Positions 1-64,000 of a stretch of DNA of 64,000 nucleotides are shown here, piece after piece. A program made the position numbers and the translations under genes. The DNA comes from Aurantiochytrium sp. KH105 (lineage: Eukaryota; Sar; Bigyra; Thraustochytrida; Thraustochytriidae): assembly GCA_003116975.1 (NCBI GenBank), contig BGKB01000004.1, positions 1 through 64,000 on the forward strand. The letters run 5' to 3'. Below the pieces are notes generated by a model. It had not been told where the DNA came from, did no database searches, and saw only the letters and a list, made by a program, of their open reading frames with translations. Within the stretch, counting starts at the first letter, position 1, and every line of letters starts with the position of its first letter.

Positions 1-177
1 TAAAAAATTTCAAAAAAAAATTCCCGAAGAAGGCCTAGCCCTAAGCTAGTAGCAATTTACCCGAGCTAGTGTTGGGATGGAAAAACCTGGAAATGAGATC
101 TTTGACCAAAGGAAGGACTCTCGACGAATCACAAAAGTCCAAAAGAACAAAAAACATAGTTATGACAACAGGCGAGT

Positions 178-3100
178 CTAGCGTGTGAAATCTTCCTCGG
201 GCTCGGGAGCCCGCTCGAAGATCGCTGGCACTTGCGCGGACAGAGCTCCGCTGGAGCGCCGACTCGAGCGCGTACTGTCCCGACTGGCGCCTCTCGATCG
301 CGAGAGACTGACGCGGCTACTTTGCGAACTCTGGCGCGACGCGGATGAAGCGCGCCGCGTTTGATTGGTGTCGCTCGACCGTCGACTCGCTCGACTCGTG
401 TGGGAGGACCGACGACTCATGGACGAATCACGCCGTGCTTGGTTGGCTTCGCTTGATCGACGACTGGCTCGGGTGCTCCACGAGGTGCGAGCAGAGACGA
501 CCGATTTTCGCCGCGTCTGACTGGCGTCGCTTGATCGACGACTTGCCAGGCTGCTGCGCGGGCTCCGAAGGGAGACGGAGGACCCTCGATGTGCTTGGCG
601 AGCGCTCGCCTCAAACGTCTCAGCATCCTCCTCGTCCTCCTCACCATCATCATCATCATCAAACAGCTGCCCATGGTCGTCGTCGTCGTCTACCTCATCA
701 TCCACATTCTCTTCTTCCTCTTCTTCGTCGTCGTCATCGTCGTTGTGGAGAGTCGCTCTTTCTGGGATTTCCTCGAGTTGATTTTCAGGGCCCCGTCGCG
801 CAGCGGAATTATGCTTTTTGCGCAGCGAGTCGCGTCGCCCGAGCGAGGCGCGCTGAGGTGTCTCGGACGTCTGCGGCTTGAAATCGTAAATGCGCTTGGT
901 ATTGTTCAAAAAGTCATCTTGCGTCATGGACCCGTTTGAAAAGTCGTATCCTGTGGAAACCCAGCGCTCACAAACGTCATTGTACGACCACACGGCAGAG
1001 CGATTCGGAAGAAGGACAACTGGGTCCGCAATGGGTTCGCCTTTCAAGTCAACCCACTCACTCGCATCGCCTCGGGCATCCTCGTCACGCTCCGCTTCCT
1101 CGAGCTTGCCAAGTTGCAAGTACGCAACGACAGCCTCCATTCGGTCTTGGCGCTGCCACTCGGGCCATGTGGCAAGCCAGGCCTCGAATTGCTTCTCCGT
1201 GATGGCCAACGCTTCGCGCTTGGCCGCGGCGATCATGCCGGCGCTAATGGGAACGTGATTCGAGTAAATCATGGCTTGAGAGGAGACCGGGAGGTCGAGG
1301 CTCTCCCGCAGGTCAATCTCGAACCGCAGGTAAACACATACATCGTCAACGCCACGATTCTCCCCGTTGATGAAACGCTCCACGTGCTCGTGCACAATGT
1401 TGAGACGCATGATGCCGCGACCCAGCTTCCGCAGCTTGGCGCGGTCCCCCCTGGCGTGGGCAACGGCGGCAACGAGCTGCATTTGGCCCAGAGCCCAAAT
1501 TGGTTTGTCAGCGCATGCGTCGGTAGCGTCGAGCATGCGCAAAACAATCTCGTCACGCGCGATGGGATCTCGCGCAATGGTCTCGAGTACCTCTTGAACG
1601 CGTGACTTGAGGTCTTCGCGCAGTTTTTCTTCTCGAAACTCTTGCGAAGACAAGAGCATTGAGAGAAAGTGCAAGACTCCTCGAAGGTAGGCCGGATCGA
1701 TGTACGGTTCGAGATCAACGACCTGGACATTGAACTCGCGTGCGACATCAAAGAGCGTGCTTAATTGAACGTCGCCTCCTCGTGGGCCGACCGTGGCGCC
1801 CAGCTCTTGCAGCAGTTGAGCGTCGTTGCCGAGATACACCATTACGTTAGAATCCGACCCAATCGCGCGTAGAGCCTGCAACTCGTCACCCACGAGGCTT
1901 GTGTTCGCGATGTTTAGCACGAGACGCTCCGACCGTGGGGTCTGAAAAGGCTCCAACGGAAGGGAAAAGATATTCACGCAATTTGTCAAATCCATGAGGT
2001 TCCCATGAAGTACGAGCGAAGAGGGCACATACGAGAGCGAGTCGCAGCCGCTCGCAATCAGGTCGCCCTTGACGGTGAGACCTTCCGGCAAGGCCTGCAG
2101 CGCGGCGCAGCCGCGCAAAATCAAATTGCCTTCCACCACAAGATTGTCCGGGAGCTTGATGAGACTCGTGCACGAGGTGAGGTTCATATTCCCTCTCACG
2201 CGACGGAGCGAGTCGGGAATGGTCAAGAGCATGCTGCAGGAATGCAGGTTGAGGGGCCCGGTTTCCGTCCAAAGAGGCAAAATTGTTAGCGCCGAGCAGT
2301 CCCGCAAGTGCACTTCTCCGGATACCTCTAGATCTGGCGGGAGTTCCAAGACGATGCCTTGAGAGTCCAGGATGCAAAGTCTTTCCACTGACACATTGGT
2401 GCCCCAGCCTGCCACACCAATGTTATTGAGCATGAGGCAATTTTGCACGCGAAGGTCATTGGGAATGATGACATGAGCGGGTCCATCGTCACGGTTCTCA
2501 TGCGAGGGCATGATGGCCATGTCACCTTCTACGATTGTGCCGCTTTGCAACTGTCCTGCCTCGCTTGCGATGGGGACGGCAACGAGCAGGTCCCCACGGA
2601 CCACGCGCAAGCGGGGAAAATCTTTGCAGAGATTGAGGCGGAGAGGTGTATTGGGTGCTGCGCGTACCTCAAGCGTGGCCTGGTCCTTGCGCCAGGCCAT
2701 CCACTCGACGGGGCCGCTCGACAGGGCGGCGGCAGTCTCGGGGCTGTTCATGCCGCGCAGTGCTTGCGCCATGGTCCGCTGCCGCATGGCGCGGAGACAT
2801 TGCGTGCGAAAGGGCATGTGGCGCAAGCACCATTGTCCAGCCTTGGAGCAGCGCGATGCCATTCTCGAGGGGCGCAGGCTGTCCACGGCACCTCGCACTT
2901 GGCCTGCGCAAAAGCCTGCGCAGCCGCTGCAGCACTCGACCATGTCCGACCGGCAGAGCGAGAGGGAGCAATGCCGCCAGTTCTGCATCACAGAAAGGCA
3001 CTCCTCAAAGCCCGCACTGCACGAGGGAAGACACGGCTTGAAGGGCTTTGCGGCCACGATGCAAAAGGGCGCCAAAATGGCGAGCGGGATCAAGGTGACG

Positions 3101-3570
3101 CCCGAGATAAAAGCGGGGACACAGTGCAAACATTTCCCTGCGTAGCCGTCAATCTCGCACGTGTGCTCGTCGGGGTCGCTGCAGGGCCGACGCAGCGAAA
3201 GCTCGCAATCGTCCACTCCCGACGACTCCACGTACTCGCACATACAGCATATTGTAATGGGAAAACACTCCAGAGCGACCTGCATGATCATGCACATGGA
3301 GCAGCAGCCCGTGCAATAGTAATCCATGCCTTCTTCGTCGTAGAATTCTTCTCCATTGATGAGGCCACGGCACACGCAGACGCCGCCCAAGAGGAATTCG
3401 GAGTCGTCCGTTTCCAGGTCCGAGCAAGGTAGGCATTCGATGTTCTCTATCGTCTTTTCCAGGCACGCATGCTCCTCAATGCCACGGCCGTGCGACCGCT
3501 CCTCGGCGTTTACTGCCGTGAGCAGGCTGCTGTTCACCAGACCGCCCACGTCGCCGCTGCTCCACGTCAT
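178..3570 (-). CDS. LRR-NEL type E3 ubiquitin ligase (bacterial IpaH/SspH-like) with Cys-rich N-terminus and RS-rich tail
   Basis: The product is 1130 aa, read from the first in-frame ATG (3570); the open frame continues upstream without another ATG. In order it has: a Cys-rich region (about 35-240) containing a hydrophobic stretch (about 152-177); degenerate LRRs of the LPxxLxVxGNLxLxxC kind (about 377-543); a helical NEL-like domain (about 570-830); a U-box-like stretch (about 839-895); a poly-Asp/Glu region; and an RRSS-repeat tail (about 1003-1130). The NEL call rests on DATDACADKPIW, with Cys686 in the CxD motif of this family, followed by LGRGIMRL, VDDVCVYLRF and FEAWLATWPEW, which line up in order with IpaH9.8/SspH motifs. 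NEL enzymes form a thioester on this Cys and transfer ubiquitin to a substrate held by the LRRs. The family is known from bacterial secreted effectors, so occurrence here suggests ancient transfer. Ligase activity and location are inferred. Confidence 0.8.
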   Translation of the reverse strand: MTWSSGDVGGLVNSSLLTAVNAEERSHGRGIEEHACLEKTIENIECLPCSDLETDDSEFLLGGVCVCRGLINGEEFYDEEGMDYYCTGCCSMCMIMQVALECFPITICCMCEYVESSGVDDCELSLRRPCSDPDEHTCEIDGYAGKCLHCVPAFISGVTLIPLAILAPFCIVAAKPFKPCLPSCSAGFEECLSVMQNWRHCSLSLCRSDMVECCSGCAGFCAGQVRGAVDSLRPSRMASRCSKAGQWCLRHMPFRTQCLRAMRQRTMAQALRGMNSPETAAALSSGPVEWMAWRKDQATLEVRAAPNTPLRLNLCKDFPRLRVVRGDLLVAVPIASEAGQLQSGTIVEGDMAIMPSHENRDDGPAHVIIPNDLRVQNCLMLNNIGVAGWGTNVSVERLCILDSQGIVLELPPDLEVSGEVHLRDCSALTILPLWTETGPLNLHSCSMLLTIPDSLRRVRGNMNLTSCTSLIKLPDNLVVEGNLILRGCAALQALPEGLTVKGDLIASGCDSLSYVPSSLVLHGNLMDLTNCVNIFSLPLEPFQTPRSERLVLNIANTSLVGDELQALRAIGSDSNVMVYLGNDAQLLQELGATVGPRGGDVQLSTLFDVAREFNVQVVDLEPYIDPAYLRGVLHFLSMLLSSQEFREEKLREDLKSRVQEVLETIARDPIARDEIVLRMLDATDACADKPIWALGQMQLVAAVAHARGDRAKLRKLGRGIMRLNIVHEHVERFINGENRGVDDVCVYLRFEIDLRESLDLPVSSQAMIYSNHVPISAGMIAAAKREALAITEKQFEAWLATWPEWQRQDRMEAVVAYLQLGKLEEAERDEDARGDASEWVDLKGEPIADPVVLLPNRSAVWSYNDVCERWVSTGYDFSNGSMTQDDFLNNTKRIYDFKPQTSETPQRASLGRRDSLRKKHNSAARRGPENQLEEIPERATLHNDDDDDEEEEEENVDDEVDDDDDHGQLFDDDDDGEEDEEDAETFEASARQAHRGSSVSLRSPRSSLASRRSSDASQTRRKSVVSARTSWSTRASRRSSEANQARRDSSMSRRSSHTSRASRRSSDTNQTRRASSASRQSSQSSRVSLSRSRGASRDSTRSSRRSSGALSAQVPAIFERAPEPEEDFTR

Positions 3571-4525
3571 TCTGCTCCCTGCGCCCGCGTCGCGTCCTCC
3601 TCGCCGTCCTTTTCCGTGTTTGTCCCCGCGTGGGTTCTCCCGCCGCGAATCCGCCTTGATCGATCTTTTCTGTCCAAACCGGTCGCCCGGCGCTCGCTTC
3701 TGCCCTTCTGCCCGCTCCCTCCCCCCTCGCCGGGCCGCGCCCCCGCGAGGCGCCGCGCTCCGCGCCTCTCCCGCCCTGCGAGGCCGGCGCCGCTCCGGGG
3801 CCAGCACGTGCGACGTACGTACTCGCTCTGCCTGCCGCCGCGCCCTGCTCTCCCTCTGCCCTCTCCCTCTCCTTGTTTCCTTCGTGTCCCCTTCTTCTCG
3901 CTGCGAGTTGAGTTGCTGCTACTGATAACGCCTGGCTGGCGCGACGCGGCGCTGGGATCGCCCGCCGCCTTGCCTTTCGCTTTTGCCTTGCCTCGGCGCG
4001 ACGCAGACGCGCGCTGCCGCGGCCACCTCGCGCTAGCCGCGCGGCGTGCGCGGGCCGCGGGGCGGGCTGCCGGCCGGCCGCCCGGCCTCGAGTTGCCTGC
4101 TCGCTCGCTCGAGTTGGTCGGGCGCTCGGCGTGGAGATAGGCTGGGATGGTCGCTCGATTGGCCGGGGTCGTTCTCCTCACGCTGGCCCTGCTGGCCTCC
4201 CTCGTCTCCTCCAAGATCTCCGGTTCGCATTCGGGTCCTCCTCTCCTTCTCCTCCCAACTTCGGCCACTGCTTCCTTCCTTTTCGTTCTCTGTCTGTCGA
4301 GCTATTAGTCTGTCTGTCAGTCAGTCTGTCAGTTTGTTTCACAGGTGGAGGCTGTCATCAGCCAGCCAGGCACAAGGAGGACACTGCAAGTGGCAGTGGC
4401 AGGCGACGCGAAAGACAAATATACTATACACTCCAGAGCGTCCGGAATCTGCGCAACCCTTTTTGTTTCAAAAATGAAAAAATCGGGAAAAAAGTGGCGA
4501 AAGATCTTTTGGTTCACATCATCAA
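3571..4525. other. intergenic region between two minus-strand LRR genes
   Basis: The stretch lies between the start of the NEL ligase gene and the stop of the upstream LRR gene. It is GC-rich near 3700-4100 and holds the presumed promoter and 5' leader of the ligase gene. Short open frames on both strands have biased Arg/Pro/Ser composition and no recognisable domain, so I annotate none of them. Confidence 0.6.
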
Positions 4526-7222
4526 TCAATGGTGGCTCTGGAGAAAGATAAAGAGAGCAAGCGGCAAGAGAGACGCAGAAACGAGCGAGGCCCCAGAGGG
4601 TGTAGCGGTCTGTTCGTCATCGTCGCACGGACCAAAGTTTCCCGTCCCTTCGTAGCCGCCAGAAATGACGCTGTTGGGCAAAACTGGTTGCGGACCGCAG
4701 AGGTTGTTCCCTCCAAGTGAGCTGCGTTAAGCGTACAATGTCAGCTCTGGGAGTCAGGTCTCGAAAGAAAGAAAATAGGGGCGCACTTACATGATCCGGA
4801 GTCGTGAGAGACTGCTGATACTCTCTGGCAGCGAGACAAGCTCATTGTCGGCCAGCAGGCTGTCATGGGTGTCAGGATAGGCTGCTTTGAGATACAAGGC
4901 GTTTTACCAAAACGTACAGTTGTTCCATATCGAAAAGTTGCCCAATCAATGTCGGCACTCTCTTGAGCCGATTGTCCTCGAGCGATCTGATTGCGGCAAG
5001 GTCAGCGCTAAGCTAGGTGATTGCCTTCCATATCGTATGCGCACTTACAGCATCCACAGAGTAGTCTTTTCCATGAGCTCGTCCGGAAGCTCGCTCAGTT
5101 CGTTAGACGACGCATAGCTTATGTTCCCTCGGCCCCGCATATCACCAAACGTAAGTTAGCCTTGGCCTTTCCTGATTCCCCATTCGGCGCTTCCACACTT
5201 ACAGCAAGCCCAGACCTGGCACAGTGAGGACGCCGGCAGGAAGTTCTGTGAGCCCATTCGCCGAAATGTTGCTAGCCCCTCAAACGCTGACATGTTAGCA
5301 CTATGAAAAAAGGTCCGTAGTTCGAATAGACGTCGAGGAAACGTACAGCGAGGTCAGACTCCGCATAAGCTCCATCGCGGGGAAAACGTCGTCGTCCGTA
5401 AAGGCATTTGCGTCGAGCCGTCTTAATGTGGGTGTCAGCTTTCAAAGGCCTTCCTTTTATTTAGTTTATAAACCCAGCGCATGCAAACGACGCATGCGAA
5501 AAGATTCAGAGAGGGCGGAGAAAAAGAAAGAGGAAACGTACAGTTTTTGGAGATTTCCCATTTTTCCAATGCTTGTCGGCAGGCTCGAGAGAAGGTTCGA
5601 TTGAAGGTTACTGTCATCGTATCATTCGCGTCAGACAGATCTTTAGTGCCCAATACACACTTGCAATTACACGTACATTTCATCCACGCCAATCAGACCG
5701 ATGATCTCGCTTGGAAGGCTCTGCAGTCTGTTCGAGTTGAGATTCCTGTGCTCCATTTCAGGTCGACGCGAGTCAGTCTCTCCTTGCCTTGCCAGCGCAG
5801 ACTCGTAAGCCCTTGGACGCTTACAATGTATACGAAAGATTCTTGAGCTGTCCAATGCCACTTGGAAGGGCAGTGAGCTGGTTCACTCCGAGATTTCTGC
5901 CAAGGGAGAGAAAACATGAGCAAACATGAGAGCAGAGCGCGCGAGCGTTCGTCAGTGTCAAACGAAACAAAAAAATGTAGATATCTCGATGCCACGGGGT
6001 CGCAAGAACGTACATAAAGCGGAGCGCTGTCAGTGCACTGATGCCATCGAAAAGGCTCGCGAGTGCATTGTTGTTAACGATGCTAAAAAGACACGAACCT
6101 GTCAGTATACTTCGCCGACTCGACATGTGCGTGCAGAATGACTTACAGATACTGCAGGGCCGTAAGTTTCGAGAGTGATGCAGGTAGAGCTTGGACGTTA
6201 TTCGATGCGAGCATGCTGTAATTGGGAAAAGGTCGTCAGTACACGTATGTTGCACGAAAGGTCAAGAACGTATGCATGCCAAACCTACAGGCTGCTTAGT
6301 CGGGTCAGACTGCCAAGAGAAGAAGGTAGCTCTTGAAGACCATTGTCATCGAGATCTCTTTGTATGTCACAACCAAACGTAAGGTTACGCGATGCAGACC
6401 AAGTCAGTCTCAGCAAAATTCTGACTCTCCGTGCGGTGAAAGGACGTACAGATACGTGAGGTTGGTCAACGTTCCAATTTCGGAGGGCAAGCTCGCGAGC
6501 ATGTTTGATTGCAAGTTGCTGTTCAGAGGATAAAAGGGTTACATTGTGAGATTGTTTTCGTCCGGGAACCGGCGACGCACGGAAAAAAGAAAAAAAAAAA
6601 ACGTACAGATGTTCCATGCCTTCAAGACTGCCAATGCTGCTGGGGACCGACGCTAGCTGATTCTTGGTCACATCTCTTTGTTGAATTTTAGATCGTCAGT
6701 CAGTCCTTAGCTCTCGTTCATTGCGAACAGAAAAGTCTACGTACAATCGTGTGAGCGTTGTCAGGGCTGAAATGCTGCTCGGAATCTCTGCGAGGAGATT
6801 CGTGGCCATATTCCTATTGCGAAACAGTGTGCAAAGGTGAGTGAGACAGGGCATAGAGCAACGGGGACCAAGAGCCCACGTACAGTGTATTGAGCGAGGT
6901 CAGGGCTTGGAGGCCCTCGGGAAAGCTTGCGAGGCTAGCATTGCGAATGGTGCTGCAGAATATTCAAGCAAAGTTGAGAAGACCATACGTCAGCCATCCA
7001 GTGTCACAAAGGCGGAAAACTTTACACGACGTACATGGAGGTCAGAGACGTGAGGGAAGACAACGCGGGCAAGGCATCGGAGGTGTCCAAGTCAAGACAC
7101 GAGATTGCCGTGCTCACACTTGCAGAGCACGTCGCTTCGGGTTCGCACGTGCACGCCGAGCTTACATGCCTTGCGCTCAGCGCGAGCAAAAGGCCCACCG
7201 TCATCATCCAGATCATCCTCAT
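4526..7222 (-). CDS. Secreted, probably GPI-anchored LRR protein encoded by 17 exons, one LRR per exon
   Basis: I assembled this gene by hand. Exons: 7035-7222, 6884-6952, 6745-6813, 6607-6675, 6450-6518, 6289-6357, 6147-6215, 6014-6082, 5825-5896, 5677-5745, 5542-5610, 5347-5421, 5203-5271, 5049-5117, 4918-4986, 4791-4859, 4526-4721. They total 1428 nt, 475 aa. Thirteen internal exons are exactly 69 nt and two are 72 and 75 nt. All junctions are phase 2, mostly inside a Leu codon, and each internal exon gives one xLxxNxLxxLPxxIxxLxxLxxL repeat. Introns are 58-120 nt with GTACGT/GTAAGT-like donors, and many have CTGAC-like branch points. Exon 1 encodes a signal peptide (MRMIWMMTVGLLLALSARHV) and four Cys; the last exon encodes an NNLCG cap and a hydrophobic C-terminus ending at TGA, as in GPI-anchored proteins. 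The role is probably cell-surface recognition or adhesion; the ligand is unknown. Confidence 0.85.
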
Positions 7223-9003
<1,781 letters not shown>

Positions 9004-9108
9004 CAATGTAATATTCGGCGTTGGCCGTCTTTTCTTTCCCATCATATTATTCCCCACTCACAACCAAGATCGATCAGACGAGAAAATGTATGTGTGCGCA
9101 TGCTGGCT

Positions 9109-9133
9109 GGCAGGCAGGCAGGCAGGCAGGCAG
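9109..9133. repeat. (GGCA)n microsatellite
   Basis: A short GGCA tandem run lies in the 3' flank of DIM1, just before the transposon. The same GGCA/GCCT unit recurs elsewhere in the window. Confidence 0.8.
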
Positions 9134-9209
9134 CATGAAAAATCGATGTCTGACAAGGATGGATCAAGCTTCGTCGACCTGTTTTTCTCTTTTATTTGTC
9201 TTGGACTCA

Positions 9210-9238
9210 CAGTCAACGAGACCATAAATCGGTAATTA
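9210..9238 (+). repeat. left terminal inverted repeat of the transposon
   Basis: 29 bp, matching without mismatch the reverse complement of 10445-10473. The match ends after GGTAATTA; the inner sequences then differ completely. Confidence 0.9.
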
Positions 9239-9374
9239 TAAAGGCAATGGACGGAGCTGCACAGGGCCGGGGGAAGGGGCGTTGTTGGCGGGCCTCTGTG
9301 CTGATAGTCGAGCCCAACTCGTATTTGGATAATAGTTGATTGTAACCATTCTTATTGTTTTTACTATATAACCT

Positions 9375-10397
9375 CTAGGGTCGACCATCTGAAATTGTTA
9401 GGACAGCTTCGAGCTGCTTTTCGAGTTCATCAACGTCGTATTCTTCTTCAAAAAGGTCATCATCATCACCACTATCATCGCTGTCAGTTTCAACACCATC
9501 TTCAATCGAGGATTCACTACGAAACTCCTCTATGACACGATCACGTGAGACGATAATCCGCTTCACCAAGTCTCGACCAGAGGGTTGCTCGAGTTTGATG
9601 AACTCGGCATCGAGTCTCTGCTTCACATCTTGGAGAGTGGTGTCCTTCGTGTATTGCCTTGCAATATTTCCTTTCACGTAAGCCCAAATCAGTTCGATGG
9701 GCTGCAGATCCGAGTAGTGAGGTGGTGTGAAGAGGACGCGATGCCCTGCCCTCTGTGCTGCCTCGATCACTTCCGGCAGCACCTTCTCCTTGATCCAGTT
9801 CTTCAGCAGAACTTTCAGCTGCGCAACTGTGCTCGTTGCGTCGTGCGGTATCTGATATTGATAGAGCGCTGCAATAACCTCCCGTTTCTTTAGCTTCGCG
9901 ACGTCGGGTGCGGTTGGCGGCAGCGTCTTGTGGTAGCTCGCATTGTCCATTATGATCAGGGACGGCTCATGAAGGTTAGGTAGGAGCTGCGTCCGCCACC
10001 ACAATGCAAAATTAGTCCCGTTGAAGTTCTTGTGGTAGTCTCCTTTGCTCGCGTCAGCTGCTTGCGGACAAAACGTCCAAACAGAGCCTGGCACGAGGCC
10101 AGCTTCACGATCTGGGTATTTTGGACTCGAATTCTGAATGGCAGCCAAAATACAATACCTACGTCCCTTGTGTTGAACGCGCGTCGTTGTGTCTTCCGCG
10201 TCCATTGGATCAAATAGACTTTTGTCAAACCTATGGTAGTGTTGATGCACGTATGACTCATCAAGATAGACCTCCCTTAGCTGCAACTCAGGCGGAAGGG
10301 ATCGATTCTGTAAGAGTCTGACGATGTAATCGTCGCGCAGAGCAATATGTTCGANGCTTCGTCGCGATCTGCACGCCGTCGACTTTTTCCAGTTCAT
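9375..10397 (-). CDS. N-terminally incomplete DDE transposase (IS630/Tc1-mariner superfamily)
   Basis: The open frame is 340 aa and holds a DDE_3-type catalytic core: first Asp in VYLDESYVHQHY, second in LIIMDNASYH, and Glu in HYSDLQPIELIWAYVKGNI. All three catalytic positions are intact. It ends with an acidic tail. The helix-turn-helix region that normally precedes this core is absent, and the element boundary is close upstream. One undetermined base (n at 10355) falls in the N-terminal part and makes one residue unreadable. The product could be catalytically competent but unable to bind its ends by itself. The frame lies entirely within the TIRs. Confidence 0.8.
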   Translation of the reverse strand: MNWKKSTACRSRRSXEHIALRDDYIVRLLQNRSLPPELQLREVYLDESYVHQHYHRFDKSLFDPMDAEDTTTRVQHKGRRYCILAAIQNSSPKYPDREAGLVPGSVWTFCPQAADASKGDYHKNFNGTNFALWWRTQLLPNLHEPSLIIMDNASYHKTLPPTAPDVAKLKKREVIAALYQYQIPHDATSTVAQLKVLLKNWIKEKVLPEVIEAAQRAGHRVLFTPPHYSDLQPIELIWAYVKGNIARQYTKDTTLQDVKQRLDAEFIKLEQPSGRDLVKRIIVSRDRVIEEFRSESSIEDGVETDSDDSGDDDDLFEEEYDVDELEKQLEAVLTISDGRP

Positions 10398-10444
10398 CTT
10401 AAAAAGCGCCGCTTCTCGCGTGGACGGAAGGAAAAATTAGAGGC

Positions 10445-10473
10445 TAATTACCGATTTATGGTCTCGTTGACTG
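10445..10473 (-). repeat. right terminal inverted repeat of the transposon
   Basis: Perfect 29-bp inverse copy of the left end, followed directly by TCA, the presumed target duplication. Confidence 0.9.
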
Positions 10474-11062
10474 TCAAGAGCACAACATCTCCAAGAAAGA
10501 CTTCATCATCGATACAATATGCATCCTCACTTGTTTATATACCTGCATGCTTTCTCTCCTTCGCCCCTTGCTCACTGTCAGTTGCTTGCGTGTTTGACTT
10601 GCTTGATCGTCCCGCCCTTGGCCATGCGACCCAGCTTACTCTACTCCTACTGGTCCTACTACGGAAATATCTTCCTGCGTCGGCAGCAGGGTTCGTAGGG
10701 AATCCCTAGACGAAACTATAGGACGCGGCGGAGAGTAGCCTCCGTGACCGCCTGACCCGACTGTCGTGCGCGCGACGAGTCAAGCAAGCCCTCCACGGTC
10801 GCGCCAACCCCAGACCCGACCCGGCCGCGCAGGTCGAGCAACAGCTGCGGCGGCGCCAGGAGCCCCAGTTTACCACCAGCTGTAGCGCGCGCGAGCAGTC
10901 TGTGCGCGGCCAGGCAGCCAGGCAGCCAGGCAGCCAGAAGCGCAGCATCGAGCCAAAGCCCGCGGGTCCGCCGACGACGCGGACAATCTTTGCGCAGCCC
11001 GAAGGCGTCCACGCGAGGCGTTAAACGCGAGTCGCGAGACACGCACAAGAGCGCCAGGGAGG
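10474..11062. other. intergenic region, presumed promoter of the next gene
   Basis: Holds the upstream flank of the acidic-tailed gene. It becomes very GC-rich after 10,720 and contains a short CAGCCAGG tandem run near 10,908-10,940. No gene is supported on either strand. Confidence 0.5.
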
Positions 11063-12139
11063 ATGGCGTACCTGCAGCTGCAGAGCTCAGCAGACTACTC
11101 TGTGCACGAGGCCTTCGAGGTGGATACTGCAGATCATGATGACCATACTTTCAATGGCATCATGTTCGACGTCGGCATCCGCTCGATCCTCCCCGTCGAG
11201 TACGTGGAGCTTGACAAAGTCTGGGTGCGCGGCATGCTGGGCACGCTAAACGTCTATGTCTGCGAAGGCTCTCATGTGGGCTACCACGATGACAAGACCC
11301 ATTGGAAACGTGTCTTTAATGCGAACGTGCCTCCTAGCATGGACACCTTTGTCCCGCTCGAGCTCGATCCCGCACCACGAGTCCCTCCGGGCGAGCGCAT
11401 TGGAATTTACGTGCATAGTTCCCGCAACGATGACCGAGGCATCGTTTACGACAACAAACGGGGAGAGACATCCCACGAGGACAACATTCTTCAGGTCTAC
11501 TCTGGGGCAGCGCATATTAGCTCGAGGCCTTTCAATATCAACGGCATGTGGGGCTATGGCTGGCGCCCAGATCGTGAGTTTGTAGGCCGCATCTCCTACG
11601 GCGCGCGCTATCTCATGTGGCGTCCTGATGCGGAGATTCACCATCGCTTCCCAGCAAAATTTCGACGCGCTGCATACGCCCTTACGCAATGCTCGATGCG
11701 TAAGGGATGTCCACTTTCCTGGGTTCCGCTCGAAATCACATACTTTGTGCTCAACATGTGTCCGTGGGACTGGTTTGGAGACCTCGAGGACGACGAGCGT
11801 CCCGCCACGTCAGAAGAAGGGGAAAACGCCATGTCCGACGAGGATCACGGGGGTTGGCATCCGTACTACCGTCTTCGGATCGAGGAGCACAGACAATCCT
11901 CGCGCAGACTTCAAGAGGCGCGACGAAGGAGAGCCGCGAATGAAGAAGACGAGCCATCTGACAGCGACGAGGATTACGTCGATGACGAGGACGAAGACGA
12001 CAATGATGATGATGATGATGATGGTGTCGACGACGATGACGACGACGACGATGACGACGACGATGACGCAGCGCGCGAAACCATTGTTATTGACGAGCAC
12101 TTTCTCAGCCAACATGGCATACAGTGCGCGCAACAGTAA
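11063..12139 (+). CDS. protein of unknown function: beta-rich domain, CPWDWF motif and acidic tail
   Basis: 358 aa. Residues about 25-195 look like an all-beta sandwich, with IMFDVGIRS, VWVRGMLGTLNVYVCEG and RIGIYVHSS in regular spacing and a closing FVGRISYGARYLMW. This resembles large protist families with a ligand-binding sandwich of the PHR or galactose-binding type, but I cannot name the family. Residues about 200-245 (FPAKFRRAAYAL to VPLEITYFVLNMCPWDWFGD) form a short helical F-box-like segment with a CPWDWF motif. The end is very acidic; a run of Asp codons (GAT then GAC, about 12,000-12,067) lies just before the C-terminus. No signal peptide or membrane segment is seen. A role as adaptor or substrate receptor is only a guess. 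Confidence 0.7.
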   Translation: MAYLQLQSSADYSVHEAFEVDTADHDDHTFNGIMFDVGIRSILPVEYVELDKVWVRGMLGTLNVYVCEGSHVGYHDDKTHWKRVFNANVPPSMDTFVPLELDPAPRVPPGERIGIYVHSSRNDDRGIVYDNKRGETSHEDNILQVYSGAAHISSRPFNINGMWGYGWRPDREFVGRISYGARYLMWRPDAEIHHRFPAKFRRAAYALTQCSMRKGCPLSWVPLEITYFVLNMCPWDWFGDLEDDERPATSEEGENAMSDEDHGGWHPYYRLRIEEHRQSSRRLQEARRRRAANEEDEPSDSDEDYVDDEDEDDNDDDDDDGVDDDDDDDDDDDDDAARETIVIDEHFLSQHGIQCAQQ

Positions 12140-12605
12140 GAAAACAAAGATGAAGAGAAAAGGTAAAAATGACCTAATGGAAACGTTGAGGCTCTTTTTC
12201 CATAAAATAAAATAAATTCTGCGAATTTTTCTTTGTGTCGTTTCAAAGTATAGAATTGGCCCACCCACCCGGCCACTGGTAATAAGGTTTGCATGATAGC
12301 TACCAAAGGAAACGAAACTGTCTACGGTTCGCACTACCAGTGAACAGCGAGTGAACGGAGGGGCGAACAGGTAACGCATGCAGCGAGGGCCTGACGAATT
12401 CTGTCACCGACCATGGGACCCAATTCTTCTTCTTCTTTGATCATATTTTTCCGTTTCGTTTCGTGTTACACATGCCATGATGTGGAGCACGCAGGCAAAG
12501 AAGCAAGCATGCAAGCATGCTTAAACGAAGACACGAAAAACAAGCAAGCATTCCGCTTTTCACCAAAGTCCCAATCATCGCTACACGCGTGCGCACGCGC
12601 GCGCA
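12140..12605. other. intergenic region
   Basis: 3' flank of the acidic-tailed gene and 5' flank of the sulfotransferase gene. It contains AT-rich sequence around 12,190-12,260 and alternating GCAAGCAT/GCATGCAAGC runs near 12,490-12,520. No gene seen. Confidence 0.5.
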
Positions 12606-14924
12606 ATGCGCCCTATCTCGCTACAAAGCCACGATGCGCAGGCGGTGACGGACTTTCCTCGCCTCGTTGCTTCTCTCAAAGCAACTTCGTACGTGCTCTT
12701 GGTCGCACTCACGCTCGTCCCACTTCTTGCGAATGAGTCGCGCATTCTTCATGAGCATGTCAATGCGCAACCATGGGTTCATCAGCACGACCTGCGCTCG
12801 CAAGAGGCACAAGCCGACCATACCTTGGCATCATTGCCAGTTGCTTCTCATGCTTTGGGTCCCATGTCATCGGCGGGCGAGGCATCTCCGGAAAGATCAA
12901 TAAGGAGAAGAAGATCAGCTCGAAAGAACTCAAAAGCAAGCGCACCACGACCATCTATATCGGGCGTCAAGACATCTTCACCGAGCTCAAGTCTTTCTGT
13001 TAAAGCCTACTCGCAAAACCCCACGTCTAGTGATCAGACATCGGCTCCGGTACCTGCGACACTGCGAGCAGCACGCCAAGGTCCGGACTCAACGCCTCGT
13101 CCTTCCTCCTCCAGGACGGAACGCTTGACAGCTAGACCCTCGTCTTCGACGCCTCGTCCCTCGTCCTCCAGGACAGAACGTTTGGCAAGTCCGACTTCCC
13201 GTCCAACAAAGAGAAAACCGACACTTCGTCCAACAAAAAGGCTTCCAACACCCAAGCCCACTTTGCACGAACGACTAAGCGATCCGCCAAAGCCGTTGTC
13301 TCGGGCGCACATTGAGCCTGTTCGAACGGTCGCGCCAACTCCCTTCCAGAGCGCCAACGTGTCAACACCAACAGGTTCACCATCACAGCCTCTTTCGAAT
13401 CCATCCGGAAACGATGACCTCGCAGCAGGATCTTCTCCAAGAGTAGCAAGCGCACGCGCAGCAGCGATTCCTCCCAACAATGTCGCAGATCAAAGCCACC
13501 GAACGACTACCACCAGTCATGCGGCGCTCAATTTCACAATGCGCGCGGCGATATCCGAGCCGACGCAGCAGGCGCAAGTTGCAGCACGACAAACGATTGG
13601 CTTTGCTCCCTCGAAAGCACCACGTGATGCATCAAAAGAGTCTTTTGCGGGAAACGCACGCACCAACTTTGCTAATTTTACACCGTCGTGGCTTACTGTC
13701 CAGTCCCGTCAAGTGAATGTCGCGACACTTGACGAACAAGAGCTCGCGAGCCTACGCGACGGTTTTGTGGTGGACCAAGCCACGGCCGAGCTGCCATGGT
13801 TCTCGCAAGAGAGGCCAAGCAAGCACTACTATTACGAAAAGGAGACGCGACGCAAGATTCGTGTGCTCGCACGTCAGGCGTTGAGGAAGATCGAGGAGCA
13901 AGGCGGCGTCTCCTGCATTCCGGCAATCTGCAAGACGCCCAATGGGTTTTACGAGGCTGACGATCCGATTAGCAAGCTCTTCCTGGCAAGCTTTCCAGGT
14001 TCTGGGAATACCTGGCTTCGCATGATTTTGCGGGCAGGAACACGGCACTACACGGGCTCGCTGTATGCGGACAAGCGCCTCTCAAGCTTTCAAGGCTTTG
14101 CTGGCGAGCTCCTCGCCGCCTCGGATCCGCGTACCTCCATCGTCAAGTCGCACTATCCCATGTGGAATGTGGGTGCGCCTGCGCAGCACTCCGATTTTGC
14201 GGGTAGCATCTTTATTGCGCGGTCGCCCTTTGACGCCATCTTGGCGGAACTCCATCGCATCTACTCGGGAGAGAGCCACAAGGGCGTAAGCGCGCAGTCG
14301 AAGATTGCTTCGGACGGCATGCTCCGCGCGTTGGGACTCGCTGAGCGGTACACTGAGACGGTTCACTTTTGGGAAGGTCTCAACGCCTTCAACGCGCGTG
14401 GGGGGAGACCGCGCTTCTTTCCGGGTCATGGCGGACGCGATTACCAGGGTCATCGCGTTCGCAACATGACCGATGTTTTCTCGCTTGACATGCGACCCAT
14501 GCGTAATGGCGAGGGGTTTCCAGTTTTCACCATGTTTTACGAGGACTTTGTGCGAGACTTGGTCCCGGCGCTTGCGCATCTCTTTGCCTTTCTCAAGCTC
14601 CAGCATGGCGAGCGAATGCCCTCAGTCTACGATTCGATTGTCTGCACGCTGAGCAAGCAGCAGGCCTTTGCGCACACAAAGCGTGCGGAGCAGCCCGTCA
14701 ATGCGAACCCTTTTTCGGCAGACGTTGCACGAGAGCTTTGCGAGACCTTTGGCCCTGTATGGAACGAGGCCAAGTGGGGCCCTTGCACGGGCGTCTTGCA
14801 GCGCGAGCGGGCTGACGTCCGTGTGCAGGATGAGTGGAAGGCATGGTCCTTTGAGGATGTCTGTGAGGTCCCGGACAGTGCGACGCAAGCGGAATCGTCT
14901 CCTCCTTGGTTCGTAGAAAAGTAA
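12606..14924 (+). CDS. type II membrane sulfotransferase, WSC-domain-sulfotransferase-like
   Basis: 772 aa. A single hydrophobic anchor near the N-terminus (SYVLLVALTLVPLLA, about 25-40) is followed by a Ser/Thr/Pro-rich stem of about 300 residues and a C-terminal sulfotransferase domain (about 440-745). The PAPS-binding elements are visible: the 5'-phosphosulfate loop in ASFPGSGNTWLRMIL (near 463) and the 3'-phosphate region in IFIARSPFDAILAEL. Later parts (LGLAERYTETVHFWEG, FYEDFVRDLVPALAHLFAFL) fit the WSCD-type sulfotransferase family. The layout is that of a Golgi enzyme transferring sulfate from PAPS to glycans or glycoproteins; the acceptor is unknown. The stem contains a short internal duplication (TPRPSSSRTERL twice, about 13,095-13,185). 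Thraustochytrid walls contain sulfated galactans, so wall synthesis is a plausible but unproven role. Confidence 0.82.
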   Translation: MRPISLQSHDAQAVTDFPRLVASLKATSYVLLVALTLVPLLANESRILHEHVNAQPWVHQHDLRSQEAQADHTLASLPVASHALGPMSSAGEASPERSIRRRRSARKNSKASAPRPSISGVKTSSPSSSLSVKAYSQNPTSSDQTSAPVPATLRAARQGPDSTPRPSSSRTERLTARPSSSTPRPSSSRTERLASPTSRPTKRKPTLRPTKRLPTPKPTLHERLSDPPKPLSRAHIEPVRTVAPTPFQSANVSTPTGSPSQPLSNPSGNDDLAAGSSPRVASARAAAIPPNNVADQSHRTTTTSHAALNFTMRAAISEPTQQAQVAARQTIGFAPSKAPRDASKESFAGNARTNFANFTPSWLTVQSRQVNVATLDEQELASLRDGFVVDQATAELPWFSQERPSKHYYYEKETRRKIRVLARQALRKIEEQGGVSCIPAICKTPNGFYEADDPISKLFLASFPGSGNTWLRMILRAGTRHYTGSLYADKRLSSFQGFAGELLAASDPRTSIVKSHYPMWNVGAPAQHSDFAGSIFIARSPFDAILAELHRIYSGESHKGVSAQSKIASDGMLRALGLAERYTETVHFWEGLNAFNARGGRPRFFPGHGGRDYQGHRVRNMTDVFSLDMRPMRNGEGFPVFTMFYEDFVRDLVPALAHLFAFLKLQHGERMPSVYDSIVCTLSKQQAFAHTKRAEQPVNANPFSADVARELCETFGPVWNEAKWGPCTGVLQRERADVRVQDEWKAWSFEDVCEVPDSATQAESSPPWFVEK

Positions 14925-16135
14925 TCGCAGGTTTTATCGCTGCTTGTTCTGGCTGCTGCCATGGCTGCTGTCTTGCAGCGCATCATCACGTCGATCACTT
15001 ACGGTTCTCGACGTGCGTCGCGCGTCTCCCGCAGTCCCTTGTGTGGGTGTGGTATGCGTCGGCGGCGGCGGCGGCGCTGTAGCCGCCTAGTCCATTTCTC
15101 CCCTCTTTTACCTCTTTGGCGCGCGCCGCGTCTCGAGACGCGGGCCGATGCGAGATCGGCGCCGCGCACGCTCTCTCTCTCTCTCCCTCTCTCCCTCCGC
15201 CCCGCTAATCTCACTCGCTCGCTCTCTCGCTAGGCCGGCCTGCAGGAGCAGCCAGAGGCGGCCTCGCAAGACCCGGCCTCGGCCCCCACACGAGCGCCAC
15301 ATCGACGTCCCTGGTCACCCGAGCAGCTCGGTGCGTCGTTCTGTCTGGCTATTGCAGTGGTAGCTGGCTGGTTTCCGCACCCCGACTGCTGCCCAGGCCT
15401 GCGCTCCTCCTCTCGTTCTCTCGCCTCCGGCCCGTGACCGCGCGTCGCAGTCACGTCACGTCGAGTCGAGTCATGTCGCGTGCAGCGGTGCGTGCACGCG
15501 CCGCCATTCCTGCTTTTCCATGTCGCTCGTGGACTCGCAGTGCTGGACGCGCTGCCATCCAGCCAGCCCCCTCTGCCAATGGCGCAAAGGCCTAAACTCC
15601 ACTTGCCGCCTCCCATTCCGCACTTGCGGCGCTGCCCCGCCAGCCCCCCCTGCCGTCCGTCCGTCCAGCATCCATCTCTACTCACACACGCACACACTTC
15701 CTTCCTGCTTTCGTCTCTGTTTCTCGCGCTAGCCACCGACCGCACCGCGAGACTCTCGCCTCGCCTTGCCGCCGTTTGTTTTGCTCGTGTTCGCGGGCCC
15801 GCGCCAAGTGCCGCTTTCGCTTTGCCGCGCTTGTCTGCGCCGCGCTGGCTGCCTGCCTGGGCGAGGTGTGGGTCACGTGCCGCCGGAGGGGAGCAGGAGC
15901 AGCGCGGAGAGGCAGAGGCGAGAGCAGCAAAGAAAGCGGAACAGGCGCGCGTCGAGGCGGGCGCGGGTCCAGCCGGCCGGGGCCGCGTGCTCGGCGGCAG
16001 CAGACCGCGAGGCCGCAGCGCAGAGCCCGGCGCGGCGAGAGGAGGCGCCGTCGCGAGGCGGCGGCGGAGTCCGGCCGACCGAGAGCGCGGCTGGCGTGGA
16101 AGCGAGGGCGCCGCGCCGCCGCGCCGGCGGGGACG
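14925..16135. other. intergenic region, GC-rich upstream flank of TPR gene
   Basis: About 1.2 kb without a supported gene. It contains a (CT)n-rich run near 15,170-15,197 and is strongly C/G-rich after 15,750. The reading frame of the downstream TPR gene stays open upstream of its ATG, but that part has a purely Arg/Gly/Ala composition and no in-frame ATG. Confidence 0.5.
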
Positions 16136-19100
16136 ATGGTGGGCCTGGCGCTGGGCGAGCCGCTCATCTCGCCGTGGAGGTTCGAGGAGCTCGTGGACTC
16201 CACCGAGAAGCGGCTGGAGACGCTGAAGCGGCACGCCGGCAAGCGGTCGAATGCCGAGAAGCGACTCGTGGCCACGCGGGCGCTCTCGCTACTGTACCTG
16301 GAACGCGAAGAGCTGGACCGCTGCGAGAAACTCCTGCGCAAGAGCCTGAGCCTGGCGTCCAAGCTCAAGGGCGAGAGCTCGCTCGAGTTCAAGACCCAGC
16401 TCAACTACCTCGCCGTGATGCAATGGAAACAAGACAAGGTCAGCGATGCAGAAACCATGTTGCGCGACCTCGTCGCGTCCCTGGAGCGCCACTTGAAGCG
16501 CCACGATGGCCGCAAGGGCTTTGAGCAGTTCAACGAGCTCCTTATCCGTGCCATGTTCAATCTCGCCGGCGTCCTGGCGGCCAAGGGCAAGCGACGAGAG
16601 GCCGCGCAGGTGGAAGCTGATGCCAGAAGCCGCGCTCGCGCTGCTGGCGTCTCTCGCGAGGAGGACCTTGCTTCGGTGCAATTGCCGGACAGCGTCCGCT
16701 CGGGCCCCGATGCGCTGCGCGGGTCGACGCGATCGGGACAGAGCAAGCGCTCGAGCTTTCGCGAGCGAATCTCCTTCATTGTTGGAGGCAGAGGAGGTGG
16801 AGGCGCAGACTCTCTCGTCGACGGACACAGTGACAGTATGCGCAACAGCGGCGCTGACTTTGCCTTTTCCATGCCCGGCGCCGCCAGGCGTCCTGCTCAA
16901 CATGACCAAAGCAGGCACCGTGCCGCCGGCGAAGAGAGCGCTGCGATGCGAACTCCGCTCATCGACCTGCTCGATCACACAGCAGCCCTCCTTGCAGATG
17001 CGCGCCGGATAGACCACATTGAGCTGCTCTTTCGAACAGCCCTCACGGGGTCGTACGGCGCGCTCACCAAAGTCGAGGAACAGCGCATCACCGTACGTCT
17101 CGCGCTGCTGCTTGGCGCAAACCCCGAGTATCTCGACGAGGCCACGGGCATTTTGGAACGTGCCCTGGCAATTACCGAGGAGCTCTACGGCCTCGAGGAC
17201 ATCCAAGTGGCCGTCGTGGCTGGCGATCTCGGAACGTTTTTTGCGAAGAAGGGCGACCCGGAGCGTGCCGAGGCGCTATTTCTGCGAGCCTTGAAAATCT
17301 TCAAGAATCTCGACCGTGCGCACCGCAAGGAGGAGGTCGTCTATAAAAACTTGGGTTTGCTCATGAAAACCAAAGGCCAAAAGGCCAAGGCTGATATTAT
17401 TGCTCGCATGACACTGGCCATCGATGACGATTGGATTTTCCAGACGAGCGAAAGCAACGTCAGCGTGGAAGCCATTGCGCGCACCTTGCGGGTTGCCATC
17501 GACCTCGAGGCTCGCGAGAAGAAGACGCCGCAGTGGTACAACTGGCATGACAATGAGCGAAAAAAGTCGCTGCTGGCGTACGCGCTCGAGGTGTTTCGGG
17601 ATACAAGTCACAACTGGGAAGAAATCCTCGCCCCCAAGTATTTGCGCATCTCCCTCGAGGTCATTCGTCTCTGCGGCCGATCCACTGCGTTTGTTCCCAT
17701 TAGCGGCATGCAACATTTTGCCCTCGAGGCGGGCGGCGGCACTGGCCCTGGAGCTTCGGGGAGAGCAACTACTGCGGAAAGCATTTTGCGTGCCCAATTT
17801 CAGGCGTCTCGCCTCGGCGCCGTCACGGCTTCCTCCGCTCGCGAGGCCCCCGCTTCGCAGCAAGCACATCACTCGTGGGTCTCGGCGGCCGCTGCGGCGC
17901 TGTTCTCGTCTCCCTGGCAAGCAAAGGAGCAGAGCGAAGTCACGGATGACAATGCCGATGATGACGGCGGCGCGGACGCAGACACCGCGGACACCGCGGA
18001 TGCGCGGCGCCGAGCTCATCTTCATGAAGACGAGGGCAATTACCACGACGGTGGCAACGACGACGACGACGACCACCGCGACGCTGTGCTCGAGGATCCC
18101 GACGACACTGACGGGGAAGAGGGCGAACCGAGCGGCAGCGGTCATCGTTTTTCGGTGGGGGCCCTCGCTCCGCCTGGGTCGGCGGCTCGCCTGCTGGCGA
18201 TTGACATCGACCAAGGTCCCGAAGAAGAGGAAGACGAGTTTGGTCTCGGCGTGGGCCTCGAGGCCGCGCGCAAGCGCAACAACAGCAAGTCGGGCAAGTC
18301 GACGACGCGGTCGAGACGCAAGGACACGGACCGAGACGCGGGTGCCGATGGCGAGAGCAGCAATAAGCAAAAAAAGAAAGTCAAGAAAGACCGCAAGAAG
18401 AAAAAGAAGAAGGGGTCGATCGTGGCCGCCTTGCTTCGTCGTCGGCGCGACTCTGCGTCGCAGGGCCTGGTGGCTGTCGCGTCGCAGGCCAAGCAGGCGA
18501 CGGGGTTTTTGCGGCCCGACCTCGACCTCGAGGACGTCCTCGTGGACTTTTTCGCCGAGGTTGCCCCGGAAAAGTCACGCACCGCGGTCAAGGCTCTCAT
18601 TGCCCAGCACGACGGCCGCGAGGACATGGTGATTGCCAGTGTGGAGGCAAAGTTTCTTGTTCGCTTCCACCGAGACGGGACATGGGAGTCGCGCTTCCTC
18701 GATACGGACGACTTGCAGTCTGCAGCGAGCTCGGGCGTCTCGCGCGTTCGGGGCGAGGCGAGGCAGCGTCGCTCGGGCCACCACGGCAAAGCAGGCTACA
18801 AGGACGAGGATGGCGTTGCCTTCGATGGGTATGAGGAGGACGAGGACTTTGAGGAGGAGGAGGAGGACGACGACGACGACGACGACGAAGAAGAAGAAGA
18901 CGATGATGACGATATTGACGACGACGAGGAGGAGGACACTGACGTTAGGTCCGGAGCCGACGCGTCCACAGATGTGATGAGTTATGGCCCGTCAAGCGCT
19001 GCATCCCTGACGCGACGCGTCGAAACGGTGGAAGCGAATAGTGACGTCGACCTTTCCGGAACGCTCGATCCGGACGTTCCCTTGCGAGAGACGCTATTGC

Positions 19101-19261
19101 GCTTTTACGAGCAACATGTGCCCAACCGCGGCGAAAAGGACGTGGACGAGATGCTCGCCCACTTTGATGGCCGCCACAGGGCGCTGTTCAAGGCTCTCCG
19201 CAAAAAGTACGGTGTGCGCTTCTTGCACACGGGCACGGCGACCTTTGTCAAGGCTTCATAA
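16136..19261 (+). CDS. TPR protein with charged C-terminal half and two FY-KYG-type repeats
   Basis: 1041 aa from the ATG at 16136, the only in-frame ATG near the N-terminal end. Residues about 15-150 and 285-440 contain helical TPR units similar to kinesin-light-chain repeats (for example LNYLAVMQWKQDKVSDAETM and VAGDLGTFFAKKGDPERAEA). The middle is low-complexity, with acidic (about 600-660) and Lys-rich (KKKVKKDRKKKKKK) stretches and a long Glu/Asp run (about 900-940). Two copies of a short repeat follow: LEDVLVDFFAEVAPEK...AQHDGREDM (about 800-845) and LRETLLRFYEQHVPNRGEK...AHFDGRHRALFKALRKKYG (about 983-1030), a pattern seen in many proteins of flagellate protists. It probably acts as a scaffold; partners are unknown. 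Confidence 0.75.
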   Translation: MVGLALGEPLISPWRFEELVDSTEKRLETLKRHAGKRSNAEKRLVATRALSLLYLEREELDRCEKLLRKSLSLASKLKGESSLEFKTQLNYLAVMQWKQDKVSDAETMLRDLVASLERHLKRHDGRKGFEQFNELLIRAMFNLAGVLAAKGKRREAAQVEADARSRARAAGVSREEDLASVQLPDSVRSGPDALRGSTRSGQSKRSSFRERISFIVGGRGGGGADSLVDGHSDSMRNSGADFAFSMPGAARRPAQHDQSRHRAAGEESAAMRTPLIDLLDHTAALLADARRIDHIELLFRTALTGSYGALTKVEEQRITVRLALLLGANPEYLDEATGILERALAITEELYGLEDIQVAVVAGDLGTFFAKKGDPERAEALFLRALKIFKNLDRAHRKEEVVYKNLGLLMKTKGQKAKADIIARMTLAIDDDWIFQTSESNVSVEAIARTLRVAIDLEAREKKTPQWYNWHDNERKKSLLAYALEVFRDTSHNWEEILAPKYLRISLEVIRLCGRSTAFVPISGMQHFALEAGGGTGPGASGRATTAESILRAQFQASRLGAVTASSAREAPASQQAHHSWVSAAAAALFSSPWQAKEQSEVTDDNADDDGGADADTADTADARRRAHLHEDEGNYHDGGNDDDDDHRDAVLEDPDDTDGEEGEPSGSGHRFSVGALAPPGSAARLLAIDIDQGPEEEEDEFGLGVGLEAARKRNNSKSGKSTTRSRRKDTDRDAGADGESSNKQKKKVKKDRKKKKKKGSIVAALLRRRRDSASQGLVAVASQAKQATGFLRPDLDLEDVLVDFFAEVAPEKSRTAVKALIAQHDGREDMVIASVEAKFLVRFHRDGTWESRFLDTDDLQSAASSGVSRVRGEARQRRSGHHGKAGYKDEDGVAFDGYEEDEDFEEEEEDDDDDDDEEEEDDDDDIDDDEEEDTDVRSGADASTDVMSYGPSSAASLTRRVETVEANSDVDLSGTLDPDVPLRETLLRFYEQHVPNRGEKDVDEMLAHFDGRHRALFKALRKKYGVRFLHTGTATFVKAS

Positions 19262-20519
19262 TGATAGAGGATGGATAGTGAGTGATGTGGTCGGCGGCGA
19301 GATTCGCTGATGGACGGACGGACCTCTTTCCTTTTTTTCTCTGAGAAACGCTCGCCCCTATTGGCTTTGCTATTTTCAAAAGAGATTAACAGTGAGGCCG
19401 TCACAAGACAAAAGCGAACGCCAAATCTCGGCACTCGTACTCTGCGTCGCCGCCTTTTTCTTTAATCTTTTGTTTTCTGTTGAAGGGGCAAATGCATGCA
19501 TCTGCGTGCATTTACTTCTCGTCCTCGTCCTCCTGCTCCTACACTTTGTACGACTCATGACTGGCGGCTGCTCCCGCTTTCACCAGCCGCGTATCCGCGA
19601 ATGGCCGTGGGGGCCGACGACGCATCAGCGTGGTGCCGTCGCCGATTCGATTTGTGTTGCAATTCTTCCCACAAGGCCGTATGTCACCGCGTATGCCACA
19701 TGCGCGACTGCAGTCCGCCCGGTTTTACACTTTTCTTCTTTCTTTCTTTTTTCCCATTTTTCATTTGTTTTTTTCTACCTCTCTCCTTTTTCCCCTTTTG
19801 GATTTTGGTTTTTTTGTTCTCGCTTTCTGTTTCTTTTTGTTTTTGTTTTTTCACACACTCATACTCGTACGTTGGCTGGTTGCCTGTGATGCGCTGCTCC
19901 CGGCATTGTTGGCGTGCGACTGTTGGGTGGACGACGGACGATGTCACGAAGAGCATTCTGTGCGGTTCTCAGGCTTTCTTTATTTCTTTCCTTCTAATAA
20001 AGTTTGCGTTGGACCAGGCCTCGAAAGTCTCGATTGCGCTAGCTAGCTATAGCTTTTCCTCCAGCCAGTTCTACGAGTATAGTCGAATCTAGCCAGCTCG
20101 GGCCGACGAGCGGCGAGCTGCAGCAATTGACACTGCAAAAGATACGCATGTTTGTTTGATTGTTTGTTCTGTCGCAAGGGCTACTACTAGCAGTGGCTCG
20201 CTGCTCGGGAACCCCTGCTTTCTTTGTGTTGAAGAAGCTGAAAAGGAGGAGGAGGTCATATGCATGCATGAGCCATGCCAAAGCAACAAGCCATGAAAAG
20301 ATGCAGCATGCGTCAGCGTGCGTCAGCGTGCGTCATTCTCGAACCCCCCTCCCTTGGCGATTGCACGCTTGCGTGCTCCGAAAGGACAAGCACGAAGCTC
20401 GCTCCTCGCAATCTAATGAAAACTGGCGGAAGACCGAACCGACCCGACCCGACCCGAGGAAAATTGAACGAGAGCGTCAGAGGAAGCAGCCGCAGCTCGC
20501 TGTGGCTGGCGGCTCCTGC

Positions 20520-20520
20520 A

Positions 20521-20561
<41 letters not shown>
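20520..20561. repeat. (CTG)n trinucleotide repeat
   Basis: About 13-14 uninterrupted CTG/GCT units in non-coding sequence, unlike the other long CTG/CAG runs of the window, which lie in coding frames. Confidence 0.9.
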
Positions 20562-21642
20562 CCGCACCGGTCCCACACAAATGAAAGAATCTCACAGAAA
20601 ATAATTTGAAAAAGTTGTTAGCTTGACTCTGGGTCCCTCCAGCCTTGTAGACGCGTCAGCCTGGCCGGCCGAGAGAGAGAGAAATGTGACTATTGTCTTG
20701 ACTATACCTCGCCAATACCAGTTGCAGCACAGCTGGCTGCTGGCTGCAGACACGACAGCACCGCCGGTGATCATGTGCATGCATGCATGCATTCATCTAT
20801 GTATAGCACCTGAATGCGTGCGTGCAAGGGCTGCGAGCCCCCCTCCTCTCTCCACCCAACAAGTATTTGTTTTTAGGGTCGCGTACCATCGCCAGCGTTG
20901 GCGTGCCGCCGCCGCCTAGTTTTCGTCCTTCCTGCTTTTCTTTCTTCTCTCGAGCTGACGCAGGGTCACCACCTTACGACTGATGTGAGCCAGTCCGTGG
21001 CGGGCGATCCTCGGTGTGCTTGCGGCCGCACGCACGCTACAAGTAGTTGTTGGCCGTGCCGCGCTGCCCTCCCTGCAGGCACTGCCGGCGAGCGAGGCTG
21101 CCTGCGATTTGTGGCGGGAATCGCAGCCCCTAATAGACCAACAACTCGAAACAAGCCAAGCTAAGCCAAGCCCAGTCGAAAAACAAGGTCATCGCTGCTT
21201 CGCTTCGGTCGTCTTGTGACAGAAGCAGCAGGGCTTCCTGTTTCTATTCGCTTTAATTTCATTGCTTCTTTTTTCAAATTTTTTTTCGAAGAAAAGAAAT
21301 GATTTCGCTTTTATTTTTTCCCCTTCTTGCGCGCCTCGTTTCGGCCCAACCGCGAAGCCCGAAGCTCTGTTGTTTCCCTCGTCGACAGCACCTGACGCCA
21401 CGCCTCTGCGCGAGCTGCTCCTCACGCGCTCGCCTTCCTTTCTTCGCTCGCGCAAGTCCAAAGAGCTGCGCTTCCTTCGAATTCGCGGCCCGTGCCACCA
21501 GCACCGCTTGCCAGGCTTGCCGGACCGCGGCCGGAGCAGCGCGCGCGAGAGAAGCGACCCCGCCTGCCGCTGCTCTGCTCAACCCGACCTTGGTCAGCCG
21601 CCGCCTTCTGTCTTTCATCTCGCCGCTCCGTCTCTCCACCCT

Positions 21643-21690
21643 CTTTCTTTCTTTCTTTCTTTCGTTCTTTCTTTCCTTCTTTCTTTCTAG
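21643..21690. repeat. (CTTT)n microsatellite
   Basis: About twelve CTTT-type units with two interruptions, in the gene-poor region. Confidence 0.85.
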
Positions 21691-22684
21691 CAACAGCCAG
21701 CAGCGGCCGCAGCAGCAGCCACTGCCAGCAGCAAGAGCAGCATCGCAGTCGGCCCGGCGCGCCCGGCTTCGCGCCTTCGTTCGTGCGAGGCTGTGTGCGG
21801 CCCGAACGGCGGCGGCCGAACGATGGAACGACGGGTTCACACGAAGGACGCGCACGATGGACCCATGCAGCGACGACGGCAGACTCGATCCCGCGGAAAC
21901 AAACCAACTTGCAGCACAGATCGCACCAGTGGCAGCTGCAGCTGCAGCTCGACCTGCCTTCTACACTGCGCGCGGGGTGCATGCGACAGGTGTCGACTGC
22001 GGCTGCAGCCCCAAGACGAGGCCGCGAAGCCAAAAATTGCCGCAGGCAGGCCGGCCGAGGCGTCCATGCAACTATCTCCTCTCCACTGCCGCCGCCCAAG
22101 ATACGAAGCGTGGCGCGGGGCAGATGCACGCACGCTGCCATGTTGCCAAGGCTGCGGTAAGTTCGTCCCTCCGTCTACTATCCGTCAATTCATCGACGTC
22201 TTCCATGGCCGGCCATCGAACGAACGCCGCGAGAGAGACCGCGAAGAAGGCCAGGGTCTCGCGCCCGAGACCGCGCGCGAGGCCGGGGAGACCGAGCGGA
22301 CAGAGAGGCGGGTTGACCTCGCTTGGCTCGACCCTGCGCTCGTTGCAGTGGTCGCTGTCGCGGTTCGGAGAGGGCGGGAAAGAAAGGAAAGACTGACAGA
22401 CTGAGAAAATAAGGGAAAGAAGAGGGTGGCATACGTCGCTGGAGCCGCCGGACCAGATCGTGGCTCTGCAGGGACATATGCGCGGCGTCTCTCCTCCCCT
22501 GCCCGCCGCGTCACACGCGTGCGCAGGTCTTACCCGGGACCACTGCCGGGGCGCGGGGGCAGACGCGGCGTTTCCGCCTCGGCCGGTTGCGAAGATCGAA
22601 CGAAGCTGCCGCCGCTGCACCGGCCGGCCGCCAGACAGAAGATACGAGGCGAGGCGCGGCCCGCCACGGCGCGAGTAGCGAGCA

Positions 22685-22712
22685 AGCTAGCTAGCTAGCT
22701 AGCTAGCTAGCT
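22685..22712. repeat. (AGCT)n microsatellite
   Basis: Seven palindromic AGCT units in a row. The unit is its own reverse complement, so the tract can fold back on itself. Confidence 0.9.
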
Positions 22713-22985
22713 GGCACGTTGCAGCTGCGACCGACGCCCGTGCGGGCCGCCGCAGTGGACGCAAACACACGCAGCCCGGCTGTTGCGTGCCGCGGCGCGA
22801 GACGGCGCCTTGCCGCCGGCGAATCCGGGAAGTGGCGGCGGCGCAGCTCTCCTTTCTGGTTCTTGCTTTCCAGGCCATCTTTTTTCTTTCCTTCTTTCAT
22901 TCTTTCTTTGTATTTTCATTCTTTCTTTTGCTCATTCTTGCGCCACCGTCATCCACCATGGCCATTCCTTTCTTGGTGCTCGTCA

Positions 22986-23022
22986 CAGGCCCGGCCAGGC
23001 CCGGCCAGGCCAGGCCAGGCCT
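22986..23022. repeat. GGCCCGGCCA / GGCCA tandem repeat
   Basis: Short degenerate tandem array of GGCCCGGCCA and GGCCA units. Confidence 0.7.
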
Positions 23023-24082
23023 GCCTCCGCGCCCTCTGTCACGGCGAGCCTCGACTCCTCGCTCCGTCTGTGCGGGACCTCCGCTGTCACCGCCAGCCTG
23101 CAGTGGGCGCCGTGTCGATTCCTCGCCCACGGCAGGCAGGCAGGCACACGGGCAGGCAGGCAACCGTGAGCGCAGCTTGCTTGCCTTATCAGTGCAGACG
23201 AGATGAGCGCCGCGCATCACTCACGATCTCTGGAAGTGGCTGTGGCAGCTGCAGAGCGGAGCGGAATAGCGTCGCCGCTGCCGCATAAAAGGATACCCCA
23301 CACACAGCGCATTACTCCGTCGTTCGTTACCTCGGGTTAGCTTCCCTTCTTCAACAGCGACTGACAGGACCAGCCAGCCACGCCGCTCCTTGCCTCGCCC
23401 TACAGCTCCGCTCTTCCTAACCCAACCTGCCTGCCTCTAGCCTCCGCCCCCGCCTCCGCCTCTCCGCTCCGCGCGAAAGAATCCCGGCCGCGCCTCGGAG
23501 CCTCGCGCCCTCGCACGCGTGCGCGGCTCCGAGGCCTCCCTCCCTCCCTCCCTCCCTCGCCTCGCCGCCGGGCCGAGGCTCCGTCCGCGTCGCGCCTTGC
23601 CGAGTGAAGTATCCGCACGCAGGAAACTCCCTGTTTCTGCCTGCCTCGCTGCGCGTCCCGGCCGCGCGCCGCAGCCGCATGCTGCAGCTGATGCCCGCAT
23701 GCATGCTTGCTTGCACGTATGTACGTATGTACGCCCTGTAATGCTCGCGCCGAGTCGGCGACGAACGGCCGCGAGGCAGGCAGGGAGCCCGCGGCCACTC
23801 GGCCCACCGGGGCTGCCCTGCCCTGCTTCGCTTTGCTTTGCTTTATGGGCGGCGACGCAGACCGAGTAGGCCTAGCAGTGGCGGCAGGAGCAGGACCGGG
23901 AGAAAGGGAGCGAGAGAGAGAAACAGGGACGCCGCGCAGGCCCTTTAGCTCGCCTGGCCTGGCCTTGCGTGCTTGCGCGGTGCGTATTCGTTCATTTCCT
24001 GTTTTCATTCTTTTTCTTTTCTTTCCGTCATCTCCGTTTCAGCCTCCGTGCCGCTCTCGCCTCCTTCCTTTCTCTTACCTTA

Positions 24083-24124
24083 CCTTTCCTTTCCTTTCCT
24101 TTCCTTTCATTTCCTTTCCTTCCA
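24083..24124. repeat. (CTTTC)n microsatellite
   Basis: Pentanucleotide pyrimidine tract of about eight units with one interruption. Confidence 0.85.
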
Positions 24125-24424
24125 TCTTTTTTTTTTTTTCTCCCGCGGGCGAGCAGACAAGCACGCACGAAAAGCTAGCTCAAGAGGCAGGCCTGGCTGG
24201 GCGGCGCGGGTGCCGGCCGCGCTTCGCGCCACCCACCGCCGGTCCTCTTGCCCTCCCACCCGTGCAGACAGCCCGGCCTGCCAGCCACGCAGGCCCAGAC
24301 GCAGACGCTCACGACTCGCACGCACGCAGGCCCTGCTCCACCGTGAGTGCGTGAGTGAGATGAAATGAAATGGAATGAAATGCTCACCTCCACGCCCTTT
24401 TCCTCCCCTTCTTCTCCTCTCCCC

Positions 24425-24426
24425 TT

Positions 24427-24456
<30 letters not shown>
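24425..24456. repeat. (TTTC)n microsatellite
   Basis: About eight TTTC units. It is complementary in inverted orientation to the (GAAA)n tract at 24,577-24,636. Confidence 0.85.
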
Positions 24457-24458
<2 letters not shown>

Positions 24459-24576
24459 TTACGTTCTTTCTGCCTCCTCCCTCCTTGCATCTAACCATAA
24501 CTACTCAACTAACTAACTCCGCGAGGGCGACGCGACACCTCCCACCTTTCCTCTTTCCCCCGGTCCTGCTTGTTGG

Positions 24577-24601
24577 AGAAAGAAAGAAAAAGAAAGAAAG
24601 C

Positions 24602-24636
<35 letters not shown>
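24577..24636. repeat. (GAAA)n microsatellite
   Basis: About fourteen GAAA units with minor interruptions, about 120 bp from the inverted complementary (TTTC)n tract. Confidence 0.85.
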
Positions 24637-24878
24637 GCAGGAAAGCAGGAGCGGCAGGCAGGCAGACTCGGACCCGCCCCGCCGCGCCGCGCTGCGCTGG
24701 TGGCGCTGGTGGCGCTAGCCGGAGGCGCTGCAGACGCACCGCGCGCGCAGGCAGGCACGCAGGCAGGCACGCAGGCAGCAGGGCGCGCGCAGGCAGCGAG
24801 CCGCGCAGGCGGACGGACGGGCAGGCAGCCCGCCGCTCTGCCGCGCGCGCGGGATTGGATTGGATTTGAAAAACCTGG

Positions 24879-27215
24879 ATGGCGTGGCCCGTCACACCCT
24901 CGTCCTCCTCGACCTCGTGCTCGTGCTCCTCCTCCTCGCCCTCGACGCAGAGCGCCGCGGACCAGGCGCAGCAGCAGCAGCAGACCCGGGAGCCCGCGCG
25001 GCGCGCTCAGAGCGCCGCCGCCGCAGCAGCGGCAGCAGCAGCAGCAGCAGCAGCAGTAGCAGGCGCCGCGCAGACAGACATGCCCGCGCCCGCGAGCTGG
25101 TCCTGGCGCGGGGCAAGTCGGCCTGACGCAGCGGCGGTCGCCGAGGAGGCCACCGCGCGCGCGGCCGCGCTCGTCGCCGCCGCCGCCGCGCGCTTCGACT
25201 CACGCTCGCCAGAGACGTCCTCGCCCAACTCGGCCGCGGCCGCAGCCGCTGCAGCAGCAGCTGCCGCCGCCGCCGAACTCGACGGACCGAGACGCAGTGG
25301 CCACGGACGCCGAAATGCAAGGCTACAGCAGGACAATCACCACCACCACCCAGACGGAGTAGACGTCGACGCTGCCGCCGCAGCAGCAGCCGCTCTCGCC
25401 ATGCCCTCGCCCTCCGAAATCAGCAAGTTTCACAGGGACCTCATGGTTGACCAAATCTCCGCCTTCTTGCGCAAGTCAAGACCAAACGCACCCCCCAACA
25501 TCGTGCGCCAAATCCCCGCCCTCGCCAGACGCATCGAGGCCACCCTCTTTCAAAGCGCAACCTCCGCCGAGGAGTACACCAACAAATTCACCCTCGAGAC
25601 GCGCATGAAGTCCATCGCGCTTTCCTCCGTCAGTCTCCGCAGCAAGCGCCAGCGCCAAACTCCGCGCAACTCCAGCTGCGACCTCGTCAAGCTTCACAAC
25701 ACCCACCTTAAACGCGCCATGATCCAGCGCAGAGACTCGGCCGCCTCCGACGTCGCCGACAACGATCGCGGCTCGCGCTTTGTCGCTTGCGTTGCAATAA
25801 ACGGCGGGGACCGCGAAATTGCCTTTAATTTCTCCAAGGCCGAGGAACCCCATCTTGCGCGCCCAGAGGCTCCGCAGGCATCCTCGCTTCGACCAGAAAT
25901 GCCCCAAGAGCAAAATCCACACACGCTTCGCCGTCGGCATGAAAGGGATCTCGAAGTCGAGGCGGACCATGTTTCCGACGCAGAAGAGATGCACGAGCTC
26001 TCCTCTGCGTACTCTTCCGACGACGAAGACGACGACGACGACGACGGCATTGAAGACGACGATGACGACATCGAAGACGACGAAGACAACGGTCTCTTCG
26101 TCGCCAGTATTGGTGGGTCCACCGAGACCTTTTCCCACCCCGAAAGGCAGCCTGTATCTACCGCATCATTGACAACAGCAGCGAGCGAACTCGAGAATAG
26201 GAATCACCACGACGCGTCCCGGGCTCGCGCGCGCGGAGAACAAATGAACCAACAAGAGAACCTCGCAAGGATACACAGCCTCTTGGCCTCGCTCGTGCGC
26301 ACCCCGCGCTCCCAGCAACAAACCATCCAGACCACCATTCTCGAGCTTCAGCATCGCGTTGTCAACGCTGGTCCCTCTCGTGTGCCGCGTCGCAAGCTCA
26401 CAGAAGCGCTCGCGCACGCCATGGTGGAAATGATGGCGCGCATGGACGCCTCCGTAGACGGAGGCGAGGGCGACGATCCCTTTGGAATCTCTGATCTCCT
26501 AGAGGATGACTCCTCCTCGAGCAGTGCAAATATGCCATCTGCGATTTGGCTACCCGAAATTCGCGACGGCGAGATCGAGGACGACCAAGCCTCGCGTCTT
26601 CACGCCGTCTCGCACCTGCTCAACTTTGCCGCCGAGCACTGCGCCTCTGCGCCTGTAGACACAGATCTCCTCGGCATTGTCCTCCGCCTGCTCGATCACA
26701 TGGCCGGCGACAACCTCTTGCCGGCTGACAAGGTCGTGCTGAGCCGGAGTGTCGACCGCTTCGTCGAAGCCGACCCTGCCTCTGCCGCTCCCTTTGTAGT
26801 GGGCCGCCTCCTCAAGCGCTGGCCCTACCAGAATAGCGAGCTTCAGGTCGCTTCCATCGCTCAGCTCGAGGCTGTGTTTCGCGTCTCGAATGATGCCATT
26901 GTTCTTGATCTTATCGTTCCCGTCCTCCGACGCGTCGCCCGCTGTATATCTCATGACAACTGGCATGTCTCAAACGCAGCCATGACGTTTGCCGAAAAGC
27001 TGCTAAACTTTGCCACTTCGGTCGAGCCCATGCCCGAGGTCCTTCTCACCGCGCTCAAGGACCTTGCTGCAGACGCAAAGACCGCGTCCACGAAACATTG
27101 GCACGCCGAAGTCCGCGCGCGCGCGACCAGCCTCGCTTTCACTATTTACGCGGCGCTTGACAATGACGCTTCTAGCGCCAGCGTCAGCCTGAACGCCTCT
27201 CCTGCAGCTTCTTAG
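24879..27215 (+). CDS. KIX-domain / B56-like (PP2A B') fusion protein
   Basis: 778 aa from the first in-frame ATG; a second candidate ATG at 25,400 (MPSPSEISKFHRDL) starts just before the first domain. The first 170 residues are Ser/Ala-rich with poly-Ala runs. Residues about 178-245 look like a KIX domain of the MED15/CBP-p300 kind: DLMVDQISAFLRKS, RRIEATLFQSATSAEEYTN. An acidic linker (about 378-408) follows. The last 170 residues (about 604-770) match the C-terminal HEAT-like half of PP2A B56/B' subunits: LLKRWPYQNSELQVASIAQL, then VLRRVARCISHDNWHVSNAA (compare B56 [20 protein letters not shown]), then KHWHAEVRARATSLAFTIYA. KIX domains bind transcription activators; B56 subunits direct PP2A to substrates. 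The join suggests a phosphatase adaptor at transcription complexes, but binding to the PP2A core is not shown. Confidence 0.72.
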   Translation: MAWPVTPSSSSTSCSCSSSSPSTQSAADQAQQQQQTREPARRAQSAAAAAAAAAAAAAAVAGAAQTDMPAPASWSWRGASRPDAAAVAEEATARAAALVAAAAARFDSRSPETSSPNSAAAAAAAAAAAAAAELDGPRRSGHGRRNARLQQDNHHHHPDGVDVDAAAAAAAALAMPSPSEISKFHRDLMVDQISAFLRKSRPNAPPNIVRQIPALARRIEATLFQSATSAEEYTNKFTLETRMKSIALSSVSLRSKRQRQTPRNSSCDLVKLHNTHLKRAMIQRRDSAASDVADNDRGSRFVACVAINGGDREIAFNFSKAEEPHLARPEAPQASSLRPEMPQEQNPHTLRRRHERDLEVEADHVSDAEEMHELSSAYSSDDEDDDDDDGIEDDDDDIEDDEDNGLFVASIGGSTETFSHPERQPVSTASLTTAASELENRNHHDASRARARGEQMNQQENLARIHSLLASLVRTPRSQQQTIQTTILELQHRVVNAGPSRVPRRKLTEALAHAMVEMMARMDASVDGGEGDDPFGISDLLEDDSSSSSANMPSAIWLPEIRDGEIEDDQASRLHAVSHLLNFAAEHCASAPVDTDLLGIVLRLLDHMAGDNLLPADKVVLSRSVDRFVEADPASAAPFVVGRLLKRWPYQNSELQVASIAQLEAVFRVSNDAIVLDLIVPVLRRVARCISHDNWHVSNAAMTFAEKLLNFATSVEPMPEVLLTALKDLAADAKTASTKHWHAEVRARATSLAFTIYAALDNDASSASVSLNASPAAS

Positions 27216-27263
27216 CTAGCTAGCCTTTATTTGACTGACTGACAAGTGTACGAATACCAAAGA

Positions 27264-27300
27264 AAACAAAACAAGTCCCAGTTTCTATTTTAGCCTTTTA
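27264..27300. repeat. first copy of AT-rich direct repeat
   Basis: Starts AAACAAAACAAGTCCCA and continues TTTCTATTTTA. The second copy starts at 27,466 and differs at two or three positions. Confidence 0.8.
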
Positions 27301-27465
27301 TTTTTTGTTTTCGCCTCGGCAGTGCATCGTCGAGTACATCGCCTACATTCGAACAATAATTTCTATTGCGTCCGAGTACTTTCTCCTTTTCTTGAAAGAT
27401 CTTTCTTTAGCGTCAAAAAGATGATTCTCCGTCTTGGTCGTCAGAGAGTACCAAATGCCAAATCT

Positions 27466-27501
27466 AAACAAAACAAGTCCCAATTTCTATTTTAACTTTT
27501 A
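27466..27501. repeat. second copy of AT-rich direct repeat
   Basis: Same orientation as the copy at 27,264, about 202 bp downstream. Confidence 0.8.
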
Positions 27502-27636
27502 AGCTTCCACACGTTACTCGAAACTGTGTCGTCTGTCGTACAAACATCGATCGTCGAGCGCTCAGCGTGGGCGATTCAAATTTCCGACCAAGATTCTATC
27601 TCCTCCCTTCGAGAATGAATGCAGGTTTCCTTCACT

Positions 27637-28384
27637 TCAGTTGTTCGCGCGCGCCTGCTTCGTGCGCTTGTTGCGCGCCTGCTGCTGCCGGCCCTTTGTG
27701 TGCTCGGCGAGCTTTTCGCGCGCTTGGGGCCCGTTTACGCCCTTCTTCGCAGAGCCTGTCTGCTGCTGCTGCTTCTTTGCCTGCTGCTTCTGTGGCGTCT
27801 TGGCGTTGTTGTTGTTGTTGTTCTTAGGAGCTGCCGCCTTGGCGTTCTTGGCATTCTTATTGTTGTTGTTGTTGTTATTGTTCTTGGTGGCAGCTGCCTT
27901 GACATTCTTGTTGTCATTGTTGGCCTTTGGTGCCGCCTTTGGTGCCGCTGCCTTACCCTTGCCCTTGCCCTGATTGTTGTTGTTGTTGTTGTTCGTCTTG
28001 GGCGTCGCCGTCGCTGCCTTTGCCGCCCCCTTATTGTTCTTGGGCGTCGCGGCCGCCTTCGCCTTGTTGTTGTTGCTCTTAGCGAGGGGCGCCTTCTTCG
28101 GGGTCGCTGCCGCAGTGGCCGCCTTGGCGTTGTTCTTGTTCTTGGAACCGGCCGTCTTGGCGTTGTTCTTGTTGTTGTTGTTCTTGGGGGCCGCCTTCTT
28201 GGGCGTCGGAGCTGCCTTGGCGTCCTTCTTGGGCGTGATCTTTTGCTTCTTCTTCGCCGATCCTTGCTGCTGCTGCTGCTGCTGCTGCTGAGGCTGCTGC
28301 TGCTTGGCGCCGGGAGCAGCGCGCTTCGTGCCCCTGCCGGCCTTGGGCTCCGCGTTCTCCTTACCGCCCTTCTTCTTCTTCTCC

Positions 28385-28420
<36 letters not shown>

Positions 28421-28578
28421 ATCTTCTTGTCCGCCTGCGCCTTCTTCTTCTCCTGCGCGGCCTGCGCAGCCGCTTGCGCCGCCAGCCTCTTCAGCTGCTT
28501 CGCGTCCTCCTCGCGCGCGCGGTTCTTCTCGATGATGTTATCCAGGCTCATGCCCAGCTTCTCCGCGACGGTCGCCAT
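27637..28578 (-). CDS. basic low-complexity protein with UAP56-binding motif, possible mRNA export adaptor
   Basis: 313 aa from the ATG at 28578. The only sharp motif is near the N-terminus: LGMSLDNIIEKNRAREED (about 8-25), which matches the UAP56-binding motif (MSLDDIIKxNR) that docks ALYREF, UIF and similar adaptors on the DEAD-box helicase UAP56/Sub2. The rest is Lys, Ala, Asn and Gln: poly-Gln runs (about 55-70 and 95-110), then TPKK/APKN-type basic units separated by Asn runs, and a basic C-terminus. Such a disordered basic tail could bind RNA. No RRM is present, so it is not ALYREF itself. Nuclear location is likely from the Lys-rich KKKK segments. The alternative is a histone-like or nucleolar basic protein with a chance motif. 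Confidence 0.62.
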
Positions 28579-29471
28579 CCTGCCCGCCTGCCTTCCGCCC
28601 GGCCTCCTCGCTTCGCTCGCTCGCTCGCTCGCGCGCGCGCCGCTGCCCCGCTCCGCTCGGCTCCGCGCGCTTCTGCTCGGCTCGTTTCCGCTCTGCGCGC
28701 GCCGCTCCTGCAGATTCTGCTCTGCGCGGGCGGGCTCGACGCGGGCGGGCTCGCTCTGCCTTCATCATTCACGCATAGGAGGACTCGCACCAGGCAGGCT
28801 GGCAGCCGAGGAGAGACGGCCCGGCGCACTGGCGAGGGGCGGCCGCAAGTGGGCTATCGCCGCATTCTGCACTTGCGCGAGCCCAACGTCCGGCGCGTGC
28901 CCTGTCCCCGAGTCCCGACCCGCCTTAACCCCCCTTGTCCGCGCGCAGGCGGAACGCGGGGCGGTAAGGCGGGACGCGAAAAGGGCCTTCCGCCGCCAAC
29001 GGTCGTGGCGGGTCCGCCGCTGTGGGGAGAGAGAAATTTGCAACAACCGACCGTGGCGTGTCGGGCTGACTTGGGTTGCGGAGTGCCGGGATAGACCGTT
29101 TGATAGACCGCCCCGGCCAACGGATATCCATCCTTTGAAGCTGCCATGGGCGAGCGAGGCAGCACTTGCAGGCAGGCAGGCAGGGCAGGCAAGGCGAGCA
29201 AACAAACGTCAGGCTTTGGGCGCGCGGCTGATCTCGACGCTCGTCGAGGCGCTCCGTCTCGAGGACGAAGCGTAAGCACGTCGCTTGCGCAAGGAGGGAC
29301 ATTTATACATAAATCTCCAAAGACACACGCCACCGCATTGGTCTTTTATCGTCCAAGTGGGGAAAACAACAATCGTCAGCTCGACACGTATCGCACTTTG
29401 ATCCTTTTAGGAGTTCTTCTTCTTCTTCTCCATTTCCTTCGGTCCTTGAGACCTGCATTGTGACGAATAGA
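28579..29471. promoter_or_regulatory. divergent promoter region between UAP56-motif gene and UFD1
   Basis: Both flanking genes start here in opposite directions, so the 0.9 kb must contain both promoters. It is very GC-rich near 28,600-28,800 with a CGCT-type run (28,609-28,635) and becomes AT-richer close to the UFD1 start. Open frames on both strands lack domains. Confidence 0.5.
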
Positions 29472-30968
29472 ATGAGCCGCCTGTATCCCGGATGGGGATC
29501 GGGAAAAAACGGCAAGCTCGAAGAGACCCTGGCCGTCTTTCCCGTGGCCACGCTCGATCGCGCAGACCTCGAGGCAGGCGACAAGGTTATTTTGCCTCAA
29601 AGCATGTTCCGAACCGTCTCGAGACTTCGACTGCCCTTTCCGCTCACCTTTGAAGTGACAAACCCAAGGATTGCAAAACTTGCAGCCAACGCCGCGACCA
29701 ACGCTCGGCCAGGTCGACAGCGCGCCCCAATAAATTCTGCCCCAACCAAAAAAACTGGACCTAATGGAGCTCCCGCACAGCCGAAACTTGTCAAAGGCGT
29801 CAGAAAAACACCTCCCACCGTCCCAAAGCAGTTCTGCGGCGTCATGGAATTCTCTGGCCCCGAAGGCAAAGCCTTTATTCCACATTGGATGATGCGCAAC
29901 TTGCGCCTCAAAGAATCCCAAAAGGCAACCTTCCGAACTGTACCCAAAGACTCGCTCCCGCGTGGCACGCTCTGCCGACTCCAGCCGCACACCACGGCCT
30001 TCATCGATCTTGCTGCCAGCATGGATCTTCGCGAGCTCCTGGAGCACGCCTTTCGGAACTATTCGGTCCTCAGCACTGGCGAAACGCTGGTTGTGAACGT
30101 GGCCGGTGAGAACTTCAAGATCAACGTCGTCGAAACGCAACCGGAACCGGCAATCTCGCTCTACGGCAACCTCGACCTTGAGGTCGACTTCGCCCCGCCG
30201 CTTGACCAGCCCGACGTCGGGAAAATGCGACCGTCCTCTCGCGAGAGGGCTAATCCGGCCGATACCAGTACATCCGACGCCAACATGGACGTGGATGCAC
30301 AGCTCGCCAGCCTCGCGCAGCAGGCGCTCGCCACTGTATCCAATGCTGCGCTCTCCTCCCTGGCGGCAGGGACTGCTGCTGGATCCGGAACCAATAATCA
30401 GGTATCTTCTCCTGCGGAGAACGGTGCTCCCAAAGCCCACGTCTGGGGCGCCGGACGCTCCATCAATGGAGCCTCCACGACCGTGACTCCAGAAACCGCA
30501 GCGCCACAAACCACCACAGAGACCGCTTTCGCACCACAACCCCGGGCACGTCGTCGCAAACCTTCACGCTTTGCGCAGAGGACAGCAGGCTCCTCCTTTG
30601 TCGGACAAGCGTCTACCGTGGACGCCGCCGATGCCGAGTCCGCACGAGACCAAGACGAAGCGCAAACCACCGCAACACAGCAATTCACGCCTTTCACAGG
30701 TCCAGGCCGACGGCTTGTTTCCGCCGGTCAAGATCCTGCCATTGGCGACGAAAGCAATGCCAATGGCGCCACGGACGCGGAAACGCGGCCGAAACCAACG
30801 CGCGAGTCCCTTCGAGAGAGGCGCATGCGATTCCTCGAGAACCTTGAAACACAGGCAAACCGTGCCAAAACCCCCGAAGGCGAGGCAGACGACGCCGCTG
30901 CGAATTCCATCGCCGTGGGATCGAGTCTCAATGCTATCCGTAAGCAAAAGACGGGCGCTCAAGAATAA
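29472..30968 (+). CDS. UFD1: ubiquitin fusion degradation protein 1 (UFD1)
   Basis: 498 aa; with NPL4 it forms the cofactor that brings ubiquitinated substrates to the AAA-ATPase p97/Cdc48 for unfolding. Family blocks are in order: GDKVILPQSMF, LPFPLTFEVTN, CGVMEFSGPEGKAFIPHWMM, LLEHAFRNYSVLSTGETL, INVVETQPE and LEVDFAPPL. A p97-binding SHP motif, FTGPGRRLV, lies at about 408. The ATG at 29472 begins MSRLYPGWGSG. Two oddities: a basic, Pro-rich insertion of about 50 residues (about 65-117) splits the N-terminal double-psi barrel after FEVTN, and the linker to the SHP motif is long, so the protein exceeds the usual 300-360 aa. Its stop is only 29 bp from the stop of the convergent Gln-rich gene. 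Confidence 0.93.
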   Translation: MSRLYPGWGSGKNGKLEETLAVFPVATLDRADLEAGDKVILPQSMFRTVSRLRLPFPLTFEVTNPRIAKLAANAATNARPGRQRAPINSAPTKKTGPNGAPAQPKLVKGVRKTPPTVPKQFCGVMEFSGPEGKAFIPHWMMRNLRLKESQKATFRTVPKDSLPRGTLCRLQPHTTAFIDLAASMDLRELLEHAFRNYSVLSTGETLVVNVAGENFKINVVETQPEPAISLYGNLDLEVDFAPPLDQPDVGKMRPSSRERANPADTSTSDANMDVDAQLASLAQQALATVSNAALSSLAAGTAAGSGTNNQVSSPAENGAPKAHVWGAGRSINGASTTVTPETAAPQTTTETAFAPQPRARRRKPSRFAQRTAGSSFVGQASTVDAADAESARDQDEAQTTATQQFTPFTGPGRRLVSAGQDPAIGDESNANGATDAETRPKPTRESLRERRMRFLENLETQANRAKTPEGEADDAAANSIAVGSSLNAIRKQKTGAQE

Positions 30969-30997
30969 AAGTGTCGATCCCAAACGGCTCTCCTCCT

Positions 30998-32336
30998 TTA
31001 TTGCGAACTCGACATCACCTGGGATTTGCTATGTTGATGTTGTTGATGCTGTTGCTGCTGTTGCTGCGTGGAGCTCGATATCACCTGGGATTTGCCGTGC
31101 TGATGTTGTGCGGTCTGCTGCTGTGCAGTCTGCTGCTGCGACGACGACGACGGCTGCGGCGGCTGTTGTTGCTGTTGCTGCTGTTGCTGCGGCTGCGTTG
31201 GCTGGCCCGAGGCACCAACCTTTTGTTCGGCCTGTTTCGGAGCTTGCTGCACCTGCTCCTGTGCAGCGGTCTGCGCGCCATTCGCGCCGCTCTGCTGCGA
31301 CTGAGGCTGCTGAGTACGCTTAGGCCCATTAAACACATTGCCGTTCTTTGCAAGCTGTTCCTTGAGATTCTCAATGGTCAATTTTGCCTCCTTGAGCTGT
31401 TGCTTGGTATCCTTGAGCTGCCGTGTCAGCACAAAGTTCTTCATCTTGAGCGCATCGTATTCCGTAACAAGATTATTCGTATTCGAGTTCAGTTCCGTGA
31501 CAAGCTCCTGCAAACGTGAGGTGCTTGCGCTTGCCGCGAGCTGCGGCTTGTTCATTCCACTGCTGACGTTGGCGCCACTGCCTGATTGAAGCGAAGAGCC
31601 CATCGCAGCGGCACCCTTTGCATCCGCCTTGCGTGCTTCAAGGCCTTCGGTACGCGCTCCTCCAGGCCCGCCGGGCCCAGTTCCGCTTACTGCAGAACCT
31701 GCGAGGCCGCTCGCCGCAGCCCCGGCTGGCAGCCCTGTTGCCGGTGCTCCGCTCCCAATCACAGCGCCCACGCCGCCCGGTGCAGCCGCGGCACCGCCAG
31801 GGCCCGGCGCTGCTCCTGCTTCGAGCGGGGCGCCCGCGGCACCTGCAGCATCCACGACGGGAAGCTGTCCTCCGTTTTGTGCAGCCATTTCTTGCAGCAT
31901 CTTGTGTAATTTGCGGTTCTGCGCTGAAATCTTTTGCAACTCAAACATAATCGTCGTCTGGGTTGCGCGTTTGGCGTTCGCAGCCCCAGGTTGTCTCTTC
32001 GCGCCCGCGCCACCGGGGGCAGCAGCTGTGCCCACAGGAATGGCCCCGTTTTGAACGGGCCAAGTTTGCGCAGCCACGCTTGCAGCATTATTGGGTCCTG
32101 GCTCAAAGCCTCCTGCCGCGCCGCCCGTCGCGTATGGCTGTGCTAGCTGCTGCGGAGGTGCCTGCTGCGGCTGGACCTGCTGCGGAGGTGGTGTCTGCGT
32201 CGAGCCAGGGGTCTCAAGAGGGACGGCTTGGTCGCCCAGGAATGTCGTGTCTCCCGGAACACCCGTTGACGCGGGCACGTAATAAAGCGCTTGAGGTCTT
32301 TGCCCGGCGCTACTTTGAGCCTGACTCTGGTTTAGG

Positions 32337-32390
<54 letters not shown>

Positions 32391-33169
32391 AGTTGTTGTT
32401 GTTGTTGCTGGTGCTGCTGTTGAAGGTATTGAAGTTGTTGATGTTGTTGCTGAATTTGCTGCTGCTGCTGGTACAGCTGTTGTTGCTGCGTCAAGAGAGA
32501 CGAGTACGAAGAGGCAGAGGAGCGGGGCTGATCCAATGGCCAGCTCGTATAAGATATGCGTGGCTCGGAGGTTGTCGAGGCGTCTTCTGAAAGTTCATCG
32601 TCATCCTTGTCCTTTTCCGTGACGACGACGAACCGCCCACTGGATCGCACATGAACGTCATTTGCCCTCTCTGGCGCGTACTCCACGATTGGACCTGTTG
32701 TCTCCAGCACCGTGCCGCCGCCTGTTGCAGCAGCAGCTGCCGACACAGCATCGTTTACTTCGTCCTTGGTTACCAAAAAGCGGCCCTTGCGAACACCTTC
32801 CGGCTTTTCGGATCCTCCATTGGGTCCGCCAGCAGTACTGGGTACACCGGAGACACTAGCTCCATCTTCGCTTGTATTTTCAGTGCCCTGGTATTGTTGC
32901 TGTTGCTGCTGTTGCTGCTGCTGCGCCTGAGGCTGACCTTGTTTGGGTGGCTGTTCACCTCCCTGGGCTTGCTGTGTCTGAGCCACATCGGGTCGCTGCG
33001 CGTCGCTCATGGACCGAGTCCGTTGCCGCTGCTGCTGCTGCTGGGAAGGTTGTGGCTGCTCCTGGTGCTCGTGCTGCTGCTGCTGCTGCGGCGGCGGCGG
33101 GCCCGCCCTAGATGCTGTGGTGTTGCTTGCGGTCGAGTTCGAGGCGTGAGACGCGAGAGCCTCGCTCAT
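30998..33169 (-). CDS. Gln-rich protein with two RFxV docking motifs and a C-terminal leucine-zipper-like coil
   Basis: 723 aa with many Gln runs, the longest at about 260-280 (CAG repeat near 32,337-32,391). Two similar short blocks stand out: KGRFLVTKDE (Arg130-Val133) and SGRFVVVTEKD (Arg179-Val182). Both fit the RFxV/I motif that the CCT domains of SPAK/OSR1 kinases and WNKs recognise. Near the C-terminus a heptad-like helix (about 548-610, including LQELVTELNSNTNN and LKEAKLTIENLKEQLAKNG) should form a dimeric coiled coil. The combination of RFxV motifs and a C-terminal zipper recalls TSC22D proteins, but I see no clear homology to the TSC box. It is otherwise a disordered protein, possibly a regulator of transcription or of WNK-type signalling; the function is not established. 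Confidence 0.6.
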
Positions 33170-33662
33170 GAGGGCGATTGACCCCTACTCCTGCAAAGCG
33201 CCTGCTCCGCTGTCCCAGCAAGGACCTAGTATCCCGCCCGCGCGCAAAGACGCCTCTAGCCAGGCCCTCGCTCTCCCTTTGAGGCCTCGAGGCACCACTC
33301 GCGCCGCGCCCTCTCGCAGCCTCGCGCCGGGGGCTCTCTCGCGGTTGCTCGGATTTGATTTTCTTTTTTGGGCTGATGTTCTATTTCGCTTGCTTGATGT
33401 TTTTTTTTTAGCTCCCAGGTTAGGTTTGTAGACAAACCCCAGCGATGTTTTAGGTTAGGTTTCGTGCCAACGCCGCACAACGGAACGGACAACGTTGCGA
33501 GCCCTTTTGTCCAAAGCAAACACGCAAGCCAAGAAAGCAAGCAAGCTTTGAAGGAGGACGCCACTTCGTAGCGGAGCTACTACGAAAAGGACGAGAACGC
33601 ACGGGCCGCGAGCTCAAGACGCGCTCGCGCAACAGCCAGAGACGAAAAGGGACACGGAGAAA
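33170..33662. promoter_or_regulatory. divergent promoter region between Gln-rich gene and PIH1 gene
   Basis: Lies between two divergent start codons. It contains AGGTTAGGTTT twice (about 33,417 and 33,453), and a hairpin with perfect 7-bp arms TTCGTAG / CTACGAA at 33,565-33,586. No gene seen. Confidence 0.5.
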
Positions 33663-35528
33663 ATGAACTCGGCCAAGTCACTGCGACGCGCCGGCAGAGG
33701 TCAAGGCGGTAAAATGTCCCTTAGCGCCGCCATGCGCCAGCTCGGCATCGACAAAGAGAGTCTGCCCAAGCAAGAAGCGGAGGAGCTCTGGAACATGCTC
33801 AACAATATGGCCGACAAGGACCCTGATGGCTATAAGGATTTTATTCGCAACCAAATGGACGAAGCCAAACAAGACGAGGACAACCAGGTCCAGAGAAGAG
33901 GCTTTCGACCCGAAAAAGGATTTGCAATCAGGACTTCCTACGTGCAAAACGATGCCGCCGCCACCACCACGAAACCAGTCTACATTAATCTATGCGGTTG
34001 CAAGGCCGTTGAGATGCCACGCGACGCTGCAGGCACGCTGCTCGAACCGACCAAGACGGCGAAGCCCAACTTGACAGGGCTTAACATCCCCCTCGCCGTC
34101 GGCATTCTGCGTGACTGCATCAACCCAGACTCTGGAGACGACGCCCACGTGCTCGATGTGGTTTTCCACCCTTGGGTTACAGAACAAGCGTGTGAGTTCA
34201 GCAGCTTCCAGGCCCAAATTATCGAGCTTGCTCTCACGTGGTGCGAAGCCGAAGCGCGAGGTAAACTCTCGCGCAAGTACGCAACCCTTCCTCGCGCATA
34301 CTATGGCACGGACCCCATGGGAATGACTGCCTTTTTTCCTGTCGGTGAGGACCCTACTCAGTCCGCAGGAGCCTCCGCGTTGGGATCCAAGTCCAAATCA
34401 CTGCCATCAAAGGACTCAAAAGCAGATGTCATGGCGCGGCCCGAAACCTTGCTCGGAGCCTTGCGCGAAGAGACGAAAGCTGATGAGACACAATCGACGA
34501 AAGAGATCAAGCTTCAGCAAAAGGAAAGAGAAAATAATGCCAGGAACACGCCAATTGTTTTGCCCGGCGGTATTGGCCCACGCAGCGATAGCGTCATGTC
34601 CGAAAAGGACAAGCAGCCAAAACCAAAACCAGAGAAAAAACCGAAAGTCCAACAGACGCCCAAAAAGCTTGTGCAGGAAGTCTCCAAAGCGCCAAAGCGG
34701 GCCGCCGTGAAAAAGGGTTTTCTTGAAAATACTAGTGGCGCGCTTTATGGCGAAGCTGGCTCGAGCGAAGGCGCGCCGACATCTCTGTACCAAAAGGCCA
34801 AGATTGTTGATCTCAACAAAATGTCACCGGAAGAGGTGCAAAAGGTAATGCAAGAGCACGGCGGCGGTGGCCCGCTTCCTTCGGCTGCTGGTGCACAGCA
34901 GGCAAGGCCGCCCAAAGAGAAACAATCACTTTCCAACGCCGCGGCATCTGCCAAGAGCGAGAATGACAAGCGCGACGATACGCGAAAGATGCTTGAAAAT
35001 GCCTTTGAGAGCCTCTCCAAGGAAGAAAAGGATGCTTTCGAAAAGTTTGCAGAGGCTGCGGACCTCGAGTTCGCCAAGCGTAATGTCAATGATCAGGATG
35101 TACAGCCTGGCCTTGAGGGGCTCTTTGGGGATCTCACAAAGTCAATGGGGGCGCTAGGTGCTCTTTTCGACACGGGCAAACCGGGACCTGCTCAGCACAG
35201 TACGAAAGAAGCAAAGGCGCCTGCGAGCGAGCCGGAAACAATAGGGGACGCAACATCCACGCATATCGCTCTCGCCCCGGCACCCCACAAGCTCACGGAG
35301 AATGTGGAGACGGGGGAGATTAAACTAGTTTTGGACGTCGGGACTTCATGCACGCTTGCAGATATCGATGTGGAAATTTCGGAGCACAAGGTCCGGCTCG
35401 TGAGCAAGGGGAACTTTGCTGACACACCCATTCGTCTCCCAACGGCGATCGATCGCGAGAGTGCTCGCGCCAAGCTCTCCAAGAAGACCGGCAAGCTCAC
35501 AATCAAGGCGACCATGAAGAAGCGATAA
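33663..35528 (+). CDS. PIH1-domain protein, axonemal dynein preassembly / R2TP-type cochaperone
   Basis: 621 aa. The N-terminal PIH1 domain (about 75-220) shows KPVYINLCGCKAVEMP, LNIPLAVGILRDC, VLDVVFHPWVTEQAC and ALTWCEAEARGKLSRKYATL, the usual progression of the family. A disordered, Lys-rich middle part follows. The C-terminal 85 residues form a CS-like beta domain (GEIKLVLDVGTSCTLADIDVEI, VRLVSKG, ARAKLSKKTGKLTIKATMKKR). PIH1 proteins work with HSP90 and R2TP-type complexes; several (DNAAF2/Kintoun, PIH1D3, PIH1D2) assemble axonemal dynein arms in the cytoplasm, so the gene implies a motile flagellum. A role in snoRNP or other complex assembly like PIH1D1 is the alternative; I cannot assign the exact orthologue. 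Confidence 0.85.
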   Translation: MNSAKSLRRAGRGQGGKMSLSAAMRQLGIDKESLPKQEAEELWNMLNNMADKDPDGYKDFIRNQMDEAKQDEDNQVQRRGFRPEKGFAIRTSYVQNDAAATTTKPVYINLCGCKAVEMPRDAAGTLLEPTKTAKPNLTGLNIPLAVGILRDCINPDSGDDAHVLDVVFHPWVTEQACEFSSFQAQIIELALTWCEAEARGKLSRKYATLPRAYYGTDPMGMTAFFPVGEDPTQSAGASALGSKSKSLPSKDSKADVMARPETLLGALREETKADETQSTKEIKLQQKERENNARNTPIVLPGGIGPRSDSVMSEKDKQPKPKPEKKPKVQQTPKKLVQEVSKAPKRAAVKKGFLENTSGALYGEAGSSEGAPTSLYQKAKIVDLNKMSPEEVQKVMQEHGGGGPLPSAAGAQQARPPKEKQSLSNAAASAKSENDKRDDTRKMLENAFESLSKEEKDAFEKFAEAADLEFAKRNVNDQDVQPGLEGLFGDLTKSMGALGALFDTGKPGPAQHSTKEAKAPASEPETIGDATSTHIALAPAPHKLTENVETGEIKLVLDVGTSCTLADIDVEISEHKVRLVSKGNFADTPIRLPTAIDRESARAKLSKKTGKLTIKATMKKR

Positions 35529-35905
35529 TTGCTCATCAAGAAGATTGTCACGCTCATGAACAAGGCCAAGACCGTATGAAGAATGAATTGATGAGACTCC
35601 TTTTCCTTTTCTTTTTTCCTTCCCAAGCGAACGAGCGAGTCTTTATTGTGCAGCTGCTCCGGGTTCGCCGTGAGACAAGCGGGTGGGTGGGCGAAGAGGA
35701 ATAAAATGAAAGGCGCGAACTTGTGATCAAATTTCACCATGCCGTAGCTTTTATCCGTTTTTTTTTGTTTTTTTTCCATTGGTAAAGTATGTCCAAACAA
35801 AGCAAGGCACTTTTCTATCATCACCTTTTCGCGGTGCAAATCATCTTTCTTCAGGGCGTGGGCGCCTGACGCGCGAGCGTTGGACCGCCCCTTGCCACTG
35901 ATTCG
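35529..35905. other. intergenic region
   Basis: 3' flank of the PIH1 gene with a T-rich tract near 35,755-35,778, followed by the short leader of the EF-hand gene. No further gene seen. Confidence 0.5.
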
Positions 35906-37243
35906 ATGGCGGATGCGCACGCTGGCAAGTGTGCGCGGACGCGCATCAAGACGGTTTTCAACTATGAAACCGTGCGATGGCTCGAAAGACATCATCGGCA
36001 GAGGCTCGTGTCTCGACAAAAGCTCGACGAGGAGAGACTCTCGCAACTCAAGGAGATGTTTGACCACCTCGATGAGGACAAGTACGTTTTCCTACTCACT
36101 TGCTTGCACTTCTCCAATCTTCTCCAATCTTCACAAATTCGGGAAACGCGAAGACTGACCTTGCGCAAAACATCATCACGCGTTGCTCGAGCAGCTCCGG
36201 CTCAATAGATCTTGCAGAATTGGAGCTAGCCATGAAATTCCTGCACCCTGACGGCGATGGCGCCCAGTCGAGCGAGGCCATCATTGAGCAATTTCGGTAC
36301 ATGGACACGGACGGGTCCGAGAGCATCGACTTTGGGGAATTCGTTAGCGTCATGACGTCTGACATTGTTGACCAGGAGTTTTTCCAGCTCAAAGACGAGG
36401 TCGAGGCCGCCAAGTGGGACCTGGCGTTCTTTCTTTTTGCCACCAACTTTCGCAGACAAAAGGTACGTCTCTTGATGCGGTTCCAAACCTTGCTTCTCTC
36501 TACTATGTGACTTTGTGCCGTGTGACTGACACGCGATTCATGATCTCTCTGGCTGCGGCTTGCAAACGTGACGTGACATCGTTTGTGATGCTCCGCATTG
36601 GTGCGCCGCGGGGAACCGACTTCCTCTCCTTGACCAGCTTATCGACGACATTGGCGGCGCGGACCCAAGTTTAACCGGCGACGGGCACAGCGACCGCGCT
36701 CGCTACGCTAAGTTCCACACCCTTTTTCAGGTCCCGGTGCTGCCCAGCTCGCTGCAAGACGAGGAGGCGATGCGCCGGTACGAGGCCGAGACGATACGGA
36801 AGCGCAAGCAGCGCGTGCGCGAGGTCAGGCGCGCGCGCGAGGCTGGCGCGGCCCTTTTCGGGCCTCAGGAGCGGCCGACAAACGCCCTCCTCGCCAAGCT
36901 CGCTTCCTCGTCGCGAGATCCGCCTCGCGCTGCCGCGCGGCATTCCGGCACGCGATTCGCCGCGACAGCCCCGCGGCCGCGGCCGCCGCCCGGCCGGCCT
37001 CCGCGTCTGCTGCGCGCCGGCTCGCCGGGCCACGCCGCGCTGCGCATCAAGCGCGACGCCCTGCGCGAGGCGCGCCACACGCTCGGGTCGCAGGCCCCGC
37101 ATCCTCGGCATCCTCATCCGCAGCATCCCCATCCCGCCGCCGCCCTCGTCCCCGCCGCCTCCTCCTCCTCCGGCCGCGCCGCCGCCGGGGCCCCGCGCGG
37201 CGCCCGCAAGCGCGGCCCCGCGCGCCTGGGCATCCTGCGCTAG
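35906..37243 (+). CDS. two-EF-hand calcium-binding protein, three exons
   Basis: Reconstructed from exons 35906-36081, 36195-36462 and 36638-37243, giving 349 aa. Intron 1 (113 nt) starts GTACGT and ends GCAG; intron 2 (175 nt) starts GTACGT and ends CCAG. The first intron splits a calcium loop: joining the exons gives FDHLDEDNSGSIDLAELELA, with Asp, Asp, Ser, Ser and Glu-type ligands in standard EF positions. The second hand is FRYMDTDGSESIDFGEFVSVM. The upstream part (about 1-45) is basic and helical. Exon 3 encodes a helical segment (DEEAMRRYEAETIRKRKQRVREVRR) and a Pro/Arg/Ala/His-rich tail. It is probably a calcium sensor; a catalytic partner is not visible. Exons agree in frame and donor type with the other introns here. 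Confidence 0.8.
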
Positions 37244-38042
37244 CCGCGAGACCTCTGTGGCCGCCGCGATCTTTCCCAGTTTGCTTGCTTCATTATTAGC
37301 AGCGGCAATGAGCAGCAGCACGTGCGCGTGTGTCTGGGACGCGACAATCGCCCGGCACGGCGGCATTCGCGCGGCCATGGCTGCCGCATCGCGACGACAT
37401 CGCGATCGCATTGCACCGGCTGGGGCGAGACCGCCTTGGACGGGATCGCATCCGCCGCAACGGAGGGAGAGCGTCGACACGCCAGCTGCAGCTGCAGCAG
37501 CAGCATCTTGCGTGCGTGGGACGCGGCGCGAGATCTTCGCCTCCGTCAATGAACCGCGCCGGAACAAGTTGTCGCGCCCTGGCCTCCTTCCTTTTCGGAG
37601 GGAAGCGGAAGCGCGATGGCGAGCGTGGAGCCGCAGCCGCTGAACGAGCTGCGAGGGACCGCGAAGGGAGGGGGCGGCCTCGGGAAGCTTCCCGGCTCTG
37701 CAGCTGCAGCTGCTTGCTTGCATTGCATTGCATTGCATTGCATTGCATTGCATTGCATTGCATTGCATTGCATTGCTTTGCCTTGCCTGCAGGCTGGTCG
37801 CGGAGCTCGGGATAGCGTCCTCTACGAGCTGTGAGGCGGTGAAGATGAGACCGCCTCGGCCTCGCACAGTCGCCGTCGGCGCAGACTGCGAGCGTGCGAG
37901 GGAGGCCAGACCCGCAACAGCTGAGGCGTCCACGTCGCAGCAGAGCAACTCGTAGAGACACCTCGTAGCGAAGACGCGCAGCAGCGTGTCGATAGAGACG
38001 CGACGAAAGCGAATAAGCAAGCGAGCGAGCGAGCAAGCAAGC
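37244..38042. other. intergenic region with (CATTG)n array
   Basis: 5' flank of the first oxidoreductase gene. Apart from the CATTG pentanucleotide array at 37,721-37,775 it holds no recognisable feature. Long open frames on the minus strand overlap the array and the next gene and are shadows. Confidence 0.5.
37721..37775. repeat. (CATTG)11 microsatellite
   Basis: Eleven perfect CATTG units, then a diverged CTTTG. It lies about 270 bp upstream of the oxidoreductase start. Confidence 0.95.
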
Positions 38043-39248
38043 ATGGCCACCAAGAAAGAGGATGCGCTCCAGGCGGCGCACGCGCTCGCGAAAAAGGTCG
38101 GCGGAGACACCTACACCAAGGAGAACCCCATGCGCCTCGGCGTCATCAGTACGGCCAACATTGCCCGCAAGGTCATCAGCGGCGTCCAGGCCCTCGACAC
38201 CGTCAAGGTCACCGTCGTCTCCTCGCGCAACCTTGAAAAGGCGCAACAATTTGCCAAGGATGTTGGCGTCGACAAGGCCTACGGCAGCTACGAGGAAGTG
38301 CTCGCCGATCCTGAAATCGATGCCGTGTACGTGCCGCTGCCCACCTCGACGCACGCCGAGTGGGTCGGCAAGGCTGCCAAGGCTGGCAAGCATGTGCTTT
38401 GTGAAAAGCCATGCGCGCTCGACAGCAAGCAGCTCTTTGCCATGTTGCTTGAATGCAAAGAGAACAACGTGCACTTCATGGACAACGTCATGTTCATGCA
38501 CCACGACCGTCTGCGCATGATGCGCGAACGCATCGACGACGGCTTCCTCGGCAAGCACGGCGCCACCCACGTCTCTTCCATCTTTTCTTTTCGCTCGAGC
38601 GAGGAATTCGTCACCTCGAACATTCGCATGAATCCCGATCTCGACGCCTTGGGCGCACTGGGCGACCTCGGCTGGTACAATGTCCGCATGGCGCTCTTCG
38701 CCTTTGGCTGGCGCAAGCCCTCCACGGCCCAAGGCCGCATCCTCATCTCGCACAACAAGGTCCCCATCGAGTTCTCAGGTGTGCTCACCTGGGATCCCGA
38801 GGACGGCGAGGAAGACGTTGCCGGCATCAAGCTGCAGCGCTCGACGACGCTTTACTGCTCCTTTTTGCACGGTAAGCAGCAGCATGTCCAGATTACCGGC
38901 TCGGACGGCATGATCGCTCTCGATGATTTCGTCAACACCCGCTCAACAAAGTCTGCTGTCTTCCTCGAGGAGTCCGATCACCAAACGACCATGACGGAGG
39001 ACGGACCCGAGACGGAGAGCAAGCGTAACCTCGTCAAGACTGGTCCCTGGCGCCAGGAAGCCGAGACTGTTGCAAACTTTGCGCGCCAGGTCGCTGCCTG
39101 CAAGCAGGGTCAAAACATTGATTTTTGGCCGCGCATTGCCCTCCTCACGCAGGTCTGCTGTGACGCTCTGCTCGACTCTGCGGCCAAGGATGGCGTCGTC
39201 GTCGATGTCGACCCTCTTGGCCTTCTCGAGCGCGATGAACTCAAGTGA
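38043..39248 (+). CDS. Gfo/Idh/MocA-family NAD(P)-dependent oxidoreductase, copy 1
   Basis: 401 aa. N-terminal Rossmann domain: MRLGVISTANIARKVISGVQ, VVSSRNLEKAQQFAKD, then YEEVLADPEIDAVYVPLPTS and the family's conserved EKP in GKHVLCEKPCAL, whose Lys contacts cofactor and substrate. The C-terminal alpha/beta domain includes FMDNVMFMHHDRL, LGDLGWYNVRMALF and a beta-sheet core. This matches dihydrodiol dehydrogenase or sugar-dehydrogenase-type members that reduce or oxidise carbohydrate substrates with NAD(P)H; the substrate is unknown. It forms a tandem pair with the gene at 40,050. Its first 300 nt are almost identical to that copy while the rest has diverged, which indicates gene conversion. 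No targeting signal is seen, so it is probably cytosolic. Confidence 0.88.
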   Translation: MATKKEDALQAAHALAKKVGGDTYTKENPMRLGVISTANIARKVISGVQALDTVKVTVVSSRNLEKAQQFAKDVGVDKAYGSYEEVLADPEIDAVYVPLPTSTHAEWVGKAAKAGKHVLCEKPCALDSKQLFAMLLECKENNVHFMDNVMFMHHDRLRMMRERIDDGFLGKHGATHVSSIFSFRSSEEFVTSNIRMNPDLDALGALGDLGWYNVRMALFAFGWRKPSTAQGRILISHNKVPIEFSGVLTWDPEDGEEDVAGIKLQRSTTLYCSFLHGKQQHVQITGSDGMIALDDFVNTRSTKSAVFLEESDHQTTMTEDGPETESKRNLVKTGPWRQEAETVANFARQVAACKQGQNIDFWPRIALLTQVCCDALLDSAAKDGVVVDVDPLGLLERDELK

Positions 39249-40049
39249 GCGAGTGACGGAAGGTGCAAGCATGCGAACGTGTGATTGACAGAAAATAGAT
39301 AAGGTTTCCCACAATTTTTTTCCCCTTGTAACAGAGTGGAGCACGAGATCGATACCTCGCTCACGTTGCGGGCAGAGCCGAGAACAAGCCAGAACGTAGT
39401 GTTTCTTTAGCCTCAAATGGTTTCTTTTGTCGCATTTCGTGCCCCGACAAAGACAAAGGAAATCTTCGACCGAACTTCTTCGTCATTCGAACAAGCCAGA
39501 ACGTAGTGTTTCTTTAGCCTCAAGTGGTTTCTTTTGTCGCATTTCGTGCCCCGACAAAGACAAAGGAAACCTTCGACCGAACTTCTTCGTCATTCTTTTC
39601 TGCACAGTTTTCTGCCCTTCACGAATGCCCTGCGAATGTTACAATGTCCCTGCGAAGCCTTGCGCTTGTTGGCGTGCCCTTCTTATTACGAACACCGTGT
39701 GGCACATCCCCTCTCCCCCTCCATCTGTTCCCTCTTCAGGCTCTTGCGATGCGTTCCCTCTTCAGGCTCTTGCGAAGATGAGAAGATGACGGAAGATGGT
39801 AAAAAGGCGAGCGCTGGCAGTGGCGCGTCGGCGGGGCCTCCTTCCGCTTCCCAAGCCAAAGTCAGCACAGGATCGAACGCCGCTCGCGTTGACAGTCGAG
39901 CTTCATAAAACCTCAACGAAAAGGTCTATCGAGGACAGGACGACGAGTCGAGCCTTGCTTTCGTGCACGCGCGCGTACGACGACTGCGCCGGCGCTCGTC
40001 CTTGCCCTCGCCGGACACGTCTAGGTTGACCGCAGAGGAGAAAGCAAGC
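39249..40049. other. spacer between tandem oxidoreductase genes, with 107-bp direct duplication
   Basis: Contains the 3' flank of copy 1, a 107-bp tandem duplication (39,382-39,595), a shorter doubled unit (CCCTCTTCAGGCTCTTGCGA, near 39,730-39,775), and the promoter of copy 2. No gene is supported. Confidence 0.6.
39382..39595. repeat. two tandem copies of a 107-bp unit
   Basis: Units 39,382-39,488 and 39,489-39,595 begin GAACAAGCCAGAACGTAGTG and differ at only two positions that I can see. The near identity indicates a recent duplication. Confidence 0.92.
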
Positions 40050-41267
40050 ATGGCCGCCAAGAAAGAGGATGCGCTCCAGGCGGCGCACGCGCTCGCGAAA
40101 AAGGTCGGCGGAGACACCTACCACAAGGAGAACCCCATGCGCCTCGGCGTCATCAGTACGGCCAACATTGCCCGCAAGGTCATCAGCGGCGTCCAGGCCC
40201 TCGACACCGTCAAGGTCACCGTCGTCTCCTCGCGCAACCTTGAAAAGGCGCAACAGTTTGCCAAGGATGTTGGCGTCGACAAGGCCTACGGCAGCTACGA
40301 GGAAGTGCTCGCCGATCCTGAAATCGATGCCGTGTACGTGCCGCTGCCCACGTCGATGCACACCGAGTGGGTCTGCAAGGCTGCCAAGGCCGGCAAGCAC
40401 GTGCTCTGCGAAAAGCCTTGTGCTTTGAGCGGTGCACAACTCTTGGAGATGTTGCTCGTGTGCAAGGAAAACAAGGTACATTTCATGGACAATGTCATGT
40501 TCATGCACCACGACCGTCTGCGCATGATGCGCGAACGCATCGACGAAGGCTTTCTCGGCAAGCATGGCGCGACCAACGTCTTTTCGACCCTCACCTTTCG
40601 CTCGAGCGGCGACTTTGGCGAAGACTTTTATAGCTCCAACATTCGAACCAACCCGGACCTCGACGCGCTCGGTGCTGTTGGCGATCTTGGATGGTACAAC
40701 ATGCGCATGGCGCTCTTTGCGTTTGCCTGGCGTACACCGGCCACCGCACAAGGCCGTATGCTCATTTCGCACAACAAGGTCCCCATTGAAATTTCAGGTG
40801 TGCTCACCTGGGATCCCGAGGAGGGAGAGGAAGACGTTGCTGGCATTACGCTGCAACGCTCCACCGTCTTCCACGGCTCCTTTCTGCACAGCAACCAGCA
40901 ACGCGTTCAAATTACTGGCGCCGACGGCATGATCGCGCTCGACGACTTTGTCAACGCAAACTCTGCAAAGTCTGCGTCCTTTTTCGAGGAGTCCAAGCAT
41001 GAAACCATCATGACCGAGGATGGTCCCGAGGCCAAGAGTGAGCGCAACGTCGTAGAGACAGGTTATTGCCGCCAAGAGGCGGAGGCTGTCGCCAACTTTG
41101 CTTGCCAGATTGCCGCCCTCAAGCAGGGCCAGTCCATCGATTTCTGGCCGCGCATCGCGCTCCTCACTCAGCTGTGCTGCGATGCTTTGCTCGAATCCGC
41201 CGAAAAGAACGGGGCCACCGTAAAGATCGATCCTGAGGGTCTTCTTGCTCGCTTCGATGCGGCATAG
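40050..41267 (+). CDS. Gfo/Idh/MocA-family NAD(P)-dependent oxidoreductase, copy 2
   Basis: 405 aa. Same domains as copy 1: Rossmann fold with MRLGVISTANIARKVISGVQ, the EKP motif in GKHVLCEKPCAL, then FMDNVMFMHHDRLRMM and VGDLGWYNMRMALF. A four-residue insertion (GEDFY, near SSGDFGEDFYSSN) distinguishes it from copy 1. The C-terminal half differs at many synonymous and some non-synonymous sites, whereas the first 300 nt carry only about four substitutions relative to copy 1. Both copies keep the catalytic positions, so both are probably active, perhaps with different substrate preference or expression. The in-frame sequence upstream of the ATG begins with a non-ATG codon and is not conserved in copy 1. 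Confidence 0.88.
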   Translation: MAAKKEDALQAAHALAKKVGGDTYHKENPMRLGVISTANIARKVISGVQALDTVKVTVVSSRNLEKAQQFAKDVGVDKAYGSYEEVLADPEIDAVYVPLPTSMHTEWVCKAAKAGKHVLCEKPCALSGAQLLEMLLVCKENKVHFMDNVMFMHHDRLRMMRERIDEGFLGKHGATNVFSTLTFRSSGDFGEDFYSSNIRTNPDLDALGAVGDLGWYNMRMALFAFAWRTPATAQGRMLISHNKVPIEISGVLTWDPEEGEEDVAGITLQRSTVFHGSFLHSNQQRVQITGADGMIALDDFVNANSAKSASFFEESKHETIMTEDGPEAKSERNVVETGYCRQEAEAVANFACQIAALKQGQSIDFWPRIALLTQLCCDALLESAEKNGATVKIDPEGLLARFDAA

Positions 41268-41599
41268 CAATAGATATAGAAAAATACAAGGAGAAAGCGG
41301 GACGTTTGTGATGTTGACACTCCAAAACTTTACTCATTGTTTGACTGAATTCATTGTGCGGATCGGCCGGCTCGGCTTCGACACATGCTCTGATGGTAAA
41401 ACAGCTGATACTCAGAACGGGCAGCATTCACTGTCAGTCACACTTTTCAGGTGGCCAAAATCAAAATCACTCTCTACCAAAAAAGAAAAGAAAAAAGGAT
41501 CTTCTTTGCAGTTGCTTTTGGCCTTGAGCTCAAGCGAACTTGGCAAACTCGCAGCCCCGACGCGAGGGCGGCAGGAGGCGAGCGCAGCACGCAGACACC
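41268..41599. other. intergenic region
   Basis: 3' flank of the second oxidoreductase and short promoter/leader of the CSN8 gene. Nothing else recognised. Confidence 0.5.
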
Positions 41600-42436
41600 A
41601 TGGAGGCCCCACGGCAACGCGTGACGCAGGCACTAAATGCCCTGCCCGATAAGGTCGAGAGCGAAGACCTCGCCTCCATCGGATTGGCGGCTGCGCGGCT
41701 TGTCGCGGCCTGCACGCGGCTCGAGGCGGCGGCGTACGCAAAACTTGGCGACTGCTGCGCGCTCGACACCGAGGGCGCAAATGAAGAAGACATCGACGCC
41801 TCTGCCGTGCTCCAGGACCTCTTGCCCTTGTATATTCTCGCGCTCTGTCTCGACGGCGAACCGGAAAACGCCCGCTTCGCATACTTGCGAGCAGAATCTT
41901 GCACAAACGCAGTGAGTGCATGGCCAGATGCTGGCCCGGCGGTCGCAGCTGCTCAGGCGCTCATGCGCCATCAATACGCAGCATTGTTTCGTACGCTCGA
42001 AAACACAACCTGGCATGGTGAGGCCGCCAAGGTCGCCGCGGCCCTCGCTGCTAAAACGCGTCGCTCCGTGTGGGACACCTTCCGTCGCTCTCATGCACGC
42101 ATCACGTCGCTCGCGCTCGCAAAGCAGCTAGGTCTTCCAGAAAAAGAAGCACTCGAACAGGCTCGTGCACAAGGTTGGCACCAAGTTCCACTTGCTGCCG
42201 ATGTCATGGAGACGGAGGCATCTCTCGTGGTTCTCGAGCGGGCCGAGCAACCAGAAGATCACGCAGATGTTCTCAACGCCCAAGAGGCCGCTGCGCGTGC
42301 GACCTCGCGTATCCAAAGCCTTGTAGAAAAGGTTTTGACGCTCGAGCAACCCGCCAGCTTCGACACTCGGGGTGTCGTTGAAGCCACGCTTTCCTCGACA
42401 ACACCTTCATCCAATAATCGCCAGGGATCTGGCTAG
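41600..42436 (+). CDS. CSN8: COP9 signalosome subunit 8 (CSN8, PSD8/CSN8 domain)
   Basis: 278 aa from the ATG at 41600 (MEAPRQRVTQAL). The helical-repeat pattern fits the CSN8/PSMD8 family: LQDLLPLYILALCLDGEPENARFAYLRA, then WHGEAAKVAAALAAKTRRSV, then the winged-helix-like end SLALAKQLGLPEKEALEQARAQGW with a V-rich strand after it, which parallels human CSN8. The COP9 signalosome removes NEDD8 from cullins and so tunes cullin-RING ubiquitin ligases; CSN8 is its smallest, non-catalytic subunit. The protein is longer than human CSN8 (209 aa) through N- and C-terminal additions. The 26S proteasome subunit RPN12/PSMD8 is the alternative, but the short length and GWxxxP end favour CSN8. Confidence 0.8.
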   Translation: MEAPRQRVTQALNALPDKVESEDLASIGLAAARLVAACTRLEAAAYAKLGDCCALDTEGANEEDIDASAVLQDLLPLYILALCLDGEPENARFAYLRAESCTNAVSAWPDAGPAVAAAQALMRHQYAALFRTLENTTWHGEAAKVAAALAAKTRRSVWDTFRRSHARITSLALAKQLGLPEKEALEQARAQGWHQVPLAADVMETEASLVVLERAEQPEDHADVLNAQEAAARATSRIQSLVEKVLTLEQPASFDTRGVVEATLSSTTPSSNNRQGSG

Positions 42437-42442
42437 CTCAAG

Positions 42443-42476
<34 letters not shown>

Positions 42477-42734
42477 TGTTTTCTGCTTATATTCGCTCAC
42501 CATCTTCTCTCTCCTATCTCCGAAAATCTCCACTATATTGCCAGCATGGCATACGAGCCTTCGCAGTTCTTCTTCTTCTTCTTCCCCAAGCCTGCCGCCT
42601 CCATCAATTTCCAAAACGAACATAGAATACGTAGCACTGTGCACGTAAATGACATTATTCGTTCTTTTCCTATTCTAACCCATTCGTACACGGTCACATC
42701 ATGGATGATCAAGCGTTTACACCAAGCCCTCCGC

Positions 42735-45164
42735 TCAACCAAGGTTCTGAAAAAGCTGGAGACGGCCATCAGCTCCTGCAGAAAACAGCCACGGCTGCGT
42801 CGGATGAAAGGCCATCGAAAGAACACCAAGACCATCCAAAGTTTGCGCGTGGCCGCGGAGCACCTTGACAGGGATCAAGTACGGATCCTTGTCAAAGTCC
42901 TCAAAGACACGCGCGTGAAAGACGTGGACAGTGCCATCGTCTGATGCAGAGGCGAACAGAGGGTAGCGGTCGTGAAAGTCAACCTCGCGCAGTGCGCGCT
43001 TGTGGTACTTGAGCGTGCGCCATGGCTTGCTTGAAATATCGAGGTCGAACCAGGACACACGCCGATCATAGGTGCCCACCACGAGATTGTTACCGTCTGG
43101 GTGAATGGCCATGCTCGAAATCCACTGCGATCCCGTCTTAAGCTGCTTGAGACGCTTCTGCTGACCAAGATGGTACACGTGCACGTAGCGTTTTGATGCT
43201 ACAAAGATGATTGGCTTGCGCGGGTGGAACAAAAGACGCTGGACGCGCTGGTCCTTGACAAAGCGCAACGGCCGCTGCGACATGCGCTTCAAGACGTGGT
43301 GAACCGTGACCTGGGCGTTTGATCGCTTAGTTGCCGTGACCGTCGCAAGGTAAACTCCCTTGGCGTGCCAGATGAGATCAAGGACAGGACCGGAATCCGC
43401 CTCCTTCCAGAAGATAACCGTTCGATCCGCCTTGTCTTTCTTCCAGCCGACCATCCGACGGCTGTCCCGCAGAGCCTGCTGCATGCGTTCTTCCTCGGAC
43501 GCCTCGGCGCCCAAATCAACCTCGGCGACCTCGGCGTTCTCCTCGTTGTCGTCATCGTCGTCGCCCTCGCCAGCCTCGGCCAACGCACCACCCATGAGCT
43601 GTTCCGTGGCCTCGACATCCTCCTCCGATGCAAAGCTTGCAGCGCTCACGTCCACCAGAATCACATTCTCGCCAACGGCGGCGGCAACCACACGGTATTG
43701 CATCTGCGGGTTCCATGCAACACGCGAAATGAAACCCTTTTTGGTACTCACCTCGCCCTCGCCGTCTTCCGTGACGCGCGAAATCTCCTCGTTCTCCTCC
43801 GGCGCATACTGCGAGAGGTCGTGTGACAGCAAGCAGCGGCCCGACTCCACCTCCCAAATACGCAGAATCATGTCGTCGCCGCCAGACGCCAGCAACTCAC
43901 CGCTCGGGTCAACAGCGAGCGAGCGCACGCGTCCATGGTGGCCAAAGTAGGTCACGGCGACCGTGTTTGGGAACGGGCGCAGCTCCGAAGGCTTGGGCAG
44001 CTTTGGCACAAGCGATTCGGGGTCGATGTTGAGACGCCGCACTTCCTTGCGCGGCGCAAGGTAGAGGTCAATGCAGCGCTCGTAGCGCTCGCGCACGTAA
44101 TTGGCGTACGCCGGAACGCGACGCAGCTGCGCAAAGTCTTGCGGCAGATAGTTGATCTTGCGATCGTCCGGGTGCGCCTCCTCCCATGCCTTGGCCTCCT
44201 CGGGCGTGGGAAGGTACTCCTCGGGCGGATGATACGATTCCCTGTGGTCTGGCGGCGTGACCTTGGGCGCCGGAATGTGCTTGGGCGCCTTGCGGCGCTT
44301 CTTGATGTCCTCCGCAAGGTCGTCCTCGCCCCACATCAAATAGACCTCGTTCTTGGCCTCCTTTTTAGACTCTGGCTTGCCCTGGCGCCGCACATGGCCT
44401 GCGCGAATACCGTGCATGATCTTGAGGATCTTTTGCCGCTCGAACTTGCTTGGCACAAAGCGACGCTTCGGCTCGTACGGGTCTGCAATGGGAAAGACGT
44501 TCTTTTCTCCGGAAAAGAAATCAACATAGTCTGGTTCTGGGTTGAAACCCTGCTCGGGGAATTTGCCCTCGAGCATGCGTCGTGCCATGATAAGCTCGCG
44601 GTCCGTGAGCACGATGGACTGGTCGTTCTTGGCGTCGTAAAAGGTGCGCCGGTAAAAGGGGTCGTCCTTGCTTGCGAGAAACTTGTCCACTTCATCCATG
44701 CCTTCCTTGCGCACAAGTTTACGCCCAGCCTTGTCGTAGCCAATATGGTCAAACTCATCGTACCAGTGCAGAGGGACGTTGCCGATCGTGTTTTCCTCGT
44801 GTTCTTCGTCGGACGACGCGTAGCCCTCGGCACGGACGTCCTCATCACCTCTGAATTTGCGTGGCTTCGCCGCGTCCTTGGACGCCTCTGCGGTCTTGCC
44901 CGTGGCCCTCTTGAGTTTGGCTGCACTCTGTGCTGCGGCTCGGTCTTCCTCCGCTTCCTCGTCATCTTCGTCGTCCTCGTCCTCCTCATCGTCTGACGAG
45001 GCGCCCTCCACGATGACATCCTCCTCTTCGTCCTCGTCAGACGACGACTCGCCCTCCACGACGACCTCCTCGTCCTCGTTGCTCTCGTCCTCGTAGGCAT
45101 TGCCGTTCAAGGCTTCCGACATGCCGCTGGGCAGGGCCGCGCCCCGCGTCGCTCTGGACGACAT
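42735..45164 (-). CDS. BOP1: ribosome biogenesis protein BOP1/ERB1
   Basis: 809 aa from ATG 45164 (MSSRATRGA); a second in-frame ATG at 45122 (MSEALNGN) would give 795 aa, and the frame continues upstream only through non-ATG codons. An acidic N-terminus is followed by the BOP1NT domain: GNVPLHWYDEFDHIGYD, ASKDDPFYRRTFYDAKNDQ, DFFSGEKNVFPIADPYEPKR, PPDHRESYHPPEEYLPT. The C-terminal half is a WD40 propeller (GHHGRVRSLAVDPSGELLAS, KTGSQWISSMAIHPDGNNLV, LFSAGADGRLQLF). BOP1/Erb1 acts with PES1/Nop7 and WDR12/Ytm1 in the nucleolus to mature 5.8S/25S rRNA and build the 60S subunit. An acidic insertion inside the propeller (EEDVEATEQLM to EEERMQQAL) is longer than in yeast. Single exon. Confidence 0.95.
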   Translation of the reverse strand: MSSRATRGAALPSGMSEALNGNAYEDESNEDEEVVVEGESSSDEDEEEDVIVEGASSDDEEDEDDEDDEEAEEDRAAAQSAAKLKRATGKTAEASKDAAKPRKFRGDEDVRAEGYASSDEEHEENTIGNVPLHWYDEFDHIGYDKAGRKLVRKEGMDEVDKFLASKDDPFYRRTFYDAKNDQSIVLTDRELIMARRMLEGKFPEQGFNPEPDYVDFFSGEKNVFPIADPYEPKRRFVPSKFERQKILKIMHGIRAGHVRRQGKPESKKEAKNEVYLMWGEDDLAEDIKKRRKAPKHIPAPKVTPPDHRESYHPPEEYLPTPEEAKAWEEAHPDDRKINYLPQDFAQLRRVPAYANYVRERYERCIDLYLAPRKEVRRLNIDPESLVPKLPKPSELRPFPNTVAVTYFGHHGRVRSLAVDPSGELLASGGDDMILRIWEVESGRCLLSHDLSQYAPEENEEISRVTEDGEGEVSTKKGFISRVAWNPQMQYRVVAAAVGENVILVDVSAASFASEEDVEATEQLMGGALAEAGEGDDDDDNEENAEVAEVDLGAEASEEERMQQALRDSRRMVGWKKDKADRTVIFWKEADSGPVLDLIWHAKGVYLATVTATKRSNAQVTVHHVLKRMSQRPLRFVKDQRVQRLLFHPRKPIIFVASKRYVHVYHLGQQKRLKQLKTGSQWISSMAIHPDGNNLVVGTYDRRVSWFDLDISSKPWRTLKYHKRALREVDFHDRYPLFASASDDGTVHVFHARVFEDFDKDPYLIPVKVLRGHAQTLDGLGVLSMAFHPTQPWLFSAGADGRLQLFQNLG

Positions 45165-45763
45165 CGCTGCTTGCTGTTGCCGCCGCTGCCGCCGCAGACG
45201 CTGCTGCTGCTGCTGCTGCTCGCTGCTCCTGGCGCCCGCGCTGCTGCAACGCCGCGCAGTCGAGTTCTGGGTCTCGCCCACGAGTGCCAGTCCTCGCCGC
45301 CGCCAGCCAGCCAGTGGCGCAGACAAGACACGGAACAGACGAAGAGAACACTTTGGAACGTGCGCAACCCAAATTCACTCGGTCTGATCTGATTCACACC
45401 AGCCAGGTTCACCCTAGGCGCGAGCCTTGGTGTGTGCGAAATTCTGCCCAGCTGCTTTGCTAATCAAGACTGCCATCAGCCGATAGCGACAGCAATAGTA
45501 ATAGCAATAGCAATAGCAATAGCAATAGCAATAGCAAGACCAAGACCAAGACCAAGACCAAGACCAAGACCAAGACCAAGACCAAGACCAAGACCAAGAC
45601 CAAGACCAAGACCAAGACCAAGAGCAAAAGCAAGAGCAAGAGCAAGAGCAAGAACAAGAACAAGAGGAATGGGAACTCTGACATGCAAACCTTTTTCTTT
45701 TGCTGATTGTCAGGCATAGATATATTTTACAGTCCACACAAAGGCCGTCTACCTCATCAACAA
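45165..45763. other. intergenic region carrying a composite hexanucleotide array
   Basis: 5' flank of BOP1 and 3' flank of the transposase-derived gene. Its main feature is the CAATAG/CAAGAC array at 45,491-45,668. Open frames there encode only repeat peptides. Confidence 0.6.
45491..45668. repeat. composite (CAATAG)n-(CAAGAC)n-(CAAGAG)n array
   Basis: About seven CAATAG units are followed by about fourteen CAAGAC units (45,535-45,622) and then degenerate CAAGAG/CAAGAA units. The three related 6-mers in blocks suggest repeated slippage from one ancestral unit. Confidence 0.92.
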
Positions 45764-47798
45764 TTAGGCATGACCTCCGTCAGCCCTCTCGCGAACAATT
45801 CTTTTGTAAAGTTCGCTCTCAGCACGAACGGCTTTTTCGTCCGGCAAGTCTCGGACAAGGACGTGATTGAGCAAGCCTTCGAGTCGGTGCGCCACAGCAG
45901 GCTCATCAGCCAGTTCACCTTTGAAGAGATCTCGAGGTCGCTGGGTCGTAAGAATCGCGCGAGCACGGTCGTTTGCGGCATCGCGAAAATGGGGGTAAAA
46001 GTGCTCACAAAAGTTGAGTTCCGGCGCAGAGGGACGCAAACCCAGCAAGTGGACTGAACCACTGCCATTGGCGCTCGCATGGCGCATGGCGCGACGCAGA
46101 CGCTCATAGCCAGGAAGAGCCTGAATGATCGACGGATCGGCCCAGTCACCATGCACATTGTTCACCACAAGAAGCAAAAACGGATCACGCGTCTTTTGAC
46201 CGCAGCCACCCTCATGCTGCAGCGATTCACGACGCCACGCAAATGTTCCCGATTCCAGACGCTGTGCTAGAAGTTCCAGTACGCCGCTGATGAAGGTTGC
46301 AAAGGGCTCCAGCGTCCAGCCCAGCGCTGCGGCAGGGTGATGTGCCCCGTTGCGTTTGCGCGCAAACAACGCAAAGGGTGCTGCGAGTGTGTCCTTGAGA
46401 TACGCGTCAGTTCCTGCAGTCGCAATGGCAGCGGCATGCCGCGCACTCGCCGTTGCCACATCGGGAGCATACGTCTGCGCATCGATCACTCCGAGCACGG
46501 GCGAGACCGCCAGCGCAATCTGTGTGCAAAGAGCTATCTTGCGTCCTTGACGTAATACTGCGGACCGCTGTTCGCACGGCAACTCCCCTCGCTCGAGGCG
46601 ATCCTTTTCCGTGAGTCGCTGCAGAAATGGCATCTGGTCGAGAAACACCACATGCGCGGATGACGAAGACGGCGGAAGCGAAAGAATCTCATTCAAAAGT
46701 CGCGCCGTGCGCCACTTGACAAGAACCTCAATGGGCGCATCTGCGATTTCTTCCCGAAGCGAAGGGCGATGCGAAAACACAAGAAGCGTCAACAGATTCT
46801 GTACACTCTGCACGCTTTTGATCTGGTGCTTCGCATAATCCTCTCGAATCGCATCTATTCCGAACCACCTCTCCGCATCGAGCGGTCCGTCGATCTCCCG
46901 CTCCTCGGCGCTCAAGCTCTCCGCGCCATGATGACGGATGACTAGCAAACGGAAAAGCTCTTGATTGAGTCGTAGCAGAAGCGAGCTAAGCGTCATCGTC
47001 GCGTCTTCGTGAAGCCATCGGCACAAGAGCCACTGTGCCTCCTTGGCGTCAAATTTGGCGCCACGGCCAATTTTGTTCTCTCGAACTGTGCGACTGTCAA
47101 TCAGGGCATCTTTCGGGCCACGAAGACGGACGCGCGCCATGATCTTGTCCGAGGTTGACTGGGGAATACCCAAAAGTGACGAGACACGAAGACGCAGTGG
47201 TCTCCCGTATTCCTGTTCGGCCCGCACGATCAGCTGTCGCTCCTCGGGTGTCCAAGTCACACGACGTGACGTTTCTGGGCGCGTTTGTCCTCCAAGTCTC
47301 CTCCTTTTGGCCATCTCTACGTCCGATCGCTCGACATTACGTTGGCGTTTTTCGAAGAGGCGCGATGCTTCGAGCATGATCTCGTCCGCGCGATCAAGTC
47401 CAGGGCCCGAGCCGTGCTTCTGCCTAGGACCCTGCAGGGCAGAGTCGGCATTCTTGCTCGCGGCTGCTCCTTGCGCCAAAGGCGTGACCGTGAGCGAGGT
47501 CACGCGAAGGCGGGGCGTCTCATCCGATGTTGGCCCCGACGAGCTGACGCTTTCTCGGAAAGCTTGTGCTGGGGCTCGTAGCATCTGAGGTGACGTGATT
47601 TGCGGTGCCGCAAGAGACCCCACTAGCTCAGGCCCCCGTTGGAGAAAGTCACCCTCTTGAGCGCCCCACTCTGCATCTTGGCCATCTGCGCGAGACTCCA
47701 AGAACTCGCGCAAAGGCTTTGGGGCGGGTGGTCCCACCAAATAAGTGAGTCTTCGCAGCAGCACGTCGAGGCCAGCAAGGGGATCATCGACATCTACT

Positions 47799-47830
<32 letters not shown>

Positions 47831-48271
47831 TTCTTCTTCTTCTTCGTTTGCCTCCTCGTTCGCGTCCGCAAGCTTGCCGTCATTGGCGGCGGCGTTGTCG
47901 TCGACCTCGTCGTCCTCTTTACCCTTCGCGTCGGAACTGCCCTCGTCCCGAGCCTCTTCCGCCGCCGCCGCTTCCTCCTGCGCCGCCGCCGCTCGCTCGC
48001 TTCGCGCCGCCGCGCCGGTCCCGGTCCACGCCGGCAGAAACTCCTCGTGCACGCCCCTTGGCGGCTCGCCCTCCGCGCGTCCCTGCCGCGGAGCGAGCGG
48101 GGCCCGCGCGCGCCGCCGGCCCCGCGCGCGCATGCCCGCGCCGCCGTGCGGATCGGTTCTGCCGCGACTGCGCGAGCCGCGGCGCGGGAGCCCTCGCTTC
48201 GACGCCGTGCACGTCGCTGTTGACGCAGTTGTTGTCGCAGTTGTTGACGCGGTTGTTGCGAGTTGTTGCAT
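45764..48271 (-). CDS. transposase-derived (DDE_3/IS630-like) protein, possibly domesticated
   Basis: 835 aa; the exact start is uncertain because the first 130 residues are Ala/Thr/Arg/Glu-rich and another Met (MRARGRRRAR) follows 48271. Residues about 325-470 resemble the helix-turn-helix pair of IS630-like transposases: PLRLRVSSLLGIPQSTSDKI, then GRGAKFDAKEAQWLLCRWLH and LSSLLLRLNQELF. The catalytic fold follows: VVFLDQMPFLQRL (first Asp kept), LLLVVNNVHGDW (where active relatives have D-N-A, so the second Asp is replaced by Asn), and SAPELNFCEHFYPHFRD (Glu kept). The gene has an intact frame of normal composition and no terminal repeats that I can see, next to BOP1 and a SYLF gene. This pattern fits a host-adopted DNA-binding protein, or an old element that has lost activity. 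Function unknown. Confidence 0.65.
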
Positions 48272-48339
48272 AGCAGGTGTTGTGTTGTGTTGTGTTGTTG
48301 GCTACAGCACAGGCCAGAAGCAGGCAGCGCCGCGCAGAG

Positions 48340-49167
48340 ATGGAGCCAGAAGAGAAGCGTCCCCGCGCAGAACCGGGAGCGTGGGGGAGCGCGGGGGGCC
48401 GGGCCGCAGGAGCGATGGCGTCGATGGAGTTCCAGCTGCAGCGGCTGACGCAGGTCCTGCACGACTGGCTGGCGTCGCAGCCGGACCTCGCGGAGGCCGA
48501 GCACAAGCTGAAGAAGGCCAAGGGCCTCGCGTACATCACGTCCGTCAAGGGCGGCTGCCTCTTCAGCGGCGCGCTCGGGTACGGCATCATGCTCAAGCGC
48601 CTCGATAATGACGACTGGGGAGGCCCCATCTCCCTCATGCTTGCGTCCGCAGGCGTCGGCTTGCAGTTCGGACTCCACAAGACCGAGGTGGTCGTCCTCA
48701 TGACCTCGTCGAGGTCCATCCACCTCTTCGAGTCGCACGGCCAGCTTCGACTCGGCGGCGAGTTCGCCATCACCGGCGGATACGGCCTCGCCATCAAAGG
48801 AGATGCTGGCATCAACCGCAAGGGGATCTCCACCCAGGCTGCCTTTGCACACTCGACAGGCCTTTTCGCTGGAGTGTCCGTCGATGGATCTCTCGTGGTT
48901 TCCAACCCCTTTTCGAACTGGGCTTTCTACGGCCACAGCGCGCATGTAAAGGAAATCCTCAATGGCCAAATGCCCGTTCCTGAGCACCGCAAACACCATA
49001 TTGAAGCGCTCATCCGCGTTTTGGACGCGCTTCTCAAACAAGTACGCGCCGAGATCGACGCCCAGACCGGCTCGCCTTCTTCTTCCGGGGCCGAGATCGG
49101 GGATGAAATTGCTCGAAGCTCGCCGCGGATCCGTCCTATTGCCTCCAACGACGCTGTCGAGACGTAG
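48340..49167 (+). CDS. SYLF-domain (DUF500/Ysc84-like) lipid-binding protein
   Basis: 275 aa from ATG 48340 (MEPEEKRPRAEP); the next in-frame ATG at 48415 (MASMEFQL) is an alternative that starts directly before the domain. The SYLF domain fills residues about 40-230: AKGLAYITSVKGGCLFSGALGYGI, WGGPISLMLASAGVGLQFG, VVLMTSSRSIHLFE and GVSVDGSLVV match the conserved glycine-rich core found in yeast Ysc84 and human SH3YL1. The family binds phosphoinositides and, in fungi and animals, actin-linked endocytic sites. Here no SH3 or FYVE domain is attached. The gene starts only 68 bp from the divergent transposase-derived gene. Role in membrane trafficking is inferred from family. Confidence 0.85.
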   Translation: MEPEEKRPRAEPGAWGSAGGRAAGAMASMEFQLQRLTQVLHDWLASQPDLAEAEHKLKKAKGLAYITSVKGGCLFSGALGYGIMLKRLDNDDWGGPISLMLASAGVGLQFGLHKTEVVVLMTSSRSIHLFESHGQLRLGGEFAITGGYGLAIKGDAGINRKGISTQAAFAHSTGLFAGVSVDGSLVVSNPFSNWAFYGHSAHVKEILNGQMPVPEHRKHHIEALIRVLDALLKQVRAEIDAQTGSPSSSGAEIGDEIARSSPRIRPIASNDAVET

Positions 49168-49413
49168 AGATACCATCCGTTCGAGCACCCCAGAGGAAAG
49201 AAAGTTTCTTTTTTTCTTCCTTTGTTCCCCCTCTCCAGCGCATCATTTTCCCCCAGCCCTTTTCAATGCACGCACGTCCATCTGCCTTGTGGGCCAAAGG
49301 TACATTTATAGAATCACTTGTTTGGTGATTTCGTTGGACTACGTTGCCAAGTCACGCTCTGCGTGAATTATCCTACAATGAAATAGCTAAAAAGTTCACT
49401 CGTTTTTATAAGT

Positions 49414-51921
49414 CTAGCTTGGCAAGATTGTGCTCTCGCTGCTCACGCTGCTATCACTCTTGCAATGAGCGATCTCGCTTGAGCAAGTCAGCGCCTCTAC
49501 TTCAACGATGGGCCCGTCTCGTTCACGGTGCTCTGCATCAAAGAACGCAAAAAAGGGAACCAGACGCAGCGCGCCGCGATGAGGCCAAACCGGCCCAGCC
49601 ATTGGAAGATATCTCGGGTTCGTGAATCGCCCACGCAATGAATTCGAGCTGAGAATCTCGAACCAAATAGATGCCGTGCGTTGCGCGACATTCTCCTTGA
49701 TGCGCTGCATGTCGCTGTCGTGCAGAAAGTTGCCGAATCGGGCGCTGTACGTGTGCTCGGCGAGAAAAACCAACAGTCTTTCGTTGAACTCGAATACATC
49801 GGGCTGCTGCCGCACAAGATTGTGAACGGCATCAAGAAATTGTACAAAGATAGGGCTGAACTCCGACGAACCCCGAGATGAGCTGCGCTGTGCAAATTTG
49901 TGTCCGAACGAACACCACTCGACCGCCAAGAGCTGGCAAAAGCCGTCGATCGTTCGCGCGTTCGCGTCGAGAATTATTCGAGCCATGCACACGAGCTGTG
50001 GCGTCCGATCAAAGCCATCGCTGCAGTGGACCAACACGGATCCCTCGCCATTGTGTAATCGCCGCGCTACGTACTCTGAGGCAGACAATATGCCTGCAAT
50101 ATGCGCGAGCCAATGCGAGTTCTGAATACGTTCCCAAAAGACCCCATCGCTTGGCGATTCAAAAGCCAATGCAACTTCCGTCACCGAACCCCGCATCGTG
50201 TGGATATTGCCGATCTGGCATAACTGGATCGTCGCGCCTTGGTACGAGCTCGCGCGCTCCAAGCCACGACCCTGCAGAGTATTACCGAGCACAGCAGGTC
50301 GTCCACGCGCATCCACAATAAAAAGGCGTTGCGACGGCTGCACAAGCTTGCTGACAAGCTGCTCGTCTTCGGAACAACGATGATTTGTGATCCCAACCAT
50401 CGGCTGACTGCTGCGGCAAAGAACGGCCCCGGTCCCAGCATGCACCCAGCGCACAACTGGAATTCGACCTCGACTACGAAAAGATGCCACCCTGGCCACC
50501 TCTTCCTCTGAGCAGGATGCCGGTACAGCCAAAAAGCGTGGATACGATGTGCAGGTTCGGAATGCAGAGGTCTGGTCGTGAAGACGAAGAACAAGTCTGT
50601 CCTGCGCGGGCGTGCCAACTCGTGTGGCCGCTTCCTCGAGCGCACAATTAAGAATCTCTAGCTCTTGCCGCGGGTGCCAGCATGCCCAATCTTCCCATGA
50701 ACGCTCTTGCGGACCCTGAAGCAGCGTGAAAGCGATTTGAACACGAGTCTTGCGCTCCAAAAGGAGGTCGCGCAGGCCTGCGAGCTTGTTTGCGTTCATG
50801 TCGCAACAAAATACGAGGGTCCGCAAGTCATTCGTGACAATCTGCAAGCGAATACCTTCGATACGGATCTCGTGAATCGCCGCAAGTGGGACCTCAACGC
50901 GAGCGCAAACTGTTGCGTCGCTTAAAAACGCCTGGTTCGTGACAACAAGGCCGGGAGTACCAGGCGCTAAAGGACTGCCTTGAGCTGAAAGCCCACCTTG
51001 TATCAAAGGCCACGCGTACATTGCAAAGCTTAGGCGGTAATTTGAGACGCGAAGGAGCCCGTGGACCAGAGCATACAAATCCCCGGCGCGCGCATCACGT
51101 GATAGAAAGGACACGTAGTCAAACTCGGCCGTCCACTCTTCCCTTGCGAGTGTCTCGCGCGGCCCAAGCGCGCGGTCTGTCGCCGCAGGCTTGGGCCCGG
51201 CTGCAGCTGGCGATGGTCCTGCGCTCGGGGTGGGCACAGTGACAGAGGTAGGAATGGATTCACTTGATCGTGTCGGTTTTGATGCCCCCACGTTTGCAGC
51301 TGGCGATGGACCTGTGCTCGGGGTGGGCACAGGGACAGAGGTAGCAATGGATTCACTTGAACGTGTCGGCTTTGATACCGCCACTGAGGCGCTTTCCTCC
51401 GCACAAAGGGGGGGCGTGAAGCTCCCGTGCGAAATGAGAGCGCGGACCTTTTGCACAAGTTTGCTTCGGTCCTCTGCCGAGCGAAACATGAATGTTCGTG
51501 TGGATATGCTCAGCTTGCGCTCGTCATCATCTAAATTTGCGATTGAGATCTCGAGCGTGAACCCAAACTCGCTCGGGCCAAACAATCTGCGAAAGGGCAG
51601 CTTATTGTCCTCCTCGGCGTCGAGACGAAGAATGCAGCGAATCGGAATTTTCTTGGCGCGCCCTTCTGGGTTCACGAGCAAAAGGGCATCCAAGGTTTCG
51701 TGCAAGACCAGGAGTCGTTGCTTGAGTCGCAACTTGCTACGTTTGAGCGCTTGAAAGCTGACAAAGCCTTTCTCCTCAGGCGCGCTCTCCGCTTCGCCAG
51801 CGGTGCTGTCCCGCGTCCCGCGACGCACCTTCTGCGCCAGAGCGCGATCCGGTGTCCAGGACCATTCCACGGCGCCGCTGAGGTCGCGCCACGTCGCTGC
51901 GGCGCCCTCGCGCTCGCTCAT
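49414..51921 (-). CDS. myotubularin-family phosphoinositide 3-phosphatase
   Basis: 835 aa. N-terminal PH-GRAM-like and linker regions (about 1-390) precede the phosphatase domain. The CX5R active site is HCSDGFDRT with Cys633 and Arg639 and the typical following residues PQLVCMARIILD. In most active myotubularins the motif is CSDGWDRT; here Trp is Phe. Other family blocks: RSRGRIPVVRWVH, SSQPMVGITNHRC, YVARRLHNGEGSVLVHCSD, AVEWCSFGHKFAQR and SPIFVQFLDAVHNLVRQQPD. Myotubularins remove the 3-phosphate from PI3P and PI(3,5)P2 on endosomes. A doubled unit of about 30 residues (SKPTRSSESI...VPTPS.GPSPAA) in the linker comes from a tandem DNA repeat near 51,200-51,390. Both catalytic residues are present, so it is probably active. 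Confidence 0.9.
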   Translation of the reverse strand: MSEREGAAATWRDLSGAVEWSWTPDRALAQKVRRGTRDSTAGEAESAPEEKGFVSFQALKRSKLRLKQRLLVLHETLDALLLVNPEGRAKKIPIRCILRLDAEEDNKLPFRRLFGPSEFGFTLEISIANLDDDERKLSISTRTFMFRSAEDRSKLVQKVRALISHGSFTPPLCAEESASVAVSKPTRSSESIATSVPVPTPSTGPSPAANVGASKPTRSSESIPTSVTVPTPSAGPSPAAAGPKPAATDRALGPRETLAREEWTAEFDYVSFLSRDARAGDLYALVHGLLRVSNYRLSFAMYAWPLIQGGLSAQGSPLAPGTPGLVVTNQAFLSDATVCARVEVPLAAIHEIRIEGIRLQIVTNDLRTLVFCCDMNANKLAGLRDLLLERKTRVQIAFTLLQGPQERSWEDWACWHPRQELEILNCALEEAATRVGTPAQDRLVLRLHDQTSAFRTCTSYPRFLAVPASCSEEEVARVASFRSRGRIPVVRWVHAGTGAVLCRSSQPMVGITNHRCSEDEQLVSKLVQPSQRLFIVDARGRPAVLGNTLQGRGLERASSYQGATIQLCQIGNIHTMRGSVTEVALAFESPSDGVFWERIQNSHWLAHIAGILSASEYVARRLHNGEGSVLVHCSDGFDRTPQLVCMARIILDANARTIDGFCQLLAVEWCSFGHKFAQRSSSRGSSEFSPIFVQFLDAVHNLVRQQPDVFEFNERLLVFLAEHTYSARFGNFLHDSDMQRIKENVAQRTASIWFEILSSNSLRGRFTNPRYLPMAGPVWPHRGALRLVPFFAFFDAEHRERDGPIVEVEALTCSSEIAHCKSDSSVSSESTILPS
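51200..51390. repeat. imperfect tandem repeat within the myotubularin gene
   Basis: Two units of about 96 bp (for example CTGGCGATGG...CGGGGTGGGCACAG) with some substitutions; they encode the duplicated Pro/Ser/Thr linker segment. Confidence 0.75.
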
Positions 51922-52404
51922 ACCGCACGGCCTGCGCGGTCACCTGGACTCGCAGTCAAGACCTGCTTCTCGCTCTTCCATTGCGGGTCTGTCTCGCTCG
52001 CTCTGTCACTCGTGACCGCGATTTCTCGCCTCGTCTGTCGGGTTGTCTAGATGTAGCTGGCCGGCTGATCGACTAGACTGGCTGGCTGGCTGGCTGGCAG
52101 GCTGGACTGGGCCAGCCTGATCAAGCCAAAGCTTATGATGTGAGCCTATAGCCTCCTATCGCATCACACATTTGATGCCATTGCGGTTGCAGTGAAGCGC
52201 ACACCTCAACGGACACTAATAAGTTAGCAGCCAGCTTGTTTACCTACTAGACTTGCCTATAGCATACTTGTCGTGCTCACTCGCTTGCAATGCTTGCTTC
52301 TTCGATTGCTTACAAGCTCACTTGCTTGCTTGCGTGCTTGCTTGCTGGCTGGCTGGCTAGGCAAAAATGCATGCGCCCAGAGGGGGGCAGGCCTCACGGG
52401 CGGG
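51922..52404. promoter_or_regulatory. divergent promoter region between myotubularin and coiled-coil gene
   Basis: Lies between divergent starts. It has GGCTGGCT/CTTGCTTG-type short tandem units near 52,080-52,110 and 52,320-52,362. No gene seen. Confidence 0.5.
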
Positions 52405-54582
52405 ATGCTCGAGTATGAGGCCGAGGAGGTCGGGCGCCGCCTGCGCACAATACTGGACCGGATCAGCACGGAACGAACGCACCGCAATGGACCGCAGTTT
52501 TGCCGCAAGCTTGTCGAGCGCGAGCTCGAGCATTTTGTGCAAAGAGCGCAAACAGCGGACGAGCGCGAGCTCGCCATTTGCAAAGATCGTCTCAGCGACG
52601 CAAAGAGGGAGTCCGAGTTGCTGCGCAAACGGGTACGCGAGCTCGAAGACCGCGTCAGCAATCGCGAGGACCTTCTCGAGACCCAACGCCTCGCATTCAT
52701 GAAAGAGATCATTGGTCTCAAAGAAGCCCTTTTTGGTGCCAGACGGCAACAACAGGTCGTCGAAGGCAACCAGGGCGGACGCTCCACGCACCTCTCATCC
52801 CCGTTGAACACATCATCCCGCGTTGAGGTGTTACAGCATGCATCCGACGCCGACGCTCTCGTGGACAATTTTAGACAGAACAAACCGGGTCTCGGAAGTT
52901 TTAGCGAGGCCCTCGACGACGCAACTTCGCCAGGTGGACTTCTCGGCATCCAGAATGCTGAGGTCCAGTTTGCAGGTGAAGAAGAGAATCACCTCGCAAA
53001 CGATCGAATGAGCTACCACCCTCGGGGGAGGGACGGTGGTGCGGATGGCGAGCCCAACATTTCTCAACAGCATCTCGACAATGGCGCAGCCATTTCTCAA
53101 AAACAGAAAATTAGCATTCTCACAGCACGCTTACAAAGCGCTCAAGCTCGCGTTGCCAGCGTCATTGATGAAATGGCAAGCTTGCAGCGCGCAAAATCAG
53201 TCGCTGACAAAGAAAATGCTGAACTCAAAGGGAAACTTGAGTTTCTTGAACGCTTCGATTTCAAAGCTATTAAGAGCGAGCTTGCCGAGGCCAAGGCACA
53301 ACTTGAATGTGAGCAAGAGCTGCGTCGTAGGAACGCTGCAGAAGCCTTGCGTCTTCAGACGCTACACGAAGAAACAATCGAAAACCTGAGTGAACGCGTC
53401 GAGCGAGCCGAGCCGCAGTTGCGCAGTGTACTCCGCACCTTTTCCGCGGGGCTTAACGTGGAAATGGATGTCTTTAGCGGCCAGGTCCGACGTGCACTCT
53501 CGCGCTCGTCAGAACAACTTCAGCGCGTCTCCCGTGCCGCGGGGCTCGCCGAGCTGCAATTTCAGTACCATCCTATGGTGGTCAAGTTGCGGCGCGAAGT
53601 TGCACAAAAGACAGCTCGGAACGCGGATCTCGAGCGCCGGGTCAAAGCACACGAGCGGCGCGCCGAGGAGACGCGTAAAAGTGAGATGCGCCGTCTTGCC
53701 TCGTTTCGGAAGATGTCAAGCCGCCAAGGAAGTAACATGCACATCATGAATGCATCATCTCGTCATATTGCTAAGCGTCCCAGCAATGCAAGCTTGGTCC
53801 TCACGTCGTCTAAGACGAGCTCGATTCGACGCATGAATCCGATCGAGAGACAAGTATCGCGTCAAACAATGTTGCCCAGAAATAGCACAGAAGGGCCCAG
53901 GGAGATGCAGATGCTTCTCGAAGAGGATAGAGAGGTCATAGAGTCTGACGCAGGGCCCTCAGCTTTGCTTTCTGTCACGCTCGCGCTACAAGGAGTCCAG
54001 GGCGGTGAACTTGAGGAGGGCGACACAATTACCGAACTTGATTCCCCGGCTGCAGCGCCTTGCCCATCGCCAACGTTTGATACAGTAGGTCCCACAGCCG
54101 AGGAATCGAAGCGACGCGCTACACTGCGGAATTCACTTACCGAGCAAGTGGCCAAGCTCGAACGCATGCGTTCCGAGCTTTCTGCAATCTCTTCGCAAAA
54201 GTCTGCGCCGTGGCAATTGGAAGTGGCTGCTTCCGAAGCCCGGCGATCGGCCGCAGACACGAATGCGCTCATGAACCTTGCACAACATGCCAGCCCCGCC
54301 TCATTGTGCCAGCTCAATGTTGTGCTCTCTGAGCTTGACGCCGAGCTCGACAGAGCGCGTCAGGACCGCCAAGCAACGCGCCCAAAGTCAGCCGCGCGCT
54401 CGCGTCGTCCGGAGTCAGCACGCAAGCACGCGCGCGCTCTGCACGAGCCCGAGCTTGGACCCAAGCAGCACTTCCCGAGCCAAGGCGCTGCGCGACCTGC
54501 CTTTCGGTCCATTAGCCAGATTGTGGCAGACACTAGCGAGGGTTTACGGGCTCGGGCTCGGGGTCGCAAACATGAACTGTAA
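52405..54582 (+). CDS. long coiled-coil protein of unknown function
   Basis: 725 aa from the first in-frame ATG (52405, MLEYEAEEVGRRL); the open frame upstream begins at a non-ATG codon. Strongly helical with heptad pattern at about 10-125 (VERELEHFVQRAQTADEREL, RESELLRKRVRELEDRVSNR) and about 230-440 (ISILTARLQSAQARVASVID, LAEAKAQLECEQELRRRNAA). The C-terminal third is disordered with Ser/Arg and a last helix (TEQVAKLERMRSELSAISSQ). No membrane segment, signal or catalytic motif. Such proteins are often cytoskeletal, centrosomal or flagellar; I cannot assign it. A divergent neighbour is the myotubularin gene. Confidence 0.65.
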   Translation: MLEYEAEEVGRRLRTILDRISTERTHRNGPQFCRKLVERELEHFVQRAQTADERELAICKDRLSDAKRESELLRKRVRELEDRVSNREDLLETQRLAFMKEIIGLKEALFGARRQQQVVEGNQGGRSTHLSSPLNTSSRVEVLQHASDADALVDNFRQNKPGLGSFSEALDDATSPGGLLGIQNAEVQFAGEEENHLANDRMSYHPRGRDGGADGEPNISQQHLDNGAAISQKQKISILTARLQSAQARVASVIDEMASLQRAKSVADKENAELKGKLEFLERFDFKAIKSELAEAKAQLECEQELRRRNAAEALRLQTLHEETIENLSERVERAEPQLRSVLRTFSAGLNVEMDVFSGQVRRALSRSSEQLQRVSRAAGLAELQFQYHPMVVKLRREVAQKTARNADLERRVKAHERRAEETRKSEMRRLASFRKMSSRQGSNMHIMNASSRHIAKRPSNASLVLTSSKTSSIRRMNPIERQVSRQTMLPRNSTEGPREMQMLLEEDREVIESDAGPSALLSVTLALQGVQGGELEEGDTITELDSPAAAPCPSPTFDTVGPTAEESKRRATLRNSLTEQVAKLERMRSELSAISSQKSAPWQLEVAASEARRSAADTNALMNLAQHASPASLCQLNVVLSELDAELDRARQDRQATRPKSAARSRRPESARKHARALHEPELGPKQHFPSQGAARPAFRSISQIVADTSEGLRARARGRKHEL

Positions 54583-54681
54583 GCCTCTCTCACAATCTAT
54601 TCTCCTTTTGAAGGATATTTTCAAGACGTCAGTCTGTGAAGGCAAAGTATCTTTTTGTGCAATAAATTATTAGAAACACTT

Positions 54682-55212
54682 TCAACGGAGGCTGCCCACG
54701 ATGGGGTACTTTGCCGACAATTTGTCATACCACTCTGTGAGCAAGGCTGTTTCAGCGGAACTGAGATCGTCGGTCCGTGGATCATGCACGAGATCCGGAT
54801 CCAATTCCATTTTAGCGAGCGCCCGCGAAGCATCGCGACCAGCGAGGAGGGCGTACCCGCCATCAGGCCCGTAGAACCCCGACGAGGACACATCAAAGAC
54901 CACGCCCTTGAGCGCAATGTAAACAGGTTCGCCATCATGACCATTGAACTTGGCGAGCTCCGCGCGCGAAAAGTCGCGCAGACGTCGCATGATCGCGTTA
55001 CATTGGAGCGCGGTGAGCCCGCTCTGCTGCGGGGCCCGCGCGGCTCTCGCGCGGGCGCTGCCCTTCTCGAGCTCCAGCAGGCAGGTCTCCGTCTCGTCCA
55101 CGTCGGGCCTCAGCCCTCGGCATCTGCTGCATCCGCACTGCGGTTCGCCGGACCCCGGCCGGACGGTCGCGCTCGGCGCGAGGTGGCCCGCGAGCACCTC
55201 CACGCGCCTCAT
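54682..55212 (-). CDS. MAPR-family (PGRMC-like cytochrome b5 fold) heme-binding protein
   Basis: 176 aa from ATG 55212. The C-terminal 100 residues form the membrane-associated progesterone receptor domain: RRLRDFSRAELAKFNGHDGE, PVYIALKGVVFDVSSS, FYGPDGGYALLAGRDASRAL and a closing EWYDKLSAKYPIVGSL. The Tyr residues in the FYGPDG-type segment are typical of the heme-binding pocket in PGRMC1 relatives, which bind heme and act with P450 enzymes in sterol metabolism. The usual N-terminal membrane helix is not visible in the present reading; an upstream exon or a later start (MRRLRDF) is possible, so the start is uncertain. Divergent neighbour at about 350 bp. Confidence 0.78.
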   Translation of the reverse strand: MRRVEVLAGHLAPSATVRPGSGEPQCGCSRCRGLRPDVDETETCLLELEKGSARARAARAPQQSGLTALQCNAIMRRLRDFSRAELAKFNGHDGEPVYIALKGVVFDVSSSGFYGPDGGYALLAGRDASRALAKMELDPDLVHDPRTDDLSSAETALLTEWYDKLSAKYPIVGSLR

Positions 55213-55560
55213 CGCCACGGTGCCCGCGCGCTGCCTGCCTGCCTTCCTGGCCTTCCGGGCTTCGGCTTGCTCGCTCTCTCCCTCGATCGGAGTCTGGTGC
55301 TCGTCGCGATGCCGCTTCGAGCCACGATCGGAGTCTGCGCGGCGCTCTGGGTCCCGTGTCTCCGCACCCCCTCCTTCGCGGAACTTACAGGACCCGGCTC
55401 CAGGGAAACTGTAAAACGGTGTGCACCGGAGGCCGCCTAGAGACGAATTCTCGCAGGCCTGGCTGCCTGCTCGGCGCGCGGGCGGCAGGGGCGCCTGCTA
55501 CGCGAGCCTGGCTGCGCTTTGCGAGCCTCCTCGTTGGCGCGTTTGTTGGCTGGAAAGGAA
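55213..55560. promoter_or_regulatory. divergent promoter between MAPR gene and the zinc-finger/IQ/LRR gene
   Basis: About 350 bp separate the two divergent starts, so the promoters must be compact. No core element is identified with confidence. Confidence 0.5.
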
Positions 55561-58500
55561 ATGGGGACTTTCCAGGGCGCGCCTCTTGCGCCGCGAAGAG
55601 ACTGGGCGACGCGGTGGAAGCGACGACACGTTGTGCCGTGGAACTGCACGCTTTGCGGCAAAGAAAACGCATACGGGACGCAAAGATGCGTGCAGTGCGG
55701 CAAGCTTCCGCCTGCAACAGGTGAGTCGCCCCGCGGGGCATTCTCGTGTGGCCACGCCATGCGTGGGAAATGCCAGCGGCTCTGACTAACATAAGCATCC
55801 GCTTCTTCGACTCTTTTTCCAGCCAATCTTCGCGTACAAGATGCTGCAGCGACACTTGTGCAAGGCATTGTCAGGCGAAAACTTGCCAAGAAAAGATTAT
55901 TAGCGCAATGCGAAATGCGCGTGCGGAAACGTTTCGACCGCAGGTCAGGATCCGTGTATCTCGAAGATTTGCAAACTGGAACGAAGCTTCGGTACGTGGA
56001 GCGTCTCATCGCGCATGATTTGGACATGGACGAGAGAGAAGAACTCGAGTTTGAAGACTTTCGAAAACATCAACATGAAGAAATGCGCCTCAAACTCGCA
56101 TTTGCCGAGCGCGAGACGAAACGCAACATCGAGCGTGACGCCAGTCAAGCGGCAAAAGAACAGGCCGCCATCGACGAGCTCGCTGGGCGATGGGCTGGAC
56201 CGCTTAAAGCCGCAGACATTACTGGGGAACTCATCGCAAATTGGCTCCGGTTCACTGAAATCAGTCCGCTGGTATGGGAAATGGGGCCTCAGCTCACGCT
56301 CATCCGTCTCATTGGAAATCCTCTCGTACGCGTCCCCGGAAGTCTGTTCCTCTCGCTGTCACAATTGGAAATCATCAGTTTTAGCAACTGCGGCCTCGTA
56401 GAGCTACCTGAGGAAATCACGACGCTCAGTCAGCTTCGCGATCTCAATCTGATGCGAAATGAGCTCGAAAGTCTACCATCGCGAATAGGGGACCTCACCA
56501 AGCTCGAGGGCTTGCACGTCTCGTGCAACAAGCTAAAAGCGCTTCCAGAAAGTATTGGAGCGCTGCAAGCCATGCCGCGTCTCGGCATCGAGAAAAATCA
56601 GATTTCAGATCTTCCAGCAACAATCGTTGATATGAACTGTAAGATTATGTCCTGGACTCAGGCGGGGCTCGTGCGTCTGCCAGAGAATCTCGCGGCTTTT
56701 GGGTCGAAGCTTGTCTCTCTCACAGCTGACCACAATCGTATTCGTCGTATTCCCAAAGGCATTGGCAAGCTTTCTCAGCTCAGACATTTATCGTTATGCA
56801 ACAATCTCATCAAATTCATCCCGGATGAGATTTGCAAGTGCCAAAATCTAGAGCGGCTTTGGCTCGACTGGAATCAGATCAGCGAGCTTCCCTCCGAATT
56901 TCCCAACCTCGAGAAACTACAGTCCATCCATCTCGAGGGCAATCCGATGCGCGTTCCACAAATGGATGTGGTCGTGCAAGGCGTCCCCGCGCTTCGAACC
57001 TGGTTTGAGAGCAACATCAACCTTTATCGTGACAAGGAACGCAAGCTCATTGTGGAGCACCTCCAAAGTATACTTGCAATTCTCGCAGAAGAGGGACTGC
57101 ATGATCCCAGCCTCTTTATCGCTGGCATGAAGACGGATGACATTGGTGATCCTGCACACGATCTCTATTTTGCATTTGTGCCTGGCTACTTGCGGGAGGT
57201 CGCCATCCCACGCTTTAATGCCTTTATCCAAGAACTCTTTAAGAACCAAGCAGAGGTGGAAAGGCGCCGCAAGCTGTATACTCGACGTCAAGAGCTCGCG
57301 GAACGTCAGGAGCAACTTGAGATCGAGTTGTCCGAGTCGCTCGAGTTCGAGTCCCTTCAAAGCACGGCGCTGCCTGGCAACAACACGCAAGCGGACCAAG
57401 ATCACGAGAATGAACCGGAGTCGACTGGGGGCAGAAACGAGGCGCATGGTGAAGACCACGACAGCATGTTTGGCTCACCTGTTGATAGAACAGATATTCT
57501 TAGTCCTTTCGACGGCAAGGTTGACGGGGAAGCCGAACATGAGGTGGTCAAGCAGGTATCCTCCACGGTGCGTCAAAAGGATGTCATCCTCAAAGAACTT
57601 GCGGCAACACAGGCTGCGCTGCATGGCCAATTTGGCGCCGTACAGACTGAGCGTACCCCAGAGGAAGAGCGTGTGCGTCTGACCAAGATTGCTCTCGGCA
57701 AGGTGCGTCATATCCTCGAACCCTTCGATTTCACGGACACGGACATTGAAGAAGCTTTACAAACCTTTGAAGATCGTTTTGGCAAAGTCTTTGTAAGAGA
57801 CCAGACAGCAAACTTTCGACGCTGCTCATGCATACGAAATGGTGAGCCAAGACTCTGTGTGCCACCAAATCTTCACTTCAATTGCGAGCGACGCGCTAGC
57901 ATGCTAAAGATTGGTCTCGTGACGTACTTTACTCGTGCGCAGCGCGACTCCATCAACGAAGAGACCCGTGTACTCGACGAACGGCTGATCGAGGTAGATC
58001 AAGAGGCAAAGACTTATGCTACTAGCGAAAAAGGCAAAGCATTCTTTCGGCTCTTGGCGCACGCTGAAGCGGGCAACCTTCTCGAACAAGAGCGACGTGA
58101 GCGTTTCGTTCTTCGAAAGCAAGTCCGTTTAGAGCGGCGACGGCGGCGAAAGCACGCGAGTATCAACAAAAAGAAAGAGGCTCTGCTCAAGGCCAGAGAT
58201 GAGCGCACGGAGCGTCTCAACAAGGTACGATTCAAGTACACGGCCCAGCTCGAGCGACTTCGCGGTTGGGAAGCGCAAGAGTGCAGCGATCGAATTCGTG
58301 AGATCGACGACGATCTTGCAAATCATCCGCAGGATATGGCTCTGGAGATTTTACAAATCGAAGAAGACACCGTCGACGAGCGCTTCAAGGTGCGATCTGA
58401 CGCGGAGGTCATTATGGCAAGGTACAGGCCACGCGGGCGCCTTCGAGCTTACTTGCACGAACGATTGACAATGATGCACGCGCGGCGTGCGCAAGATCTT

Positions 58501-58911
58501 CGAAATAAGCTCGAGGAAGCTTATGCTCTGGCGGAGCGCCGTCGTGTGTCGCTGGAGACGCGACGAGAATACCGCGTGATGCGACGAATTATGTTTAATT
58601 GGATGCATCTCGGGGTGCGCATGACCTTTGAGTCGTGGAGAGAGCACACGCGACGGACAGTATATTGGCGAAAATATCTTGCGATGGAGCAAGATAATCA
58701 GCGTCAGCTTGACGAAGCTGCCAAAGATGCTGAAAAAATCTTTCAAGCGGCTGAGTATGCCAAGTGGACGGAGCGGATCGACCCTTTTAGCGATCTTCCC
58801 TACTGGGAGCACTGCGAGACATTTGAAGTTCGTCACGACCCTCCAGTCCTCGAAGAGTGCGACTATGTTCCGCGCGTACCCATGCGTCGAGGATCTTTAT
58901 CGATGGCATGA
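55561..58911 (+). CDS. RanBP2-zinc-finger / IQ / LRR / coiled-coil protein, two exons
   Basis: Exons 55561-55720 and 55823-58911; the 102-nt intron begins GTGAGT and ends CCAG. Product 1082 aa. Exon 1 carries a RanBP2-type zinc finger, WNCTLCGKENAYGTQRCVQC (four Cys, about 27-46). Across the junction lies an IQ calmodulin-binding motif (VQGIVRRKLAKKR, about 66-78). LRRs of the xLxxNxLxxLPxxIxxL type fill about 210-440 (for example LNLMRNELESLPSRIGDLTK). The rest is coiled coil with two Cys-rich spots (RRCSCIRNGE) and, near the C-terminus, an SFI1-like unit (MFNWMHLGVRMTFESWREHTRR). It is probably a cytoskeletal or basal-body protein bound by calmodulin or centrin. Unusual combination; no function proven. 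Confidence 0.8.
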
Positions 58912-59096
58912 AATGTAAATTATAGAAAGGGAGAGAAGAAAAAGAAGGTGGGAGGATAAAGAGAGTAAGGTATTTTGGGTGAAACTGCGTTGTTGGATTA
59001 TTCAATTGCCAGCTCGCTAGCTTGCTAGCTTGCTTGCTTGCATAAGTTGACTCTGCAGTGGCGAAAGAGAGGAAAAGACTTTGAAAAATAAAAGTC

Positions 59097-62061
59097 TTAG
59101 CCGGTCCGAGCCTTTTTCGAGTTTGCGTCGGCATCTAGCGTTGTCGTGGACGGCGGTGCGTCTGATGCGAGGGCAGCGCCCGATGCTGCTGCTGCTGTTG
59201 CTGCGTCTTGAGGTTGTTTCTGCGATATTGCACCAGAAGACCCTTGCTGGTGACTGCGACCCCTATCAAGTTCGTCGTGCACAGACGTGGACAAAGGCGC
59301 ATCCGAAGAAGAGGAGGCCGAAGATACCTTCTCCGTCGTCGTGGTAGGCGCCGAGGATCCAGTCGCTGACTCAGGTTGGGGGGAAGAACATGGCGACACC
59401 GGCGGAGAGCCCTTTTTGGCTTCGTCATTGGATCCCAAGGATTTGGTATCGACGACGAGGCGGAGACTCTTTGCCTTACGCTTATTTTTGCGCCCGCCAT
59501 TGATGCCGCCAAATCCACGTCCGCCATCGTGGTCCTCGTCCTCGTCATCCTCAATGTCCTCCTCCATGGCATCGGCAGCGTCGGCAGCAGCCGCAGCAGC
59601 ATTCTTCCGGGCGTCCATGCCGCGCTGCATGCGACGGAACGTCGAAGAGGCCGCCGCCTCGTCTTCTGTAGAAGACGTACCGTTTGCAAGCCTGACATTG
59701 TTGTTTACGTTTGCCTGACCCTCATCGTCGCCGTCGTTGCGCTGGTTAAAGTACACGTCCTCGTCCTGCGAAAGCTGCCAACCGTGCTCACCAAAAGGAC
59801 GAAAGTCGCCATTGGTAACGGCGCCGGCGCCTCCAGAGGAAGATGCAACCTCGGAAATGCCGAGGAGCGACGGCCGGCCCTGGCGCTGGTGCTGGAGACG
59901 CACATAGCCGTCGCCCGAACCAACGACATTAGAAATATTGGCTGTCGAGTCCAAGTTATTGGCGTCGTAGGTTTCCTTGAGCCGCGCATAAGTCTCGACG
60001 TAGTCAATGCCAGAGAGCTTGTCACCAAAGTTCTCGACAATGTACTTGATGAGAAGACGAATCTTTTCCATGCGCACAAACTCGAGGAGCTCAATGATGG
60101 CGGAATTGATGAGGTTGTTGCGCGGGCCATTCGAGACAAACACCTCGAAAATAGGCGCGAAAAGGTTGAGCTTGACAATGTGACGGTTATAAAAGTCGTC
60201 CTTGAGCCCAACGCAAGTCCGCGCGAAGCGAATGGCCCCCAAGACAAGATGTTTGTCACGCGAATACAAAAGGCGCAACACCTTGTCCACGATGTCCTGG
60301 TTGAGCACAAAGTACTTGACGCGGAATCCGTGGGTCTGCACGCAAAAGGACAGGAGCTCCGTGATATGATGCTCTGCGACGCGCGCTGTTTCGGCCGCCT
60401 TGCGCTCGAGCAGGCGTTCCTGCGGAGATTGGGCCATTGTGGTCGTGTGCGCGTCGAGGAGACCACTGCACATGACGAGCTCGTATCCACGGGAAGCGGA
60501 CGAGAACGGAGCGCGATTGCCCACCGCGCCCTGCAGCGGCGACGCACTCCCAGCCCGATCGGCCTCCTTTCCTGTGCCGGTATTGCGTACCTTTTGTCGC
60601 TTGACGCGAAGCATTTCGAGGGGAAGGACGAGCCACCAAATGTAGTGATCGTAGAATAAGGTGAGAAAGCTTTCTTTTTCGGCGGCCTCCATGGTCTCCG
60701 GGTCCAAAAGCATCCTGAGAATCTCCATGGCCTGCGCCTGCATACCGGCCTCGGGATCGAAGACGAGTCGCTTGAGCAGCTGTGCCATGAGGCTTAGCGG
60801 AGGCCGCTCACCGTTTTGCGGTGTCTCGGGCTGTGCAAACAGGTCCATTTGCCGCTGCAACTTCACGCGAATAGGGGTGTGCACGTCGTCGAGCAGCTTA
60901 TTCAGCACCTCGTAGGCGCGCACACGCGGAGACTGCGGCTTGGTCTTTTCCGTGAGAATAAAGGAGCGCAGTTGCGTCGGGTCGTGGTCGAGTGCGAGTT
61001 TGAGAATGTCGCCAATGTTTAGTCTTTCTTGTACGGAGGAGTTGGGGTCTCCGAGGATGCGCTCGAAGATTCCGAAAAAGTTCTCGCCCTTTTTCATGAG
61101 GGAGCGGTAAAAGGCGTTTCGCGAGGGGACCTGCATTTTCTTGGCGAGCGAACAGAGCTCCTGTAAGCACCCGACGGCGTCGTTGCGCGTTTCGGGCGGC
61201 GTGTCGTCTGCGCGCATCAGGGCAAAAATGTTGTGAAGGTAGTGAGGGTCCGAGTGCAGCGCGTTGGCAATTTGCATGCCGTTGTTGGCGTCCATGTCAT
61301 TAATAATGCTCGCCGTGCCCTCGTCCATGGTCCGCGGCATCACAGCGTCCCTGAGGAACCGAATGCGAAAGCTTTGGTGGATCTTGCGAAGCGTTTCAGG
61401 ATCTTCAATGGGAACCACCACCTTGTGCTGCACGTGTTTGCGCAGAAATTCGCGGTGCTCCGGCTTGGGCTTGACTTCCGGATCGTACTCGAGAACGCCC
61501 ACAATGTCCTCAAAATACTCATCGGAAAGAATCTCCTCCAGAAAGACTGGTTCGTTGTAGAGCACCAGCGTGCGAATGATTGAATACAACGTATACAAGC
61601 TGTGCAAGTCTTGCTTTTGCTCACATTCGTGGAAAAGGTCCAGAAGAGCACGGAGATAGGTGACGCGCGCAGCATTCGGGTCTGCGTCCGCATCATTGCG
61701 CTCGTCCTCACACGCACTGCTGCCCCGAGAATCCCCTTCTTCGTCGAGCCCCGGCGTGCTTCCCTCGCCGCCGCGCTCTTCCAATTCGTTGGACGCCGAG
61801 GTCGTGCTACTGCTGCTGCTGCTGCCCGTGCTGCCGCCGCAGTTTGCGTCCTTGTCGTCCCGTATGATTTGCTTTTCTTCTTGTTCACCTGAATCTCTTG
61901 CTGCTGATGTTGTTGCTGCTGCTGCTGCTGCTGCGGATGATGATGATGAGGAGGAGGAGGAGGATAATACCGAAGATTCGCCCTCTGCCAATGAACTTTT
62001 CATCGCCGCAGGACCGTCCTCACGCTTGTGCTCATGGTCGTTATTCTCGTGGCCGTCCTGT

Positions 62062-62092
<31 letters not shown>

Positions 62093-63202
62093 CGTGGTAG
62101 GCCTGAGGACGATCACCGTCCGCAAGGTCGCCACTGGAACCGTCCTCGGCCTCGGTTTTCGTGCCCGTACCGCGAGCACGTGGGCGCTTGCGCGATGCGC
62201 CCGTACCGCGCTTGCGTTTCTTTTTGGACTTTTTGCTCTTGGGTCTGTATGGCATTTGCACCGCGTTCAGGTACGCCTCACGGTGCACCGGATTCATGTT
62301 TGCGAGCAGGTCCAAGATGCGGTCAAGGTTTTCGACCTCGACGTCCGGAAGCTCGCAGCGCTTCATATGCTCTGCAAAGGACTCCCTGCTGTCTGCTTCT
62401 CCGTCGCGCCCTCCCGCGCTGCTGTTCCCGCTGCCGCCTCGGTAGATTCCTCCGCCATACTCGCCTTGCGCGTTTCGCGGGACGCCATGAAAGTCGGCTG
62501 ATACCCTGCCCTGGATCTGGCACAGCTGGTCGAGAATGTATTCGAACCCCTGTTGCTCTTCGAAAGAGATGGCGAGCTCCATATTGGTCGTCGGCTCCGT
62601 CCAGGTAATAATCATCTTGCTCTGCGTCTGATAAATGTGCTCCGCCACAATGGCCGATTCGAGGATGGTTTGCCCGGGCGTCTCGTTCTCGTGGTCGGCA
62701 GTCACCTGTATCGCGTTGCCGTTGATACGACGAAGATACTTGATCTCGACCATTCCCGTTCCCTCGTCGATCCACCGCGACTCGTTGTCGAGTCTGTAGA
62801 CCTTGACGCGCCAGCTCCGCTTCGTTTCGTCTCCGTGCGCAGGGTTTCCGGAGTTATCCTCCATGCTGTCAGCCGGATTGTTGCTGCCGCTGCCCGCAGC
62901 GGTGGAGGTTTTATTGTTGCTGTTTTTATTGTTGTTGTTAGTGTTGTTCATGGCGTCGTCGCTGGAGCTGGACGCACGGCCGCCGTCTTCGTCGCGGCTG
63001 CTTCCGTCAACATCGTTGACATCCTCGACGTCGAACTCGTCCCTGCCGGTCCGCGTCCTGCTTGCGTCGCCGTTCTGTGCCTGAGCGCCTCTCGCCCTCA
63101 TCTGCGCGTCGGCGCGTTTGGCGTCCGCCTCGCGCTCGAGGCCGCCGCTCTTGGCCGCGGCGCCGGACTCGTCTCCTGCCCCTGCTCCTGCTGCTGCTGC
63201 TG

Positions 63203-63236
<34 letters not shown>

Positions 63237-63332
63237 GGCCCTTGCGCTGCCGCCGGCCGCGGCCTTGGCGTCTGCCGCCGCGCCGGCGCTCGCGGGCTGC
63301 CGCGACGACGTCTGCAGCGTCTCCGTCTGCAT
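59097..63332 (-). CDS. PP4R3: protein phosphatase 4 regulatory subunit 3 (PP4R3/SMEK/Psy2)
   Basis: 1411 aa, against about 820 in humans. A Gln/Ala-rich leader is followed by the EVH1/PH-like domain (about 173-280): WRVKVYRLDNESRWIDEGTG, HIYQTQSKMIITWTEPTTNM, FEYILDQLCQIQGRV. A low-complexity insertion of some 265 residues (Gln, Ser, Lys/Arg runs) separates it from the SMEK and armadillo region (about 557-1100): LLDLFHECEQKQDLHSLYTL, EYDPEVKPKPEHREFLRKHV, FRIRFLRDAVMPRTMDEGTA, RVLVLGA-type helices ending KIRLLIKYIVENFGDKL. A nuclear-type basic patch (NKRKAKSLR) and an acidic patch lie in the tail. PP4R3 directs PP4 to DNA-damage and other nuclear substrates. Both the insertion and the leader are expansions typical of this genome's low-complexity runs. 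Single exon. Confidence 0.92.
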
Positions 63333-64000
63333 GCTCGACCCCTGCTCCGCGGCGGGCCGCGCGGCCGAGCGGGCGGAGGCGGCGGGGAGAGCTTTCTACG
63401 TTCGACCCAGGCCCGCCCCGCGCGCACGCATAAGGCACGCCGCCCTCGCGCGCGGGCGGCAGGCACAGACCGCGAGCGAGCGAGCGAGCGAGCGAGGCCG
63501 CCGCTCCTCGCGCCTCGCCGCGACTGCGCGGAGCGTTTGTTTCCCTGTTTGTTTGGCTTGCTGCCTGTTTTTCCTCCCTTCTCGCTTTCTCCTCCTTCTT
63601 CTCTTGTTCCTTGCCTTGCGTTTGAATTCGCGCCGCTGCGCCGCTGCGCTGCGCTGCGCGGCTGCGCTGCTGCGCGACGCTGCGCGAGCGGGCGGCGCGA
63701 CGCTCGCCGCGCGCGCTCTCAAGGCTCGCGCCTGGCCTGGCCTCCCGCGACCGGGCGGCGCTGGGCTCGCGGGCCTGAGCGCCAGGTGAATGGATGGATG
63801 GACGGAGGGATGGAGGGTTTGAATGGATGAACGAGGAGACCGGCCGTCGGAGCCCGCTCCGCTCCGCTCGCGCGCTCGCGCGCCCGCGCGCGCGCTCGGC
63901 TGCGCGCCCTTCGCGCCTGCTGCCTGCCTGCCTGCCTGCCTGCCTCTCTCGCCGCGCGCCGCCGCCGCTGCGCCGTCGATCAAGGCTGCGCAGTCGATCA
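63333..64000. other. 5' flank of PP4R3, GC-rich
   Basis: Presumed promoter of the PP4R3 gene. Contains (GAGC)n at 63,476-63,496, GCGC-type runs and (GCCT)n at 63,920-63,946. No other gene is seen before the window ends. Confidence 0.5.

What the first reader, a model, noticed from the sequence alone, without database searches (positions are those of the whole stretch)
178..3570. NEL-type E3 ubiquitin ligase gene in a eukaryotic genome
The NEL fold with its CxD catalytic motif (DATDACADK, Cys686), LGRGIMRL, VDDVCVYLRF and FEAWLATWPEW is otherwise known from bacterial type III effectors such as IpaH, SspH and SlrP, which use it to modify host proteins. Here it sits in a eukaryotic locus, with LRRs before it, a Cys-rich N-terminus and RS repeats after it. 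If this is real, a protist may have adopted a bacterial-type ligase mechanism for its own ubiquitin system. I know of no described eukaryotic NEL ligase.
Basis: partly seen in the sequence, partly recalled or inferred. Interest (0 to 1): 0.9.

Follow-up and report, generated by a model that had tools for sequence, protein, structure and literature searches.

The report
Eukaryotic family of NEL ubiquitin ligases
A eukaryotic microbe carries its own family of genes for a kind of ubiquitin-attaching enzyme that had been described as a weapon bacteria inject into host cells, which suggests the enzyme has become part of the cell's own regulation.

Summary
Window 178-3570 (-) is an intact single-exon gene of 1130 aa with a Pfam NEL domain (98.7 bits, cut-off 24), CxD at Cys686/Asp688 and Asp742 at the second catalytic Asp. 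It is not a contaminant: BOP1, PP4R3, PIH1, UFD1 and myotubularin genes lie beside it. The 76-Mb assembly has 32 NEL matches on 29 contigs, read as 16 loci in two haplotypes. CxD is kept in 16 of 16; allelic Ka/Ks over NEL is 0.00-0.14 in 9 of 9 pairs tested. With 20 bacterial NELs the 16 form one group, 100/99. N-terminal parts vary: SPRY+LRR, SAM, LRR-like. Where bacterial NELs have an E2-Ub-binding 'thumb', the family has its own ~65-aa module, 28 of 28 matches next to NEL, weakly U-box-like. Best reading: a resident Cys-type E3 family, gained once and expanded, working through a Cys686 thioester. Ligase activity and E2 binding are inferred; the species is not identified. My paper searches found no described eukaryotic NEL ligase.

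The parts
178..3570 (-). NEL-domain gene, 1130 aa, single exon, ATG 3570, stop codon 178-180
   Evidence: comparison with the C55 copy
2821..3570 (-). Cys-rich N-terminal part (residues 1-250, 30 Cys) with hydrophobic segments at residues 93-111 and 154-172 (window 3238-3294 and 3055-3111); possible membrane anchor
   Evidence: hydropathy; membrane is inference
1951..2343 (-). LRR-like repeats of about 21 aa (motif starts at residues 448, 470, 491, 512; the fifth motif match, at 148, lies outside); presumed substrate-binding part
   Evidence: no Pfam LRR hit in the window protein
1150..1677 (-). NEL catalytic subdomain (Pfam match, residues 632-807)
1507..1515 (-). CxD motif: Cys686 (1513-1515) and Asp688 (1507-1509)
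   Evidence: invariant in 16 of 16 members
1345..1347 (-). Asp742, aligned with the Asp 60 residues after the catalytic Cys in bacterial NELs (taken as IpaH9.8 Asp397)
   Evidence: 15 of 16 members Asp, 1 Glu; role from PMC9320238 passages
856..1077 (-). conserved post-NEL module (about residues 832-905) at the place of the bacterial E2-Ub-binding thumb; weakly U-box-like
181..858 (-). acidic and Arg/Ser-rich low-complexity tail (226 aa: 38 R, 47 S, 47 D+E)

Best explanation
This is one of about 16 resident eukaryotic E3 ubiquitin ligases built on a NEL catalytic domain. The catalytic domain entered the lineage once, most likely from a bacterium, and was copied and fused to different recognition parts (LRR-like, SPRY+LRR, SAM-containing, possibly ARM). 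Proposed mechanism: the N-terminal part places the enzyme, possibly on a membrane, and the LRRs bind a substrate. A charged E2 hands ubiquitin to Cys686 as a thioester, helped by Asp688 and Asp742, and the ubiquitin then passes to a substrate lysine. The conserved module after NEL takes over the E2~Ub docking done by the thumb in bacterial NELs. Shown: domain identity, catalytic residues, a family of about 16 loci, selective constraint, eukaryotic location, one group apart from the bacterial NELs sampled. Inferred: ligase activity, E2 docking by the tail, membrane location, direction of transfer.
For: NEL 98.7 bits. 32 matches, all over the cut-off, in the own genome; 0 of 14 control genomes. 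Profile of 16 members against the PDB: 12 of 12 hits at E up to 0.1 are IpaH/SspH/SlrP NEL chains, E 8e-22 to 8e-25. C and D of CxD 16 of 16, second Asp 15 of 16. Allelic Ka/Ks in NEL 0.00-0.14, below the N-terminal part in 9 of 9 pairs tested. Families that I recall as eukaryotic beside it. One group 100/99 against 20 bacterial rows. Different N-terminal domains among the 6 members scanned. Tail module: 28 of 28 matches lie just after a NEL match. Foldseek: ranks 1-11 all NEL ligases, prob 0.96-1.00; ranks 12-50 at most 0.23.
Against: No biochemical data. The bacterial thumb is not recognisable by profile comparison, though bacterial thumbs of two types do not match each other in that test either. 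The Arg after CxD in the short bacterial forms is Lys here (15 of 16) or Met (1 of 16). Both structure models are poor (mean pLDDT 54.8 and 60.0; query TM-scores 0.30-0.53 to the NEL chains). No transcript evidence. Post-NEL Ka/Ks is above 0.5 in 4 of 9 pairs on few changes (2.05 in L029/L031), partly low-complexity ends.
Confidence: 0.82

Rival explanations
1. The NEL fold is kept but the proteins are no longer ligases; they act as binding scaffolds or pseudo-enzymes.
For: The bacterial thumb is not recognisable; Lys or Met in place of the Arg after CxD.
Against: Cys and Asp of CxD invariant in 16 of 16 and second Asp 15 of 16 although pairwise NEL identity falls to 31%; NEL has lower Ka/Ks than the N-terminal part in 9 of 9 allele pairs, two of them narrowly.
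Confidence: 0.12
2. Bacterial contamination or an endosymbiont contig in the assembly.
For: The domain is otherwise known from bacteria; the gene sits at the very end of contigs C4 and C55.
Against: BOP1NT, PP4R3, PIH1, UFD1 and myotubularin domains in the same 64 kb; 32 matches on 29 contigs in paired copies with Ks 0.05-0.11 in the 9 pairs tested; fusions with SPRY and SAM; bacterial rows form a separate group.
Confidence: 0.01
3. The domain arose in eukaryotes and bacteria took it up as an injected effector, so the transfer ran the other way.
For: The tree is unrooted and both groups are one side of one branch; the eukaryotic set is diverse (identity 31-73%).
Against: Bacterial end branches reach 1.33 while eukaryotic ones are 0.13-0.84, so the sampled bacterial NELs are the more divergent set; only one eukaryote could be searched here.
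Confidence: 0.1
4. The proteins are secreted by this organism to act on other cells, as the bacterial effectors do.
For: Relatives with known function are injected effectors.
Against: The window protein's hydrophobic segments begin at residue 93, not at the N-terminus, and 7 of 8 other members scanned have none at the threshold used; fused SPRY and SAM domains, usually intracellular (recalled). No signal-peptide predictor was available.
Confidence: 0.04

Closest known systems
NEL family of type III effectors (IpaH, SspH1/2, SlrP; Pfam PF14496)
   Same: Catalytic subdomain aligned over about 180 positions with CxD and the second Asp; LRR-like repeats in front in the window protein
   Different: Eukaryotic chromosomal gene family; CxDK not CxDR; different module where the E2-Ub thumb lies; other N-terminal domains in relatives; long acidic/RS tail
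Large Pseudomonas NEL proteins of mostly about 1700 aa (L034-L042)
   Same: The 9 relatives found by the prokaryote scan, 28-31% identity, Cys-x-Asp kept
   Different: CADAG rather than CxDK; different thumb; bacterial; separate branch
HECT and RBR E3 ligases of eukaryotes
   Same: Proposed Cys-thioester chemistry (PMC9320238 passages for HECT; RBR in a PMC12506513 passage)
   Different: No HECT or RBR domain matched in the window protein; the domain is NEL
U-box E3 ligases
   Same: First half of the tail module aligns with own-genome U-boxes, hhalign probability 50%
   Different: No Pfam U-box hit in any of 13 tails; second half does not align
Green-algal NLR proteins said to carry NEL-like parts (PMC7145615, passages seen)
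   Same: A claim of a NEL-type part in a eukaryote
   Different: As worded there it rests on an LRR-type superfamily called homologous to NEL; no catalytic motif is given in the passages I saw

Membership tests
NEL domain family (PF14496) | Profile score above the curated cut-off | tested here: met
   98.7 vs 24 bits; 32 of 32 own-genome matches above
NEL domain family (PF14496) | Catalytic Cys in CxD | tested here: met
   16 of 16
NEL domain family (PF14496) | Second catalytic Asp (IpaH9.8 Asp397) | tested here: met
   Asp742; 15 of 16 Asp, 1 Glu
NEL domain family (PF14496) | All-helical NEL fold | tested here: inconclusive
   Models all-helical over the catalytic part and rank NEL structures first, but pLDDT is low and the alignment held bacterial NELs
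NEL domain family (PF14496) | C-terminal E2-Ub-binding thumb | tested here: inconclusive
   Tail does not match bacterial thumbs, but bacterial thumb types do not match each other either
NEL domain family (PF14496) | Ubiquitin ligase activity | not testable with these tools
   needs an assay
T3SS LRR-NEL effectors | Bacterial gene | tested here: not met
   eukaryotic neighbours and paired copies
T3SS LRR-NEL effectors | Curated IpaH, SlrP or SspH2 model score | tested here: not met
   27.8, 41.9 and 20.3 bits vs cut-offs 550, 1113 and 1243
U-box E3 ligases (tail module) | Pfam U-box match | tested here: not met
   none in 13 tails at E up to 10
U-box E3 ligases (tail module) | Profile-profile similarity beyond chance | tested here: inconclusive
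   score 24.2, 0 of 60 and 0 of 200 shuffles reach it; but 17.1 when two of six U-boxes are left out, and 19.1 (probability 11.5) with only the window's subfamily of three tails

The most novel reading that the evidence does not exclude
A hybrid E3 class: a bacterial-type NEL thioester domain in which the E2-Ub-binding thumb was replaced by a U-box-derived E2-docking module, then expanded to 16 genes with exchangeable recognition domains as a standing part of a eukaryote's ubiquitin system.
Probability: 0.3. Interest if true: 0.93.

Novelty: new variant of a known kind. Interest (0 to 1): 0.86.

Why it matters
The passages I saw treat NEL ligases as bacterial effectors without structural counterpart among eukaryotic E3s (PMC12506513 and PMC9320238). 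A constrained family of about 16 loci in one eukaryote would mean this catalytic mechanism is also used by a cell on its own proteins. It opens direct tests: which E2s it uses, whether a new docking module replaces the thumb, and how a potent effector enzyme was tamed.

Tried and rejected
Contamination: rejected. Chance motif: rejected. Viral carrier: the viral-contig scan gave 7 pattern matches and 0 relatives, and BFVD gave no match at E <= 0.001. Species by 18S: RF01960 did not complete. A labyrinthulomycete primer recalled from memory and a general SSU pattern both gave 0 matches, so these say nothing; a paper search for the primer gave none. Tail as U-box by Pfam or PDB profile: no hit. 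Tail as bacterial thumb: no match, but a weak test. Structure models: low confidence; used only for ranking and for the order of elements in the tail.

Rows left out: A1 holds 16 of 32 own-genome NEL matches, one copy per locus; 9 of 16 pairs were checked by sequence, the other 7 paired only by score and frame length. A2 has 13 of 16 tails (L017, L021, L026 out); the script alignment 15 of 16 (L017 out). U-box profile: 6 distinct of 11 matches, the rest near-equal pairs. Tree: 20 of 29 bacterial loci (6 near-copies, 3 fragments out). Pfam on 6 of 16 members at the length available, besides the window protein. One search used one tail as query.

Full report
Observation. Pfam NEL (PF14496) matches with 98.7 bits, E 4e-28, cut-off 24. 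The other copy (contig C55) supports the gene model. Three of three indels inside the frame are 3 bases long; 13 of 17 upstream ones are not multiples of three; identity drops from 97.5% inside to 90.1% and 92.3% outside.

Eukaryotic setting. Within the same 64 kb lie genes with BOP1NT (313.6 bits), PP4R3 (466.5), myotubularin (345.5), UFD1 (68.9) and PIH1 (45.4) domains and an rRNA adenine dimethylase (228.1); that the first five are eukaryotic families is recalled. The assembly has 76.0 Mb in 367 contigs. The NEL family rings 32 times on 29 of them, all over the cut-off, and in 0 of 14 control genomes. The matches fall into 16 pairs. For 9 pairs I had both copies, with Ks 0.05-0.11, and read them as alleles; the other 7 are paired by near-equal score only. 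The species is not identified. PfaA-like PUFA synthase pieces (930 bits, below that model's cut-off of 1010; 11 of 14 control genomes also ring in that search) fit a labyrinthulomycete, which is a recalled association, and the 18S attempts failed.

Family. In an alignment of one copy per locus, Cys and Asp of CxD are invariant (16 of 16), the following residue is Lys in 15 and Met in 1, and the Asp aligned with IpaH9.8 Asp397 is Asp in 15 and Glu in 1. Pairwise identity is 31-73%, median 46%. The Asp397 correspondence rests on the alignment, where the Asp lies 60 residues after the Cys, as 397 does after 337 (Cys337 is recalled); the roles of these residues are from passages of PMC9320238. The 16-row profile finds 12 PDB sequences at E up to 0.1, and all 12 are IpaH, SlrP, SspH1 or SspH2. 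Allelic Ka/Ks in NEL is 0.00-0.14 in 9 of 9 pairs tested, and lower than in the N-terminal part (0.08-0.34) in 9 of 9, narrowly so in L011/L012 and L022/L027. Post-NEL values are scattered, from 0 to 2.05, on few changes, and exceed 0.5 in 4 of 9.

Architecture. Six members scanned at the length available: two have SPRY plus LRR (L011, L024), one a SAM domain (L016), one a weak Arm match below its cut-off (L015), two only NEL (L009, L022). LRR-like repeats of about 21 aa stand before NEL in the window protein by motif count, although Pfam reports no LRR there. The window protein and its nearest relative L009 have hydrophobic N-terminal segments; L011, L015, L016, L018, L021, L022, L024 and the partial L030 have none at the same threshold.

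The tail. In bacterial NELs a helical E2-Ub-binding 'thumb' follows the catalytic subdomain (SspH1 residues 623-697; PMC12506513 passages). Here the match to bacterial models stops before it (SlrP model 507-671 of 755; IpaH9.8 construct 30-211 of 293). A ~65-aa module follows instead, with conserved G, DPV and HWVxTGxD. One tail searched as a protein in the genome gives 28 matches at E up to 1, all directly after a NEL match; C97/C200 and C156/C177 give none, though a tail is visible by eye in L024. Pfam and PDB profiles know nothing like it. hhalign with six own-genome U-boxes gives probability 50.2, score 24.2 over 28 columns. Column shuffles reach it in 0 of 60 and 0 of 200 (best 14.4 and 17.8); reversed profiles score under 9; slices of the NEL core score up to 14.7. 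Against it: leaving out two of the six U-boxes lowers the score to 17.1, and the three tails of the window's own subfamily alone give 19.1, probability 11.5. In the second model, where the bacterial rows end at about the start of the tail, the tail has short strands, then a helix, a loop and a second helix, at pLDDT 31-51. That order is what I recall of U-boxes. It is a lead, not a finding; Foldseek listed no U-box among the 50 rows shown. Against bacterial thumbs there is no match, but long and short bacterial thumbs do not match each other either, while the catalytic core matches bacterial cores at probability 99.8.

Relatives and origin. The prokaryote scan with two conserved peptides gave 85 pattern matches and 9 relatives, all Pseudomonas, 28-31% identity; it is blind to relatives lacking those peptides. 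The profile hits 9 of 398 Pseudomonadota genomes, G001, the centre, being one of them; no other phylum was sampled. In a tree of 36 rows the 16 eukaryotic NELs are one side of one branch (100/99; all 200 bootstrap trees) with a long stem of 1.9. So one gain followed by old duplications is the simplest account. The direction is not settled by an unrooted tree. The viral collection has none by this test.

Structure. AlphaFold models of residues 600-905 are weak (54.8 and 60.0 mean pLDDT). Foldseek still puts only NEL ligases in ranks 1-9 and 1-11, with later rows at probability 0.23 or less. The rmsd is large and the alignment held bacterial NELs, so this agrees with the sequence result without being independent of it. 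Burial of Cys686 was not measured.

Literature. Eight paper searches on the subject (a ninth was for the primer) listed no report of a eukaryotic NEL ligase, apart from the green-algal claim below. Two lists were cut: 25 of 43 rows and 10 of 17; one search listed 16 of 17. I saw listings, and passages of PMC7145615, PMC9320238, PMC7029713, PMC11354881 and PMC12506513. PMC7145615 speaks of a NEL-like part in green-algal NLRs; from the passages it rests on an LRR-type superfamily. The library lacks most subscription journals and I could search no eukaryotic protein database, so unpublished annotations may exist.

Verdict. A real, constrained, eukaryotic NEL family; very likely Cys-type ubiquitin ligases working by the bacterial chemistry; a possible new E2-docking module. 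New variant of a known kind.

Noticed in passing
window 9375-10397 (-): DDE_3 transposase-like frame (41.4 bits on 9375-10316) containing an unread base; likely a mobile element or its remnant.
   Followed up: partly
window 37986-39248 and 39963-41267 (+): Tandem pair of similar Gfo/Idh/MocA dehydrogenase genes.
   Followed up: partly
own genome C31:323992-329179 and C93:135042-140343: Two NEL matches lie divergently about 4 kb apart, in mirrored order on two contigs, so probably in both haplotypes.
   Followed up: no
own genome C4:96388 and C55:99927: A U-box match on the same pair of contigs as the window gene, about 95-99 kb away.
   Followed up: no
own genome C72/C155 and C290/C61: PUFA-synthase-like (PfaA) pieces, below that model's cut-off; a hint to a labyrinthulomycete.
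   Followed up: partly
L016 and L020: Giant NEL members: 2496 and 2319 aa within the fetched stretch, open frames of 3539 and 3546 aa. L016 has a SAM domain and only a sub-threshold LRR-type match; L020 was not scanned.
   Followed up: partly
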